Assembly: GCA_016178705.1 (NCBI GenBank)
Contig: JACOST010000002.1
Span: 1-64,000 of the forward strand
Length of the DNA stretch: 64,000 nt
Reading direction: 5' to 3'
Source of the DNA: Deltaproteobacteria bacterium
GTDB lineage: Bacteria > Desulfobacterota > Binatia > HRBIN30 > JACQVA1
The position numbers and the translations under genes are program-made. Shown here piece after piece: positions 1 to 64,000 of the stretch. How positions within the stretch are numbered: the first letter of the stretch is position 1; every line of letters begins with the position of its first letter. Below the pieces are notes generated by a model. It ran no database searches. It was not told the origin of the DNA and saw nothing but the letters and a program-made list of their open reading frames with translations.

Positions 1-317
1 ACAGTGTCTGTGCCCGCTGCGAAACGAAGTCAGCACACGACCCGCGGTACCGACGCGTCAGTGATCTACACGAGAGCCACCCCGCCCCCGTGACGCTACC
101 GTCTCGTCTTCTTGACAAGCGGAGCCCTTATAGGTGTTAGGTTGTTAGGCTGTTCGCTGTTACGGGCAAGAGAAAGACGGGGGGCGGCTGCATCGTTGGC
201 GTCGAGCTACTGAACGACGACTGAGTCACGCGATGCGCTCGCTCCCACCTGATCCGGCGGCGCTCGTCCGCGGCTCCTTCCTTGCGCACGAGAAGCTCTC
301 CCCTGTATGACCGCCGC
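1..317. other. Intergenic leader upstream of the P450 gene
   Basis: I see no convincing gene here. Short open frames on both strands lack a ribosome binding site and recognisable composition. The stretch around 135-165 carries a short GTTAGGTTGTTAGG-like direct repeat. The region presumably holds the promoter of the P450 gene, but I could not place a convincing -35/-10 pair. Confidence 0.5.
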
Positions 318-1514
318 ATGCGCCCGGCACCAACTGATCTCCTCTACGATCCCGAGGACGAGCAGACGCAACTCGATCCCTACCCGCTTTACCGGCGCTT
401 GCGCGACGAGTGCCCGGTCTATCGGCAAGAACGACTGCGCTTCTGGGCGCTGAGCCGCTTCGCCGATGTCTACGCAGCGCTCGACGACCACGACGTGTTC
501 TGTTCCCGGCAAGGCCTGACCTGGGATCCGGCCGCCGCCGAACAAGCCGGTGTGCTGCCAATGATGGTGACCACCGATCCGCCCGACCACACCAAGCTGC
601 GCCGCTTGATCAATCGCGGCCTGACACCGAAGCGCGTGGCCGACCTCGAGCCGGAGGTGCGCGCGGGAATCGTCGAGAAGATCGACGCGGTGCGCGCCGC
701 ACGCGCCGGCGATCTGGTGACCAATGTGGCCGTACCGGTGCCGACGGCGATGGTGGGCCGCTTCCTCGGCGTACCGGAGACCGATCGCACGCGCTTCCAT
801 CACTGGGCTGGCGCGGTGGTTGCCGGCACCAGCGGCGCCGCCTTCCACCAGGAGCATCATCGCGCGGTGCGCGAGTTGTACGCCTACTTCCACGATCTCA
901 TCGAGTGCCGCCGCGGCGCGCCAACCGACGATCTGATCGGTACGCTGATCGCCTCCGAGATCGACGGCGTTCATCTGACGACGCAGGAGATCCTCGGCTT
1001 CTGCTTCAACATCGTGGTCGGCGGAATCGAGACAACGACAAATCTCATCGCTAACGGCATGGCTCTGCTAGCCGCGCACCCCGAGACCGCGCGTCGCCTC
1101 GTCGTCGAGCCGGGACTGATCCCATCAGCGATTGAAGAATTCTTGCGCCTGGAGACACCGGTAGCTGGGCTGTGTCGCACCACCACGCGCGCGGTCACTC
1201 TGCACGGAGTCACCATCCCAGCGGGCGAGAAGGTGCTGCTGATGTTTGGCGCCGCCAACCGCGACGAGCGCGAGTTTGCCGATCCCGACCGCCTCGATCT
1301 CGACCGCGGCCTCGAGCGCCACCTCGCCTTCGGCTACGGCGCGCACTACTGCATCGGCGCGGCGCTGGCACGTCTGATGGGCCGCGTTGCCTTCGAGGAA
1401 CTCACCACCCGCCTCGGTGACTCGCGCGTCGACGTCGCGCGCGGCCGTCGCCTGCGCGCCGCAGTGAGCCGCGGCTGGGAGTCGCTGCCTGTCGCCGTGC
1501 GCGGCGCGGCTTGA
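318..1514 (+). CDS. Cytochrome P450
   Basis: A bacterial soluble P450 of 398 residues, a normal length for class I enzymes that take electrons from a ferredoxin. The haem-ligand loop FGYGAHYCIG lies at about residues 337-347, with the cysteine as axial thiolate. The K-helix ExxR (EEFLR) is near 272. The I-helix oxygen-activation segment VVGGIETTTN is near 235. An upstream in-frame ATG at 282 would add twelve residues; I prefer 318 because MRPAPTDLLYDPEDE resembles the usual N-terminus. No ferredoxin or reductase gene is adjacent. The substrate cannot be read from the sequence, though this subfamily often hydroxylates terpenoids, steroids or macrolides. Confidence 0.93.
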   Translation: MRPAPTDLLYDPEDEQTQLDPYPLYRRLRDECPVYRQERLRFWALSRFADVYAALDDHDVFCSRQGLTWDPAAAEQAGVLPMMVTTDPPDHTKLRRLINRGLTPKRVADLEPEVRAGIVEKIDAVRAARAGDLVTNVAVPVPTAMVGRFLGVPETDRTRFHHWAGAVVAGTSGAAFHQEHHRAVRELYAYFHDLIECRRGAPTDDLIGTLIASEIDGVHLTTQEILGFCFNIVVGGIETTTNLIANGMALLAAHPETARRLVVEPGLIPSAIEEFLRLETPVAGLCRTTTRAVTLHGVTIPAGEKVLLMFGAANRDEREFADPDRLDLDRGLERHLAFGYGAHYCIGAALARLMGRVAFEELTTRLGDSRVDVARGRRLRAAVSRGWESLPVAVRGAA

Positions 1515-1538
1515 GCGGAAGGCTCGACCGGTACATCG

Positions 1539-2030
1539 TTAGTAGGCAGTCGGCGGAGCGCAGTCGGTAGTGCCGCTGCCAACCTCACAACCAACGATTG
1601 AGGGCAGACCAACCTGACGCAGCACCGTGGCCTGGTCCCAGTAGATCCGCTCGCACGCCAGCTTGCCGTCGCGGAACTGGACGATCACCACGAAGTCGAC
1701 CTCGACGACGCGATGCGTCGCCGGTACGCCGGGCAGGAACCAGTCCATCCGGTTCGTGTGCGTGAAGCGCGCATGGATTTCCTCGACCAGTTGGTCGCAT
1801 CCGTAGACACGATTCGTCGTGGTCATCTGCAGGTCATCAGGCCAGGAGCCGATGAAGACGTCACGGTAGAAGGCTCGTACCTGCGCCTTGCCGGTGCCAC
1901 CGGTGTTGACCGGCACGTTATGAACCGACGGATCCTCGACCATCGTCGCCATGGTGGCCTCCACATCCTTCGTCACGAACTCGTGGCGGATGTGCTCATC
2001 CCACAGATGCTCCATCTCGTGTTGCGTCAT
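1539..2030 (-). CDS. SnoaL/NTF2-like small protein
   Basis: About 163 residues with an NTF2-like layout: an N-terminal helical stretch, then alternating strands containing FVVIVQFRDGKLACERIYWD, typical of the SnoaL-like polyketide cyclase/ester cyclase superfamily. The start was chosen at ATG 2030 because GGAGG precedes it by five bases; a GTG at 2051 would add seven residues but lacks such a site. It converges on the P450 gene and is followed upstream by a second NTF2-like gene on the same strand. Members act as isomerases, cyclases or dehydratases on small hydrophobic substrates, or are catalytically silent; no reaction can be assigned. Confidence 0.75.
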   Translation of the reverse strand: MTQHEMEHLWDEHIRHEFVTKDVEATMATMVEDPSVHNVPVNTGGTGKAQVRAFYRDVFIGSWPDDLQMTTTNRVYGCDQLVEEIHARFTHTNRMDWFLPGVPATHRVVEVDFVVIVQFRDGKLACERIYWDQATVLRQVGLPSIVGCEVGSGTTDCAPPTAY

Positions 2031-2189
2031 GAGTTCCTCCACTCCAATCACTCAGAGTTGGTGAAAACAAATCTCGCGCGACGGTTCCACGCGCGGTGGA
2101 AGGGCGGAGCACCGCTCTGCCCTCAAGAGGTTATAGGCGCCCTGGCGTAGTTTTGGCCGTGAGGCGTGAAGCAGTGTTCCATCTTGCAA

Positions 2190-2232
2190 ACCTCTCCCCC
2201 TGACCCTCTCCGACACGGCGAGGGGAAGAGTC
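2190..2232. repeat. Short pyrimidine/purine inverted repeat
   Basis: A CCTCTCCCCCTGACCCTCTCC run is followed after a few bases by GGCGAGGGGAAGAG, giving an imperfect hairpin between two minus-strand genes. It looks like a short interspersed palindrome seen in many high-GC genomes. It may also act as a weak terminator for the upstream gene, though there is no T-tract. Confidence 0.4.
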
Positions 2233-2243
2233 CTCACAGACTC

Positions 2244-2735
2244 TCACTTCTGCAAGAAGGGCAGCAGATCGGTGTGATGTCCGATCATCCGCCATTTCCC
2301 GCCTTCTTTGCGAAACAGGTTCGTCGCTCGAATCGAAACCTTCGCCGGTTGACCGTCGGCGTTGGTATTCTCTCCCTGTTCGTAGGTACTGACGATCGCG
2401 ACATCGCGGCCAACCGTGGTCTGCATCCTTTCGGGCTTGATCGCACCGCCGAGTTTTCTGGCCGCCTGTTCCTCCCAGGTCGCCTGCACCTGGCTCCAGC
2501 CAACCTGGAACCCACCGCCGGGCCCCATGTACGTCACGTCGGCCGCATGCGACCAGACCTCCTTCATCGGACCCACGTCGCCCGTGAACATCGTGTTCAG
2601 GGCCGAGTAGAACCGCGCGGTCGCCTCGCCCACCGCCTTCTCGTCGGCGGCGGACGCATGCGTGGTGCGCGCCAGCGCCAACATCGCGACCGCCAATACG
2701 CCAATCGACCAACGTGCTGTCAGTGTCCTTCTCAT
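2244..2735 (-). CDS. Secreted SnoaL-like/DUF4440-type protein
   Basis: 163 residues with a clear Sec signal peptide (MRRTLTARWSIGVLAVAMLALA, cleavage probably after THASA). The mature part is one NTF2-like fold: ARFYSALNTMFTGD helix, conserved W, then VAIVSTYEQGE and LFRKEGGKWRMIGHHTD strands typical of the SgcJ/DUF4440 group. It is therefore periplasmic or secreted. The neighbouring minus-strand gene is also NTF2-like but cytosolic, so the two are relatives with different locations. Biochemical role unknown. It precedes the sulfatase gene on the other side with only a short gap. Confidence 0.75.
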   Translation of the reverse strand: MRRTLTARWSIGVLAVAMLALARTTHASAADEKAVGEATARFYSALNTMFTGDVGPMKEVWSHAADVTYMGPGGGFQVGWSQVQATWEEQAARKLGGAIKPERMQTTVGRDVAIVSTYEQGENTNADGQPAKVSIRATNLFRKEGGKWRMIGHHTDLLPFLQK

Positions 2736-2760
2736 ATGCGTCTCCTTCTTCTCCTGTCCT

Positions 2761-4908
2761 TCAAGAGGCCTGGCAATCCAGTCCCAGGTGTTGCTCGATG
2801 ATCGACTGATCGGCCGTGTCGGTCACGCCGTCGAGGTTCAGGTCGTAGACACTCGAAAGGCCGTTCGATTGGCTGTAGAAGCGCCAATCGTCGAGATCCT
2901 GCTGATTGACGACGAGGTCGATGTTGCCATCGCCGGGGCACTCGGGCGCGGAAGCGATGAGCGCGTTCAGTTGCGCCGAGAGTTCGTTGTAATTGCGCTG
3001 CTGCTCGGGGGTCAGTGAACCCAGGGAAAGCTCAGTGCCTTCGCGGTCGATTCTTGGCAGCGGACTGGCCTCGTTGATCTCGTAGAACTCGACGTCGGTA
3101 GTCTCCACGCACGGCGCCTCGGCCGATTCGTAGATCGGCGAGGTGTTCTCCACGATCTTGTAGCGATCGTTGCGAATGCCAACGGCCGACAAGGGCGTGA
3201 TGTTGTACAACGACTCGTCCTGCGCGGCGCGGAACGCGTTCACCTGACAGCAGAACTGATAACCCGTGGACGGGATGCCGGCCGTCAGCGGATCGTCCGC
3301 GCCGGGGCCCCACCAGACGCCGTTGTTGTCCTCGCACACGCTCTTCGAGACCGGGATCTGCGTGCAGCCGCCGGAGATGACGCACGGACCGTTGATGGCA
3401 CCGTTGGCCTGCAGGTTATTGCCGATCTGGGTGAAGTTCCAGTGACGGATGCTAGCTTGCTGTGGGTTCACCACGTAGGGCAGCATGGCGACGGCGTCAA
3501 TCGGCCGCGGCACCGCCTGCTGGACGTTGTCGATCCCAGCGATCTCGCCGAACAGCGCATAGAGGTCCGCGACGTTCACCATGTGCGAGACGACGCGATC
3601 GGGCTGCTTCACCAACGGTCCGGCGACGATCAGCGGTACCCAGACGCCGGTCTGATACGCCGTGCCCTTGGCGCGCGAGACGTCAAACGGCGCTTTGACG
3701 ACCGTCCCCAGGGTTCCGTTATCACCGACGAGGATGACCATCGTGTCGGTCTGTCCGGGTCGGTAGATCAACCGGCCATCTCGAGCGTGCCGCGCGAGTC
3801 CCGTCTCCACCAGCAGGCGGCCCACCTCGGCATCGAGCGACTCGATCATCAAGTTCGTCACCACTCGCTGGTCGGCAGCGTCGGCGCAATCCAGGCCACT
3901 GCTGTCCGCGTTACCCGACGGCAGCTCGCTGGGCGGTGGTTGCATGACCGGAGTATGTGCCGAGGCGAAGCTGACCGTCGCCATCCAGGGCCGACCGGCA
4001 GGGCGCGCTTTGATCCAGCCGACCGCGGCGTCGACATCGGCGGTGGCCCGAAAACGTCGCGCCCGCGGATCAGACGCGGGCACCTGTTCGACCGAGCCGT
4101 CCTCGAAATTGAGCACTAGCGGTGACACATAGTGACCACTCAATGTGGCGAAGTTGAGATAGTCCGGTCGCGGCACCGTACAGCTCGTACCCGGATCGAA
4201 GATTCCGCCACGGTCCCGGCAAGTGCGCCCCGGCGGGATCGGGCCACTACTTGCCAGCGAGCTGCAGGTGCCGTCGGCCATGTAGCAGGCGCCGAAATCC
4301 GCGCCGCCGGCGGCGCCGCCGCGCACGAAGCCGCACGACCAAGTCCCGGGCGGCGCCACGCCGCCGGCCGTGGTGTCGATCGACGATGGGTCGCCGGTCT
4401 CATCGAGCCAGCCAGCGAAATAGTTCCAGCCCAGGTCATGCGGCATCCCGTAACCGGCCGGGTTGTGCCCCTGAAGGCCGAGATGAAATTTGCCGAACAG
4501 CGCGCTGTCGTATCCGCGTTGTGCCAGCAGTTTCGGCGTCGTCATCTCGTACGGCGAGACCATCGAGTTCGCCAGATCGTTGGGGCCCAATGCGCCCAGG
4601 ACGTTGGTGCGCAGTGGAAAGCGGCCCTCGAAGATCACCGCGCGGCTGGTTGTACACGCTGGCATCGCCCACGCGTTGTGAAAGCGAATGCCGGCGCCGG
4701 CGAGTTGATCGATGTTCGGCGTGCGCGGCGGCGTCTCTCCGCCGTACCCGAAGAGCCGCATCTGGTCGATGCCGACGTCGTCCATGATGACGAACAGGAT
4801 ATTCGGTGCGGCGACGGTCGTTTGTTGCGGCACGACGCTGCCGCCGCAACCCGGCAGCGCGCAGGCCAGCAGGGCGACCAGTGCTACGGCGATGGCCTGG
4901 CGCGCCAT
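2761..4908 (-). CDS. Lipoprotein sulfatase with C-terminal dockerin-like repeat
   Basis: About 715 residues from ATG 4908. The N-terminus is a lipoprotein signal: hydrophobic run ending LPGC with Cys21, so the enzyme should be exported and lipid-anchored. The body is a type I sulfatase: NILFVIMDDVG supplies the metal-binding DD near residue 35, the formylglycine motif is CTTSR, and VGDNGT is a conserved metal/substrate segment. The third position of the CxPxR motif is Thr, not Pro. The last sixty residues hold two loops of EF-hand/dockerin spacing (D-x-N-x-D...N..D and D-x-N-x-D-G...D..D). The frame stays open upstream to 5175, but only ATG 4908 gives a good signal peptide; ATG 4953 is the alternative. 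Substrate unknown. Confidence 0.87.
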   Translation of the reverse strand: MARQAIAVALVALLACALPGCGGSVVPQQTTVAAPNILFVIMDDVGIDQMRLFGYGGETPPRTPNIDQLAGAGIRFHNAWAMPACTTSRAVIFEGRFPLRTNVLGALGPNDLANSMVSPYEMTTPKLLAQRGYDSALFGKFHLGLQGHNPAGYGMPHDLGWNYFAGWLDETGDPSSIDTTAGGVAPPGTWSCGFVRGGAAGGADFGACYMADGTCSSLASSGPIPPGRTCRDRGGIFDPGTSCTVPRPDYLNFATLSGHYVSPLVLNFEDGSVEQVPASDPRARRFRATADVDAAVGWIKARPAGRPWMATVSFASAHTPVMQPPPSELPSGNADSSGLDCADAADQRVVTNLMIESLDAEVGRLLVETGLARHARDGRLIYRPGQTDTMVILVGDNGTLGTVVKAPFDVSRAKGTAYQTGVWVPLIVAGPLVKQPDRVVSHMVNVADLYALFGEIAGIDNVQQAVPRPIDAVAMLPYVVNPQQASIRHWNFTQIGNNLQANGAINGPCVISGGCTQIPVSKSVCEDNNGVWWGPGADDPLTAGIPSTGYQFCCQVNAFRAAQDESLYNITPLSAVGIRNDRYKIVENTSPIYESAEAPCVETTDVEFYEINEASPLPRIDREGTELSLGSLTPEQQRNYNELSAQLNALIASAPECPGDGNIDLVVNQQDLDDWRFYSQSNGLSSVYDLNLDGVTDTADQSIIEQHLGLDCQAS

Positions 4909-5673
4909 CGATACGGTCCTCACTATAGATCGAATGGTGCCGCTAGTTTGCATGACCGCCGGCTTGTGCACATGCCTTGCCGTCCGATCGACGACCGTTC
5001 CACTTCGCCAGAGCTGTACCCCCCGACAGCAGAATCTTGACGAATCTGGAGAGAACGCCAACTCCCTGCCCAGACGGGCGGGCGGCCCGGCCGAAGTGGG
5101 GCGCCTCTTAGCACGGGTGGACGTGACCCCATGGGGGCGAGTATGCGATCTCGATTGCCGTACGAGCCGTAACACGGACCTACGCGGATAGTGGCTTGCC
5201 CGGTTAGCTCTTATCGAGGGTCACGGGAGGGACGCGTGCATTTCGCCGGATGCGGACGAGAGAATCGTCGCTCGCACCGCGTTGGCAGAGGCCCTCGTCC
5301 GTGCCGGCGCGCCGGAGCACGAGATCACGGCCGTCATCGCGGAAGCGCGCGAGCTAGTGCGCCAGAACGACGGCAACTCGCTGCTGCCGCGATCGCGCGA
5401 AGCGGAAGCGCGCGTGTCTGGCTGTAACGATCGGACGATCTTGGAAGCGGGTCTGCGCGATGCCGAGGTCATGTATCGAGCCATGGGCGCCCCCGATCCG
5501 GCCGACAGGCGGATGAGGAGATCACTCGTTAGACCTCTTCCGCGCTGAATCTGTGCGAGACGACTCGAGCGATGGAGTGATGTCGACGCCTGCCGGACCT
5601 CAGGTCTGGTTCGGGAAGGCACGAAGCCATGCGCCGCTTTGGTGCCGAGCGGATGTGTAGTAGGAGCTGCCGC
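4909..5673. other. Divergent intergenic region with one doubtful small ORF
   Basis: This gap separates the sulfatase (minus) from the LLM oxidoreductase (plus) and must hold both promoters. One plus-strand open frame, 5192-5548, reads as plausible protein (DERIVARTALAEALVRAGAP onward) but its only start is TTG at 5282, giving 88 residues, and it has no good ribosome binding site. I recognise no family in it. It may be a small gene or the remnant of a degraded one. Confidence 0.35.
5282..5548 (+). CDS. Doubtful small hypothetical protein
   Basis: An 88-residue frame with a TTG start. The first fifty residues are rich in Ala, Glu and Arg and would form helices (AEALVRAGAPEHEITAVIAE); the end is Arg/Pro-rich. 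The frame is open further upstream to 5192 without an ATG or GTG, so the gene may have lost its start. There is no recognisable domain and no ribosome binding site at normal spacing. Treat it as possible only. Confidence 0.25.
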   Translation: MAEALVRAGAPEHEITAVIAEARELVRQNDGNSLLPRSREAEARVSGCNDRTILEAGLRDAEVMYRAMGAPDPADRRMRRSLVRPLPR

Positions 5674-6669
5674 GTGAAAGTCGGCGTCTTGCAATTTTTC
5701 TCCTGGCCGGATCGCCGGGTACCGATTCGCAGCGTCTACGAGCGCGTCCTCGATCGCATCGAGATCATGGACCGCTCGGCCTACGAGGCGGTGTGGTTCG
5801 CTGAGCATCATTTCCAATCGTTCAGCGTGTGCCCTTCGATCCACATGATGGCGACGTTGGCGGCGGCCCGCACGCGCCGCATCCGCATCGGCACGGCGGT
5901 GTCGCTGGCGGCGTTCTATCATCCGCTGCGACTCGCTGAAGAGGTGGCGCTGCTCGACGTGCTCTCGGGCGGGCGCGTGAACTGGGGCGCCGGGCGCGGC
6001 TTTCATCGCCAGGAATTCGAAGTGTTCGGCGTGCCGCCGCAGGAAAGCGCCGCGCGCTTTCGCGAGGCTGTCGACATCGTCCTCGCCGCGTGGCGCAACG
6101 AGCGGCTGACGTTCGCTGGACGTTTTCACGCTTTCGAGAACGTCGAAGTGTTGCCCAAGCCATTGCAGCAACCGCACCCGCCGGTGTGGCTCGCGGCCTC
6201 GTCGGACGATTCCATCACACATGCGGCGCGCGACGGCTTCGCCATCTTGATGGACCCGCACTCGACCCACACGGAGATCGGCCGGAAGCTCGCGCTCTAT
6301 CATGCGGAGCTGCGCGCCGCGGGCCACGAGCCCTCCACGCGTGAAGTACCGATCGCTCGACTGGTGGCGATCGCCGATACCGCCGCCAAGGCGGAAGAAG
6401 TCGCGCGGCGCGGCGCCGGCTGGCTTACTGATTCCTACGCGAACGTCCAGGCAACCGCACCGGCCGGACCGGGAACCTTCATGCCGTTTGCCAGCAACGA
6501 TCCGGTCGCGCGCTACCTGAACGGCGTGATCATCCACGGCACCGCCGACGCGGTGACCGCGGAGTTGCAGCGGCTTGAAGTGGAGCTGCCCCTGCATTCG
6601 CTGTTGCTCGCGCCGCTGAGTGAGGAGACCTTTCGCCGCTTCACCGACGACGTGCTGCCCAAGCTCTGA
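5674..6669 (+). CDS. LLM-class flavin-dependent oxidoreductase
   Basis: 331 residues of the luciferase-like monooxygenase superfamily, a TIM barrel using FMN or F420. Seen: MKVGVLQFFSWPD first strand, YEAVWFAEHHF (the conserved AEHHF of this group), RIRIGTAVSL, EEVALLDVLSGGRVNWGAGRG and LPKPLQQPHPPVWLA. The start is GTG 5674, with AGGAG at 5662-5666 seven bases upstream; an ATG at 5629 would add residues foreign to the family. Such enzymes oxidise alkanes, aldehydes or other small compounds; the exact substrate is not visible. Confidence 0.9.
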   Translation: MKVGVLQFFSWPDRRVPIRSVYERVLDRIEIMDRSAYEAVWFAEHHFQSFSVCPSIHMMATLAAARTRRIRIGTAVSLAAFYHPLRLAEEVALLDVLSGGRVNWGAGRGFHRQEFEVFGVPPQESAARFREAVDIVLAAWRNERLTFAGRFHAFENVEVLPKPLQQPHPPVWLAASSDDSITHAARDGFAILMDPHSTHTEIGRKLALYHAELRAAGHEPSTREVPIARLVAIADTAAKAEEVARRGAGWLTDSYANVQATAPAGPGTFMPFASNDPVARYLNGVIIHGTADAVTAELQRLEVELPLHSLLLAPLSEETFRRFTDDVLPKL

Positions 6670-6711
6670 CGAGGAGTCTGACCGGCACAAGATAAGACGC
6701 GACCTCCCCGC

Positions 6712-6789
6712 TCGTCATTCCGGCGAAAGCCGGAATCCGGGATCGCACGCCCCCCCCCGCCTGGATGCCGGCTTTCGCCGGCATGACGA
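6712..6789. repeat. REP-like inverted repeat, copy 1
   Basis: TTCCGGCGAAAGCCGGAATCC on one side pairs with GGATGCCGGCTTTCGCCGGCAT on the other, around a short C-rich centre. The arms are bounded by TCGTCA and TGACGA. This is the widespread palindromic element whose spurious translation is VIPAKAGIQ. A second copy lies at 10165-10240. The element sits between the LLM oxidoreductase and the alcohol dehydrogenase. Confidence 0.85.
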
Positions 6790-6888
6790 ACCCGCGGGGA
6801 TCGATTCGAAAAAAATTCCCACCGCCACCCTCTACCCTTTTGGTGCGCAGATAGGCTAAATGATGCCGACCACCATTTCCCTACTATC

Positions 6889-6893
6889 GGAGG
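6889..6893 (+). promoter_or_regulatory. RBS deciding the alcohol dehydrogenase start
   Basis: GGAGG directly abuts an ATG at 6894, too close to serve it, and lies six bases before the next in-frame ATG at 6900. The protein therefore starts MRAAVYVGD, as in homologous alcohol dehydrogenases. Confidence 0.75.
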
Positions 6894-6899
6894 ATGCCA

Positions 6900-7976
6900 A
6901 TGAGAGCTGCAGTGTACGTCGGAGATCCCAAAAGCCTCGCCCTCGAGGAATTGAAGCCCAACCCGCCCGGGCCGCGCGATGTCGTCGTCGAGATCGGGGC
7001 GAGCGGTGTCTGCCACTCTGATCTGTCGATCATGCGCGGATACGTGCCGGTGCCTCCCGGCATGGTGCTCGGCCACGAAGGCGCCGGGAAGGTCGTCGAA
7101 GTTGGCGCCGAGGTCACGCGCGTACACAAGGGTGACCGCGTCGTCGCCTCGTTCGTGCCCGCCTGCGGCGCGTGCTGGCATTGCCTGCGCGATCAATCCG
7201 AACTGTGCGAGAGCGAGAACGAAGTGTCGATGGCGATGCGCGGCACTCGGCCCGACGGCAACATGTACTTCTGCATGACCGGCCTGGGGACGTTCTCCAA
7301 CGTCATGACGGTCAACGAGTCGTCAGTCGTCAAGGTCGAGACCGATTTGCCCGACGCGCAACTCGCGCTGATCGGTTGCGGGGTCACCACCGGCGTCGGC
7401 GCGGCCCTCAACACGGCGAAGGTGAAGCCGGGATCGAGCGTCGCGGTGCTCGGCTGCGGCGGCGTTGGCCAGTCGGTGATCCAAGGAGCGCGCATCGCCG
7501 GTGCCGGTCGCATCATCGCCATCGATCCGCAAGAACTGAAGCGCAAGACCGCGCTCAAGCTCGGCGCGACCGATGTTGTTGATCCGTCGAAGGGCGACGC
7601 GGTCGAGCAAGTGAAGGCGCTCACCGGCGGCCGCGGCGCCGACTATGCGTTCGAAGTGATCGGTCTGCCGGAGACCATCCTGACGACCTACCAACTCGCG
7701 CGCCGCGGCGGTGAGGTCATCATCGTCGGTATGGCGCGCTACGATGCACAGTTCACGCTGCCGGCGTTCGGCATCTTCTACGAGCAGAAAACCGTGAAGG
7801 GCTGCAAATACGGCTCGGCACAAGTGCGGCGCGACTTCCCGCGTTTCATCGACCTGATCGAAACCAAGCGCCTCGACATCGGCTCGATGGTGTCGAAGAC
7901 CATCAAGCTCGACGGCGTCAACGACGCCTTCCGGGCGATGGAGGCGGGTGAAGTGATTCGTAGCGTCATCGCCTGA
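6900..7976 (+). CDS. Zinc-dependent alcohol dehydrogenase
   Basis: 358 residues of the medium-chain dehydrogenase/reductase family, oxidising a primary alcohol or aldehyde adduct with NAD(P). Catalytic zinc ligands are in GVCHSDL (Cys) and GHEGAG (His-Glu). The structural zinc site is CGACWHCLRDQSELC near residues 90-104. A second catalytic Cys lies in LIGCGVTTGVGAAL, and the Rossmann motif GCGGVG is near 185. The GCGVTTG segment and presence of both zincs resemble class III/benzyl alcohol dehydrogenase-like members. It is followed by a stem-loop terminator, so probably a single-gene unit. Confidence 0.93.
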   Translation: MRAAVYVGDPKSLALEELKPNPPGPRDVVVEIGASGVCHSDLSIMRGYVPVPPGMVLGHEGAGKVVEVGAEVTRVHKGDRVVASFVPACGACWHCLRDQSELCESENEVSMAMRGTRPDGNMYFCMTGLGTFSNVMTVNESSVVKVETDLPDAQLALIGCGVTTGVGAALNTAKVKPGSSVAVLGCGGVGQSVIQGARIAGAGRIIAIDPQELKRKTALKLGATDVVDPSKGDAVEQVKALTGGRGADYAFEVIGLPETILTTYQLARRGGEVIIVGMARYDAQFTLPAFGIFYEQKTVKGCKYGSAQVRRDFPRFIDLIETKRLDIGSMVSKTIKLDGVNDAFRAMEAGEVIRSVIA

Positions 7977-7990
7977 CGCCGCGTGAGTTA

Positions 7991-8030
7991 ACCGGGGATC
8001 CGCTCCGCGCGGGTCCCCGGTATTTCTTAC
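7991..8030 (+). terminator. Stem-loop terminator after alcohol dehydrogenase
   Basis: ACCGGGGATC at 7991-8000 pairs with GGTCCCCGGT at 8012-8021 with one mismatch, followed by ATTTCTT. The hairpin is strong; the T-rich tail is short, so it is a probable rather than a perfect intrinsic terminator. Confidence 0.6.
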
Positions 8031-8072
8031 AGCATCCGCCTGCCCTACTGCTCTAGCTGGGAGGACCGCACT

Positions 8073-8699
8073 ATGAGACTGCATGTCTTTCCTCCATCGC
8101 CCAGAGCGATGAAGGTGATCGCCCTGGCGAACCATCTCGGCTTGGATTGCGAGCTACGCGTCGTGCATCTCTTCAACGGCGATCAGCTAAAGCCGGAGTT
8201 TATAGCGCTCAATCCCAACAAACGGATGCCGGTGCTGGAGGACGACGGATTCGTCCTCTGGGAGTCGAACGCGATCTTGCACTACCTCGCCACCAAGAAA
8301 CCTGAGAGCCGACTCTGGCCTTCCGACGCGAAAGGTCAAGCCGACGTTCTGCGCTGGTTGTCGTGGGAGGCCGCGCACTGGACCCCCGCATGCACACCGA
8401 TGGCGTTCGAGCGCGTGGTCAAGAAGCTCGGCGGTTTAGGCGAGCCGGATCTGGCGGAGGTGGCCAAGGGTGAGGCCGGCTTCCACCAATTTGCGGCTGT
8501 GCTGAACGCGCACTTGAAAGGCCGGAAGTGGCTGCTCGGCAACGACCTAACCATCGCCGATTTCGCGGTCGGCGCCCCAATGGCGATGGCGGAGCCAGCC
8601 CAGTATCCGCTCGCGACGTATGCCGAGATCACGCGCTGGTACAGCGGACTCGCGGCACTGCCTGCGTGGAAGCGCGCGACCGTCGCGCCGCCGACGTGA
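8073..8699 (+). CDS. Glutathione S-transferase family protein
   Basis: 208 residues. The N-terminal thioredoxin-like domain contains SPRAMKVIALANHLGLD, the cis-proline segment NKRMPVLEDDGFVLWESNAIL (glutathione contacts E and S), and LHYLA. The C-terminal helical domain has the N-capping box and hydrophobic staple LTIADFAVG. GGGAGG precedes the ATG by eight bases. It would conjugate glutathione to electrophiles or act as an isomerase; no adjacent gene fixes its substrate. Confidence 0.9.
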   Translation: MRLHVFPPSPRAMKVIALANHLGLDCELRVVHLFNGDQLKPEFIALNPNKRMPVLEDDGFVLWESNAILHYLATKKPESRLWPSDAKGQADVLRWLSWEAAHWTPACTPMAFERVVKKLGGLGEPDLAEVAKGEAGFHQFAAVLNAHLKGRKWLLGNDLTIADFAVGAPMAMAEPAQYPLATYAEITRWYSGLAALPAWKRATVAPPT

Positions 8700-8746
8700 C
8701 ATCCGGCCGCGCGAGAACCGCGTGGCCGTCGTTGAAACTCCGCGCC

Positions 8747-9604
8747 TCAGAAGGCGATCGAGGGTAGAAACGCTCCTTGCGGTTCGTTGTACAGTCCGAC
8801 GCTCATCAATGTCATCGGCTGCACGATGCGCAGGCCGTGGTTGAGGCACCAACGGAGCAACTCGGCATTGCGCGTCGGCACTAGGACGCCAGGGCCGAAG
8901 AACGTCGGCGCCGCTGCGATTAGCGCCTTGATGTCGTCGGTGCTCTCGCCGACTGCGTGCGAGATGAAGCCGATGCCGGTGCTGTAGCCGCTGATGCGGC
9001 CATCATGTTCGACGACATTCGCGTGGCCCTGCTGAATCGCATCGCGCACTTCGCCTTCGCGCGTGTGCCCATGTACGCGCACGCAGACGCGCGTACACGC
9101 GGCGAGATCCGCCGCCGTCGCCAACCGCACGGCGTAGCCGGGAATCGTCGCCGCAATCGGCGGGCCTTGCATGCACGACAGCGGTTCGCGCGGATCGAAG
9201 CCGAGCTTGGTGTAGAGCGACAACGAGCGGTTGTGAAACGCGGCCTGCACCAAGCGCACGCCAGGAAACTTCCGCCGAGCGGCGCGATCGAGCATGTGCC
9301 GCATGAGCTGGCCACCGACGCCGCTGTTCTGCGTCGCCGGGTCGACGGAGATCGGACCGATGCCGCCGATCGGCGTGCGCTCGTCCATCGCGTTGCTGCC
9401 GATGATCCGCCCGTCGCGCTCCGCCGTCACGACGTAGATCTCCGGGTGCGCAATCATCATCGCCAGCATGCCGCTGGCGATCTCGGGCGTGGGAAAGTCG
9501 GGCGGGAAGTTGTGCTCGGCGTTGATCTTACCAAACGCCTCGTAGCAGATGCGGCCGCAGACCTCGACGTCCTCCGGCCGGGCTTCGCGCAGTGTGATAT
9601 TCAC
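8747..9604 (-). CDS. GNAT family N-acetyltransferase with two halves
   Basis: 285 residues from a GTG start with AGAGG about seven bases upstream. The first half is a complete GNAT domain: ITLREARPEDVE, VTAERDGRIIGSNAM, and the acetyl-CoA loop VDPATQNSGVGGQLM, then NRSLSLYTKLGF. The second half, from about residue 155 (YAVRLATAADLAACTRVC), resembles a degenerate second GNAT-like domain. It transfers an acyl group to an unknown amine. It converges on the GST gene. No operon partner is evident apart from the lipoprotein gene upstream on the same strand. Confidence 0.87.
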   Translation of the reverse strand: MNITLREARPEDVEVCGRICYEAFGKINAEHNFPPDFPTPEIASGMLAMMIAHPEIYVVTAERDGRIIGSNAMDERTPIGGIGPISVDPATQNSGVGGQLMRHMLDRAARRKFPGVRLVQAAFHNRSLSLYTKLGFDPREPLSCMQGPPIAATIPGYAVRLATAADLAACTRVCVRVHGHTREGEVRDAIQQGHANVVEHDGRISGYSTGIGFISHAVGESTDDIKALIAAAPTFFGPGVLVPTRNAELLRWCLNHGLRIVQPMTLMSVGLYNEPQGAFLPSIAF

Positions 9605-9636
9605 GACTCACCTCTCACGGTGCGAACAAGCTGTGG

Positions 9637-10086
9637 TTACGACGTCGGCGCCCCCTCTTTCTCATCAAATGTCGTCACCAGCCAGTGTCCGCCGTCGTTG
9701 GCGAGCGTGAGTGAGGCGACAATCTTGCCGACGTCCGACGTACGCGCGTTCACGTTGTACGCGTACGTCGCTTGGGTCGGGCTCGTCTGCGCTTCGGAGG
9801 CGAGGCTGAAGCCGACGCTGGGCTTGCCCGATGCTGCGTCGGGCGCCACCCCTTGAAGCGCTTGCAGCTCGCCTTCAAGCTTCGTCTTCGCAGCGCCGCC
9901 GCACAGCTTGACGGCATCCGCCACGTTCATCTGCACGTAGTAGATCGTCATGAAGCGGTCGGCGACTTGTCGTGATTCGTCGGGTTTCGAGCAGCCCGGC
10001 ACCATCAACGCAAGGGCGAACGAGAAAGTGAGGACACCGCTCCACAGGGTTCGGGTTTCGCTGCGCAGCGCGCGATTGGCCAACAT
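9637..10086 (-). CDS. Putative lipoprotein of unknown function
   Basis: 149 residues beginning with a basic n-region and a hydrophobic stretch ending MVPGC, a good lipobox. The mature part is small and polar, with YAYNVNARTSDVGKIVASLTLANDGGHWLVTTF near the end, suggesting a compact beta-rich NTF2-like or DUF4878-like domain; I do not recognise it firmly. ATG at 10086 has AGGGA about ten bases upstream. The GNAT gene follows on the same strand after a short gap, so the two could be co-transcribed. Confidence 0.65.
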   Translation of the reverse strand: MLANRALRSETRTLWSGVLTFSFALALMVPGCSKPDESRQVADRFMTIYYVQMNVADAVKLCGGAAKTKLEGELQALQGVAPDAASGKPSVGFSLASEAQTSPTQATYAYNVNARTSDVGKIVASLTLANDGGHWLVTTFDEKEGAPTS

Positions 10087-10164
10087 GGCTCGTCCCTAAA
10101 GCACGAGGCGTGAGAAAAAAAAAGGCCAGGCGGGCTTCGCGCAATGGTCTGGGGCAGTGGGTCC

Positions 10165-10240
10165 GTCATACCGGCGAAAGCCGGTATCCAGGCGGGGTGT
10201 GGGGCGCGATCCTGGATTCCGGCTTTCGCCGGAATCACGA
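10165..10240. repeat. REP-like inverted repeat, copy 2
   Basis: GTCATACCGGCGAAAGCCGGTATCCAG (first arm, split here: ACCGGCGAAAGCCGGT core) and CTGGATTCCGGCTTTCGCC form an imperfect palindrome of the same family as 6712-6789. Compensating base changes (ATACC/GGTAT versus ATTCC/GGAAT) keep each small hairpin paired. The open frame of the next gene runs through it, which would give a false N-terminal extension. Confidence 0.85.
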
Positions 10241-10322
10241 ATGGGAGGGGGTCGCACCATTCTTCGCCGGAGGAAAAACAGGCGGCTTGCAACCACGACC
10301 AACACGCGGCACGGTGCGGAGC

Positions 10323-10748
10323 GTGATCACAGTTCCACGCGAGTTGCTGGGGCGCGATGTCGACCTGGGTGAAGTCACGGTGACGGCCGAAATGATCGCC
10401 ACCTACGCGCGCGCGGTCGGTGACGACGAGACCCTCGCCGGGTCGCTGCACGAAGCGCCGCCAACCTTCTGCCTGGTGTTGCGGCGTGGGATGACGCCGG
10501 AGATCGAGTTGCCGCCCGGCATGTTCGGTGTGTACGGCGGTCACGACATGGAATTTCATCAGGCCATTCGAACGGGCGAAACCTATCGCATCAGCGCCCG
10601 CATTACCGACGTGTTCGAGAAGAGCGGCCGCACCGGCGCGTTGACGGTGGTGGTGCGCGAGGCCGACATTCGCGACCAGCGAGGCGAACTGGTGACCCGC
10701 GTGATCGAGCACCAGATCGTGCGGCAACGGGGAAGTCAGGATCGATGA
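10323..10748 (+). CDS. MaoC-like hydratase, N-terminal hot-dog subunit
   Basis: About 141 residues of the FAS1-like/MaoC hydratase family, hot-dog fold without the full catalytic motif; such proteins pair with a second MaoC subunit to hydrate enoyl-CoA. Visible: VTAEMIATYARAVGD, PPTFCLVLRRGM, and MEFHQAIRTGETYRISARITDVFEKSGRTG, typical of the group. GTG 10323 is the preferred start; GTG 10314 is possible. The frame extends upstream to 10110 but that part translates the REP palindrome, so it is not coding. The next gene overlaps by four bases (ATGA), supporting a heterodimer. Confidence 0.85.
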   Translation: MITVPRELLGRDVDLGEVTVTAEMIATYARAVGDDETLAGSLHEAPPTFCLVLRRGMTPEIELPPGMFGVYGGHDMEFHQAIRTGETYRISARITDVFEKSGRTGALTVVVREADIRDQRGELVTRVIEHQIVRQRGSQDR

Positions 10749-11167
10749 TCGGCCTCGGGGACGAACTGGGTCCGCGGCCACGTGCCGCTGTTTCCGCGGC
10801 GGAGGTCGCCGCCTATGTGGGCGCCGGTCAGATGCGCGAGCAGCTCTTCACCGACGCCGCGTACGCGCAGCGACTCGGTTTTGCCGATATCATCGTCCCA
10901 GGGCCGATGCTGACGGCATTCATCGAGCGCTTTCTGCGCGTCGAGTTGCCCGGCTGGCGTCTCGAACGCCTAAGCACCACTTTCCGCGTGCCGACGCCGA
11001 TTGACCGGTCGCTGGTCTTCCGCGGCGCCATCACCGAACATCACGAAATGCCCGACGGCGAGCGCCTGGTGTGCGACGTCCTTATCGAGCATCAGGACTC
11101 GCAACCCGATCGGACACACGGCGAGCGCGCGGTTACGGGAACGGCTACGCTCTACCGAGCGAGATGA
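10745..11167 (+). CDS. MaoC-like dehydratase, catalytic-type subunit
   Basis: 140 residues, second half of the two-gene MaoC hydratase. It contains a helix-strand hot-dog pattern: QLFTDAAYAQRLGFADIIVPGPMLTAFIERFL is the usual central helix with the GFxDxIVPGxM signature, followed by STTFRVPTPIDRSLVFRG. Start overlaps the previous stop by four bases. The partner arrangement resembles two-gene hydratases in steroid and fatty-acid degradation. The canonical D-x4-H dyad is not obvious, so activity of this subunit is uncertain. Confidence 0.83.
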   Translation: MIGLGDELGPRPRAAVSAAEVAAYVGAGQMREQLFTDAAYAQRLGFADIIVPGPMLTAFIERFLRVELPGWRLERLSTTFRVPTPIDRSLVFRGAITEHHEMPDGERLVCDVLIEHQDSQPDRTHGERAVTGTATLYRAR

Positions 11168-11468
11168 AGCGACGCCCCAGATGAGGCAGCGGCCACTGAC
11201 AGGCTTTGCAAGACCACCGGCCCCTCGATACGCCGCCCTTCGATACGAAGCCTGCGGCTTCTACTCAGTGCGGCTACTCGGGGAAGCGGCCTTTTTCCCG
11301 GGAGAGTCCAATATCCCTTTGCCCGAGTACATCGCGACGCGATCGTATCGAGGGCCGTCTTGCCCACTGGCAAGCGACTCGGCGAGTTGCTAGGCTCCGG
11401 CGCACTTCGGCGCCACCCACACTCACTTCAATCCATTCGATCGAGCGCAGGACGCTATCCCGGACATC
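11168..11468. other. Intergenic region with an inverted-repeat element
   Basis: No gene is visible. Most of the stretch is occupied by an inverted-repeat-bounded element at 11218-11357, described separately. The remainder should contain the promoter of the APC permease gene. Confidence 0.5.
11218..11357. repeat. 140-bp element bounded by inverted repeats
   Basis: CGGCCCCTCGATACG at 11218-11232 faces CGTATCGAGGGCCG at 11344-11357 (one unpaired base). Inside, further CGATACGAAG and CTACTCAGTGCGGCTACTCGG segments suggest internal pairing. It looks like a small non-autonomous interspersed repeat; no transposase is encoded. Confidence 0.7.
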
Positions 11469-13316
11469 ATGACTTCGCTGGTTCTGTTCATCATCAACGT
11501 TGGCCTGGCGATCGCCTGCGCCTTCGTGCTGCGCCAAAAGGGATTGTTGGGATTCGCCAAGGGCGGCAAGTGGTACGTCACCTGGCTCGCCACCGGCGTG
11601 ATCACGCTGATGGACGAGCTGACCTCGGTCTTTTACGCGCCCGCCGAGGCCCACCGCTTCATCGGTGCGCAAGCGATCTTCTTCATCGCGTTCACCTCGT
11701 TGCTGATGCGGTTCCTCTCCAGCCGCATGGTCGAGATCGGGCAGATCCTCGAACGCAACAACGTGCGCGGCGGCGGCGTCTACTCGTTCTCGTACTTCGT
11801 CCTCGGCCCGATCGCATCATTCGTTGCGGTCGCGTCGATCATGGTCGACTACATTCTCACCGCCTGCATCTCGACGGTGAGTGCCGTCACCAACGGCACG
11901 ACGTTCGTAATGCTCGGACCGATGACCGCGCACGCCATGGTGCTGGGGATCATTTGGGGTGTTGCCGGCCTCAACATCATGGGCATCCGCGAGAACGCGC
12001 GCGTGACCTTCGGCATCTTCCTTGGCGCCGCGGTGGTGTTCGTCAACCTCATCGCCCTCGGCCTGCTGAACATCACGCCGCCGAGCCCGGGCATCATGTT
12101 GGGAAGCGCCACCGGCGTGATCAGCGACATCGGCAGCAACGGTCTTGCGCACGCCATTCAAGTGGTCACCATCGGCGTCGCCAGTTGCGTACTGGCCTAC
12201 TCCGGCATCGAGTCGGTGCTGCAGACCGCAGGGTTGGTCGAGAGTTGGCGCGACATCGCGCGCGCCTATTGGTTCCTTGCCCTCACGGTCGGGATCGTCA
12301 CGCCGGTGGTGACCGCGTTGGCATTGTCCGCCCCGATTGATTTCGCCGCCCACGAAGGCGATCTGATTCCGCACTGGGCCAGCGTGGTCGGCAACGCGCC
12401 GTTCGGCGTCGTCGTCGGCGTGTTCGGCAGTATCATCCTGATCATGGCGGTGAACACCGCCTACGTCGCCTCGAGCGAATTGTTGGAACGAGTCGGCCAT
12501 CGCTACCACTTCGGCTGGCTGATCGAGACGAATCGGCGCGCTTCGCTCTACCGCATCCACATTATCAACGGCGCGCTGTACTCCGCCGTCATCGTTATCA
12601 CCAGCGGCTCGCAGGAATTACTGGCCGACATGTACGCGATCGGGCTACTGGCGAGCTTTTGCATCAACATTGGCTGCCTGCTGATCTATCGCTACTTCCG
12701 CGGCACTGCCGACATCCGCGAGTACTACACTTCCCGCGTCGGCACGTTCGTCCTCGAATTGATCCTGGTAGCCTGCTTCATCTATCTTGCGTTCCACAAA
12801 CCGTACGGCACCGCCATGTGGGCAGCGGTGGTGACAGTACTCCTGGCAGCGGGGATTCCCTTCTCGCGCCGCTACGGTCCCGAGAGGCAGGAGGTCCGGC
12901 GCAGCGACTATCCGATGGAGATGATCCTCGAACTTGCCGAGACCGAGGGGCCGCTGCACCTCTTCTTTCGGCGCCCGGGTGAGCGCGATGTGACGGCCGA
13001 CGGCGGCGGCGCGGCCTTCATCACGTTCTTCTCGCCGCGCCAAGGTATGCCAGAGAAACTGGCGCGCAATCACTATCGCTTTCCCAACCAGGGCGGGGTC
13101 TATCGCAGTATCGCAGCGATGCTGGCTCTGCTGCAGGAGGAATTCAACGGCCAGGACGTCCACATTCATTTGGGCTGGCCGATGTCGTCATGGCTCGACC
13201 GCATGGCGACCGGCGTGTTCGTGGCCAACATGACGCGGCTTCCCAAGTTGTTCCCCAAGCTGCAATTCGCCATCGAGTATCAGCCGCCGCCGGCCAGCGC
13301 GCGCACTACCGGCTGA
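11469..13316 (+). CDS. APC-family permease with cytosolic tail
   Basis: 615 residues. Around twelve hydrophobic segments occupy residues 1-470, with the APC signature region [20 protein letters not shown] and internal [24 protein letters not shown]. Such permeases import amino acids or related solutes with protons or sodium. The last 130 residues (after about 485) form a soluble domain that I do not recognise, with [18 protein letters not shown] and [16 protein letters not shown]. The gene precedes an ABC transporter by only about 20 bases and may be in the same operon. A paralogue with a different tail lies at 17454-19481. Confidence 0.85.
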
Positions 13317-13335
13317 GTCGCGCACGGAGCATCGC

Positions 13336-14685
13336 GTGCCTAACGATCGCATCGCCGCATCGGTCCCGAAACCGGCGGACGCGATCGCCGAGGTGCAACA
13401 CATCTCCAAGTCCTTCACCACCGACGGTCGCGAACGACTGGTGCTGCAGGACATCTCGCTTGCCATCCATGCGGGTGAAGTGGTGGCCGTGCTCGGCCCG
13501 TCGGGCTGCGGCAAGTCGACGCTGTTGCGCATCCTCACCGGGCTGGTGCCCGCCACCAGCGGCGCGGTGCTGTGCCACGGACAGCCGTTGCACGGGCTGC
13601 ATCCCGGCGCGGCGATCGTGTTTCAGAACTTCGCCCTCTACCCCTGGCTCACGGTTCACGACAACGTGCGCGTCGGCCTGCACCGCAAAGGGCTCACGCC
13701 AACCGACGAAGCCGAGCGCATCCGTCACGCCATCGACCTCGTTGGCCTCGAAGGCTTCGAAGAGGCGTATCCGAAGGAACTCTCCGGCGGCATGAAGCAA
13801 CGCGTCGGCATCGCCCGCGCGTTCGTCGGCGGGCCGGAGATCCTGTGCATGGACGAACCGTTCTCGGCGCTCGATGTCCTCACCGCCGAATCGCTGCGCT
13901 CTGAAGTGTACGGACTCTGGTCGCGCGGCGATCTCGGCCTCAAGAGCATGCTGCTGATCACGCATCTCATAGATGAAGCGGTGTTCCTCGCCGATCGCAT
14001 CGTGATTCTCGGCGCCAACCCGGGCTGCATCCGCGAAGTGGTGATGAACCCCCTGCCCCACCCGCGCGAGTATCGCGATCCCGCGTTCGTCGCCCTGGTC
14101 GACGAGATTCACGAACTGGTCACGCAGATTCACCTGCCGGAACGCCCGATCGCGCCACCAACGGCGGCACCGGTGCCGGAACCGGTGCCGTTCGTTCAGA
14201 TTGGGGAGATCATCGGCTTGCTCGAAGTCGTCCACGATCATGGCGACCACATCAACATCTTCGAACTGGCGACCCGCCTGCGACTCGAACTGGGGCATGT
14301 GCTGTTGGCGATCAACGCGGCCGAATTGCTGGACCTCGTCGATACGCCGAAGCAAGACGTGCTGCTCACGGCCCTCGGCCGCGAGTTCCTTGCCGCCGCC
14401 GATGCCAACACGCGCAAGCGCATCTTTCACCGACAGCTGCGCAAAGTACCGACGTTCGCGTTCTTGGTCGAGCGCCTGCGCACGGCCCCCAAGCTGCACC
14501 TGCCTGCCGAGATCGTGCAAGAAGAACTGGCGATGCATCTGCCCAACGAACCGCCGCAGCCGCTGTTCGACACCATTGTCACGTGGGGTCGCTACGCCGA
14601 GCTGCTCGGCTACGATTCGGCAACGCAAGCCGTCTACCTCGACGTGGAGAGTACGGCCGGACCGATGGATGGGTTGCGCGCGTGA
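13336..14685 (+). CDS. ABC transporter ATPase with AAA-associated C-terminal domain
   Basis: 449 residues. Residues 15-265 form an ABC ATPase of the nitrate/sulfonate/taurine type: Walker [11 protein letters not shown]-loop [13 protein letters not shown], signature LSGGMKQR, Walker [14 protein letters not shown]-loop [10 protein letters not shown]. From about 290 a second domain ([20 protein letters not shown], then helical segments) matches the AAA-associated C-terminal domain found in putative metal or nitrate-type importers. GTG start at 13336. The stop overlaps the permease GTG (GTGA). Confidence 0.9.
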
Positions 14686-16460
14686 CTCCGCTGGCGGCCG
14701 CCATCATTCCCACGACAACCACGCCCACGGCAACCACGCCCGCGACGACCGCGCACCCGCCGGTCCGTTCCCGCTTCTCGTGGGTCGATGCGCTGTTGCT
14801 CCTCGGGTTAGGTGCACTGATCGCCGGCCTCGTCGCGCTCGCACGCCGTTGGGAGGCGCCGCTGCGGCCGACCGTCGACATCGATCTATCGGTGTGGGCG
14901 CTGCCGAAGTACACGCTGCTGTCACTCGCGCGCGGCGTCGCCGCCTACATCCTCTCGCTGATCTTCACTCTGACCTACGGCACGGTAGCCGCGTACAGTC
15001 GGCGGGCGGAGCGCGTGATGATCCCGGTGCTCGACATCCTCCAAGGCATCCCCGTGCTCGGGTTCCTGCCTGGGCTCGTGCTCGGCATGGTGGCACTGTT
15101 TCCGCACTCGAATATTGGCCTGGAGCTCGCCTGCATCGTGATGATCTTCACCGGCCAAGTGTGGAACATGACCTTCGCCTTCTACGGTGCGTTGCGCGCG
15201 ATTCCGACCGAGCTGCGCGAGGCCGCGCAGGTGTATCGCTTCGGCTGGTGGAAGCGCTTCCGCACCGTCGAGGTGCCGTCGGCGATGATCGGCCTGGTCT
15301 GGAACTCGATGATGTCGATGGCCGGGGGTTGGTTCTTCCTCACCGTGAACGAAGCCTTCACGCTCGGCGACCGCGACTTTCGCCTGCCCGGGATCGGTGC
15401 CTACATGAGCGTGGCGATCGAGCGTGGCGATGCCCGGGCGATGGCCGCGGCGGTGGTGGCGATGATCACGATGATCGTGGCGGTCGATCAATTGCTCTGG
15501 CGTCCCGCGCTGGCGTGGGCGCAGAAATTCAAAGTCGAAGAGACCGGGACCGCGCAGGCGCCCACTTCATGGGCGCTCGACCTGCTGCGGCGTTCGCGCG
15601 TGTTGCCATGGATTGAAACGCAGCTTCGACGCATCGCGATGCGTTTGGAATCTCGCCGCGCGGCGCGGTCGGTCCCCAGCCTCGCGAGTCCGTTGTCGCG
15701 GCAACTGTGGTTGCAACGCGGCGCTGGAATCGCCGCGGCCGTCGGTTTTGGAAGCCTCACGCTGTGGGGCGTCACCCACCTCGTGCGTCTGCTCGCCGCC
15801 CTCGCGCTACACGAGTGGCTGCGGCTCCTCATCGCGCTTGCGCTCACCTTTCTGCGCACCGCAACCGCGCTCACGCTCAGCGCGCTCTGGGCCGTGCCGG
15901 TTGGCGTCTGGATTGGGCTGTCGCCAAAACGCGTGCGGATGTTGCAGCCACTGATTCAGATCGCTGCGGCATTCCCAGCCCCGATGATCTTTCCCGTCGT
16001 CACGTTGGTCATTCTCGCGCTCGGCATCAACTTCTCGTGGGGCTGTGTGGTGCTGATGCTGCTCGGCGCGCAGTGGTACGTGCTCTTCAACGTGCTCGCT
16101 GGCGCCAGCGCGATGCCGCAAGACCTTCGAGAAGCGGCCGAAGTCTACGGCCTCAGCCGTTGGGCGCGCTGGCGGACACTGTACTTGCCCGCGATCTTTC
16201 CCAGCCTCGTGACCGGGCTGATCACCGCCGCCGGCGGTGCGTGGAACGCCAGCATCGTCGCCGAGTACGTTCATTATCGCGATCAGACATTGATCGCGCC
16301 GGGGTTGGGTTCGCTGATCACCGAAGCCACGGCCGCGGCCGACTTCCCGCTGCTCGCCGCCGGTGTGCTGACGATGTCGCTCGCGCTAGTCGCACTGAAC
16401 CGCACCGTGTGGCACCGGCTCTATCGACTCGCCGACGACCGCTTCAGTTTGAATCGCTAG
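14682..16460 (+). CDS. ABC transporter permease, two fused BPD domains
   Basis: 592 residues holding two copies of the binding-protein-dependent permease domain. Each has an EAA loop that would contact the ATPase: [20 protein letters not shown] in the first half and [20 protein letters not shown] in the second. This single chain therefore replaces the usual homodimer. Start is GTG 14682, overlapping the ATPase stop by four bases; the open frame upstream would overlap 100 bases of the ATPase and is rejected. No periplasmic binding protein is encoded nearby. Confidence 0.9.
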
Positions 16461-16888
16461 TCTCATCACTGTCGGGGCGAGTTTGGGGGAACCCGCCCCG
16501 ACAGCACCACCCCACCACACTTCGCAAAGCCGATCAGCATCCGCCACCGCATCCCAGTGCCTCGCTGAGCAAGTTGCACGCCCACCATGCTGAGCAATCG
16601 AAACACCGCCGGCGCGCCCGCCCATGATGCGCGAGTGTTCAGAATGTGGCGTGCGAAGAACTGATTGACGCGCGGCGTTGCGGCGCGCGCAGGAGGTTAC
16701 ACGGCATTCTCCCGGCGACGTGCTGCACAGCACTTCGTGCTGCGCCGATCGAAGCGCGCAGCAAACGCCGGAGCACGACTCATCATTGCTGCGCCACGAA
16801 CTCCGTCATTCGCTAATCTAGTCACCGTGCCTCCGCGGATGGCATCGGCACGCCTCGGTCTGCTATTCGCATCCCCAGCGTACATCGA
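16461..16888. other. Intergenic region with stem-loops
   Basis: No convincing gene. A strong hairpin at 16470-16503 follows the ABC permease and is annotated separately. Further on, GTGCTGCACAGCAC at 16720-16733 is a near-perfect palindrome with six-base arms, followed by another CGTGCTGC. The promoter of the DedA gene should be near 16800-16880. Confidence 0.45.
16470..16503 (+). terminator. Stem-loop after ABC permease
   Basis: TGTCGGGGCGAGTT pairs with AACCCGCCCCGACA with one internal mismatch around a TGGGGG loop. There is no T-tract, so termination may depend on Rho or the hairpin may only stabilise the 3' end. Confidence 0.5.
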
Positions 16889-17464
16889 ATGGAAGACTTC
16901 TTAGTTCGCTACGGACTCCTCGCGGTGTTCGCCGGTGTCGCACTGGAAGGTGATGTCTGCGCGCTGCTCGCCGGCGTGGTGGCACATCTCGGCTTTTTCT
17001 CGCTATCCACCGCCATCGTGACAACCTGCGCCGGCGCACTGACGGCCGATTGGATGTGGTATGGCGTCGGTCGCAGCCGCGCCGCCGCGATGCGCGACAG
17101 CGCGATCTATCGCCGCGTCGGTCCGTTCATCGAACGACTCGCGCAACGCATCGGGGTGTGGGAGGTGACCGGCGCACGATTCGTATTCGGTGCGCGCGTG
17201 CCCAGCATGCTGTTCTGGGGCATGAACCGGCTGCCGTTCGGTCGCTTCATCGCGCTGGACTTCCTCGGCTGCGCCCTGTGGTCGACCGTCTTCGTCGCCG
17301 CGGGCTTCATGTTCAGTGGCAGCGCGGCGATGCTGCTCGGCAACATGAAGCGGGCCGAACACTGGCTGCTGGCGGCCCTGCTGGTGACCGCTACCGCGGT
17401 GTTGTTGATCCGGCGCGCGATGCGCTCGCGCCTGCGCCGCGAATCGACCGCCCTCAGATCGTGA
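16889..17464 (+). CDS. DedA/VTT-family membrane protein
   Basis: 191 residues. DedA proteins are inner-membrane lipid scramblase-like proteins. Evidence: the N-terminal YGLLAVFAGVALEGDVCALLAGVVAHLGF with the conserved acidic residue, the re-entrant loop pattern, ARFVFGARVPSMLFWGMNRLPFGRF (the family R-F-x-P-x-x-R region in altered form), and FLGCALWSTVFVAAGF. The C-terminus overlaps the convergent APC-USP gene by 11 bases. Confidence 0.85.
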   Translation: MEDFLVRYGLLAVFAGVALEGDVCALLAGVVAHLGFFSLSTAIVTTCAGALTADWMWYGVGRSRAAAMRDSAIYRRVGPFIERLAQRIGVWEVTGARFVFGARVPSMLFWGMNRLPFGRFIALDFLGCALWSTVFVAAGFMFSGSAAMLLGNMKRAEHWLLAALLVTATAVLLIRRAMRSRLRRESTALRS

Positions 17465-19481
17465 ACGCGTGATCTTCTTGTTCCGATGCAACACGCACTG
17501 AGATCTCGTGTGTGCCGTCGGGCTCGACCGCGCCCCAACGCAGCGCGAACGATTCGAGCTGAAAGTCGGGCGTATATTTCGCCGAGCGACCGAAGATCAC
17601 CTCGCTGGCCTCCAACTCGCGGGCCGCCCGCGCAATCGCGAACAACATGTCGTTGGACGTTAGCACCATCTGCGTGACGGTCTTGCCGTGTTCCTCGGCG
17701 CGATTGACCACCGCGGTGAAGATCGCTTGCTCGTCAGCTGAGAAGTGAGTCTCCGTACCGTTAGCGTCGAGGCCGCGCTCGATCTTGACGGTGACGACGA
17801 TCACGTCAATGTCGTCGTGCTCCGCTTCCGTCAACGCGCGATCGAGGTGACTGAGGTTCTTCGGATCGCGCACCGGTACCAATTTGCGGGCTTTGCCGGA
17901 CAGTCCGATCTGCGCCGGGTCAATCTCGGGCGTTCGGCGGATATTGAACTTTTCCAGATGCAGTTGATCAGGCGAGCGGTGTCGCGACCATCGTTCGCTC
18001 AGCAGGAAGAGGACGAAGAACGCGACGGTGAACGCAACGCCCCATTCGGTCGCGACCCGCTTGGTGACGAGATTCATGAGCGCCACGGCCAAGAGCACAA
18101 CAAAGATCAACGCGAGCCCGATCGGCCACTCGTGCTTCCCGACTTGGAGATTGAGCGGCACGCGCCAGGCGCGCGGGCGCCGGTCCTTGAAGCGCAGCAT
18201 CACCATCGACAGCGCCTTGAAGACGAAGCTCCACACGACGCCAAACGCGTAGGCTTCGCCGAGGGCGTACACATCGCCGCCGCTAGCGATGATGGTGAAG
18301 ACCTGCAGGATGACGACGAGGTTGATGATCCGATAGGTCGTCCCGTAGCGGCCGTGCGGATGGCGGATCCAGTCGGGCAGCACGCCATCCTCGGCGACGC
18401 GATTGAGCACGCCGTTCGAACCGACGATGGCCGTATTCACCGCGCCCGCCAGGATGAGGAAGCCCACGATTACGACGAAGACACGCAAGGCCAACCGCAC
18501 CGACAGCGGTCCCACCACGTACATCGCCAGGCCGCCGATCAGGTTGTCGCTATAGGTGCTCATGCGCACGTCGTCCGGAATGATCAAGACCGCGAAAAAC
18601 GAGATCAGCCCGGTCATCAGCATGCTGTAAAGAAAGATGATGAACCCGGCGCGAACCAGGTTCTTCACCTTGGGATAGGCGATCTCGCGATTCACCTGCG
18701 CCAGTGACTCTTCGCCGCTCATCGCCAAGATCGAGTGACCGAATGCGATCACGATCCCGAGCGCACCGACTTGCTTCGCCCAGCGGTTGCCGGAGAGCCA
18801 GCCGAGCGCGTCGTCGCTGAAGTGCAGATCAAACGGCGGCAGCGTCGCCCCACGCATCCAGATCGTGATCCCACACCACACCATCATGACCACCACCATC
18901 ACCGTGGTGACGCCCATGATCTTCATCGCCTTGTCGCTCGACTCCTCGATACCGAGGATGTTCTGATGCCAAAAGTAGAGCGTGATCGCGATCGCGATCA
19001 CCGCCGAGGACGCGCCGGGCGGCAGCACGAACGGCGCGTGCAGCACGACAAGGAGTTCGTTCACCAAACCGACGATGTACTGCCCCGCGGAAACGCCGCT
19101 GATCGGGCCGGTGAGCACGTAGTCGAACATCAGCGCCGAAACTGAGAGCTTGGCCAGCGTGCCGCCCATCGCCTCCTTGACGACGCGGTAGACGCCGCCG
19201 CGCACGAACATCGCACATGACTCGACGTAAACGCCGCGTACCGCGTAGGCAAACAGCATGACCGCGCCGATGTACCACGGCGCCGCTTTGCCGATGGCGT
19301 GCTCGACGATGCCGCCGATGTAATAGGCGGTCGACGCCATATCGCAGAGCACGATCGCCGCCGCCCGCCAGAATGAAATGAACACCAGCAACACACTGGT
19401 CACGACAATGATCTGCGGGTGAGCGCTGCGCGGTGCGGCATCCGCCTCGCTCGGCGAAGCCGTTTTCAAAGCTAGAGCCAT
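17454..19481 (-). CDS. APC permease with universal-stress-like C-terminal domain
   Basis: 675 residues from ATG 19481. The first 500 residues carry about twelve membrane segments with the APC pattern: MASTAYYIGGIVEHAIG, FVRGGVYRVVKEAMGG, ALMFDYVLTGPISGVSAGQY, LGIVIAFGHSILAMSGEESLAQV. After the last segment, residues 530-675 form a cytosolic alpha/beta domain (DDIDVIVVTVKIERG, MVLTSNDMLFAIARAARELEASEVIFGRS) like the universal stress proteins attached to many APC and potassium transporters. The frame is open upstream but that part has no membrane-protein character. Substrate not determined; being divergent from kdp, it could be potassium- or osmolyte-related. Confidence 0.85.
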   Translation of the reverse strand: MALALKTASPSEADAAPRSAHPQIIVVTSVLLVFISFWRAAAIVLCDMASTAYYIGGIVEHAIGKAAPWYIGAVMLFAYAVRGVYVESCAMFVRGGVYRVVKEAMGGTLAKLSVSALMFDYVLTGPISGVSAGQYIVGLVNELLVVLHAPFVLPPGASSAVIAIAITLYFWHQNILGIEESSDKAMKIMGVTTVMVVVMMVWCGITIWMRGATLPPFDLHFSDDALGWLSGNRWAKQVGALGIVIAFGHSILAMSGEESLAQVNREIAYPKVKNLVRAGFIIFLYSMLMTGLISFFAVLIIPDDVRMSTYSDNLIGGLAMYVVGPLSVRLALRVFVVIVGFLILAGAVNTAIVGSNGVLNRVAEDGVLPDWIRHPHGRYGTTYRIINLVVILQVFTIIASGGDVYALGEAYAFGVVWSFVFKALSMVMLRFKDRRPRAWRVPLNLQVGKHEWPIGLALIFVVLLAVALMNLVTKRVATEWGVAFTVAFFVLFLLSERWSRHRSPDQLHLEKFNIRRTPEIDPAQIGLSGKARKLVPVRDPKNLSHLDRALTEAEHDDIDVIVVTVKIERGLDANGTETHFSADEQAIFTAVVNRAEEHGKTVTQMVLTSNDMLFAIARAARELEASEVIFGRSAKYTPDFQLESFALRWGAVEPDGTHEISVRVASEQEDHAFTI

Positions 19482-19570
19482 CTCAAGATTCCATCCTCTC
19501 CGTGCACCACGCCGACACCTACAGCGTGGTCCATGCCGAACGAGGATGCCCAGAAGAGCCGTGCACGGGA

Positions 19571-19607
19571 TTGCACGATGCAGATTCACGCACTCTGCAT
19601 CGTGCAA
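19571..19607. promoter_or_regulatory. Perfect 14-bp inverted repeat, 9-bp spacer
   Basis: TTGCACGATGCAGA at 19571-19584 and TCTGCATCGTGCAA at 19594-19607 are exact reverse complements around TTCACGCAC. It lies 90 bases upstream of the APC permease start on the minus strand and about 640 upstream of the kdp promoter. It could be an operator for a dimeric regulator, an RNA hairpin in the permease leader, or an enhancer. Confidence 0.6.
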
Positions 19608-19802
19608 TACGCACGAAGACTGCTCCTGCAAAATGCACGCTCTGCGAGCGTGGGACTCCCGCGCCGGCGCCGGCACTGCGTCGCAATGCGAATCGCAAGA
19701 AGGCCCTCGTGAACTCTGCAATCGAATGCGCCGGCCGTGATTCAGAACCGCAGCGAAGGGCACGCGCAGCCCGTGGCACGACGACTGCGTACGCAAGTCG
19801 AC

Positions 19803-20012
19803 ATGGCACTCGCGACTTACATCCTCATGGCCATCACCTACGCCTACTCGGTGTGGCTGCTGTGGGACCAGGGTCGATCAGCGCCTCGCGACCGGAGGCT
19901 TGCCCAGCCCACCAGCAGGGAGTTGGAGAGTCGGCCACTGGTGCCGGCTGCTACTCGACCGACAGCGACCTCGCGCAACGTGCGCGCCATGGATCGTCGC
20001 TTCGTCTTCTAG
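19803..20012 (+). CDS. Doubtful small membrane protein
   Basis: 69 residues beginning MALATYILMAITYAYSVWLL, one plausible membrane helix, followed by a basic, low-hydrophobicity tail without recognisable features. No good ribosome binding site precedes ATG 19803. The helix alone resembles small Kdp-associated peptides, but the tail looks non-coding. It lies within the regulatory region upstream of kdp. Confidence 0.3.
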   Translation: MALATYILMAITYAYSVWLLWDQGRSAPRDRRLAQPTSRELESRPLVPAATRPTATSRNVRAMDRRFVF

Positions 20013-20119
20013 CTCCGCAGACCGTCGAACCCGTTGCGTGCCAACGATCTGCGCGTGCGATCCGCACGCGCCGTCCACTCGAGTGTGGGCCGGTGCATCT
20101 CCTCCCCCGGGTCGCGGAT

Positions 20120-20163
20120 TTCAATCTGCCGTGCAGAGCGCACGACCATAGCATTCAATCTGC
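20120..20163. promoter_or_regulatory. Direct repeats upstream of the kdp promoter
   Basis: TTCAATCTGC occurs at 20120-20129 and again at 20154-20163, 34 bases apart, about 80-125 bases before the predicted start of transcription. The first copy overlaps a small palindrome TCTGCcgtGCAGA (20125-20137). The position fits an upstream activating site for a sigma-54 activator. Confidence 0.45.
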
Positions 20164-20218
20164 AAACCCAGCCGTTCAGGCATGAGAAACACGTTGCGAG
20201 CTCAACCAAACGTCGTCC

Positions 20219-20234
20219 TGGCACGGCTGCTGCT
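20219..20234 (+). promoter_or_regulatory. Sigma-54 (-24/-12) promoter of the kdp operon
   Basis: TGGCACGGCTGCTGCT matches the consensus TGGCACG-N4-TTGCW at all but one defined position (C for the first T of TTGC). GG and GC are 12 bases apart, as required. Transcription should start near 20245, giving a very short leader before the AAAGGAG at 20247-20253. The presence of an NtrC-type activator gene at the end of the operon supports it. Confidence 0.75.
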
Positions 20235-20258
20235 CCCCTGCATTCGAAAGGAGATCAC

Positions 20259-20339
20259 ATGGACGCTCTCTACCTCGGGGTAACCGTTGTCTTCTTCGCT
20301 CTCTCCTGGGGACTCATCGTTCTCTGCGAGAAGCTGTAG
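20259..20339 (+). CDS. 26-residue membrane peptide at head of kdp operon
   Basis: Sequence [20 protein letters not shown] continues to LCEKL: one membrane helix with an acidic start and a charged end. An excellent AAAGGAG lies five bases before the ATG. It ends 12 bases before kdpF, whose ribosome binding site AGGAGG overlaps its stop codon. Similar short peptides precede kdpF in other bacteria and are usually unannotated. A role as an additional small Kdp subunit or regulator is inference. Confidence 0.75.
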
Positions 20340-20351
20340 GAGGTTCTTCGA

Positions 20352-20441
20352 ATGACTGTGCTGTATGCCGTCGGCGGGGTGATCTCGCTCGCGTTGCTCG
20401 TCTATTTGTTCATCGCGCTCCTGAAGCCGGAGTGGTTCTGA
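20352..20441 (+). CDS. kdpF: KdpF small subunit of potassium ATPase
   Basis: 29 residues: one membrane helix ([20 protein letters not shown]) ending in KPEWF, matching the KdpF pattern of a helix followed by a short (R/K)PE(R/K)F tail. KdpF sits between KdpA and KdpB and stabilises the complex. AGGAGG lies eight bases upstream of the ATG. Its TGA shares its A with the kdpA ATG (TGATG), so translation is probably coupled. Confidence 0.9.
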
Positions 20442-22243
20442 TGAACGCGAACGGATATCTGCAACTCGTTTTCTACTTCGTGGTCCTCTTGGGTTTGGCG
20501 AAGCCGCTTGGGTCCTACATGGCCCGCGTATTCGATGGCCCGCCCATGGTTGTCGATCGCGTGCTCGGCCCAGCCGAACGCCTCATCTACCGAGTCTGCG
20601 GTGTTGATCCCGATCAGGGAATGACATGGCGAACGTATGCGCTTGCCATGATGCTTTTCAACCTGCTCGGCCTGCTGGTCGTCTACGCGCTTCAGCGCCT
20701 GCAGGGCGTGCTGCCGCTCAACCCGCAAGAGCTCGGCGCCGTGACGCCGGACTCGTCGTTCAACACCGCCGTCAGCTTCGCCACCAACACCAACTGGCAG
20801 GGCTACGGCGGCGAGTCGACGATGAGCTATCTCACCCAAATGGTCGGCTTGAGCGTGCAGAATTTCGTGTCGGCGGCGGCCGGCATTGCCGTGCTGCTGC
20901 CGCTCATTCGAGGTCTGCGCCAGGCGACCAACAAGCTCATCGGCAACTTCTGGGTCGATCTCACGCGCACCACGCTCTACATCCTGCTGCCGCTGTCGCT
21001 GCTCTGGGCGCTGGTCCAGGTATCGCAGGGAGTGGTGCAGAATTTCAGTCCCTACACAACTGTCACGCTGGTTCAGCCGACGTCGTACAGCAATCCCATC
21101 AAGGACGCTGACGGCAACGCGATCCTCGACGAGCACGGACAGCCGAAGACCGAAACGGTCGCCTTGACCGAGCAGACGTTGCCGATGGGACCCGCAGCGT
21201 CGCAAGTCGCGATCAAGCAATTGGGGACGAACGGTGGCGGCTTCTACAATGTCAACTCGGCCCATCCGTACGAGAACCCGACGCCGCTATCGAACTTCAT
21301 CGAGATGCTGGGGATTCTCGTGATCTCGGCGGCCCTTTGCTACACGTTCGGAAAAATGGTCGGCGACACGCGGCAAGGCTGGGCGATCCTGGCGGCGATG
21401 ACGCTGATCTTCGTCGTCTTCCTCGCCGTCTGCGTCTGGTCGGAGCAGCGCGGCACGCCGCGCCTCGCCGCGCTCGGTGCCGACCAAATCGCCAGTAACC
21501 TGCAGAGCGGCGGCAACATGGAGGGCAAGGAGGTGCGCTTCGGCATCGTCAACTCTGCGCTGTGGGCAACCGCCACGACCGCCGCATCCAACGGCTCCGT
21601 CAACGCAATGCACGACTCCTTCACGCCGCTCGGCGGACTTGTGCCGATCTTCATGATCCAGCTCGGGGAAGTCATCTACGGTGGCGTCGGCTCGGGGCTG
21701 TATGGCATGCTGATCTTCGCGATCGTCGCCGTGTTCGTCGCCGGCCTCATGGTCGGACGCACGCCGGAATACCTCGGAAAGAAGATTGAGGCCTACGAGA
21801 TGAAGATGGCGTCGCTCGTCATCCTGATCCCGCCGGTACTCGTGCTCGGCCTCACCGCCCTCGCCGTCGTCGTGCCCGCCGGCCTTGCGAGCCGCGCCAA
21901 CAACGGTGTCCACGGCTTCAGTGAGATCCTGTACGCGTTCAGCTCGATGGGGAACAACAACGGTAGCGCCTTCGCCGGGCTCAACGCCAACGTGCCGTAC
22001 TACAACTTGACCGGCGGCATCGCGATGCTGTTTGCCCGCTACTGGCTGGCAATCCCGACGCTCGCCATCGCCGGCTCGCTCGCCCAGAAGAAACTCGTAC
22101 CGGCGAGTCCGGGGACTCTGCCTACACATACGCCCCTGTTCGTCGTGATGTTGATCGGCGTGGTGATCATCGTCGGGGCGCTCACCTTCATTCCGGCGCT
22201 CGCACTGGGTCCGATCGTCGAGCACTTGATGATGCTGGCGTGA
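20441..22243 (+). CDS. kdpA: Potassium-transporting ATPase subunit A
   Basis: 600 residues, the channel-like, potassium-binding subunit of the KdpFABC pump. Selectivity-filter segments are all present: [11 protein letters not shown] near 110, [15 protein letters not shown] near 265, and [11 protein letters not shown] near 510, with [11 protein letters not shown] in the second repeat. It has about ten membrane segments. Start is ATG 20441, which overlaps the kdpF stop by one base; a GTG at 20432 inside kdpF is rejected. Length is slightly above the E. coli protein. Confidence 0.97.
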
Positions 22244-22259
22244 TCCGAGGGAGCTATTC

Positions 22260-24353
22260 ATGTCGACCCATGCGAAAGCCCGTTCGTTGCTCGATCCCGA
22301 GATCGTCCGCGGCGCCATCATTTCCTCGTTGCAGAAGCTCGACCCGCGGCACCAATTCAAGAACCCCGTCATGTTCGTCGTGCTCGTCGGTAGCGTCATC
22401 ACGACGGTCCTCTACTTCCAAGCACTCGGAGGTCATGGCGAGGCGCCTGCAGGTTTCATCTTCGCGGTCTCGCTATGGCTGTGGTTCACGGTCCTATTCG
22501 CGAACTTCGCCGAAGCGATGGCCGAGGGCCGCGGCAAGGCTCAGGCTGACGCACTCCGCAAGTCGCGCCGCGACATCGCCGCCAAGAAGCTCGACCAAGC
22601 GCCCGACGCCAACCGCTTCGATCCCACCAGCGCGCGCTTCACGATGACCTCCAGCGGTGCGCTGCGCCGCAACGACACCGTGTTCGTCCCCGCCGGCGAC
22701 TTCATCCCAAGCGACGGTGAGATTGTCGTCGGCATCGCCTCGGTCGACGAGAGCGCCATCACCGGCGAGAGCGCCCCGGTCATCCGCGAAGCCGGCGGCG
22801 ACCGCAGCGCCGTGACCGGCGGGACGCGAGTGTTGTCCGATTGGATCGTCGTGCGCATCACCAGCGATCCAGGTGAAACCTTTCTCGATCGCATGATCGC
22901 CATGGTCGAGGGCGCGCGGCGCCAGAAGACGCCCAACGAGATCGCGCTCAACATCCTGCTCGCGGCCCTGACCATCATCTTCTTGCTGGCGACGGTCACG
23001 TTGCTGCCGTTCTCCATGTATGCCGTCACCGAAGCGGGTCACGGAACGCCGATCACGGTCACGGTGCTCGCCGCACTCCTGGTGTGCCTCATTCCGACCA
23101 CCATCGGCGGTCTGCTCTCGGCAATCGGTATCGCGGGCATGGACCGGATGATCCAGGCCAATGTGATCGCCATCTCCGGTCGCGCCGTTGAAGCGGCCGG
23201 AGATGTCGACGTGCTCCTGCTCGACAAGACCGGCACCATCACCCTGGGCAACCGTCAAGCGACAGCGTTCCTACCGGCTGAGGGCGTGAAGGTGGAACAA
23301 CTCGCGGACGCCGCACAGCTCGCCTCGTTGGCCGACGAGACGCCCGAGGGCCGCAGTATCGTTGTGCTCGCCAAGGAGAAGTACGGCCTGCGCGAACGCG
23401 ACGTGCACACGCTCGGGGCGCACTTTGTCCCGTTCAGCGCACAGACGCGCATGAGCGGCGTCAACATGAACGGCCGCCAAGTGCGCAAGGGCGCCGCCGA
23501 CGCGATCGAAGAGTATGTCACGGGCCTGCGCGGGCGCTTTCCGGTCGCCGTGCGCACCGCCGTGGAGACGATCGCGCGAGAAGGCGGGACGCCGCTGGTG
23601 GTCGCCGAGGGCGCGCGGGTGCTCGGCGTCATTCAGTTGAAGGACATCGTCAAGACGCGCATCAAGGACCGTTTCGCCGAGCTGCGCCGGATGGGTATCA
23701 AGACCGTGATGATCACCGGCGACAACCCGCTCACGGCTGCGGCCATCGCCGCGGAAGCCGGCGTCGACGACTTTCTCGCGCAAGCCACGCCGGAGCGAAA
23801 GCTCGAGCTCATTCGCGACTACCAGAAGGGCGGGCGGTTAGTCGCAATGACCGGTGATGGCACCAACGACGCGCCGGCCCTGGCGCAGGCCGATGTCGCG
23901 GTCGCCATGAATAGCGGGACGCAGGCGGCGAAGGAGGCCGGCAACATGGTCGACCTCGACTCCAACCCGACCAAGCTGATCGAGATCGTCGAAATTGGTA
24001 AGCAGTTATTGATCACCCGCGGCGCCCTCACGACCTTCAGCATCGCCAATGACGTCGCCAAGTACTTCGCCATCATCCCGGCTGCGTTCGCCGGCACCTA
24101 TCCGGTACTCGGAATGCTCAACGTCATGGGCTTGGCGACCCCGCAGAGCGCGATCCTGTCCGCCGTCATCTTCAACGCGCTCATCATCATCGCACTCATT
24201 CCGCTTTCCCTGCGCGGCGTGCGCTATCGCGCGGTACCGGCGGCGACGCTCTTGCGCGACAACCTGTTGATTTACGGGCTGGGGGGGATCATTGCGCCGT
24301 TTGTCGGCATCAAGGTGATCGACGTGATTCTCGTCACGCTGGGTCTCGCCTGA
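22260..24353 (+). CDS. kdpB: Potassium-transporting ATPase subunit B (P-type ATPase)
   Basis: 697 residues, the P-type ATPase that hydrolyses ATP for uptake through KdpA. Motifs: actuator [11 protein letters not shown], phosphorylation site [11 protein letters not shown] (the Asp near residue 324), nucleotide-binding region, and hinge [20 protein letters not shown]. Membrane segments include [27 protein letters not shown] precedes the ATG. It is the third structural gene of the operon with only 16 bases after kdpA. Confidence 0.97.
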
Positions 24354-24367
24354 GCAAGGAGGGCACC

Positions 24368-24943
24368 ATGAGAGAACTACGAACGGCGATCCTGATGCTC
24401 GTCGTGTTGACCGTGGTGACGGGAGTGATCTACCCGTTGCTGGTGACGGGCATCGCCCAAACGGTTTTCCCCGCCCAGGCGGCCGGAAGCCTGATCGTCA
24501 ACGATGGGAAGCTAGTCGGCTCCGCGCTCATCGGCCAGCCATTCGACGATCCGAAGTATTTCTGGAGCCGCCTGTCGGCAACGTCCCCTTCGCCCTACAA
24601 CGGCGGCTCGTCATCGGGTTCCAACCTCGGCCCGCTGAGCGATGCCCTCCGCGACGCGATCCAAGCCCGGGTCACCGCGTTGCGCGAAGCGCAGCCGAAC
24701 GACAGCCGGCCGATCCCGGTTGATCTCGTCACCGCGTCGGGCAGCGGGTTGGACCCGCACGTGAGTCCGGCGGCGGCGTACTATCAGGTTCCACGGGTTG
24801 CGCGGGTACGCAGTCTGGATGAGGCACGGGTGCAGACGCTCGTCGCCCAACACATCGAGAGACGCCAACTCGGATTCCTCGGTGAACCTCGAGTCAATGT
24901 GCTGCGACTCAACCTCGCGCTGGACGCGCTGTCCGCGCGGTGA
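24368..24943 (+). CDS. kdpC: Potassium-transporting ATPase subunit C
   Basis: 191 residues with one N-terminal membrane helix ([20 protein letters not shown]) and a periplasmic domain. Conserved family segments are [20 protein letters not shown] with SNLGP, then [20 protein letters not shown] with VPRVARVR. KdpC raises the affinity of the pump for ATP and helps assemble the complex. AAGGAGGG precedes ATG 24368, 14 bases after kdpB. Confidence 0.96.
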
Positions 24944-24970
24944 AAGACTGCGCAGCGGAGCGCAGCTATT

Positions 24971-27900
24971 GTGACGGATTTTGCTGAAGCCGAGCGCCGG
25001 CCATCGCCAGAAGCGTTGCTGCAGGCGGTTGCGAAGGAAGTTCGCAGTCGACTCAAGATCTTCGTCGGGGCCGCGCCCGGCGTCGGCAAGACCTACGCCA
25101 TGCTCGCCGCAGCACATGAGCGCTGTGGTGAGGGCGTCGATGTGATCGTCGGTGTCGTCGAAACCCATGGACGCGCGGAAACTCAGGCCTTGCTCCAGGG
25201 GCTCGATGTGTTGCCGCGGCAGCGTGTCGAGTACCGCGGGACCATGCTTGAAGAGATGGATCTCGACGCGGTCCTGGCGCGGAAGCCGCAGCTCGTATTG
25301 GTCGACGAGTTGGCGCACACCAACGCGCCCGGCAGCCGTCATCCCAAACGCTTCTCGGACATTGAAGAGATCCTCGAGGCCGGGATCGACGTCTACACAA
25401 CGGTCAATATCCAACATCTCGAGAGTCTGAACGACGTCGTGGCCCAGATCACCGGCATCCGCATCCGCGAAACGATACCCGATGGCTTCTTCGCGCGCGC
25501 CGACGAGATGAAGCTCGTCGATGTCACGCCGGAGGACCTCCTTCAACGCCTGCAGGAAGGCAAAGTGTACATGCCGGCCGCCGCCGAGCGCGCCATCCGC
25601 AACTACTTCCAGCCAGGCAATCTGACGGCGCTGCGTGAATTGGCGCTGCGTCAGACCGCCGAACGCGTCGACGATCAGATGCGTGAGTACATGCAAGCGC
25701 ACGCCGTTCCGGGCGTGTGGCCGGTGACCGAACGCATCATGGCTTGTGTCAGTGGCGGCCGGATGTCCGAGCGCATGATCCGCACGGCACGCCGTGTCGC
25801 CGATGCTCGCCACGCCGAATGGCTAGCGGTATTCGTGGAAACCTCCGCGTTTCAGCGGCGCCCCGAAAGCGAGCGCGATCGGGTTGCGCGCGTCCTAAAG
25901 CTGGCCGAGCAGCTCGGCGGCGAGCCCGTAACGATTTCGGGTGAGCGCATCGCCAGCGAGTTGGTCCGCTACGCGGAACGCCGCAACGTGACGGAGATCA
26001 TCCTCGGTAAGCCGTTGCGCTCACGCTGGCGAGAGTTCGGCCGCCGCTCGCCGGTCGATGAGGTCATCCGCCGCAGCGGCAATATCGAGGTGCGTGTCAT
26101 TTCTGGCGAGGAGAGCAGCACCGAACAGCGTCGCAGCCCGTCGACGCGAGCACCAAGTATTCAAATCAATCGGTATCTGCCTGCGCTGCTGTTCGTCACC
26201 CTCGCCGGTCTCGTCGCCAAAGGGCTGCAGCTCTTACTGTCACTGACCGATCCGGCGTTGGTGTTCCTGACCGCGGTCCTGTTCAGCGCGGTCGCCGGCG
26301 GTCTTGGCCCGTCAATTTTTGCGGCGATCGCTAGCTTGCTGGTTTACGACTTCTTCTTCGTCGATCCGCTCTACACCTTCACCATCACCAAGCCACAAGA
26401 CGTGCTGTCCCTCTTCGTGTTCCTGGTGGTTGCGATCCTGACGAGCAATTTGACTGCACGCATTCGCAACCAGGCGGTCACCGCCCGTCGGCGCGAGCAG
26501 CGAACGGCGGCGCTGTACGAGTTCAGCCGTCAGATTGCCGGGGCTATCGGCATCGAGGATCTGCTGCCGATGGTGGTGCGCCAAATTGGCGAACAGTTCC
26601 AAGCGGCCGTCGCTGTGCTGCTGCCCGATGGCGGCCGCCTAACCACGGGTGCCGTCGATCCCCCGGGAACCGATCTCACCGAAGCCGAACGCGCGGCCGC
26701 CAACTGGGTGTGGGAACACAATCAACCCGCCGGTCGCGGCACCGATACGTTGGCGGGTAGCGACTGGTTCCACGCCCCGCTCAGTACGGCGCGCGGCGCC
26801 GTCGGCGTACTGGCGCTGCAGACGTCGACACCGGGGAGCGTGTTGCCGCTCGATCAACGTCAGCTGCTCGAAGCACTCGCGCGTCTCGCCGCGATCGCGA
26901 TCGAACGAACTCGCGTGGACGTCGTCTTGGCGGAAAAGGCGAAGACCGAGGCGGTCATCGAGGCGATGGAAGACGGCTTGATCGTGCTCGATCAGCCGGG
27001 GACGGTGGCTCACGTCAACGAGGTCGCGTGTGCGATTCTCGAATTCGACCGTCGCGAGGTCCTCGGACGGTCCTTCGAGGATCTCGGCACTCACCATCCG
27101 CACTACCTGCGACTGCGTGCTGCCGTTCGCGATTTCCTGGCCCATCCCGAGCGCGATGCCGAGCGCGTCGAGATCACCCTCTTCATGCGCGGCCGCGATC
27201 ACTACTTCATCTTGCGCCTCACTCCACTGCGCGGGCGCGACGGCGCATCCGCCGGGCTCATTCTCGGACTGCAAGATGTTACCTACGTGCGCGATCAAGA
27301 GGCCCGGCGTGAAGCGCTCATCGCCACGCTGTCGCACGAGCTGGGCACGCCCATCACCTCGCTGCGGATGGCGCTCGATCTTCTCCATCGCAACGGCGGC
27401 CAACTCAACGCGGAGCAGCGCACCTTGCTCGACACCGCTCACGAAGACATCGAGCGCCTGCAGGACGTCGCGCAGCGCCTGCTCGATCTCTCGCGCGCGC
27501 GGGCGATGACGATCGCCCTCGATCGCCGCAACGTCGATTTGCGCCAGATCATTCCACGGGTCGTGAAGATCTTTGCGTTGCAGGCGCGCGAGAAGAACAT
27601 CACGTTGGACGTCGCGATGGCGGAGCGCGGACTGACGATCGCCGGCGACGAGATCAAGCTCAGTTGGGCGCTGTCGAATTTGCTCTCGAACGCGTTGCGC
27701 TACACGCCGGAGCGTGGACGCGTGCAGATCGACGCTCGGGATCAGGATGACAACAGCGTGCTGATTGCCGTCAGCGACAGCGGGCCCGGCATCGCGCCCG
27801 ATCAGCGCGAACGGATTTTCGAGCGCTTCGTGCAGTCAGCCGACGGTGGTGATATCGGATCAGCGGGCTTGGGATTGGCGATTGTGCGCGACATTGTGCA

Positions 27901-27979
27901 AGCACACGGCGGTCGCATCCATCTGGAAAGCGACGTAGGACGAGGCAGCCGCTTTACGATCGAGCTGCCGCGAGGCTAG
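24971..27979 (+). CDS. kdpD: Sensor histidine kinase KdpD with an extra PAS domain
   Basis: 1002 residues, about 100 longer than E. coli KdpD. Order: KdpD N-terminal domain with Walker A GAAPGVGKTYAML (about 28-40) and LVLVDELAHTNAPGSRHP; USP-like domain (240-365); four membrane helices (395-495); GAF (515-640); an added PAS domain (655-770, AMEDGLIVLDQPGTVAHVNE); dimerisation box ATLSHELGTPITSL with the phospho-His; ATPase boxes NLLSNALRYTP, DSGPGIAPDQRERIF, GLGLAIVRDIV. It senses potassium or turgor and controls kdp. GTG start. Its partner is not KdpE but the NtrC-type gene four bases downstream. Confidence 0.95.
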   Translation: MTDFAEAERRPSPEALLQAVAKEVRSRLKIFVGAAPGVGKTYAMLAAAHERCGEGVDVIVGVVETHGRAETQALLQGLDVLPRQRVEYRGTMLEEMDLDAVLARKPQLVLVDELAHTNAPGSRHPKRFSDIEEILEAGIDVYTTVNIQHLESLNDVVAQITGIRIRETIPDGFFARADEMKLVDVTPEDLLQRLQEGKVYMPAAAERAIRNYFQPGNLTALRELALRQTAERVDDQMREYMQAHAVPGVWPVTERIMACVSGGRMSERMIRTARRVADARHAEWLAVFVETSAFQRRPESERDRVARVLKLAEQLGGEPVTISGERIASELVRYAERRNVTEIILGKPLRSRWREFGRRSPVDEVIRRSGNIEVRVISGEESSTEQRRSPSTRAPSIQINRYLPALLFVTLAGLVAKGLQLLLSLTDPALVFLTAVLFSAVAGGLGPSIFAAIASLLVYDFFFVDPLYTFTITKPQDVLSLFVFLVVAILTSNLTARIRNQAVTARRREQRTAALYEFSRQIAGAIGIEDLLPMVVRQIGEQFQAAVAVLLPDGGRLTTGAVDPPGTDLTEAERAAANWVWEHNQPAGRGTDTLAGSDWFHAPLSTARGAVGVLALQTSTPGSVLPLDQRQLLEALARLAAIAIERTRVDVVLAEKAKTEAVIEAMEDGLIVLDQPGTVAHVNEVACAILEFDRREVLGRSFEDLGTHHPHYLRLRAAVRDFLAHPERDAERVEITLFMRGRDHYFILRLTPLRGRDGASAGLILGLQDVTYVRDQEARREALIATLSHELGTPITSLRMALDLLHRNGGQLNAEQRTLLDTAHEDIERLQDVAQRLLDLSRARAMTIALDRRNVDLRQIIPRVVKIFALQAREKNITLDVAMAERGLTIAGDEIKLSWALSNLLSNALRYTPERGRVQIDARDQDDNSVLIAVSDSGPGIAPDQRERIFERFVQSADGGDIGSAGLGLAIVRDIVQAHGGRIHLESDVGRGSRFTIELPRG

Positions 27980-27982
27980 CGC

Positions 27983-29317
27983 ATGGCGAACATTCTCATC
28001 GTCGACGACGAGAAGAACATCCGCACGCACCTCGCAACCTACGTCCGCAGTCTCGGTCACGCGGCAGAGACGGCCGCCGATGCTACGACTGCGCTGAGCG
28101 CGCTCGATCGCAGCGCAGTCGACGTCGTGCTCTCCGACGTGCGCATGGCGGGCATGGACGGCCTGGCGTTGCTGCGCGAGATCCGTGGCCGCCGGCCAGA
28201 CGTGGTGGTGGTGTTGATGACCGCCTACGCCACCGTACCCCAAGCGGTCGAAGCGATGCGCGCCGGAGCGTACGACTATCTGGTCAAGCCGTTTTCGCTC
28301 GATCAAGTGGGGCTGTTGCTGACGCGCGTGGTCGAGGTCCAGGCCCTGCGCCGCGAGAATCAGGCGCTGCGCCACGCCATCGAGCAACCAGCACTGCTCG
28401 AATCGGCGAGCCCTCCGATGCAACGGGTGCTGGCAACCGCCCGGCAAGTGGCTGCCTCCGCCGTCACCGTGATGCTCACCGGCGAGAGTGGTACCGGCAA
28501 GAACGTCCTTGCGTCGGCGATTCACGCCTGGAGTCCGCGCGCCGCCGCGCCATTTGTCACGATCAGCTGCACGACGTTGGCGGAGCATTTGTTGGAGAGT
28601 GAACTCTTCGGTCATATGAAGGGCGCGTTCACCAGCGCGTGGAAGGACAAGCCCGGCCGGCTCGAAGCCGCCGCCGGCGGCACCGTATTCCTCGACGAAG
28701 TCGGCGAACTGCCGCCGGAGTTGCAAGCCAAATTGTTGCGCTTCTTGGAAGAGCACCGTTTTGAACGCGTCGGATCGAGCGAGACTATCGAGGTCGACGC
28801 CCGCATCATCGCCGCGACCAACCGCGACCTCGACGCCGATGTCCGCTCGGGGCGCTTTCGCGAAGACCTGTTCTTTCGCCTCAACGTCGTCGGCATTCGG
28901 CTGCCGCCGCTGCACGAGCGACGCGAGGATCTTCCGGTACTGATCAATCACCTGCTGGCGACATTGTGTGCGCGCCATCGGCGCGGCGCACTGCAGCTCA
29001 GCCCCGATGCGCGCGCGGCGTTGGTCACGTATCTCTGGCCGGGCAATGTCCGCGAGTTGCTGAACGCGCTCGAGCGCGCGGTGGTGTTGTCACGCGGCGA
29101 CACCATTCGAATTGAAGACCTGCCCGACCGGCTGGCAGCGCCGACACCCCCGCTCACCGCGCCGGCCGCCGATCCGTCGCTCTCACTCGATGAGATCGAG
29201 CGCCGCCACATCCAGCAGGTTCTCGCCGATGCCGCCACCCTCGAAGAAGCCGCCGCGCGCTTGGGCATCAACGCCACCACGCTGTGGCGCAAGCGCAAAC
29301 GCTACCGGATCGAGTAG
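27983..29317 (+). CDS. NtrC-family sigma-54 response regulator, partner of KdpD
   Basis: 444 residues. Receiver domain 1-120 with phospho-Asp in LSDVRMAGMDG and Lys in YLVKPF. AAA+ domain about 145-370: Walker A GESGTGKN, sigma-54 contact loop GAFTSA (GAFTGA is usual), Walker B GGTVFLDEVGEL, arginine-finger region RFREDLFFRLNV. C-terminal Fis-type helix-turn-helix: LEEAAARLGINATTLWRKRK. It follows kdpD by three bases and takes the place of the OmpR-type KdpE. It should activate the sigma-54 promoter before kdp when phosphorylated by KdpD; that link is inferred from position and promoter. Confidence 0.93.
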   Translation: MANILIVDDEKNIRTHLATYVRSLGHAAETAADATTALSALDRSAVDVVLSDVRMAGMDGLALLREIRGRRPDVVVVLMTAYATVPQAVEAMRAGAYDYLVKPFSLDQVGLLLTRVVEVQALRRENQALRHAIEQPALLESASPPMQRVLATARQVAASAVTVMLTGESGTGKNVLASAIHAWSPRAAAPFVTISCTTLAEHLLESELFGHMKGAFTSAWKDKPGRLEAAAGGTVFLDEVGELPPELQAKLLRFLEEHRFERVGSSETIEVDARIIAATNRDLDADVRSGRFREDLFFRLNVVGIRLPPLHERREDLPVLINHLLATLCARHRRGALQLSPDARAALVTYLWPGNVRELLNALERAVVLSRGDTIRIEDLPDRLAAPTPPLTAPAADPSLSLDEIERRHIQQVLADAATLEEAAARLGINATTLWRKRKRYRIE

Positions 29318-29344
29318 CGGCTGGCGGCGCGACATTCGCTGACC

Positions 29345-29379
29345 GTAGGGGTAAATTCTTGCGTCGCCCGCAAGCCTAC
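29345..29379. terminator. Weak stem-loop at the end of the kdp operon
   Basis: CTTGCG (29358-29363) pairs with CGCAAG (29369-29374) around TCGCC, with outer GTAGG and CCTAC also able to pair. No T-tract follows. It may end the kdp transcript or be a small interspersed palindrome. Confidence 0.35.
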
Positions 29380-29427
29380 CGGTGCTGTACGTAGATCGGC
29401 AGCGCGGTTGGGTGTACGGTTTGCGAG

Positions 29428-32400
29428 ATGTTTTGCCCAAAGTGCAACGCGAGATGTAACGACGAGGTGCTCGCTTGCGCCGAGTGCGGCGCGGCGCTCG
29501 GTCCGGTGTGCCTTGCCTGCGGCGCCCAGAATCTACCGGGATCGCTCTTCTGTCGGATGTGCGGACGACCGCTGAGTGAGCTGTCGACCGATCGGCCGAG
29601 CCGCTCTCCCGCTGCGTACACGCCACGCCATCTCACCGAGAAAATCCTCACCTCCCGCGCCGCACTCGAAGGCGAGCGCAAGCAAGTGACCGTTCTCTTC
29701 GCCGACGTGAAGGGGTCGCAGGCGCTCGCGCAGAGCGTCGGCCCCGAGGCCTGGCACGAGACTCTCGATCGCTTCTTCGAGATTTTGTCGGCGGGAGTGC
29801 ACCGCTTCGAGGGCACCATCAACCAGTACACGGGCGATGGCATCATGGCGCTCTTCGGTGCGCCGATCGCGCATGAGGATCACGCGCAGCGGGCGTGCTT
29901 CGCCGCGCTTCATCTGAAGAAGGGGATCGCCGCGTTCCACGCCGATCTCCGCCGCACGCGAGGCATCGACTTCGCGGTCCGCACGGGGCTCAACTCCGGC
30001 GAGGTTGTCGTCGGCCGCATCGGCGACGACCTGCGAATGGACTATACTGCGCAAGGTCACACTGTCGGGCTCGCCAGCCGGATGGAGTCGCTCGCCGAGC
30101 CGGGCAAGATCTATCTCACTCGGGGTACTGCCGCGCTGGTGTCCGGATTCTTCCAGCTGAAGGACCTCGGAAAATTTTCCGTCAAGGGCGAGCGGCGCAG
30201 TCTGCGCGTCTACGAACTCGAAGCGGTCGGCGCGGCGCGGACGCGGTTCGATCAATCGACGGCGCGCGGCCTGTCGCCCTTTGTCGGACGAGAGGCGGAG
30301 ATGGCCCGGCTCGAAGCGAGCCTCGCGGACGCCCTCGCCGGAAATGGCTGTGCGGTCGGCGTGGTCTCCGAGGCCGGGTGTGGCAAGAGCCGACTCTTCT
30401 GGGAGTTCGCCGCGCAGTGTCGCGCGCGCGACATCCTCGTCCTGCAGGCTCGCGGCGTCCCTCACGGGCGAGCGAGTCCGTTCTTGCCAATCGTCGAACT
30501 GTTGCGCGGTTACTTCGACGTGAGAGAGCGCGACGACGACGCCGCGGTGCGCGAGAAGGTCACCGGACAGCTGATCCTCCTCGGTGAGCCGTTGCGCGAA
30601 GCGTTACCGCTCGTCTTCGAGCTGCTGCGGGTGTCCGAAGCCGATCATCTCGCGCAGCGGATCGATCCGGAGGCGCGGCGTCGCCAGATCCTCCGGTTAC
30701 TGACCGATCTCGTGCGAGTCCGCAGCGCGCAAGAACCGATCGTTGTCGTCGGCGAGGATCTGCAATGGTTCGACCGCGGAAGCGAGGCGGTTCTCGATCA
30801 ACTCGTCGCAGAACTTCCGGGAGGCCGCACTCTCATCGTCGTGAACTACCGTCCCGACCACCGACCTCCCTGGCACGGTCGCACCCAGTTCCGCGAGATA
30901 CCCCTTGAGGCGCTCGCGCCGGAGGCGACGCTGCAACTCGTGGGCGATCTCCTCGGCAACCATCGATCGGTCCGCAGTCTCATCCAGCGCATCGCCGAAC
31001 GGAGCGGCGGCAATCCTTTCTTCGTCGAGGAAGCAATCCGGTCCCTCAAGGCGGGTGGCGCACTCACCGGGCGCGCGGGGAGCTATCGCGCCGAGCATCG
31101 GGTCGAGGAGATCGAGATCCCGGCGACGGTCCAGGCAGTGCTCGATGCGCGGATCGACGCACTCAAGGAACGCGAGAAAGTCGTGCTCCAAACGGCGGCG
31201 GTCATCGGTAAGGAGTTTCCGCTGGCGGTTCTGCAGCGAATCGTGCCCTATTCGAAAGCGGAACTGCGCGTCGCCCTCAAAACTCTTAGCGACACCCAGC
31301 TGCTGTCGCCGCCGAACCGCAGCGGCGAGGTGCTATACGCCTTTCGCCACTCCCCGACGCAAGAGGCAGCCTACCGCACGCAACTCATTGCGCGCCGCCA
31401 ACAGATCCACGCCGAGGTCGCCCGGATCATCGAGGAACTTCACCCGGGAGTCGACGAGCAGGCGGCACTGATCGCTCATCATCGCGAGAGCGCCGGTGAC
31501 GAACGCGCGGCGGTGGATTGGTACGTGCGCGCGGCGAGATGGCTGGGATCCGAAGATCCGGCCGAAGCCTACCGCTACTGGCAAAAGGTCCGCGCGCTGC
31601 TCACCCGCGACAACGGCTCTGCCAACGCGCTGCCATTGCGCGTATTGGCGCTGATTCAGATGCTGAACCTGAGCTGGCGTCTCGGCGTTAGCGAAGAAGA
31701 AGTGCGGGTGCTCTTCGAGGAAGTCCGGGATCTCGCGCAGCAGAGCGAGAGCAGGGACGCGCTGGTCACAGCGTACTTAGCCTACGCCGTCGTTCGCGGA
31801 ATGGCCGGTCACCTCAATGAGTCGTTGGAGAACGTGCGCGAGGCGACGCACCTCGCGGAGGACTCGGGGAACGCGGATCTCAAGCGCGGTCTCAAGATGG
31901 CCCTCGCATACTTCGGCGCGGCGGCCGGGCGATTGCGGGAATCGTTGGCGACCACGGAGGCAGCGCTCTCCCAGGAAGGGGGCGATTCGACTCGGGGCGC
32001 CGAGCTGTCTGGTATTGACCCGTTCGTCTTCCTGACTGGACTTCGTGGTCATCTGCTCGGACAGATGGGGAAGCTCGCCGAGGCCCGGGCGGCGCTCGAC
32101 GCCGCGCTTGAGCTCTCCGCCGAGCGCGTCGACTCGGAGGTTCGCGGATGGATTCACGGGTGGATCGTCGTCCTAGCCCGAGCCACCGGCGAGACCGCGG
32201 ACGCGCTCGGGCATGCCCGCCGGGGATTGGATATCGCGGAAAAAACCGGGAGCTTCTTTTCGCAGGTCATCGCGTTTGCAAATCTGGGGCGCGCCCTCGC
32301 CTTCCGTGGAGAGTGGCAAGAAGCGGTCGGCGCCTTCGAGAAGTCGCTCGATATTGCCCGGGCGCGGAAGATCGGTTGCGATGTCGAGGCGGGAATCGTG

Positions 32401-32793
32401 GCTGATCTCGCCGAAGTCAACTCTTCGATCGGCAATCACCAGGCCGCGCTAGCGCTCGCCCGTGAAGCGATCGACCTGGCGCAGCGACGCGGCGTAAAGG
32501 TGGAGGAATGCCGAGCGCATCTCGTGAACGCGCGCGTCATCCTCCGGGCCGAGGGTGCGGGCAAGCAACGGGCCGTCCGCAAGGCACTGGAGGCGGCGAT
32601 GGCCATCGCGCGTGCGACCGAGGCGCGCGTTTATGAACCATTCATCCACCTCGAGCTCGCGGAGGTCGCGCGGCTTGCGGGCGATGATGCGGCGCGCGCC
32701 AGCGAGCTGCGGATCAGCTCCGAGCTATTCGCGGAGATCGGCGCCACTGGCCATCTGGCAGCGGCTGCCGGTAACACTGATATCGAGTTGTGA
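29428..32793 (+). CDS. Zinc-ribbon / class III cyclase / AAA ATPase / TPR protein
   Basis: 1121 residues. Residues 1-50 are a double zinc ribbon with four CxxC pairs (CPKC, CAEC, CLAC, CRMC). Residues 85-260 form a class III adenylate/guanylate cyclase domain: VTVLFADVKGS and QYTGDGIMALFGAP carry the two metal-binding aspartates. From about 285 comes a STAND-like ATPase (FVGREAEMARLE; P-loop EAGCGKSR; VVVGEDLQWFD). The rest, from about 690, is TPR-like helical repeats. This layout is a known large soluble signalling type; ligand and output are unknown. It appears as a monocistron between kdp and the PII gene. Confidence 0.9.
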   Translation: MFCPKCNARCNDEVLACAECGAALGPVCLACGAQNLPGSLFCRMCGRPLSELSTDRPSRSPAAYTPRHLTEKILTSRAALEGERKQVTVLFADVKGSQALAQSVGPEAWHETLDRFFEILSAGVHRFEGTINQYTGDGIMALFGAPIAHEDHAQRACFAALHLKKGIAAFHADLRRTRGIDFAVRTGLNSGEVVVGRIGDDLRMDYTAQGHTVGLASRMESLAEPGKIYLTRGTAALVSGFFQLKDLGKFSVKGERRSLRVYELEAVGAARTRFDQSTARGLSPFVGREAEMARLEASLADALAGNGCAVGVVSEAGCGKSRLFWEFAAQCRARDILVLQARGVPHGRASPFLPIVELLRGYFDVRERDDDAAVREKVTGQLILLGEPLREALPLVFELLRVSEADHLAQRIDPEARRRQILRLLTDLVRVRSAQEPIVVVGEDLQWFDRGSEAVLDQLVAELPGGRTLIVVNYRPDHRPPWHGRTQFREIPLEALAPEATLQLVGDLLGNHRSVRSLIQRIAERSGGNPFFVEEAIRSLKAGGALTGRAGSYRAEHRVEEIEIPATVQAVLDARIDALKEREKVVLQTAAVIGKEFPLAVLQRIVPYSKAELRVALKTLSDTQLLSPPNRSGEVLYAFRHSPTQEAAYRTQLIARRQQIHAEVARIIEELHPGVDEQAALIAHHRESAGDERAAVDWYVRAARWLGSEDPAEAYRYWQKVRALLTRDNGSANALPLRVLALIQMLNLSWRLGVSEEEVRVLFEEVRDLAQQSESRDALVTAYLAYAVVRGMAGHLNESLENVREATHLAEDSGNADLKRGLKMALAYFGAAAGRLRESLATTEAALSQEGGDSTRGAELSGIDPFVFLTGLRGHLLGQMGKLAEARAALDAALELSAERVDSEVRGWIHGWIVVLARATGETADALGHARRGLDIAEKTGSFFSQVIAFANLGRALAFRGEWQEAVGAFEKSLDIARARKIGCDVEAGIVADLAEVNSSIGNHQAALALAREAIDLAQRRGVKVEECRAHLVNARVILRAEGAGKQRAVRKALEAAMAIARATEARVYEPFIHLELAEVARLAGDDAARASELRISSELFAEIGATGHLAAAAGNTDIEL

Positions 32794-33288
<495 letters not shown>

Positions 33289-33319
33289 GCGACCAAATAC
33301 AAAAAGGGGGGATACAGCT

Positions 33320-35026
33320 ATGAGGTCTACATCTCGTCGCACCGGATGCGTGCGTCCTGTACGAGGGTTCATTGTGGCAACTGCCGTCGCGGTTTTCCTG
33401 ACGACGCTTACTCTGCTTGCACCGATCTCGCGTGCGGACGATCAGCCGAAGCCGGACCCTGCCGGCGTTGCGACCGGCGACAAGTCGTCGGTTGTTGATG
33501 CCGGCGGCAATGCTTTTGTCGTCGCCGAGCCGACCGATCAGGCGGCCCCCGACTACGCGCAGAAGAAAAAAGACTTCGACGAATACCAGGAGCAGGCCGG
33601 CAGGGAGCCCTTGGCAGTGAAGCTCGCGGACGCCGTGGGCCATGTGCGAATCGGCACGAACATGGCCTGGACGCTCAACACGGGCTACCTCGTGCTCTTC
33701 ATGCAAGCGGGCTTCGCGCTGCTCACGTGCGGATTGGTACGCAAGAAGAACGCCGCGCATCTGATGATGCTGAATTTCGCGGCGTACGTCTTCGCCTTCC
33801 TGGCCTACTACGCCGTCGGCTTTGCCTTTCAGTGGGGCGGGGTCGCGCTCAACGCGGCGCCGGCGAGTATCGGCGGTGCCCCGACGCTAAATGAGTTCTT
33901 GATCGGCAGCGGACAGTGGGGCTTCTTGGGTGGAAAGGGATTTTTCCTCAGCGGGCCAGCCTACGACGCGAGCGCCAACGTCCTGATGCTCTTCGAAGTC
34001 GTGTTCATGGAAACCGCTGGCTACATCATCGTCGGCGCCATCTGTGAGCGAATCACCTTTGGCGCCTTCCTGCTCTGCGAGATGTTCGTCGGCGCCATCC
34101 TCTATCCCATCTTCGGGTGTTGGGTCTGGGGCGGCGGCTGGATGTCGCAGCTGGGTACGACGATGGGTTGGGGTCATGGCTACGTTGACTTTGCCGGCTC
34201 GACCGTTGTGCATGCCGTCGGTGGCTTCTGTGCGATGGCGCTCGCCTTCATTCTCGGACCGCGCCTCGGGAAGTATGGTCCGGACGGGAAGCCGCGGCCG
34301 TTCCCGGCACACAACATCGTCTTCGTCGTGAGCGGAACCTTCATCCTGCTGTTCGGCTGGATGGGCTTCAACCCGGGCTCGACGCTCGCCGCGACCGATT
34401 TACGCATCGGCGTCGTCGCCGTGAACACCAACCTAGCGGCAGTCGCGGGATCGGCCTCGTCCTTGGTCGTTTGGTACCTCATGTTCGGGAAGCCCGACAT
34501 CTCGATGGCCTGCAACGGCATGCTGGCGGGCCTCGTCGCCATTACGGCCCCTTGCGCCTTCGTCGGACCCAACGCGGCGGTCATCATCGGCGTGATGGCG
34601 GGCGCCCTAGTCTGCTTCGGCGTGCTCTTCAACGAGCGGGTGATCAAAGTAGACGATCCCTGTGGTGCAATCTCGGTGCACGGCTATTGTGGTTGGCTGG
34701 GTGCCGTGTGTGTCGGCATCTTCGCCGACGGCACCTACGGCGCGGGTTGGAACGGCGTCGGCGCGACCACCTACCTCGGAAACGCCGGTCAAGGCGTGAC
34801 GGGCCTGCTGTACGGAGACTGGGGCCAGTTTACGTTGCAGCTCTGCGGCGCGACCCTATGCGTTGTGTATGCCTTCACGCTCACGTTCGTGGTCTTCAAG
34901 GTGGTGAACGCCGTCAAGAGCATGCGCGTCTCGCGGGAAATTGAACTCGAAGGGCTGGATGTGCCGGAGTTTGGCGGCTTGGCGTACCCGGAGGATGCGA
35001 TCTCTACGACATCCGGCGCTGCGTGA
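33320..35026 (+). CDS. amtB: Ammonium transporter AmtB with long N-terminal extension
   Basis: 568 residues. A signal-like N-terminus (IVATAVAVFLTTLTLLAPIS, ending SRADD) is followed by about 75 mostly polar residues before the first channel helix NTGYLVLFMQAGFALLTCGL. The two pore histidines lie in GSTVVHAVGGF and ISVHGYCGWLG. There are eleven core helices. Amt proteins conduct ammonium across the inner membrane. Length exceeds the E. coli protein by about 140, mostly at the N-terminus. Adjacent glnK gives the usual glnK-amtB pair. Confidence 0.93.
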   Translation: MRSTSRRTGCVRPVRGFIVATAVAVFLTTLTLLAPISRADDQPKPDPAGVATGDKSSVVDAGGNAFVVAEPTDQAAPDYAQKKKDFDEYQEQAGREPLAVKLADAVGHVRIGTNMAWTLNTGYLVLFMQAGFALLTCGLVRKKNAAHLMMLNFAAYVFAFLAYYAVGFAFQWGGVALNAAPASIGGAPTLNEFLIGSGQWGFLGGKGFFLSGPAYDASANVLMLFEVVFMETAGYIIVGAICERITFGAFLLCEMFVGAILYPIFGCWVWGGGWMSQLGTTMGWGHGYVDFAGSTVVHAVGGFCAMALAFILGPRLGKYGPDGKPRPFPAHNIVFVVSGTFILLFGWMGFNPGSTLAATDLRIGVVAVNTNLAAVAGSASSLVVWYLMFGKPDISMACNGMLAGLVAITAPCAFVGPNAAVIIGVMAGALVCFGVLFNERVIKVDDPCGAISVHGYCGWLGAVCVGIFADGTYGAGWNGVGATTYLGNAGQGVTGLLYGDWGQFTLQLCGATLCVVYAFTLTFVVFKVVNAVKSMRVSREIELEGLDVPEFGGLAYPEDAISTTSGAA

Positions 35027-35535
35027 AAATGGGGGCCCAGCAGATCACTTGAAATCAGAAATGGGCGAATAGCGTCGTTCTCGATCACGGGGACGGCGAC
35101 GGCGGCGACCATGCCGGGCGGCCACCGATCACGTGATCGGTGAATTCAAACTAGCCGCCCGCACGGCAGTGTGCAGCGGGAGTAGCGGCGAGCACGCTCG
35201 GGCTGGCGTGGGGCCTGAGGCTTTGGCTATGTTCCCGCTGTGGGAGCAGTGGGGGATCACGCAACCGGAGATCGCGGAGGCATTCGAGGCGGGACGTCAC
35301 GCAGTGCGCGAGGTTATCCGGTCGCAATGCCTGCGGCAGAGCGACAAGCCGGCGGCGATGATTGCGCCTCGCCCGATCGCGAATTTCCAGACTTGATCCC
35401 AACGGCATCACACCCGGGATGCCGGTGCGGAGCACTCGGCGAACTGCTGGACGACTGTGATCGGTGCATACTCGGCGCGCTCGTTGCAGACGAGTCACAC
35501 CGGCGCGACGTGGTTTTGGGCGCGGCGGCGGGGGG
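35027..35535. other. Intergenic region after amtB
   Basis: Contains a perfect 20-bp palindrome at 35123-35142. A plus-strand GTG frame at 35133-35396 (87 residues) has one stretch, WGITQPEIAEAFEAGRHAVR, with helix-turn-helix-like spacing, but no ribosome binding site and otherwise poor composition; I do not call it. The promoter for the flippase fusion gene should be near 35450. Confidence 0.4.
35123..35142. promoter_or_regulatory. Perfect 20-bp palindrome
   Basis: CACCGATCACGTGATCGGTG is its own reverse complement with a CACGTG centre. It lies 96 bases after amtB and about 390 bases before the next gene, not followed by a T-tract. It could be a repressor operator or a recombination/attachment core. 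Confidence 0.55.
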
Positions 35536-37728
35536 ATGAACGTGGAGCAGTCGTTACTCGTGCGATTCTTCGAGCGGCTTACCGGTACGCGCGCCGCCGA
35601 GCGAACCGCGGCGGCCGTCTCGCGCTTCGGCCCCTATTTGATGGGGATGGTCGTGGCGAAGGGACTCTCGACCGTCGGCCAGCTTCTCATCAGTCGCTGG
35701 CTCGGACCGAGCGAGTTCGGCCAACTCGCCGTGGTGATCTCGGCATCGACCCTGTTCGCGTCGCCACTGGCGGGCGCCTGGGGCAGCACGTTCGTGCGCT
35801 ATGCCGCGGCGCAGCCGGAGACCACATGGGTTCCGCTGCTGCGATGGACCCGACGACGGGCACTCTTCTCGACCGTCATAGCGGCTTCAGCAATTGGCCT
35901 GCTGGCTCCACTGATGGCCCCCGTACTGCGCGTCCCGGCCGTGCTGTTGATCTGCGGCGCCATGCTCGGCGTTGCCATGGCGCTCTGGCTCTTCGCCAAG
36001 GCCGCCTGTCAGGGGCGCGAGAACTGGCGCCGCTTCATCGCGGCGGAACTTGGGTTCGGAGCGGTCGTGCTCTTCCTGCCCATCATGTTGTTGCTCTTCC
36101 TCGAGCCGCACTGGTGGGAGGCGGCGCTGGTCTTCCTGATCGCCTACGCGGCCGGCTCGGCGCCGGCGCGGCCATTCTTCCGGGCCGCAATCGCGCCCGA
36201 CTCGGGCACACGACTCCCCTCAACGTGGCCCGGGAGCGGCGGAGCGGCGGCGTATGTTCGCTTCGCGCTGCTCACCGGCACGGCGAACACTGTGTTCCTG
36301 TACAGCGATCGGTTCGCCGCGCAGCACGTGTTGGGTTTTGCCGAAGTGGGCATCTATCAGCTCTACAACTTCGCCACCGTCGGCGTCGCGATGATGCTCT
36401 CGACGATGCTTTACAACTTCGTCTTCCCGCTGTTTCCGCAGGGCGATCGGCGGACATTCGCAGCGCTGTTCCGCGCCGGCTTCCTGCGCCTCCTCCCCGT
36501 CACCCTCGCGGCGCTATTCGTCGCTGGGTGGGTACAGATCCATCTCAGCGGGTTCCCCTTCCGGCCTGCGTTGCTTGCCATCGCGACCCTCAGCGCCGCC
36601 GCCATGATCGTTTCGGGCTTCTACGGACACCTGGTCGCCAGCGTCGGCGTCAGCGGAGTCCGACTCAGCGCCAAGGTTGCGATCGTCACACTGACGGCGT
36701 TTGCCCTCGGGGTAGCGCCGGCCGTAACCCTTGGCGGCCTGAACGGCCTCTTCGCGCTGTACACCGTCATCAACATTGCCGTCGCCATCTTCTACCATCG
36801 GGCGCTCCACCGCCTCTCAACCGATTCGTCCGTCCATCCATCCCGCCCGCCGATTGGAGGGGAGTCCGTTTGTGCCGTGGTCGTTGCCTACTATCCCGAC
36901 TCAGATTTCGAAGCGCGGCTACGCAGTCTGCTGCCACAAGTGGGCGCGGTCGTCGTCGTCGACAACACTCCGAACGGCGGCAGCGCCGAACGGCTGGGCG
37001 CGATGGGCGATCACATCGCCGTCGTCGAGAACAGCGCCAATCTGGGTGTTGCCGCCGCGCTGAACATCGGGCTGCGCCACGCACAACGAGCGGGCTGCCC
37101 TTGGCTCCTGACCCTCGATCAGGACACGCGCTGCTATCCCGACATGGTTCACACGCTGCTCCATGTTCTCGCGACGTGTGAGCCTGCTCCGGCCGTCATT
37201 GGCGGAAACTATCTCGATCCCCGTCGAGGCGCGACGGAAGTGCCCGAAGCGGACGGCGACTGGGTGGAGCAGATCACGGTCATCACCTCGGGCTGCCTCA
37301 TCGACGTGGCGCGGGCGCAGGCAATTGGCGGCTTCCGGGAAGACTACTTCATCGACCAAGTGGATCACGAGTTCTGCCTGCGAGTTCGCCGGCACGGGGG
37401 TCGCGTGGTGATCAGTCGCAAGCCGGTGATGACCCACAGCGTCGGTGGTCCGGCTGGCGCTCACGTCCCCTTGTTGGGGATCTTTCCGAATCATGCACCG
37501 CTGCGGAAGTACTACATCACGCGCAATTCTCTGGTAACCATTGCCGGCTACTGGAAGCAGGAACCCGGGTGGTGCGCTCGTCGTCTCGCGCGTCTGCTTT
37601 TGGGATTGGGGTTGATGGCGTTGCTGGAAGAGAATCCGCTGGCCAAGGTGCGGGCGTTCGCGGCGGGAACGGTGGATGGCGTGCGGCAACGGATGGGGCC
37701 GTGCCGGCGAGAGAACCTCCATGACTAG
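35536..37728 (+). CDS. Fusion of a Wzx-like flippase and a GT2 glycosyltransferase
   Basis: 730 residues. Residues 1-430 are a MOP-superfamily polysaccharide exporter: about twelve membrane helices, beginning FGPYLMGMVVAKGLSTVGQL and LGPSEFGQLAVVISAS, the usual Wzx opening. From about 444 (SVCAVVVAYYPDSDFEARLR) comes a cytosolic GT-A family 2 domain like rhamnosyltransferases: VVVVDNTPNGG, NLGVAAALNIGL, the metal motif LTLDQDTRCYP and DYFIDQVDHEFCLRVRRHGG. Flipping and glycosylation of a lipid-linked sugar are normally separate genes. No frameshift is seen at the joint. ATG 35536 abuts a run of G. The next gene overlaps by 8 bases. Confidence 0.85.
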   Translation: MNVEQSLLVRFFERLTGTRAAERTAAAVSRFGPYLMGMVVAKGLSTVGQLLISRWLGPSEFGQLAVVISASTLFASPLAGAWGSTFVRYAAAQPETTWVPLLRWTRRRALFSTVIAASAIGLLAPLMAPVLRVPAVLLICGAMLGVAMALWLFAKAACQGRENWRRFIAAELGFGAVVLFLPIMLLLFLEPHWWEAALVFLIAYAAGSAPARPFFRAAIAPDSGTRLPSTWPGSGGAAAYVRFALLTGTANTVFLYSDRFAAQHVLGFAEVGIYQLYNFATVGVAMMLSTMLYNFVFPLFPQGDRRTFAALFRAGFLRLLPVTLAALFVAGWVQIHLSGFPFRPALLAIATLSAAAMIVSGFYGHLVASVGVSGVRLSAKVAIVTLTAFALGVAPAVTLGGLNGLFALYTVINIAVAIFYHRALHRLSTDSSVHPSRPPIGGESVCAVVVAYYPDSDFEARLRSLLPQVGAVVVVDNTPNGGSAERLGAMGDHIAVVENSANLGVAAALNIGLRHAQRAGCPWLLTLDQDTRCYPDMVHTLLHVLATCEPAPAVIGGNYLDPRRGATEVPEADGDWVEQITVITSGCLIDVARAQAIGGFREDYFIDQVDHEFCLRVRRHGGRVVISRKPVMTHSVGGPAGAHVPLLGIFPNHAPLRKYYITRNSLVTIAGYWKQEPGWCARRLARLLLGLGLMALLEENPLAKVRAFAAGTVDGVRQRMGPCRRENLHD

Positions 37729-38548
37729 ACAGGTGGTGCGCCTCGTACGGCAGCGGGGATTCAGCGGAGTGGTGCGCGCTCTGTACTCGCGCGTGCGCAG
37801 CCTGCTCGGGATGCGGGCGAAGTCGTTCCGACTTTGTGAGGAATCAATCCGCGGAAAGACCGGAATCGAGATCGGCGGCCCAAGTCAGGTGTTCTCGAGG
37901 AGCGGAGTGTTTCCGGTCTATCCGATTGCCGGAAGGATCGACAATTGCATTTTCGCCAATACTACCGTGTGGGAAGGAGAGGTTCGTGAAGGACAGACCT
38001 TTCAGTATGCGCGCGACCGGCCGGCCGGCTGGCAGTATGTGGCGGAGGCGACCGCGTTGGGCCGCATCTCCACCGCGGCGTATGACTTCGTGCTCGCGTC
38101 CCATGTCCTCGAGCACATCGCCAATCCGATTCTGGCGTTGTCTGAATGGACACGAGTGCTGAAGGACGAAGGAACGCTCGTGATCCTGTTGCCGCACAAG
38201 GATCACACCTTCGATCATCGCCGGCCCGTGACAACGATGGAGCATCTGATTGCGGACCATGAGAACCACGTCACCGAAGATGACCTGACGCACATGACCG
38301 AAATTCTGGCGCTTCACGATTTGAATCGCGACCCAGAAGCGGGCGATCGAGCGAGCTTCGTCGCTCGCTCACGACGCAACTTCGAAAACCGCTGTTTTCA
38401 TCATCACGTCTTCGATACGCCTCTGGCGGTTCGCCTCGTCGAATATGCGGGCCTGCAGATCCACGCGGTCGAAGAGGTTCCACCCATGCACATCCTGGTG
38501 GTGGCGCAGAAGGCGAGAAGCGCTGTCGATTCCGGAGCCCGTCAATGA
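37721..38548 (+). CDS. Class I SAM-dependent methyltransferase
   Basis: 275 residues. The Rossmann core is visible as GIEIGGPSQVFSR (motif I), YDFVLASHVLEHIANP (motif II with the HVLEH typical of Methyltransf_11) and LKDEGTLVILLPHKDHTFDH. A basic N-terminal helix may touch the membrane. The ATG lies inside the end of the flippase-GT gene (8-bp overlap), so the two are co-translated and the enzyme probably modifies a sugar or a lipid-linked glycan. Substrate not known. Confidence 0.85.
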   Translation: MTRQVVRLVRQRGFSGVVRALYSRVRSLLGMRAKSFRLCEESIRGKTGIEIGGPSQVFSRSGVFPVYPIAGRIDNCIFANTTVWEGEVREGQTFQYARDRPAGWQYVAEATALGRISTAAYDFVLASHVLEHIANPILALSEWTRVLKDEGTLVILLPHKDHTFDHRRPVTTMEHLIADHENHVTEDDLTHMTEILALHDLNRDPEAGDRASFVARSRRNFENRCFHHHVFDTPLAVRLVEYAGLQIHAVEEVPPMHILVVAQKARSAVDSGARQ

Positions 38549-38758
38549 AAGTGTCCCGACGGCACCGACATCGACTCGGCAATGGCTACGCCCGCGTGCC
38601 TTGCTACCTCGTGCCAGGTCGTAGTGTACAGAATCAGTCGTGGTCGGGTGTTGAGTCGAGTCGGATCGTGTCGCCTTGCTGTACACTGGGGTCAGCTTGG
38701 TCGGAGACCGGAGGGCCGAGTTGGGGTGTGGGGTGTCGCGCTGCGACGACAGTACACC

Positions 38759-39274
38759 ATGACCATGACCGTTGATCGATCCCATCTGAGTTCTGCGAGT
38801 CAAGGCGAGCAGGTCGAGATTATTCTCGTCGAAGACAACCCGGACGATGTCGAGTTGATTCGCCGTGCACTGCGGCGCGGACACATTTGCAACCCGATAG
38901 TTGTCGCGAGCGACGGCGATGAGGCGCTGAGCATCCTCCGTCGGCTAGCCAGTGACCGTCCGCCTCGTCCGCGCGTGCAGCCACTGGTGCTACTTGATCT
39001 CAATCTGCCCCGCCTCGACGGACGCGCCTTGTTGCAGCAGATCTGGTCGAATCCGGCTCTCAGTGGCGTGCCGATCATTGTCATGGTCAACTCCGATGCC
39101 GATGCCGCTGGCATCGGCGCAACCGCGCTTGGCGTTGTCGCGTTCGTCCGCAAACCCGTCGATGCTGACGCGTTCGTCAAAGCCCTCAGTAACCTCGGCC
39201 ACTACGGGCTCGATGTCGTGCGCGACCGAACTGAAGCAGCCCCGCCGCGTGCGGCTGGCCGCAGCACCGATTGA
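38759..39274 (+). CDS. Stand-alone CheY-like response regulator
   Basis: 171 residues, single receiver domain of the Rcp1-like type: ILVEDNPDDVELIRRAL (acidic pocket), phospho-Asp in LLDLNLPRLDG, VNSDAD region, and Lys in FVRKPVD. No output domain; the C-terminus is a short Pro/Ala/Arg tail. Start is ATG 38759; ATG 38765 is equally possible. No histidine kinase is adjacent, so its partner is unknown. Upstream, AGTGTACAG and CTGTACACT (38623-38687) form a spaced inverted repeat. Confidence 0.85.
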   Translation: MTMTVDRSHLSSASQGEQVEIILVEDNPDDVELIRRALRRGHICNPIVVASDGDEALSILRRLASDRPPRPRVQPLVLLDLNLPRLDGRALLQQIWSNPALSGVPIIVMVNSDADAAGIGATALGVVAFVRKPVDADAFVKALSNLGHYGLDVVRDRTEAAPPRAAGRSTD

Positions 39275-39332
39275 CCACCTTCGTCCGTTCGCATACAGCC
39301 CGCACGTGCCCCGCGCGTGAGATGTACTGACA

Positions 39333-39494
39333 GTGACCATTCTCCTCTGCTTCATCGGCGCGACCATCGGCAGCAGCATCGGTTGGTGGCTTGGCTCCTT
39401 CGTCGGCTTCATGACCGCATACATCGTCAGCATCGTCGGCACGGCGGTTGGCGTGTACCTAGCGCGGCGCTTCGCCACCGAGTACCTCCCTTAG
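39333..39494 (+). CDS. 53-residue double-helix membrane protein
   Basis: GTG start; sequence begins MTILLCFIGATIGSSIGWWL and ends LARRFATEYLP. It has two hydrophobic helices rich in small residues (GxxxG-like GATIGSSIGWWLGSF and VSIVGTAVGVYLA), a glycine-zipper pattern seen in many unannotated bacterial small membrane proteins. It follows the response regulator by 58 bases. Function unknown; the clean composition and charge pattern argue that it is real. Confidence 0.6.
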   Translation: MTILLCFIGATIGSSIGWWLGSFVGFMTAYIVSIVGTAVGVYLARRFATEYLP

Positions 39495-39513
39495 CCCTGA
39501 TGGAGAGAAACGG

Positions 39514-39676
39514 ATTCACCGCAGAGCTCGCCGAGAGCGCCGAGCAAAAGGCGCGAGACCACGAAGCAGCAAAAGGAAAGTCCATTGCCAATATTGCCAG
39601 TGAGGTTTGGGAAACTGCTCGAATACTCTCGTGCCGACTCTCTTTCTGCGATCTCCGCGTTCTCGGCGGTGAGTCT
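39514..39676. repeat. Interspersed inverted-repeat element (TTCACCGCAGAG type)
   Basis: TTCACCGCAGAGCTCGCCGAG at the left (only the first 20 bases are needed for recognition) faces CTCGGCGGTGAG at the right, with GATCTCCGCGTTCTCGGCGG completing the right arm. Both belong to a class of small intergenic elements common in high-GC uncultured bacteria. No gene lies inside. Confidence 0.55.
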
Positions 39677-39766
39677 TGCCCGATCTAGGTTGACTTGATC
39701 GCTTGACCCTCAATTTTCGCTCGCATACAGTCCGCGTCGATTCGACTGCCCGAGAAGGAGCACGTT

Positions 39767-40693
39767 GTGGGAGATATGCTCAAGGACCGCGTGGCGGTCG
39801 TGACCGGCGCCGGGCGCGGCATCGGGCGCGGCGTGGCACTGGGGTTGGCCGCACAGGGCGCCAAGGTCGTGGTCAACGACTTCGGCGTCAACACCGACGG
39901 CTCGGCGCCAAGCACCGGGCCGGCCTTCGACGTCGTCAACGAGATCAAGGCGGCGGGCGGCGACGGCATCGCCAACGGCGACTCGGTCGCCACCTGGGAC
40001 GGCGGCGCCAACATCATCAACACCGCGGTGAAGCACTTCGGCCGCATCGACATCCTCGTCACCTGCGCCGGCATTCTGCGCGACCGCATGATCTTCAACA
40101 TGAGCGAGGAAGAGTTCGACTCGGTGCTCGCGGTGCACCTCAAGGGCACGTTCACCTGCGTGCGCCACGCCGCGCCGCTCATGCGCGAGCAGCGCTTCGG
40201 CCGCATCATCACGTTCTCGTCGGGCTCCGGATTGTTCGGCAATCCCGGCCAGGCCAACTACGGATCGGCCAAGGCGGCAATCAGCGGACTCACCAAGGTC
40301 ACCGCGCGCGATCTGGGAAAATACGGTGTGACGGCGAATTCGATCTGCCCAGTGGCAGCGACGCGCATGACGCTGACACCCGAGGTGATGCGCGCTCGCG
40401 AGATTCGCAAGCAGCAGGGCATCATCCGCGAGGAGCGCGCGCTCAACCAACTCGAACAATTGCATCCCGAAGACGTTGCTCCGATGGTCACCTTTCTCGC
40501 CAGCGACTTCGCGCGCAACGTCAACGGTCAGTTCTTCCTCTGCGCCGGTGGCTCGATATCGCTGATCGCGCTGCCGCGCCCGCTCAAGACCATCTACAAG
40601 CGCGGCCGCTGGACGCTCGACGAGTTGGACGAACTGGTGCCGCAGACCCTGGCCGAAGGCCTGGTCAACCCGGCACCGTCGCGTGCCAACTAG
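39767..40693 (+). CDS. Short-chain dehydrogenase, MFE-2-like (copy 1)
   Basis: 308 residues. Cofactor motif VTGAGRGIGRGVALGLAAQG, acidic VVVNDFGVNTDG as in the 3-hydroxyacyl-CoA dehydrogenase part of multifunctional enzyme type 2, CAGILRD, catalytic Ser in ITFSSGSG and YGSAK. GTG 39767 has GAAGGAG six bases upstream. An adjacent paralogue follows. It probably oxidises a hydroxyacyl-CoA with NAD. The 40-residue C-terminal tail (RWTLDELDELVP) is shared with the next gene. Confidence 0.92.
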   Translation: MGDMLKDRVAVVTGAGRGIGRGVALGLAAQGAKVVVNDFGVNTDGSAPSTGPAFDVVNEIKAAGGDGIANGDSVATWDGGANIINTAVKHFGRIDILVTCAGILRDRMIFNMSEEEFDSVLAVHLKGTFTCVRHAAPLMREQRFGRIITFSSGSGLFGNPGQANYGSAKAAISGLTKVTARDLGKYGVTANSICPVAATRMTLTPEVMRAREIRKQQGIIREERALNQLEQLHPEDVAPMVTFLASDFARNVNGQFFLCAGGSISLIALPRPLKTIYKRGRWTLDELDELVPQTLAEGLVNPAPSRAN

Positions 40694-40710
40694 GGAACGA
40701 GGACGACGCG

Positions 40711-41646
40711 ATGGGAACTCGACTACGAGGCAAGGTTGCCGTCATCACCGGCGGTGGGCGCGGCATCGGTCGCGGCATCGCGCTGCTGATGGCGCAAGAA
40801 GGCGCCGCAGTGGTCGTCAATGACCTCGGCGGCGAGGTCAGCGGCGGTGGCGGCTCCGCGTCGGCCGCCGACACCGTCGTCGGCGAGATCAAATCAGCCG
40901 GCGGCCAAGCCGTCGCCAGCTACGATAGCGTCGCCGACTTCGCCGCGGCGGAGAACATCGTCGCCACCGCGGTGAAGGCGTTCGGTCACCTCGATATCCT
41001 CGTCAACAACGCCGGCATTCTGCGCGATCGCATGATCTTCAACCTCAGCGAGGAAGATTGGGACGCGGTGATCGCCGTACACCTCAAGGGCAGTTTCAAT
41101 TGCACGCGACACGCCACCCGCCAGATGCGTGAACAGAAGTCGACCGGTCGGATCATCAGCATGTCCTCGACCTCCGGCTTGTACGGCAACTCCGGACAAG
41201 CCAACTACGGCGCGGCCAAGGATGGCATCGCCGGCCTCACGCGCGTGGTGTCGCGCGATGTCGGCAAGTACGGCATCACCGTGAACGCGATCGCGCCGGC
41301 CGCGGCCACGCGCATGACCGCCACCGTGTCGCAGAAAGCGCGCGACATCCGCCAGCAACGGGGAGTCGCCAGCATGGGCAGCGAAGCTCGCGCCGCCCTG
41401 CCCCGCCCGCAACTCGAACCCGACGATGTCGCCCCGTTCGCGACTTATCTCGCCAGCGACGCCGCGGCTAACATCAACGGTCAGACCTTCGTCGTCATGG
41501 GCGGGATCATTTCGCTGCTGAACTACCCGGCACCGGTGCGCACGATCACCGCGCCGAATCGGTGGACGCCGGAAGAAATCGCGGCCCTGTTTCCCTCCAC
41601 GCTCGGGATGGACCTTGTGAATCCCGCGCCCGCACAAACCGAGTGA
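40711..41646 (+). CDS. Short-chain dehydrogenase, MFE-2-like (copy 2)
   Basis: 311 residues and clearly a tandem paralogue of the previous gene, with the same insertions. Motifs: ITGGGRGIGRGIALLMAQEG, VVVNDLGGEVSGG, NNAGILRDRMIFNLSEEDWD, catalytic Ser in MSSTSGLYG and YGAAK. ATG 40711 is 17 bases after the previous stop. The pair may form a heteromer or act on different chain lengths. The stop codon overlaps the GTG of the next gene (GTGA). Confidence 0.92.
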   Translation: MGTRLRGKVAVITGGGRGIGRGIALLMAQEGAAVVVNDLGGEVSGGGGSASAADTVVGEIKSAGGQAVASYDSVADFAAAENIVATAVKAFGHLDILVNNAGILRDRMIFNLSEEDWDAVIAVHLKGSFNCTRHATRQMREQKSTGRIISMSSTSGLYGNSGQANYGAAKDGIAGLTRVVSRDVGKYGITVNAIAPAAATRMTATVSQKARDIRQQRGVASMGSEARAALPRPQLEPDDVAPFATYLASDAAANINGQTFVVMGGIISLLNYPAPVRTITAPNRWTPEEIAALFPSTLGMDLVNPAPAQTE

Positions 41647-43364
41647 GTCGCCGCAGCCCCGCGCGTCCCGCATTTATTTCGGCACCCGCACCCGCGGCTG
41701 CACCCGCCTGGCTGTGGGGTATCGGCGTCACCGCCATCGCCGCGCTGGTCTACTTGCCGGCGCTGCGCAACGGATTCATCTGGGACGATCCGCTGGTGCT
41801 CGAACAACTGCGCGCCATTCATGGCTGGCGCGATCTCGTGTTCCTACCCAACGCGATTCCGCGCTACTATTTTCGCCCACTAATCTTTCTCAGCTTCCTC
41901 CTCGACCGCGCCGTGGGCGGCGAGACGCCTTTCGCATTCCACTGCTCGGTGGTCGCGCTGCACGCGCTGAACACGGCGCTCGTGTGGTGGCTTGGTGTGC
42001 GCCTGTTCGCCGCGCCCGCGGCGGCCGCGCTCGCCACGCTGGTATTCGCCGTCCATCCGATTCACGTCGAATCGGTCGCGTGGATCGCCGGCCGGTCGGA
42101 CGTGATCGCCACAGCGTTCCTCCTTGCCAGTGCCATCATGCTCACCTACATGCGTCTCCGCTGGACCGCAGCGGCAGCGGTGATGGCCTACTTCCTCGCG
42201 TTGCTGTCGAAGGAGGCGGCCCTCGGCGGTCTGCTCGTGCTACCGCTGATCGATTTCGTATTGGCGCATCGTCCGCGCTGGCGCGCCAATGCAGCGTTGC
42301 TGCTGGTGACCGTCATCTACTTTCTGGTCCGCCGCGTCGCGCTGGGCGCGGCGATGACCGGCATCGCCACCACCGCGCCGGCCGAGACCGTGATCAGAAA
42401 CCTGCTGGCTGCGTTTGGGTTCTATGTGAGCAAGTTGGTGCTGCCAATCGGTCTGAGCGCCTATGTGCCAGAGGTCCCCGGCGGTTGGATACTGCCGGCG
42501 CTCGGAGTCGTCGCGCTCTCCGCTCTGGCTGCGATCGGCGCGCTCGCGTGTCGGCACAACGAACGGCGCCTTGCCTTCTTCGTGTGGTGGTTCGTCTGCA
42601 CGCTTGCGCCGGCACTCGTCGTGATTGTCCGGATGAGTGCGCAAGCACCCCTGGCTGATCGTTATCTCTACTTGCCATCGGTCGGTGTCTGTCTCCTGCT
42701 CACGCGACTCGCTGCATTCAGCGGGCGATGGCGCGCGCCGACGTGGATCGTCATCACCATCGTCGGCGGCGTCCTTGCCGTCATGACGATCGCGCGCAAC
42801 CGCGTGTGGGCTGACGACCTGCTCTTCTGGCAAGACATCACCGCCAAGGCGCCGACCTACGCGTTGGGTCATCGTGAGCTGGCGCAGATCTACCTGCGTC
42901 GCGATCAAATCGCCGAAGCCGATGCGGCGCTGCAACGTGCGCTGCACGGCAAGTCCGATCGCGACGGTCGCGTTATGACGCTCAACAACGCCGCCACGCT
43001 CTATCTGCGTCAGCAACGTCTCGACGACGCCGAGCGCGCCCTGCAAGAAGCGCTGACGCTCTTTCCCCATGCGTATCTCTACTACGGCCTCGGCCGTGTC
43101 GCCGTGAGCCGCGCCGAACAAGCGCAAGCCCGCGGTGACGGCGATGAAGCCATGCGCCAGGTCAGTCACGCGCGCGACCAACTGACGCAAGCGGTCGCCC
43201 TCGATCCCGGCAACGCCAAGGCGCATGCGTTGCTCGGGCAGGTGCTCTACAATCTTCGCGATCTACCGGCTGCACGCCTCCACTTGCAGCAGGCGCTGCA
43301 GCTCGGCGCCAGCGGCAGCGTCGCCGACAGCGCGCGGCAGTACTTGAAGATGGCCGGCGGCTGA
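41643..43364 (+). CDS. TMTC-like membrane protein with TPR repeats
   Basis: 573 residues. About ten membrane helices; the first luminal/periplasmic loop has LPALRNGFIWDDP, and HPIHVESVAWIAGRSDVIAT is the hallmark of TMTC-type (GT-C fold) mannosyltransferase-like proteins. The soluble C-terminus from about 400 carries TPR repeats (YALGHRELAQIYLRRDQIAEA, NNAATLYLRQQRLDDAERAL). GTG start overlaps the SDR stop by four bases. Such proteins may glycosylate exported proteins; that is by analogy only. Confidence 0.83.
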   Translation: MSRRSPARPAFISAPAPAAAPAWLWGIGVTAIAALVYLPALRNGFIWDDPLVLEQLRAIHGWRDLVFLPNAIPRYYFRPLIFLSFLLDRAVGGETPFAFHCSVVALHALNTALVWWLGVRLFAAPAAAALATLVFAVHPIHVESVAWIAGRSDVIATAFLLASAIMLTYMRLRWTAAAAVMAYFLALLSKEAALGGLLVLPLIDFVLAHRPRWRANAALLLVTVIYFLVRRVALGAAMTGIATTAPAETVIRNLLAAFGFYVSKLVLPIGLSAYVPEVPGGWILPALGVVALSALAAIGALACRHNERRLAFFVWWFVCTLAPALVVIVRMSAQAPLADRYLYLPSVGVCLLLTRLAAFSGRWRAPTWIVITIVGGVLAVMTIARNRVWADDLLFWQDITAKAPTYALGHRELAQIYLRRDQIAEADAALQRALHGKSDRDGRVMTLNNAATLYLRQQRLDDAERALQEALTLFPHAYLYYGLGRVAVSRAEQAQARGDGDEAMRQVSHARDQLTQAVALDPGNAKAHALLGQVLYNLRDLPAARLHLQQALQLGASGSVADSARQYLKMAGG

Positions 43365-43402
43365 AGCGGACACTTCCCATGGAGATCAAGGAGTAGCGAG
43401 CG

Positions 43403-44170
43403 ATGGGTGACCTTGCCGAATTCTCGCTGCCGGTACGGCTGCTGCTGCGCACCTACCGATGGCGCCGCATCGATCCTGTGCCGTGGGCGCCGCTGCGCAA
43501 GCCGCTCGCCGAGTCGCGCATCGCACTGGTCTCCAGCGCCGGCTTCATCGCACCCGGCCAACCGTCCTTCGATGACTCGGTGCGCGGTGGCGACGTGTCG
43601 TTTCGCGATATTCCGTCCGCCATCGACGTTTCGACGCTGGTCGAGACCCATCGCAGCGAGTCGTTCGATCATAGCGGGCTCGCGCGTGATCCGAACGTAG
43701 CCTTCCCGATTGATCGCGTGCGCGAGTTGGCGCAGCGCGGCCGGATCGGTACGGTCGCGCCGCGTCATCTCTCGTTCATGGGATCGATCACGGCGCCCGG
43801 CCGTCTCATCCGCGACACGGCGCCGGAAGCCGCGCGGCGCTTGGCCGCAGACGGCGTCGATGTCGCCCTGCTGGTGCCTGTCTGACCGTTTTGCAACCAG
43901 GCCGTGTGTCTGGTCGCTGCGGAGTTAGAACGCCAAGGCATCGCGACGGTCGCGATCGTCCTACTGCGCACGATCGCCGAACGCGTGCGCCCGCCGCGCG
44001 GGCTGTGCGTCCCGTTTCGCCACGGCTACCCACTCGACGCGGCGGGCGACCCGGCGCAACAGCATGCGGTGATCGAAGCTGCGCTGCGCCTGTTAGAAGA
44101 TCCAGCGCTGACTCCTCCGGTGCTGGCCGACTATCAAACGGGTGGAAGCCGCCCGGCGCTCGAACGCTAG
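43403..44170 (+). CDS. GrdB-like selenoprotein (in-frame UGA read as Sec161)
   Basis: The frame from ATG 43403 meets TGA at 43883-43885 after 160 codons, then continues open in the same frame to TAG at 44168-44170, giving 255 residues with selenocysteine 161. The joint reads [20 protein letters not shown], a UxxC redox motif. Both halves match the stand-alone 'glycine/sarcosine/betaine reductase selenoprotein B' family: [12 protein letters not shown] and SFRDIP before the [19 protein letters not shown] and [15 protein letters not shown] after it. A bacterial SECIS-like hairpin follows the UGA. AAGGAG lies upstream of the ATG. The family's reaction is unknown; full glycine reductase is absent here. 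Confidence 0.87.
43883..43914 (+). promoter_or_regulatory. UGA-Sec codon and bacterial SECIS-like hairpin
   Basis: UGA at 43883-43885 is followed after ten bases by a stem ACCAG (43896-43900) / CTGGT (43910-43914), extendable by G-U and C-G pairs, with an apical loop containing CGUGU. The G within the first two loop bases and the loop's 16-17 base distance from the UGA match the bacterial SECIS pattern recognised by SelB. Confidence 0.7.
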
Positions 44171-44703
44171 CGGCCCATCTGCTCGCGCATCGCCTTGGCG
44201 GCTGCGGCCATCATCGCATCGGTGTCTTGCTCACTCTTCTGAAGGTAGTCGAGCATGCGACACTTGGCGGTCTCAGCGCACAACGCCACCCGGCTCAGTC
44301 GCCCGAAGCGCCGATCGACGCGCAGCACGCCAGTGCCAGCCGGCTCCTCGAACAGGTCGGCGGGGCTCTTGCCCTCGCCCTTGAACGTGATGGTTTTGAG
44401 TGGCGTCTTGTCCGGCCCCAACAGTCCGCGTGCGCGCTGCGCCAACACTTCCGGCAGCCCTTGACCGTCACCATCGATGATCCACAGTTCTTCGACGCTG
44501 CGTTTGTCCGCGAATCGGGCGATGAGCCGCGTACCCGGCGCGGCGGTGTAACCGATTTGGTCGGGAGTCACCGGTGAGGTTGTCGCCGCACCATAGCGCG
44601 CCCCGTACTCGTCTTGCGACCGGCCCAGTTCGCCGGGCACTGACGTATCGCGGTGACACGCACCGATCAGCAGCACCAACGCAGCAGCGATTGCACGACG
44701 CAT
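44167..44703 (-). CDS. Lipoprotein of unknown function
   Basis: 178 residues from ATG 44703, where AGGAGAG lies ten bases upstream. Signal peptide RRAIAAALVLLIGAC has a lipobox ending at Cys16. The mature part contains TRLIARFADKRSVEELWIID and KTITFKGEGKSPADLFEE, with two later cysteines (ALCAETAKCRM) that could form a disulfide. I recognise no family. It overlaps the selenoprotein gene tail to tail by four bases and is the last gene of the long minus-strand cluster. Confidence 0.7.
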   Translation of the reverse strand: MRRAIAAALVLLIGACHRDTSVPGELGRSQDEYGARYGAATTSPVTPDQIGYTAAPGTRLIARFADKRSVEELWIIDGDGQGLPEVLAQRARGLLGPDKTPLKTITFKGEGKSPADLFEEPAGTGVLRVDRRFGRLSRVALCAETAKCRMLDYLQKSEQDTDAMMAAAAKAMREQMGR

Positions 44704-44722
44704 CGTAGACGTCTCTCCTGGT

Positions 44723-45523
44723 TTAGCGAAGCAGCGCAGCCACAGTACAAAGACCCGCCGCCGCCCGCGGTCCATACCAAGAGAGACACTTGCCATCAAC
44801 CAAGTGAACGCGCTGCGCGCGCAGCGCCGGCGTATCACGCAGCACGGCGAGATCTGCGAGGTCGCGTGCGGAGAATCGATACGGTTCACTCGGCAATAGC
44901 ACCGCCTCTGGTGCTCGACGCGCGACCTCAGCGAGCGTGGTCGTCGGATACGGCCCGGCGTCCGCGCGAAAGATGTTCGCTCCGCCGGCGGTCCACAGCA
45001 CGTCGTCGATGTAGGTGCCGCCGCTGATCGTCATCCACGGATTCTTCCAAATCGGACAGAACACGCTGCGGCGCGGACCGCGATAGGACGCCACATCCGC
45101 GATCGCAGCGGCGAGCTCGGCGGCCAGCTCGCGCCCGCGGGCCACGCAATCGGTCAACTGGCCCAAGCGTTGAAGCAGCCCAACCGTGTCAGCGAGCGAC
45201 GCCGGAAACGTCACGAACGTCGTAAGGCCCCACGCTTCGAGTTGTGCGACATCTTCGCGGCGGTTCTCCTCGGCGTTGACGATGACGAGATCGGGGTCCA
45301 AGCGCCGCACCGCTTCGCAATCGGGATTCTTGGTGCCACCGACCTTGGCTCGCTCCGCCACTGCCGCCGCCGGCTCTTCGCAGTAACGCGTGACGCCAAC
45401 GACGGCGTCGCCACAGCCCAAGAAGAACAAGGTTTCGGTGAGACTCGGTACCAGCGAAACGATCCGCCGCGGCGGTGCGGCGAGCGTGACGCTACGGCCG
45501 ATGTCATCGACGAGCGATATCAT
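44723..45523 (-). CDS. BtuF-like cobalamin/metal-chelate binding protein without signal peptide
   Basis: 266 residues of the helical-backbone metal receptor superfamily: RRIVSLVPSLTETLFFLGCGDAVVG is the first lobe, DPDLVIVNAEENRREDV the conserved D-x-V-x-x, and CLSWYGPRAAAGL the end. No export signal or lipobox is present, so it is predicted cytosolic, which is unusual for a B12 or haem uptake binding protein but known for 'cobalamin-binding protein' homologues. It lies downstream of B12-dependent mutase genes, which supports cobalamin as ligand. Confidence 0.83.
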   Translation of the reverse strand: MISLVDDIGRSVTLAAPPRRIVSLVPSLTETLFFLGCGDAVVGVTRYCEEPAAAVAERAKVGGTKNPDCEAVRRLDPDLVIVNAEENRREDVAQLEAWGLTTFVTFPASLADTVGLLQRLGQLTDCVARGRELAAELAAAIADVASYRGPRRSVFCPIWKNPWMTISGGTYIDDVLWTAGGANIFRADAGPYPTTTLAEVARRAPEAVLLPSEPYRFSARDLADLAVLRDTPALRAQRVHLVDGKCLSWYGPRAAAGLCTVAALLR

Positions 45524-45552
45524 TTTCGAGCAATGTCATTCTCGAGATGGAT

Positions 45553-45789
45553 TCAGGGGCGTGGCGTGCCTTTGCCACGCAGGATCGCTTCGAGCGCGCG
45601 GCGCTCTTCGTCCGTGACTTCGTTGGGATCGTCCGCCGTCACATTCGCTGGCGGCGCAACGGCCGACGGCGCTCGTCGCGGAGCTGTGCTGTACGCGTGC
45701 CAGATCAGCCACGCGCTGATCGCGAGCGCACCCGCGCTGGCTAGCCACGCGAACGCTGCCAACGCGCTGAACCGCCGCCGGCGTCTCAC
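45553..45789 (-). CDS. Small single-helix membrane protein
   Basis: 78 residues: a strongly basic start (MRRRRRF), one membrane helix (AFAWLASAGALAISAWLIWH) and a polar tail ending in NEVTDEERRALEAILRGKG. Its ATG overlaps the stop of the preceding flavoprotein gene by four bases (ATGA), which is good evidence that it is translated. No family recognised. Confidence 0.65.
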   Translation of the reverse strand: MRRRRRFSALAAFAWLASAGALAISAWLIWHAYSTAPRRAPSAVAPPANVTADDPNEVTDEERRALEAILRGKGTPRP

Positions 45790-46979
45790 GACTCCGCCGT
45801 TGCTGGCGGCGCAGCCAATTCACCCGACCACAGCGCGCGCGCCGCTTCCCAACCACTGCGCTGATCCCAGCCGTCGACTCCGTTGTACCAGCGCAGACCC
45901 AATTCGCGCACGCGCCGGCTATGACCAGCGAGAGCGAACCACAACGGCCACGTCGGTCCGTAAAACAACCGCACGGCAAGATTGAGCCGTCGCAACTTCT
46001 TGCCCAGCCACGACGCACGGACGTCGCGTTCATACGCGGCGAGCGAGAAGTCGCCGCTCGCAAATGCGACGACCGCGGCGTCCGCCGCGCGCCGGCCGTA
46101 TTCGAGGGCAAACGAGATGCCTTCGCCCATCAGCGGATCGACGCCGGCGGCATCGCCGATCAGCGCGACGCCGGGCGCCGCCAGCGGTGCGCGCTGGTGG
46201 TACCAATGGATCGGGAAAGCTCGGAAGCGCGGCGCGACCGCGACCCGCAAGCGCGCCAACTCGGATTCCACCCAGCGGGTCAGCGCCGCACCGGTGGTGT
46301 CGACGGCATACGCGCCCACGTTCGCGTGCGGCTCGCCATTGATCCAGCATGGAAACGCCCAGGTGTAGCCGCGAATACCGTGCGCCACGGGCGCGAAGCT
46401 GAAGTCGTATCGCTGCGCCGTCACCCCGTCCCATCGCAGCGCCGCCACCGGAACATCGCACATCACCGCGCGCCCGGTGTGCGCCTTGTTGTCGCCGAGT
46501 AGCCGGCGGCGGACCAGGCTGCCCGAGCCATCGGCGCCGATGACGATCTTCGCGCGATACGATCGGTGTTCTGTCTCAACTCGAATCGCGTTGCCATCGC
46601 GCGCGACGTCGACGACTTTGTCATTCTCCTGCAACTGGACGCCGCGCTGCCGAACAGCAGCGGCGAGCGACGCATCGAACTCACACCGGCGCACGACGCG
46701 GCAGAGTTCCTTGCCTTCGTACACGAGCTCGCGGCTCGGCGTGCGCACGGCGGCACGATTGACGACGACGTGCGGAACCGTCAGCTCGACGCCAAGATCG
46801 CGCAGGCACTGCAGCGCATGCGGAATCAGGCCACCGGCGCACACCTTGTCGCGTGGGTGCCGCGACTTCTCCAGCACCAGTGTGTCATTGGCGAGCGCCG
46901 GATCGCGTTGCGCCAAGCGTAACGCGGCAGCGGCGCCCGCCGGGCCCGAGCCGACGATGATCAGCGGTCGGTCTTCCAC
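45786..46979 (-). CDS. Geranylgeranyl reductase-family FAD oxidoreductase
   Basis: 397 residues. N-terminal dinucleotide motif IIVGSGPAGAAAALRLAQRD; KVCAGGLIPHAL is the family's conserved second block; ADGSGSLVRRRL and LIGDAAGVDPLMGEGISFAL bind FAD. Family members saturate isoprenoid chains of archaeal lipids, chlorophyll or menaquinone, or act on other hydrophobic substrates. GTG start six bases after the preceding stop. Located between acyl-CoA mutase and a small membrane protein; the substrate cannot be told. Confidence 0.9.
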   Translation of the reverse strand: MEDRPLIIVGSGPAGAAAALRLAQRDPALANDTLVLEKSRHPRDKVCAGGLIPHALQCLRDLGVELTVPHVVVNRAAVRTPSRELVYEGKELCRVVRRCEFDASLAAAVRQRGVQLQENDKVVDVARDGNAIRVETEHRSYRAKIVIGADGSGSLVRRRLLGDNKAHTGRAVMCDVPVAALRWDGVTAQRYDFSFAPVAHGIRGYTWAFPCWINGEPHANVGAYAVDTTGAALTRWVESELARLRVAVAPRFRAFPIHWYHQRAPLAAPGVALIGDAAGVDPLMGEGISFALEYGRRAADAAVVAFASGDFSLAAYERDVRASWLGKKLRRLNLAVRLFYGPTWPLWFALAGHSRRVRELGLRWYNGVDGWDQRSGWEAARALWSGELAAPPATAES

Positions 46980-46985
46980 GGATGC

Positions 46986-47390
46986 TCACCGCGGATGAAC
47001 ATTCGCCCGCACCCAGTCGATGATCGCATCGGTGGTCGCACCAGGAGTGAACATCTCGCTGACGCCGCGGCGCTTCAGCTCCGCAATATCTTCCGGCGGG
47101 ATGATGCCCCCACCGAACAGGACGACATCACCCACGCCTTTCTGTTTGAGCAACTCAATGATCGCCGGGAACAACGTCATGTGGGCTCCGGAGAGAATGC
47201 TGAGACCGATGGCATCGACGTCTTCTTGCACGGCAGTCTCAGCGATCATCTCGGGCGTCTGATGCAGCCCGGTATAGATGACCTCGAAGCCAGCGTCGCG
47301 CAGTGCGCGCGCGATGATCTTGGCGCCGCGGTCGTGGCCATCAAGACCCGGCTTGGCCACCAGAATGCGCAGCGGCCTGTCAGTGCTCAT
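46986..47390 (-). CDS. icmB: B12-binding small subunit of acyl-CoA mutase (IcmB-like)
   Basis: 134 residues, the length of separate B12-binding subunits. [12 protein letters not shown] carries the DxHxxG motif whose His coordinates cobalt; LSILSGAHM supplies the SxL segment and [10 protein letters not shown] the GG loop. Start placed at ATG 47390 ([20 protein letters not shown]); the open frame upstream translates a 14-bp tandem repeat and is rejected. It follows the large subunit on the same strand, forming a two-chain mutase. Confidence 0.9.
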
Positions 47391-47400
47391 TCCGGTCCAA

Positions 47401-47450
47401 CATTCCGCAATCCGCATTCCGCAATCCGCATTCGTCAATCCGCACTCGTC
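47401..47450. repeat. 14-bp tandem repeat between mutase subunits
   Basis: CATTCCGCAATCCG occurs twice exactly (47401-47414, 47415-47428) and then in altered form, CATTCGTCAATCCG (47429-47442) and CACTCGTCA. It sits between the stop of the large subunit and the start of the small one. Confidence 0.85.
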
Positions 47451-49086
47451 ATAGCCACGCGGGATCGCGATAGACGCCAAAGACTTCGCGGTACACGTCG
47501 GAAATCTCGCCCACGGTGCAGCCGTCCTTCACCGCGGCAATCAACGGCGGCATCAGATTGGTCTTCCCTTTCGCCGCCGCGCGCACCGCCGCCAGCCCGC
47601 CGCGAACGCGTGCCGCATCGCGCGCGCGTTTGCGCTGCCGCACCCGTTCTGCTTGCTCGCGTTCAACCTCTGGATTGATGCGGAGAATCTCGATCGGCGG
47701 CTCGTCTTCCTGGACGTATTTGTTGACACCGACCATCACCTTGTCGCGGCGATCGAACTGTTGCTGAAAACGATACGCCGCTTCGGCGATCTCCTTCTGC
47801 GGATAGCCAAGCTCGATCGCGCGCACGATGCCGCCGAGCTCGTCGATCTTGGTGATGTACGCCATCGCTTCGCGCTCCATTCGGTCGGTGAGCGCTTCGA
47901 TCGCGTAGCTGCCGGCGAGCGGGTCGACCACGTTGGTCACGCCAGTTTCCTCGGCAATGATCTGCTGCGTGCGCAGCGCCACCAACACCGCTTGCTCGCT
48001 CGGCAGCGCGAGCGTCTCGTCCATCGAGTTGGTGTGCAGCGATTGCGTCCCGCCAAGCACGGCAGCCAGCGCTTGAATGGCGACGCGCACGACGTTGTTG
48101 AGCGGCTGTTGTGCCGCCAAGCTGCAACCCGCTGTCTGCGCGTGCGTCCGCAGCATCAGCGAGCGGGGATTGCGGGCGCCGAAGCGCTCGCGCATGATCT
48201 TCGCCCACAGTCGGCGCGCGGCGCGATACTTGGCGATCTCTTCGAGGAAGTCGTTGTGAACGTTGAAGAAGAACGACAGCCGCGGAGCGAAACTATCGAC
48301 ATCGAGGCCGCGATCCACCGCGGCTTGCACGTAGCCGATGCCGTCGGCCAACGTAAACGCCAACTCCTGCACCGCGGTCGAGCCGGCTTCGCGAATGTGG
48401 TAGCCGGAGATCGACACCGCGTGCCAGCGCGGCGTTTCCTGCGCGCAGAACTCGATCATGTCGATGACCACCCGCAACGAGGGCTCGGGCGGACTGATCC
48501 ATTCCTTCTGGGCAATGAATTCCTTGAACATGTCGTTCTGGATCGTCCCGCCGAGCTTCGTCCACGGCACGCCATGTCGTTCGGCCACCGCCAGGTACAT
48601 CGCCAGCAGGATACTCGCACTGCAATTCACCGTCATCGACACCGTCACATCGGCGAGCGGAATGCCGGCGAAGAGTTCCTCCATGTCGTCGAGCATCGAG
48701 ACCGCGACGCCTTCGCGTCCGACCTCGCCAAGCGCGCGCGGATGATCCGCGTCGTAGCCCATCAAGGTCGGCATATCGAAGGCCGTCGACAGGCCCGTCT
48801 GCCCTTGCGCGAGCAAGAACTTGAAACGCTCGTTGGTATCGGCAGCGGAGCCGAAGCCGGCGAACTGCCGCATCGTCCACAACCGGCCACGATACATCGA
48901 TGGGTAGACCCCGCGCGTGTAGGGATATTCTCCGGGCTGTCCGAGGTCGCGCTCGTAGCGCGAGTCGGGAAGATCTTCGGGCGTATACACCGGCTCGACT
49001 TCCATGTCCGACACCGTGGAGTAACGCGGCAAGCGATCGCCGTCCTTCGGGTAGTCCGCCAGCCAGTCGCGCTTCGCTGTACTCAT
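47449..49086 (-). CDS. icmA: Acyl-CoA mutase large subunit, isobutyryl-CoA mutase type
   Basis: 545 residues, N-terminal TIM-barrel substrate domain only. Fold signature: [61 protein letters not shown]. Two residues that set specificity point away from methylmalonyl-CoA: Phe75 in TMRQFAGF where methylmalonyl-CoA mutase has Tyr89, and Gln192 in EFIAQKEW where it has Arg207. Phe plus Gln is the isobutyryl-CoA mutase pair, and IAQKEW is an ICM-like motif. GGAGG precedes ATG 49086. It interconverts isobutyryl- and n-butyryl-CoA, if the reading is right. Confidence 0.9.
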
Positions 49087-49373
49087 GTGTCCTCCGTGAT
49101 CGGCAGTCGTCGTCGCGAGCGCCGCGTCGCATCCCCCAAGCGACCCCGAATCATGCCGCGCGCAACCCGTACCCACGGATTGGGCACCAAGACCTCAACC
49201 TGCCCGAGCGCGCCGAACGTCAACGGCTCGAGCCCGAACCGACGATTGCGGATGTGGCAGGGGACACCGTATTGCTCAAGGTAGCCGCAGACGATGTGTG
49301 CCTCGACATCGAGTGCCGAGGTGAAGCACACCTCCCACGCTTCGCCTTCACCTTCATCGATCGATGCAGCCAT
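49083..49373 (-). CDS. DUF2007-like small protein
   Basis: 96 residues from ATG 49373. Pattern [29 protein letters not shown], then [16 protein letters not shown] resembles the DUF2007 'putative signal transducing' fold (a short beta-alpha-beta unit in which a duplicated strand binds an unknown ligand). The stop overlaps the ATG of the mutase gene (ATGA), so the two are co-translated. Function unknown. Confidence 0.7.
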
Positions 49374-49375
49374 AC

Positions 49376-50158
49376 TCAACGTCCCGTGAACGCCGCCTTG
49401 CGTTTGGCAAGAAACGCCTGCATGCCTTCGCGCTGATCTTCAGTCCCGAACGTCACCGCGAACGCTTCCGCCTCGTAGCGACAGCCGTCCTCGAGCGCCA
49501 TGTCGCCACCCGCATTGATGGCAGCCTTCGCCTCCTGGATTGCAACTGGCGCCTTGCCGGCGAGGTCGCTGGCGATGCGGATCACTTCGGCGAGCAGATC
49601 GGCGCGCGGCACGACGCGATTGGCGAGCCCGACGCGCAACGCCTCGGCCGCGTCGATCAGCGAGCCGGCGTAGGTCAGCTCGCGGGCCAACCCCAGACCC
49701 ACGCGCCGCGCCAAGCGTTGCGTCCCGCCGAATCCCGGCGTGATGCCAAGGTTGATCTCGGGTTGGCCGAATTTAGCCGAGTCGGCTGCGTAGATGAAAT
49801 CGCACGCCAAGGCGAGTTCCAATCCGCCGCCAAGCGCGAAACCGTTGACCGCAGCGATAACGGGAATCGGCAACTCTTCGAGGCTGCGCATCACCGCTTG
49901 CCCGCGGCGCGCGAACGCGCGGGCCTCGACGCCTGACATGGTCGACATCGCCGCAATGTCCGCACCCGCGACGAACGCGCGCTCGCCGGCGCCGGTGACC
50001 ACCAAACAGCGAACGCCACTACTCACACACGCCGCAACTTGCGCCGCGATTTCGTCGAGGGTCGGCGCGTTGAGGGCGTTGAGCACTTGCGGGCGATTGA
50101 TGGTGAGGATGCCGACCGCCTCGCGGCGCTCGAACAGCGTACACGCGTCGGTCGCCAT
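49376..50158 (-). CDS. Enoyl-CoA hydratase/isomerase
   Basis: 260 residues of the crotonase superfamily. Oxyanion-hole segments AFVAGADIAAM and NGFALGGGLELALACD; both catalytic glutamates are present (FGQPEINLGITPGFGGTQRL and LARELTYAGSLIDA), so hydratase rather than only isomerase activity is plausible. It is two bases after glpX and just before the DUF2007 gene, in the acyl-CoA-related part of the cluster. Likely hydrates short-chain enoyl-CoA. Confidence 0.92.
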   Translation of the reverse strand: MATDACTLFERREAVGILTINRPQVLNALNAPTLDEIAAQVAACVSSGVRCLVVTGAGERAFVAGADIAAMSTMSGVEARAFARRGQAVMRSLEELPIPVIAAVNGFALGGGLELALACDFIYAADSAKFGQPEINLGITPGFGGTQRLARRVGLGLARELTYAGSLIDAAEALRVGLANRVVPRADLLAEVIRIASDLAGKAPVAIQEAKAAINAGGDMALEDGCRYEAEAFAVTFGTEDQREGMQAFLAKRKAAFTGR

Positions 50159-50160
50159 GC

Positions 50161-51114
50161 TCAGTACTCCGGCTTGAAGTCGAAGCGGTGCACGGCTTCG
50201 ATGAAGCGAATCGTGCGCGTGCGCGAGCGCATCACCACTGAGTTCGTCGTCGCACCACCCTTGAAGAAGTGGACCCCGTGCACGTAGTCGCCGTCTGTCA
50301 CACCGGTTGCGGCGAACATGACGCTGCCCGAGGCCATTTCCTCCTCCGTGTACTTCCTGGTGAGATCGGTGATGCCGGCGTCGGCGGCGTGGCTCGCGTC
50401 TTCGTTGTTGCGCGTACGCAAACGCCCGTGCATCGCACCGCCGGTGCAGCGCACCGCGGCGGCTGTCAGGATGCCCTGGTGAGCGCCGCCAACGCCCATG
50501 AGCAAATCGATGCCGCTGCCGGGTTTCGACGCCGCCATGCCGGCGGCCACGTCGCCGTCGCTGAGCAACTTCACGCGCGCGCCGGCCTTGCGAGCCTCAG
50601 TGATCAACTTCTCGTGTCGCGGTCGATCGAGTACCGCGACCGTCAAATCGGCCACATACACCCCTTTCATTTCGGCGAGCAGGCGCAAGTTCTCCGTCGC
50701 CGACTTGTCGAGATCGATGGCTCCGACACCGTCGGGGCCGACCACGATCTTCTCCATGTACATATCGGGGCAGCGCAGGAAGCCGTCACGTTCCGCGATG
50801 GCGATGATCGACAGCGCGTTGTAGCCGCCGGTAGCGCAGATGGTCGCGCCTTCGAGCGCGTCAAGCGCCACGTCGAGTTCGTCGCCCGTGCCGCTGCCGA
50901 CGTGCTCGCCGATGTAGAGCACGTCGCTCTCATGTTGCGCGCCTTCACCGATGACAACGACGCCGTTGATGTTGATCGACGCGAACGCCTTGCGCATCGC
51001 CTGCGCGCCGGCATGATCCGCTGCTGCCACATCGCCGCGGCCCATCAACCGGGCGGAGGCCAGCGCTGCCGCTTCGGTGACGCGTACTGCTTCCAAGGCT
51101 AAGTTGCGTTCCAT
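50161..51114 (-). CDS. glpX: Class II fructose-1,6-bisphosphatase
   Basis: 317 residues from ATG 51114. Metal-binding residues in VVVIGEGAQHES and TGDELDVALDALEGAT; IDLLMGVGGAHQGILTAAA and the C-terminal SVMFAATGVTDGDYVHGV are typical of GlpX. It makes fructose 6-phosphate for gluconeogenesis. Upstream extra residues in the open frame are not conserved. It follows homoserine dehydrogenase after 174 bases, so it may have its own promoter. Confidence 0.95.
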   Translation of the reverse strand: MERNLALEAVRVTEAAALASARLMGRGDVAAADHAGAQAMRKAFASININGVVVIGEGAQHESDVLYIGEHVGSGTGDELDVALDALEGATICATGGYNALSIIAIAERDGFLRCPDMYMEKIVVGPDGVGAIDLDKSATENLRLLAEMKGVYVADLTVAVLDRPRHEKLITEARKAGARVKLLSDGDVAAGMAASKPGSGIDLLMGVGGAHQGILTAAAVRCTGGAMHGRLRTRNNEDASHAADAGITDLTRKYTEEEMASGSVMFAATGVTDGDYVHGVHFFKGGATTNSVVMRSRTRTIRFIEAVHRFDFKPEY

Positions 51115-51288
51115 CGTGTCAGCCGCCCTTCCTTCGTCCCCGCATGGCAGCCGCCCGGCCGAGGCCGCGCGCTGCGACATTCATCAACGGTTTCCCTATT
51201 TACCGGACTTCGGCCCGGCGTGCCAGGTGTAGATGCGGGTTGTGTGGCTGCAGCGGGTCGGCTCGCACCCGACGGTCAACGGGAGCGA

Positions 51289-52608
51289 CTATTGTCCCAA
51301 GCTGTCCTCGATGCGGATGGCGACGGACTTTCCGCGGACAGCGGCGAGTCGATCGATCGCGCGGAGCGCGCGCCGCAAGCGGTCCTCGCGGGCGTGATGG
51401 GTGCGGATGACGATCGGCACACTAGCGCCGTCTTCGCGGCCCTTTTGAATCACCGACGCGATCGAAATCTCCTGACTGCCCAAGATTCCCGCAATGCGCG
51501 CCAGCACGCCCGGCCGATCTTTGACGATGAAGCGTAGATAGAACTCGCTGGTCAGCGCGCCAAGCGGTTTGATGCGCACATGTCGCTGCGTCGCCAGTGG
51601 GTAACCGAGCGGCTTGACGCGCCCCCGGCTGCCGCGCAAGCGATTGCGCGCCACTTCCATGAGGTCAGCCACCACTGCGGTTGCCGTCGGCATCATGCCT
51701 GCGCCCAACCCGAGATACATGCTGGCACCGAGGGCTTCGCCCCGCACAGCGATCGCATTGAGGGCACCGTTGACATCGGCCAGCAAGTGCGTGCGCGGCA
51801 CCATCGCCGGCTGCACCCACGCTTCGATCCCGTCGCGGTCTTCCTTGGCCACCGCGAGCAGCTTGATGACGTAGCCAAAGTCCTTGGCGTAGTTGATGTC
51901 GAGTTGGCTCACCTCGCGAATGCCGGCGGTCGGAATGTCCTTCAATTGCACGCGCGCGCCGAGCGCCAGTTGTATCAACAGCGTCAGCTTGTGTGCCGCA
52001 TCGATGCCGTCGATGTCGTAGTGTGGGTTCGCTTCAGCCAAACCGGCCGCCTGCGCCGCGCGCAACACTTCATCGAACTCGCCGCCCTGATTGGTCATGG
52101 TGCTGAGGATGTAGTTCGAGGTGCCGTTGACGATGCCGTAGACCGCGCGGTTGTGATCGGCGGCGAGACCTTCCTTGAGCACGCGAATGATCGGAATGCC
52201 GCCGCCGACGCTGGCTTCGAAACCGATGTCGACACCGGCCCGCTCCACCGCGCTGAAGATCTCGCGGCCATGCACAGCCAGCAGCGCCTTGTTCGCTGTC
52301 ACCACGTCCTTGCCGTTGGCGATCGCCTGCAGCACAAAGCGGCGCGCTGGTTCATAACCACCCATCAACTCAATGACGATGTCGATCGATGGATCGTTGA
52401 GCAGCGCGATGGCGTCGTTACTGAGAATCTTGCGGTTGATCTTGACGCCACGATCGGTCTTCAAATCGAGGTCGGCGATGCGCGTGATCGCCACGATGGC
52501 GCCAAGCTTCTCGCGGATCTGGCGCTGCTGGCGTTGCAGCAGCCTGATCACTCCGGTGCCGATGGTGCCGAACCCGATCAGCCCGACTCGAATCGTTGGT
52601 GTCAACAC
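51289..52608 (-). CDS. hom: Homoserine dehydrogenase
   Basis: 439 residues. NAD(P) motif VGLIGFGTIGTGV; VTANKALLAVHG; catalytic segment FEASVGGGIPIIRVLKEGLAA; GIVNGTSNYILSTM; and AGLAEANPHYDIDGIDAAHKL. A C-terminal ACT domain (YLRFIVKDRPGVLARIAGIL) gives feedback control by threonine. It reduces aspartate semialdehyde to homoserine for threonine and methionine. GTG 52608 is four bases after the aminotransferase stop. Confidence 0.95.
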   Translation of the reverse strand: MLTPTIRVGLIGFGTIGTGVIRLLQRQQRQIREKLGAIVAITRIADLDLKTDRGVKINRKILSNDAIALLNDPSIDIVIELMGGYEPARRFVLQAIANGKDVVTANKALLAVHGREIFSAVERAGVDIGFEASVGGGIPIIRVLKEGLAADHNRAVYGIVNGTSNYILSTMTNQGGEFDEVLRAAQAAGLAEANPHYDIDGIDAAHKLTLLIQLALGARVQLKDIPTAGIREVSQLDINYAKDFGYVIKLLAVAKEDRDGIEAWVQPAMVPRTHLLADVNGALNAIAVRGEALGASMYLGLGAGMMPTATAVVADLMEVARNRLRGSRGRVKPLGYPLATQRHVRIKPLGALTSEFYLRFIVKDRPGVLARIAGILGSQEISIASVIQKGREDGASVPIVIRTHHAREDRLRRALRAIDRLAAVRGKSVAIRIEDSLGQ

Positions 52609-52612
52609 GGCG

Positions 52613-53812
52613 TCAAGCGGTGGCGCGCGCGGCGCTGGTATCGCCGAGACTGAGCGCGCGGCGGATGCCGCGCACCGCCTGGCGGGTGCGATGCTCGTTC
52701 TCAATCAGGGCGAAGCGCACGTACTGATCGCCGTAGGCGCCGAAGCCGATCCCCGGCGACACCGCGACCTTCGCTTCCTTCAGCAGAAATTTCGAAAACT
52801 CGAGCGATCCCATATCGACAAAGTCATCCGGAATCTTCGCCCACACGAACATGGTGGCCTTGGGCTTGGCAACCGCCCAGCCCGCGCGGTTGAGTCCCTC
52901 GACCAAGGAATCGCGACGACTGCGATACATCGTGCGAATCTCTTCGACGCAATCTTGCGGCCCGTTGAGCGCCTGGATCGCGGCGATCTGCACCGGCTGG
53001 AAGATGCCGTAGTCGACGTAGCTCTTCAGCCGCGCCAGCGCCGCCACCATCTCCGGATTGCCGACCATGAACCCAACGCGCCAGCCCGGCATGTTGTAGC
53101 TCTTCGACATGGTGAAGAACTCGACACCCAAATCTTTCGCGCCCTTCACTTGCAGGAAGCTTGGAGGCTGATAGCCGTCGAACGTCAGGTCGGCGTATGC
53201 GAGATCGTGCACCACCATCAGGTCGTGCTCGCGGGCGAAGTCGACAATACGTTCGAAAAAAGCGAGATCCACAACCTCGGTGGTCGGGTTGTGTGGGAAG
53301 TTGAGGATGAGCATCTTCGGCTTCGGCCAACTCTGCCGAATCGCCTCAACCAAATTGGCGAAGAAATCGCTGCCGGGCACCAACGGCACACTGCGCAGAT
53401 CGCCGCCGGCAATAATCACCGAGTACTGATGGATGGGATACGTCGGACTCGGGCACAGCACCACGTCGCCGGGGCCGAGCACGGCGATCGCAAGATGCGC
53501 GATGCCTTCCTTTGAACCGATGGTGACGACCGCTTCGCTGTCGGGATCGAGATCGACATCATAGCGCCGGCGATACCAATCGCAGATGGCCACCCGCAGC
53601 TTGTAGATCCCGCGTGAGACTGAGTAACGATAGTTTGCCGGGTTCTGCGCCGCTTCGAGCAGCTTGCTGACGATGTGCGGCGGCGTCGCGCCGTCGGGGT
53701 TGCCCAATCCGAAGTCGATGATGTCATCCCCTGCCCGCCGCGCCGCATGCTTCAGATCATTGACGATGTTGAAAATGTACGGCGGCAGCCGCTGGATGCG
53801 GGGAAAATCCAT
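52613..53812 (-). CDS. PLP aminotransferase, AlaC/class I-like
   Basis: 399 residues of fold type I. The cofactor Lys is in [16 protein letters not shown]; other marks are [42 protein letters not shown] and [12 protein letters not shown]. The sequence resembles glutamate-pyruvate aminotransferase AlaC and related alanine/LL-diaminopimelate-type enzymes. It heads the cluster, followed at once by homoserine dehydrogenase, so aspartate-family or alanine metabolism fits. Exact substrate cannot be fixed. Confidence 0.9.
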
Positions 53813-54118
53813 GTTGCTCGGCTTGTAATCAATTCGGACCGAGCGCGCAAATTGAGATTTTCAACGGATGAAGGTGAACTCGCGACGAAGGCACCAGGCA
53901 CCGCGACCTATGCGAGGCGAATCAATCTTGGCCGGACAAGTCTCACCACGAAGGCACGAAGCGCACGAAAAGAACTGGCGAAGGAGAATTTCATGAGTCC
54001 CAGCTTCAACTCATTGCCAATGAGGCTACGACCAGCCGCCCGAGAGCATTTCCGAGGCCGTCCTTCGTGATCTTCGTGCTTTCGTGGTGAGCTCCAATTG
54101 TCACATCGCAATTGATTC
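53813..54118. other. Intergenic region with a long inverted repeat
   Basis: No gene. Most of it is the inverted-repeat element 53942-54091 described separately. It also separates the pyrimidine-recG operon from the aminotransferase cluster, both on the minus strand, so it must hold the promoter for the latter. Confidence 0.5.
53942..54091. repeat. 150-bp element with 28-bp inverted arms
   Basis: CTCACCACGAAGGCACGAAG begins the left arm (53942-53969) and CTTCGTGCTTTCGTGGTGAG ends the right arm (54064-54091); pairing extends about 28 bases with few mismatches around a 94-base centre. This is a non-coding interspersed element type found in many uncultured bacteria. Confidence 0.8.
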
Positions 54119-56650
54119 TCACCCGATCTCCGCCAGTTCCAATCGTCCCGCCCAGCGGTGGCGGAGGACGGCGCGGAGTTGTGCGGACTCGGGACTGCTC
54201 AACGTCGGATCGTGTGCGAGCCAGCCCTGTGCGGCGCGGCGGGCTTCGTCGAGCATGCGGCTGTCGCGGATGAGATTGGTAACGCGAAAATCCGGCAACC
54301 CAGATTGGCGCGTGCCGATGAAATCCCCCGGGCCGCGGATCTCCAAATCGATCTCGGCGATCTTGAAGCCGTCAGTCGTGCGCTCCATCGCCTTGAGGCG
54401 GCGGTACGCATCGTCGCCTGCGTAGGCGGGGCCGACGAGAATGCACGTCGAGGCGTCGCTACCGCGGCCGACTCGCCCGCGCAATTGATGGAGTTGCGCC
54501 AGTCCGAACCGCTCGGCGTGCTCGACCACCATCACCGTTGCGTTCGGCACGTCGATGCCGACTTCGATCACCGTGGTACTCACCAGCAACTGCAGATCAC
54601 CCGCCTTGAAGCGACGCATCACCTGATCCTTCTCGCGGCCCTTCATGCGGCCATGAATCAGGCCGACGCGATAGTCGGCGAAGACGGTGCGCGCCAGCTC
54701 ATTGGCCATCGTGGTCGCGTCACGCAGCTCCGCTTTGTCGCTCGCATCGACCAGCGGATACACAACGTAGCCCTGTCGGCCGGCGTCGAGTTCGCGCTTC
54801 GCCAATGCGTAGACTTTCTGCCGATCGCTTTCGCGAAAGACCAGCGTGCGGATTGCTTGCCGCCCCGGCGGCAACTCGTCGAGCAGCGAGACATCGAGAT
54901 CGCCGTACAGCGTCATCGCCAGCGTGCGCGGGATCGGCGTAGCGCTGAGCAACAGAATGTCCGGCGGCGGAGCCGCACCGCCGCCGCTCAGGCCGCGCAA
55001 GGCCGCACGCTGCAACACCCCGAAGCGATGCTGCTCGTCGATCACGCCGAGTCCCACCGCTTTGAAGCGGACACCGTCCTGGATCAACGCGTGCGTGCCG
55101 ACCGCGATCTGAATGTCGCCAGATTCAAAACCGGCTTCGATCTCGCGCCGTCGCGCGCGCGGCACCTCGCCGGTCAGCAACGCGGCGCGCAGTCCCAGCG
55201 TCTCAGCCCACTGTCCGACGGTGCTGAAGTGCTGTTCGGCAAGCAATTCGGTCGGCGCCATGAACGCCGCCTGCAGTCCATTTTCGATCGCCACTAGCGC
55301 GGCGAACAGCGCCACGATGGTTTTGCCGCTGCCGACGTCGCCTTGCACGAGGCGATGCATCGGATGCGGCGCCTTGAGATCGGCGTAGATCTCGCCGATC
55401 ACGCGCTGCTGCGCGGCGGTGAGCGCGAACGGCAGCTGCGCCGTGAGTCGATCCGTCAACTCGCCGCGTCGTGGCAGCGAACGGCCGGCCTCGATCGCAA
55501 TCGAGCGCCGCTTCAACGCCAAGCCGAGTTGCAGGTAGAAGAGTTCGTCGAACACCAGGCTGCGATGCCCCATTGATGCGAACGTGTTCAGCCGCATCAC
55601 ATCGGCATCGCGTGCCGGTCGATGCACCACTTCCATCGCGTGTGTGAGGTCGGCGACACGCATCTGCTTCGCGACCGATTCGGGCAACGCGCTTGGCACG
55701 CGCGCCGCCCATTCGCCGACCGCTTGCTGCACGATCTTGCGCATCACGCCGACGCTCATCGCCGCCGGCTTGTTGTACACCGGCAGAATCCCCTGCCCGC
55801 CCGCATCGGGATCGGTCTCGATCTCCGGGTGAACAATGCGCTTCAAACCGCTCGGTGCGCCTTCAACCTTGCCGTGGACCAACACGCGCTGGCCAACCTT
55901 AAAGCGATTCTTGAAGTAGGCGACCTGGTGGTACCAGGTGAGCGCGAGCAATCCACTGTCGTCGCGCAGCGAGCCTTCGAGGATGCGGCGTTGGCTGCGC
56001 CCGACGTGGCGCTCATCGAGGTGCGCAATCTCGCCAATCACACTGCCCTCTTCGCCGACGCGCAGCTCGCGCACGGTGCGTAGTGTGCGCCGGTCTTCGT
56101 AGCGAAAGGGCAAATGATAGAGCAGGTCCTCAACCGTACGCAGACCAAGCTTGCGAAACTGATCGGCCCGCTGCGGCCCAACACCACGCACGAATTGAAC
56201 GGACTGCTTGAGCGCGTCGAGGCTGGTCGCGAAATCCCCGTCGCTGCGGTGATACGTTGGGGTCGGCTGTACCGCCGCTGCTGCCGCCGGCGGTTCGGGC
56301 GAGCGCGACACTCGCCCGCTCGCCCCCGAAGATGCAATCGCCGATGCGGGCAATCCCAACGACGCGACCACCTCACGCACGGCGCGCGCCCACTCAGTGC
56401 GATCCGCCGGCGGCTGACTTGCGTACTGTTCCAGCGCCGCGCACAGTTCGCTGACGTGATCGCGTTGCGCGGCCGGCACCTGATCGAGCAGCGCACGCCC
56501 GCGCGCGGCCAACGCCGCCGCCGGCACGCTGACCGCCGCGCGCGGGTTGCGCAGCAGGAAGTCCAGCGGCGCCGCCACCGCTGCGATAAAACTACTCAGC
56601 GCGTCCGCGTCAGCTCCGGGCACCGATGCGGGGTTCGTGCGCGACGGCAC
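54119..56650 (-). CDS. recG: ATP-dependent DNA helicase RecG
   Basis: 843 residues. GTG 56650 has AGGAG seven bases upstream but overlaps the end of carB by 41 bases. An N-terminal region of about 150 residues not found in E. coli RecG precedes the wedge domain ([20 protein letters not shown]). Helicase motifs: Walker [27 protein letters not shown] (DEQH), [42 protein letters not shown]. It remodels stalled replication forks. It is the last gene of the pyr-car cluster. Confidence 0.96.
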
Positions 56651-59600
56651 GGTGATACTCCTGCAGCGGGCAGACGCGCAGCGCTTCGCGCCGCAAACAC
56701 GCGACGCCTTCTGCGGCGGCGGCAGCAGCCGCGACGGTGGTGAAGTACGGCACTCGACACTCCAGTGCGCTGCGTCGAATCGAGTACGAATCTTGATGCG
56801 ATCCGATCCCCATCGGTGTGTTGATCACCATCGCAATGTCGCCGGCACGAATCGCGTCGACCGTATGCGGGCTGCCGTCGGCGACCTTGTTGATGGTCGA
56901 CACCTTGAGTCCACCGTCGCGCAGACACGCAGCCGTGCCCGCCGTCGCCAGCAAGCGGAATCCTTCCTGCACCAAGCGCCGTGCGATCAACAGCACCGCG
57001 GGCTTGTCTTCGTCAGGTACGCTAATAAACGCCGTGCCACTGACCGGCAACACGTTTCCCGCGGCGATCTGCGCCTTGGCGAACGCCGCGCCGAAGGTGC
57101 GATCGATGCCCATCACCTCGCCGGTCGATTTCATTTCCGGCCCGAGCAGCGTGTCGACGTTGGCGAATTTCGCGAACGGAAACACCGCTTCCTTCACCGA
57201 GATATGCGAGGGGATGATCTCTTCGGTGAAGCCAAGTTCGCGCAGAGATTTGCCGAGCATGACGCGCGCGGCCAGCTTCGCCAGCGGCGCGCCGATCGCT
57301 TTGCTGACGAACGGCACCGTGCGCGACGCGCGCGGGTTCACTTCGAGAATGTACACAGCCTCACCCTTCACCGCGAACTGCACGTTCATCAAGCCGATGA
57401 CTCCGAGTTCGCGGGCCAGTGCCTGAGTTTGGCGCCGGACTTCATTCTGCACCGCCATCGGTACCGTGGTCGGCGGCAACGAACACGCGCTATCGCCCGA
57501 ATGCACGCCGGCGCGTTCAATGTGCTCCATGATGCCGCCCACTACCACCAGCTCGCCATCGCTGATCGCGTCCACGTCTAGTTCGATGGCGTCTTCTAGA
57601 AATTTATCGATCAGCACCGGACGGTCCGCCGCCAGGTCGACCGCGCGCGCCATGTAGCCACGCAGCGCCGACTCTTCGTACACGATTTCCATCGCCCGTC
57701 CGCCGAGAACGTACGATGGCCGCACGAGGACCGGGTATCCGATGCTGGCCGCGATTCGTACGGCATCATCCACCGTGCGCGCGATACCGTTCGCCGGCTG
57801 CTTGAGACCCAGATGGGTCAGCATCGCGGCGAAGCGCTCACGGTCCTCCGCGCGATCGATGGCGTCGGGCGAGGTGCCGAGGATCTTCACCCCGGCCTGT
57901 TCGAGCGGCACGGAGAGCTTCAACGGCGTCTGGCCACCGAACTGGACGATCACGCCATGCGGCTTTTCGCGCGCGATGATGCCGAGCACGTCCTCGCGCG
58001 TCAGCGGCTCGAAGTAGAGTTTGTCGGACGTATCGTAGTCGGTGCTGACGGTCTCCGGGTTGCAATTGACCATGATGGTCTCGTACCCGTCTTCCCTCAA
58101 CGCGAACGCGGCGTGCACGCAGCAGTAATCAAACTCGATGCCTTGGCCAATGCGATTGGGGCCGCCGCCGAGGATCATCACCTTCTTGCGGCTGGTTACG
58201 GCCGACTCGTCTTCGTCATCGTACGTCGAGTAGAGATACGGCGTGAACGCCGCGAACTCGGCGCCACAGGTATCGACCATCTTGTAGACCGGTTCGATGC
58301 CGGCGCGCAGCCGTGCCTGGCGAATGTCCTCCTCCGTCCCGCCGGTAAGTTGAGCGAGACGAATGTCGGAGAAACCCATGGCCTTGGCGCGTCGCAGCAC
58401 GTCGGTCTGGGTCGCGCCGACACCGGAGGTGCGGATCTCCTCTTCGAAAGAGACAATTTGACGGATGTTCCCCAGGAACCACGGATCGATCTTTGAAAGC
58501 TCGAAAATGCGCTCGGTGGAGAAGCCGGCGCGATAGGCTTCAGCGATGTACCAGAGGCGGCGGGCGGCTGGCACGCGCAAGCGTTCTTCCAGTTCCGCTC
58601 CTGAGGATTTCGTCCCGCGCCCTTTGTCGTCGAAGCCGTACGAGTCGATTTCGAGCGAGCGAATCGCCTTCTGCAGCGACTCCTTGAAGGTCCGACCGAT
58701 CGCCATCGCTTCGCCGACCGACTTCATCTGCGGTCCGAGCCGGTCGGCCGCGGCGGGAAATTTTTCGAACGTGAAGCGCGGAATCTTGGTGACCACGTAG
58801 TCGATCGTCGGCTCGAACGACGCCGGCGTCTCGCGCGTGATGTCGTTGCGAATCTCGTCGAGCGTGAAGCCGACTGCCAGCTTCGCCGCAATCTTCGCGA
58901 TCGGGAAGCCGGTCGCTTTGCTCGCCAGCGCCGAGCTGCGCGACACGCGCGGATTCATTTCGATGATCACCAGTCGCCCGTTGTCGGGGTGGACGGCGAA
59001 TTGAATGTTCGATCCTCCCGTATCGACACCGATCTCGCGGATGATGGCGAGCGCGGCGTTGCGCATGATTTGATATTCCTTGTCGGTGAGCGTCTGCGCC
59101 GGCGCCACCGTGATGCTGTCACCGGTGTGTACGCCCAAGGCATCGAAGTTTTCGATCGAGCAGATGATGACGACGTTGTCCTTCACGTCGCGCATCACTT
59201 CGAGTTCGAACTCCTTCCATCCGGCGATCGATTCTTCGATCAACACTTCGCTGGTCGGTGAGGCATCGAGTCCCCACCGCACCACGGTCTCGAACTCTTC
59301 CGGCGTGTTGACGATCCCACCGCCGGTGCCGCCCAACGTCCGCGACGGCCGGACGATGAGCGGCAACCCGAGTTGATCGCGCACCGCGACGGCATCTTCA
59401 AACGTATGCGCGTAACCGCTGCGCGGCAGATCGAGGCCGATGCGCTCCATCGCCGCTTTGAACAGGTCGCGATCTTCCGCCTTCTTGATCGCCGGCAGCT
59501 TGGCGCCAATCAGCTCGACGTTGTAGCGATCGAGGATGCCGCGCTCGGCAAGCTCGATCGCCATGTTGAGCCCCGTCTGCCCGCCGATGGTCGGCAGCAG

Positions 59601-59855
59601 CGCGTCGGGCCGCTCCGTCGCAATGATCTGCTCCAGCATCTCCACGGTGATCGGCTCGATGTACGTGCGATCGGCGAAATCGGGATCGGTCATGATCGTC
59701 GCCGGGTTCGAGTTGATGAGGATGACCTTGAAGCCTTCCTCCTTGAGCGCCTTGCACGCCTGCGTACCCGAGTAGTCGAACTCGCACGCCTGGCCGATCA
59801 CGATGGGGCCTGAACCGATGAGGAGGATCGAGTGGATGTCAGTGCGTTTGGGCAT
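56610..59855 (-). CDS. carB: Carbamoyl-phosphate synthase large chain
   Basis: 1081 residues in the usual two-half layout. First half (carboxyphosphate): [59 protein letters not shown]; second half (carbamoyl-P): [55 protein letters not shown]-terminal MGS-like domain ([18 protein letters not shown]) for allosteric control. With CarA it makes carbamoyl phosphate for arginine and pyrimidines. The last twenty residues lie in the overlap with recG. ATG start. Confidence 0.97.
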
Positions 59856-59884
59856 GGCTTAACGCGATCTCTCGTCTCGTACCC

Positions 59885-59963
59885 GTAGGGGCGAGGCATG
59901 CCTCGCCCTCCTCGCCCTCGTGGGGGAGCCCCGCGCGACGGGCGACGCATGCGTCGCCCCTAC
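59885..59963. repeat. Inverted repeat between carA and carB
   Basis: GTAGGGGCGAGGCATGCCTC and GCATGCGTCGCCCCTAC mark two self-complementary arms, 59885-59908 and 59940-59963, that also pair with one another. It is the GTAGGGGCGA...GCCCCTAC intergenic family. The carA-carB gap of 137 bases is the only substantial gap within the pyr operon. Confidence 0.8.
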
Positions 59964-59992
59964 ACTTGATTCCGACCATCCGCCACACCCCA

Positions 59993-61129
59993 TCAGCCAT
60001 CAGCGCGAAACCCCATCATCTTCAAGAACCGCACAAACAAATGATTCGCGTCGTGTGGACCGGGCGATGCCTCGGGATGGTACTGCACGGAGAACAGCGA
60101 CGCGTCGGGTTTGGCGAGTCCCTCGACGGTCTGGTCGTTCAGGTTCACGTGGGTCAGCTCGGCTGTCCCCTTCAGCGACTCGATGTCGACCGCGAATCCG
60201 TGGTTCTGGCTGGTGATCTCCACCTTGTGCGTAGTAAGGTCCATCACCGGTTGATTGCCGCCGTGATGACCGAACTTGAGTTTGTACGTGCGGCCGCCGA
60301 GCGCCAGGCCGAGCATCTGATGGCCGAGGCAGATGCCGAAGATCGGCCGCTTGCCGATCAGCTCGCGCACGATGCCGGCGTACGGTCCAACGTCGGGATC
60401 ACCGGGACCGTTGGAAAGGAAGATGCCGTCGGGGTTCATGCTGAGCGTTTCCGCCGCCGAGGCGGTGGCCGGCACGACGCGCACACGGCAGCCCGCGGTG
60501 ACGAGATTGCGCAGGATGTTCCGCTTGATGCCGTAGTCGTAGGCGATCACGAAGGGTCCCTGGTCTCTGGTTTGTGGTCTCTGGTTAGCGTGCTGGTAGC
60601 CTTGCTCCAACGACCACGTTGACTCGTCCCATTCGTACGGCTTTGCGCAGGTGACTTCTTTCACCAAGTCGCGTCCGATCAATCCTGGCGATGCCTTCGC
60701 CTTCGCGACTAGTGCCTGCGGGTTGAGGTCGGTGGTCGACAGCACGGCTTCTTGCGCCCCGTGTTCGCGCAGCCGCCGCACTAACGCGCGCGTGTCGATG
60801 CCTTGGATCGCTGGAATCCTGTTCGCGACGAGGTACTCGCGCAAACTCTGCTGCGCGCGCCAGTTACTCGGCTGCTCCCAATACTCCTTGACGATGAAGC
60901 CTTGCAGGAACGGCCGACTCGATTCCACATCCTCGCGGTTCACCCCGACGTTGCCGATCTCCGGATACGTCATCGCGACGAGTTGCCCGCGATACGATGG
61001 ATCGGTGAGGATCTCCTGATAGCCGGTCATCGAGGTATTGAAGACCACTTCGCCGACCGCTTCGCCGGCCGCGCCGAACGACTCGCCCGTAAACACCGTC
61101 CCGTCGGCGAGCGCCAACATCGCCTTCAT
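59993..61129 (-). CDS. carA: Carbamoyl-phosphate synthase small chain
   Basis: 378 residues from ATG 61129, which overlaps the pyrC stop by four bases. The N-terminal domain has [20 protein letters not shown] and [17 protein letters not shown]. The C-terminal glutaminase has the nucleophile Cys in [16 protein letters not shown] and His/Glu in [12 protein letters not shown]. Between them, at roughly residues 183-192, [12 protein letters not shown] is encoded by a 12-bp direct repeat not expected in the family. It supplies ammonia to CarB. Confidence 0.96.
60561..60586. repeat. 12-bp direct repeat inside carA
   Basis: TGGTCTCTGGTT occurs at 60561-60572 and 60575-60586. On the coding strand it gives the Gln/Arg/Asp-rich linker between the two CarA domains. 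It looks like a short repeat inserted in a tolerant loop. Confidence 0.75.
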
Positions 61130-62439
61130 GCGGATTTCCTCTTGCGCTCGTTGGCGGCGATGCGATGTATGACACGTCCACCGACAATGGTGGCGATGGC
61201 CTGCCCGACCATGTCCCAGCCGCCGAAGGGCGTGTTGCGACTCTTCGATTGCAGCCGCGCCGGATCCACGTGCCATTTGCGCTTGGGATCGATGATCGTC
61301 ACGTCAGCCGGTGCGCCGACTGCAAGGGAGCCGCCCGGAATGCCGAGAATCCTCGCCGGATTGGTGCTCATCGCCCGCACCAACACGTCGATGCTGATGC
61401 CCGCCTCCGCGCTCATTTTGAGCGCGAGCGGAACCGCGGTTTCCAGGCCGATGATGCCGTTGAGCGCGGCGTCGAACTCGACCTCCTTCTCGTCACGATG
61501 ATGGGGCGCATGATCAGTGGCGATCACGTCGAGTGTGCCATCGCGCACGCCGTCGCGCACTGCCGCGACGTCTTTCGCGGTTCGCAGGGGAGGATTCATC
61601 TTGGCGTTGGTGTTGTAACCGTCGACCGCCTCTTCCGTAAGGGTGAAGTGGTGCGGCGAGGCTTCGCCCGTCACTGCCACACCACGCGCCTTGGCCGCAC
61701 GAATTAGATCGATCGATCCCGCAGCACTGACATGCGCGATGTGGACGCGGCCGCCGGTTTGCTCGGCGAGCGCGATGTCACGCGCGACCATCACGGTCTC
61801 GGCCGCCACCGGCATGCCCTTCAAACCGAGGCGGAGCGACACGGCGCCCTCATTCATCACGCCGCCATTGGCGAGGCCGCGATCCTCTTCGTGCGCGATC
61901 ACCGGAATGCCGAACAGGCGCGTGTACTCCAGTGCGCGTCGCATCAGCTCGCCGTCCATGATCGGCTGGCCGTCATCCGACACCGCGACGATGCCGGCTT
62001 GGCGCATCTCACCGATTTCGGCGAGTCGCTCACCCCGTAGTCCGGCCGTCACCGCCCCGATCGGATACACGTGCACGAGATTCACGGCACGCGCGCGCTC
62101 GATGATCGACGCCGTTACCGCGCCGGCGTCGTTCACCGGATTCGTGTTCGCCATGCAGGCCACCGCCGTGAACCCGCCCGCCGCGGCCGCGCGCGATCCG
62201 CTTTCGATCGTCTCCTTGTACTCATAACCCGGTTCACGCAGGTGGACGTGCATGTCGATCAAACCCGGCAGGACCAAACAGCCGGCCGCATCGACGACCT
62301 CGCAGTCATTCGCAGCGATCGCGGCGGGCGCATCGATCGCCGCCACCACGCCGTCGCGCAGCAGCACGTCGCGTCGCGCGTTGAGCTGATTGGCCGGATC
62401 GACAACCGTGCCGCCGGTGATGAGCACGGCGTTCTTCAT
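61126..62439 (-). CDS. pyrC: Dihydroorotase
   Basis: 437 residues, multifunctional-class (type I) dihydroorotase. Zinc ligands in [12 protein letters not shown] (HxH), [11 protein letters not shown] for substrate, HVSAAGS, and the catalytic Asp in ATDHAPHH. Also [15 protein letters not shown] 62439 overlaps the pyrB stop by four bases; the longer open frame upstream is out of frame with pyrB and rejected. It closes carbamoyl aspartate to dihydroorotate. All metal ligands appear present, so it should be active rather than a PyrC-like partner. Confidence 0.96.
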
Positions 62440-63449
62440 CCCGCCGATCTCCGCAACCGCGCCGGTTGCGCCGCTTCCAGCGGTTCGGTCGCTTCGCGAC
62501 TTCGCGGCTCGATCGCTTCGCGGCTGCGATTGACGAGCAGAAAGAGCACCGCCATGCGCAGGGCGACGCCGTTGGTGACCTGGTCCATGATGACCGAATA
62601 CGGACCATCGGCGACATCGCTGGCGATCTCGACGCCGCGGTTGATCGGACCGGGGTGCATGATGAGCACCTCGCGCTGCGCCAACTTCACCACCGCCTCG
62701 GTCACGCAGAAGTAGCGCGAGTACTCGTCGAGGCTGGGGAAGAAATTCGCACCCATACGCTCGTGCTGAATCCGCAAGGTCATGATCACGTCGACGCCGC
62801 GCACGCCTTCGGCCAAGTCCGACGTGATCGTCGCCCACTGGCTCAACTCGCGCGGCAGCAGCGTCGGCGGGCCAACCAAACGCACCTCGGCACCGAGCGC
62901 GCGCAGCGCATGCAGATTCGACCGCGCGACGCGGCTGTGCAGGATGTCGCCGACGATGGCGACCTTCAAGTTGTCGAGACTGCCGCGACGCTCGCGGATG
63001 GTGAGCAGATCGAGCAGGGCTTGCGTCGGATGTTCGTGCGACCCGTCGCCTGCATTGATGATCGGGCACTCGACGCGTTGGGCGAGGAAGTGCGGCGCCC
63101 CCGACGACGGATGGCGCAAGATGATGCCGTCGGGCCGCATCGCGGCGAGGTTGCGCGCGGTGTCGAGCAGCGTCTCGCCTTTGGTGACGCTGCTCGCCGC
63201 CGAACTCAGGCTGACGAAGTCGGCACTCATGCGCTTGGCTGCAATCTCGAACGACATGCGCGTGCGCGTGCTGGCTTCGTAGAACAGCGCCACGATGGTC
63301 TTGCCGCGCAGCGTCGGCACCTTCTTGATCTCGCGCTCCGAGATCTCGCGGAACGACGACGCCGTGTCGAGGATGTAAAGTAGATCGGCGCGGCTCATCC
63401 CTTCGAGTCCGAGCAGGTGACGGGCGGTGAATGTCGGCTCATTCGCCAT
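62436..63449 (-). CDS. pyrB: Aspartate carbamoyltransferase catalytic chain
   Basis: 337 residues. Carbamoyl-phosphate site EASTRTRMSFE; INAGDGSHEHPTQALLDLLT; substrate loops MTLRIQHERM and IMHPGPINRGVEI. Start at ATG 63449, with AGGAG six bases upstream lying over the pyrR stop codon, so translation is coupled. The last 25 residues (REAIEPRSREATEPLEAAQP and beyond) are a repetitive tail after the normal end of the domain. No pyrI regulatory chain is adjacent. Confidence 0.96.
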   Translation of the reverse strand: MANEPTFTARHLLGLEGMSRADLLYILDTASSFREISEREIKKVPTLRGKTIVALFYEASTRTRMSFEIAAKRMSADFVSLSSAASSVTKGETLLDTARNLAAMRPDGIILRHPSSGAPHFLAQRVECPIINAGDGSHEHPTQALLDLLTIRERRGSLDNLKVAIVGDILHSRVARSNLHALRALGAEVRLVGPPTLLPRELSQWATITSDLAEGVRGVDVIMTLRIQHERMGANFFPSLDEYSRYFCVTEAVVKLAQREVLIMHPGPINRGVEIASDVADGPYSVIMDQVTNGVALRMAVLFLLVNRSREAIEPRSREATEPLEAAQPARLRRSAG

Positions 63450-63452
63450 CAA

Positions 63453-64000
63453 TCACTCCTCCACACGCACGATGACCACCTCATCGCGTCCATCGCTTTC
63501 CACCAAGCGCACCTGCACCGACTCGTTGACGGCGGTCGGCAGGTTCTTCCCGACATAGTCGGCGCGAATCGGCAGCTCGCGATGGCCGCGATCGATGAGC
63601 ACGACGAGTTGCACGTTCTGCGGCCGGCCGAAGTCGACCAGCGCATCGAGCGCCGCGCGAACGGTGCGGCCGGTGAAGAGCACGTCGTCGACCAGCAGCA
63701 CGCGTCGATTGTCGATCGCAAAGCGGATGTCGGTACCCTGCACGATGGGCTGCTGGCGGCCGCGCGTCAGGTCGTCGCGGTACAGCGTGATGTCGATGAT
63801 CCCGGTCGGCAATTCCGCTGATTCGATCGCCGCGATCTTCGCGCGCAGTCGCTCTACGATATGCACGCCGCGCGAACGGATGCCGATCAAGACGAGGTCG
63901 GCGGTGCCCTTGTTGTGTTCGAGGATCTCGTGCGCGATGCGGGTGAGCGCGCGATCGACGCCTTGCGCGTCCATCGCCACGCGCTCATGAGCCGCGGTCT
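63453..64000 (-). CDS. pyrR: PyrR bifunctional protein, 5' end off the window
   Basis: At least 175 residues, reading to the window edge. Segments: [47 protein letters not shown] loop [20 protein letters not shown], and [19 protein letters not shown], all typical of PyrR. In-window GTG 63980 or ATG 63974 could be the start, but neither has a ribosome binding site and the frame stays open upstream, so the true start may lie beyond 64000. PyrR binds pyr mRNA to attenuate transcription in Firmicutes and has uracil phosphoribosyltransferase activity. It heads the pyr operon here. Confidence 0.9.

Follow-up and report, generated by a model that had tools for sequence, protein, structure and literature searches.

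The window, a stretch of 64,000 nucleotides, carries at positions 43403-44170 a gene that very probably encodes a stand-alone selenoprotein of the PrdB/GrdB superfamily, probably cytosolic and acting as a selenol reductase in which Cys164 would be the resolving residue. Comparison of sequences established that its UGA codon is recoded as selenocysteine (Sec), that the genome holds the corresponding machinery, and that the gene stands alone. The superfamily is known from anaerobic amino-acid fermentation, in which it works with a pyruvoyl partner. Unlike in this fermentative role, the Sec subunit described here occurs on its own and in a genome with oxidase genes.

A UGA codon read as selenocysteine

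Direct reading of the plus strand revealed a frame that opens with ATG at 43403, ends with TAG at 44168-44170, and contains a single in-frame TGA at 43883-43885, a codon that resembles a stop and thereby hides the selenoprotein. The initial annotation had described this arrangement correctly, including the junction VPV-U-PFC, which falls on residues 158-164 of the 255-residue read-through product. The gene and its parts are as follows:

43388-43393, plus strand: Shine-Dalgarno-like AAGGAG, nine bases 5' of the start codon, by direct sequence reading
43403-44170, plus strand: PrdB-like selenoprotein gene, 255 aa plus stop, one UGA read through; homologues colinear across the UGA
43883-43885, plus strand: UGA codon for selenocysteine, residue 161
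43892-43894, plus strand: Cys164, second half of the UxxC motif and presumed resolving residue
43893-43917, plus strand: SECIS-like hairpin with stem 43896-43902/43908-43914, loop 43903-43907, and lower pairs 43893-43894/43916-43917

The end of the gene overlaps tail to tail, by four bases, with a 240-aa ORF on the minus strand (44167-44889) that has no Pfam or NCBIfam match.

The two parts flanking the UGA had been assigned to one family. Pfam and NCBIfam profiles matched the first half or the entire protein, while the second half alone gave no match in either library; however, homologues align across the UGA and the constraint on codon positions is similar on both sides. Among all pairs of 38 close sequences, the fractions of sites that differed were 0.275, 0.201, and 0.604 (codon positions 1, 2, and 3) over the 60 codons 5' of the UGA and 0.223, 0.156, and 0.586 over the 60 codons 3' of it, indicating that the part behind the supposed stop is constrained as protein at least as strongly. 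We therefore concluded that both halves form one protein. The claim that the second half has no start is not strictly true, as the ORF list holds a GTG in this frame at 43904, 21 nt downstream of the first base of the UGA; apart from this codon, nothing favours a separate downstream gene.

The read-through protein was matched in 102 of the 148 genomes of the class (E <= 0.001). Almost every row of the class matches listed had one TGA; the two rows lacking it were a fragment ending before the Sec position and a true Cys form. The locus set comprised the best 30 matches of the class and three more, together with the best 80 of 243 relatives in GTDB genomes, and is a sample, not a census, in which more distant Cys forms are under-represented. 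Leaving out two loci that end before the UGA (L112 and L133), position 161 was readable in 112 homologous loci. All 112 (110 distinct), including those from closed or named genomes, carried TGA, which excludes a sequencing error. Cysteine occupied this position in three homologues, from Roseomonas (CPVC), Haematobacter (CPIC), and a genome of the same order (G075, CPVC), and no residue other than Sec or Cys occurred there among the homologues examined. The second cysteine of the motif was found in 111 of the 112 loci; the exception, L043, has Sec followed by an aspartate in its place (UPLD, not UPxC) and would require another resolving thiol. The proposed selenoprotein with Sec in a UxxC motif thus held up, and recoding of the UGA at 43883 is confirmed at the level of sequence comparison.

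The Cys forms of Roseomonas, Haematobacter, and G075 group with a second, distant paralogue in the same genome (G000:C31:222370-222987, equivalent to L048:9674-10285). This paralogue bears a TGA and has the Roseomonas and Haematobacter Cys forms as its nearest relatives in the tree; Sec and Cys therefore exchange within one small clade. Two different TGA-bearing family members also lie about 6 kb apart on one contig of L110 (10001-10756 and 15242-15874), and on plasmid pDA100 of Photobacterium sp. DA100 (L160, 406826-407479) a GrdB-like TGA-bearing frame occurs where the gene table has no feature.

A hairpin, ACCAG/CTGGT, had been noted to begin ten bases 3' of the UGA codon, as in bacterial SECIS elements. 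It is present with a five-base loop and a minimum free energy of -17.3 kcal/mol (z -2.24 versus shuffles). Against synonymous recoding, the hairpin of this gene alone was not significant (z -1.10, p 0.17; z -0.82, p 0.24 for the same sequence entered as L018), although it is conserved over the family with compensatory changes and is for this reason more than chance. The family mean z versus synonymous recoding was -1.32 at the UGA, as opposed to -0.29 for a control stretch within these genes (n = 111 for each, the entries not being independent). At least six of the seven pairs were kept in 104 of 109 distinct loci, compared to 283 of 21,630 frame-matched control sites (1.3%) at other places in these genes. 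Across the 36 distinct close sequences, pairing was seen in 98.8% of cells and fell to at most 35.3% when the partner was slid. Column pair 19/27 of these sequences was G-C in 17, A-U in 15, and G-U in 4: every sequence with Thr (ACN) in place of Ala (GCN) at codon +6 has T at the third position of codon +8, a synonymous choice. Column pair 15/31 was C-G in 26, U-A in 6, U-G in 3, and broken in 1. These hairpin and covariation counts are drawn from related sequences; in a tree-based covariation test, only three independent pairs fell on well-supported branches, with 2.8 in the same direction on average (p 0.25), a number too small for significance. Conservation does not extend to the outer pairs adjoining the UGA.

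The genome (6.1 Mb, 33 contigs, 98% complete) was searched for the genes required for Sec insertion, and all four were found. The tRNA-Sec gene selC scored 74.7 bits (cut-off 47), selA (597 bits) adjoins selB (390 bits), and selD was matched with 407 bits. The selD locus (G000:C14:751984-752913, L073) has one TGA inside the match, and the selenophosphate synthetase of this genome is therefore probably a selenoprotein as well. Across the class, a clear tRNA-Sec was present in 86 of the 102 homologue-bearing genomes and in 21 of the 46 others (Fisher p 2.8e-6, for genomes that are related and unevenly complete), leaving 16 of the 102 with no clear tRNA-Sec. Among 38 genomes tested from the 80 loci, 32 had tRNA-Sec, one was doubtful (G171, 59 bits, 86 nt), and five had none that was clear. 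The gaps in homologue-bearing genomes are perhaps due to incomplete assemblies. The thresholds applied (E < 1e-11 for the class; at least 58 bits over at least 91 nt for the 38 genomes) were our own and were set after tRNA-Ser had also matched.

A TGA acting as a real stop, or arising from a sequencing error or pseudogene mutation that leaves two separate or dead halves, could draw on the weak hairpin of this gene itself and on the GTG at 43904; we consider it practically negligible in view of the TGA shared by all loci, the like codon-position pattern on both sides, and the full Sec machinery. Decoding as another amino acid (Trp or Gly, or by near-cognate suppression) is just as far-fetched: nothing in the data speaks for it, Cys replaces Sec in homologues, the downstream hairpin is conserved, and genomes of the class that have the gene tend to have tRNA-Sec.

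Family assignment, distribution, and gene context

The protein passed the cut-off of the GrdB superfamily model PF07355 (41.8 bits, cut-off 22). The description as GrdB-like was accurate in this respect; however, the best profile was that of PrdB (TIGR04483, 117.8 bits, equivalog cut-off 300) and not that of the GrdB type (TIGR01918, 49.3 bits, subfamily cut-off 65.45), and neither of these curated cut-offs was reached. TIGR01918 was passed by a family member from Bacillus (L136, 84.2 bits) and also by true PrdB (81.4 bits). A reference PrdB from a Terrisporobacter plasmid, where its gene lies next to prdA and prdC, scored 420.5 bits with TIGR04483. By profile the protein is PrdB-like, which does not show it to be a subunit of D-proline or glycine reductase. 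At L159:2944-3666, the region around the Sec motif of a true PrdB weakly matched the model for UGSC family (seleno)protein (22.4 bits and E 9.5e-5, under the cut-off), a hint that PrdB and UGSC, two abundant marine selenoprotein families, may be distant relatives.

The pyruvoyl partner of the PrdA/GrdE type (PF09338) had no match in the gene's own genome, whereas the same search was positive in 33 of the 148 class genomes; it was also without a match in 14 other genomes of the same order among those listed as searched. All 33 positive genomes are among the 102 with a homologue, and the remaining 69 are the cleaner number for stand-alone genes, because part of the 102 are GrdB-type matches in PF09338-bearing families. 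Outside the class, PF09338 occurred in 2 of 38 genomes of family members (G151 and G162). GrdA (PF04723) gave no match in the genome, in a search that was equally empty in its controls. Pyruvoyl-linked reductases are expanded in one class genome, G132, which holds 18 PrdB/GrdB-like and 10 PF09338 matches.

We calculated a quick maximum-likelihood tree from 117 rows, without bootstrap and omitting two copies (L018 and L076) and two fragments (L066 and L108); 37 of its 114 inner branches were starred. With the GrdB-like rows as outgroup, two true PrdB rows split off next, and the stand-alone family comprises 110 rows (SH-aLRT 86). The family is old and mostly Sec-containing; in this tree it is placed outside true PrdB and GrdB. 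It is also set apart by its motif, VPVUPxCNQ versus TAGUGTCHR or TSTUGxCTR in proteins of the PrdB/GrdB type. The gene itself sits in a set of 36 rows (SH-aLRT 97) comprising seven unlabelled rows and metagenome-assembled genomes (MAGs) labelled as Verrucomicrobiota, Myxococcota, Acidobacteriota, Thermodesulfobacteriota, Planctomycetota, Gemmatimonadota, Nitrospirota, and Fidelibacterota. Horizontal transfer is likely but unproven, given that the labels are submitters' titles, which can be wrong for MAGs, and that many inner branches are weak. Cultured relatives include three Bacillus strains with Sec (L136, L137, and L140) and a Roseomonas with Cys (L156); Bacillus sp. V59.32b (DSM 105191) is one cultured relative. 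A clade of 14 rows (SH-aLRT 99; L134, L135, L138, L139, L150, L154, L155, L027, L029, L031, L036, L037, L040, and L041) consists of longer forms of 383-427 aa, whose extra helical C-terminal domain had no Pfam match in the five scanned and was modelled with a middling pLDDT of 77.

Upstream of the gene, a TPR-repeat protein ends at a distance of 38 nt on the same strand. The initial annotation had called it TMTC, for which Pfam detects TPR only, and had linked the selenoprotein to this gene and to an SDR gene. This link was not borne out. The 2,910 ORFs neighbouring the gene in 41 close loci contained one other match to the TPR protein (33% over 120 aa, 6.7 kb off, in L051), and SDR-like ORFs occurred in five other loci, between -5.8 and -1.3 kb and on both strands. 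Neighbour clustering of the 41 close contexts yielded no cluster of more than eight loci, with scattered offsets and strands; no neighbour was conserved. We dropped the link to SDR and TMTC. In 99 contexts of the wider family, no neighbouring gene family outside single lineages was present in more than 13; one such lineage is Poribacteria, with a sugar-dehydrogenase-like neighbour in 17 of 18 loci. As many flanks were cut by contig ends and ORFs were called mechanically, a weak link could escape these searches. MsrB adjoins family members on the other strand in five acidobacterial loci (L143, L144, L145, L147, and L153). In L079, the only one of these loci scanned with the MsrB profile (197 bits), it lies directly 3' of the family gene on the same strand (10747-11316). 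On a Roseomonas plasmid, the Cys homologue is located beside selO.

The genome gave three COX1 matches, which make a Stickland role unlikely and from which we infer that the host respires oxygen. The scattered distribution and lack of a fixed neighbour would fit a single-gene function passed among genomes that already make selenoproteins.

Predicted structure and proposed reaction

Modelling by AlphaFold2 with 57 sequences and Cys in place of Sec predicted a compact, self-contained alpha/beta protein of 255 residues (pLDDT 95.4, pTM 0.93). In the model, Sec161 is the last residue of the loop that follows strand 154-158, and helix 162-177 begins immediately behind it. Besides the motif, R68, D96-P97-N98, F101-P102, G127, E176, R199, and G208 are invariant in the 57-sequence alignment. 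Sequence searches for a solved relative with the family alignment or with the longer form L134 gave chance matches only, and Foldseek returned nothing at E <= 0.001 in the PDB or the viral library. The best hit of VIA-align was microcystinase C (Z 8.8, 159 residues, rmsd 4.0); with many Rossmann-like folds tied at Z 7-8, we did not regard this likeness as informative. The model is Rossmann-like, and the thioredoxin fold is absent among the structural matches listed.

Since Sec161 is predicted to lie in the strand-helix loop with the helix beginning at residue 162, this helix would favour the selenolate. The selenolate would then attack a small molecule at an electrophilic centre (C-X, N-O, O-O, or S-S), Cys164 may resolve the selenium adduct to form a selenenyl sulfide, and the enzyme could be regenerated by thioredoxin or a cellular thiol. 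Such chemistry would correspond to the pyruvoyl-independent half of the D-proline/glycine reductase reaction. Near-identical relatives keep Sec and not Cys in every close locus examined, so that strong selection must hold Sec, which points to a reaction that needs selenium. A thiol/selenol redox enzyme, as initially suggested, remains an inference.

A different function, that of a general antioxidant or thiol-disulfide selenoprotein (acting in peroxide, disulfide, or methionine-sulfoxide repair) rather than a cleaver of a specific metabolite, appears unlikely, yet it is the strongest of the alternatives. UxxC is common among redox motifs, MsrB and selO are found next to some family members, and a fixed metabolic context is absent. 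Against this, MsrB neighbours occur in few of the 99 contexts and not on a consistent strand, the predicted fold is Rossmann-like with no thioredoxin fold among the structural matches listed, and relatives of known function cleave C-N bonds, with one related pair tied to C-F cleavage in the portion of PMC10838667 available.

Considerably less probable still is that the protein belongs to D-proline reductase as a true PrdB, or to glycine/betaine/sarcosine reductase as a true GrdB, and works with a pyruvoyl subunit. PrdB is the best profile, PF07355 is passed, the marine homologues are classed as PrdB in the available literature, and two genomes with close homologues do have PF09338. However, the TIGR04483 score lies far below that of the PrdB encoded beside prdA and prdC, the partner was not found in a genome of this completeness by a search that succeeds elsewhere in the class, the tree places true PrdB and GrdB-like rows outside the family, and the Sec motif differs. 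We therefore prefer the stand-alone selenol reductase. A broader proposal extends it to a large, mostly Sec-dependent family that performs an undescribed reaction in oxygen-respiring bacteria, in which one polypeptide carries the selenolate half of proline/glycine reductase chemistry without the pyruvoyl cofactor, as a one-gene trait spread over many phyla. On this proposal we are evenly divided.

Comparison with known systems

PrdB-like selenoproteins have been counted repeatedly in the studies available to us in part: 42 PrdB sequences in the Sargasso Sea (PMC1088965), 235 Sec and 110 Cys forms in the GOS data (PMC2398784, the main text of which never mentions PrdA), a 'proline reductase' in Anaeromyxobacter and a Geobacter (PMC1794560), 131 PrdB selenoproteins in 110 organisms (PMC5029168), and 6.4% of marine selenoprotein genes (PMC9402790). 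A description of a stand-alone PrdB-like protein or of a separate stand-alone branch was not found in the open literature searched, as far as its accessible text goes. A PrdB-type UxxC selenoprotein is thus already known, and the separation from PrdA, the own branches in the tree, and the spread are new. The marine metagenome 'PrdB' selenoproteins are PF07355-type UxxC proteins counted under that name (PMC1088965, PMC2398784, in the parts available). Tallies of 'proline reductase' from environmental selenoproteomes may have to be split, and if the stand-alone reaction family is real, many marine and soil 'PrdB' selenoproteins would be mis-named and belong to it.

True PrdB (TIGR04483) shares the length class (a 238-position model) and the UxxC motif with our protein, is colinear with it over residues 27-232, and is 34% identical in Terrisporobacter and Peptoclostridium. 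In contrast to PrdB, our protein has no PrdA/PF09338 partner found in its genome, scores far under the cut-off, lies on its own tree branch with the motif VPVUPxCNQ, and comes from a genome with oxidase genes. GrdB (PF07355, TIGR01918) is alike in PF07355 membership, and our protein matches its C-terminal part with the Sec motif; it differs in lacking the first 200 model positions, in falling under the TIGR01918 cut-off, and in that a GrdE-type partner was not found in the genome. The chemistry of PrdB and GrdB involves a pyruvoyl subunit, according to the accessible part of PMC13188914. In Cloacibacillus porcorum, the GrdB/GrdE-like pair FarB/FarE is tied to fluoroacetate dehalogenation by C-F cleavage (PMC10838667, as far as available) and similarly connects a GrdB-related selenoprotein to cleavage of a bond outside amino acids; that system uses a GrdE homologue, for which no counterpart was found here, and belongs to an anaerobe. 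Further relatives are the Cys forms named 'glycine/sarcosine/betaine reductase selenoprotein B family protein' (for example Roseomonas WP_207415257.1 and Haematobacter WP_035710215.1), stand-alone genes of the same superfamily that have Cys in place of Sec and group with the second paralogue, L048. Together, the cultured Bacillus (Sec) and Roseomonas (Cys) relatives make the question of the reaction testable.
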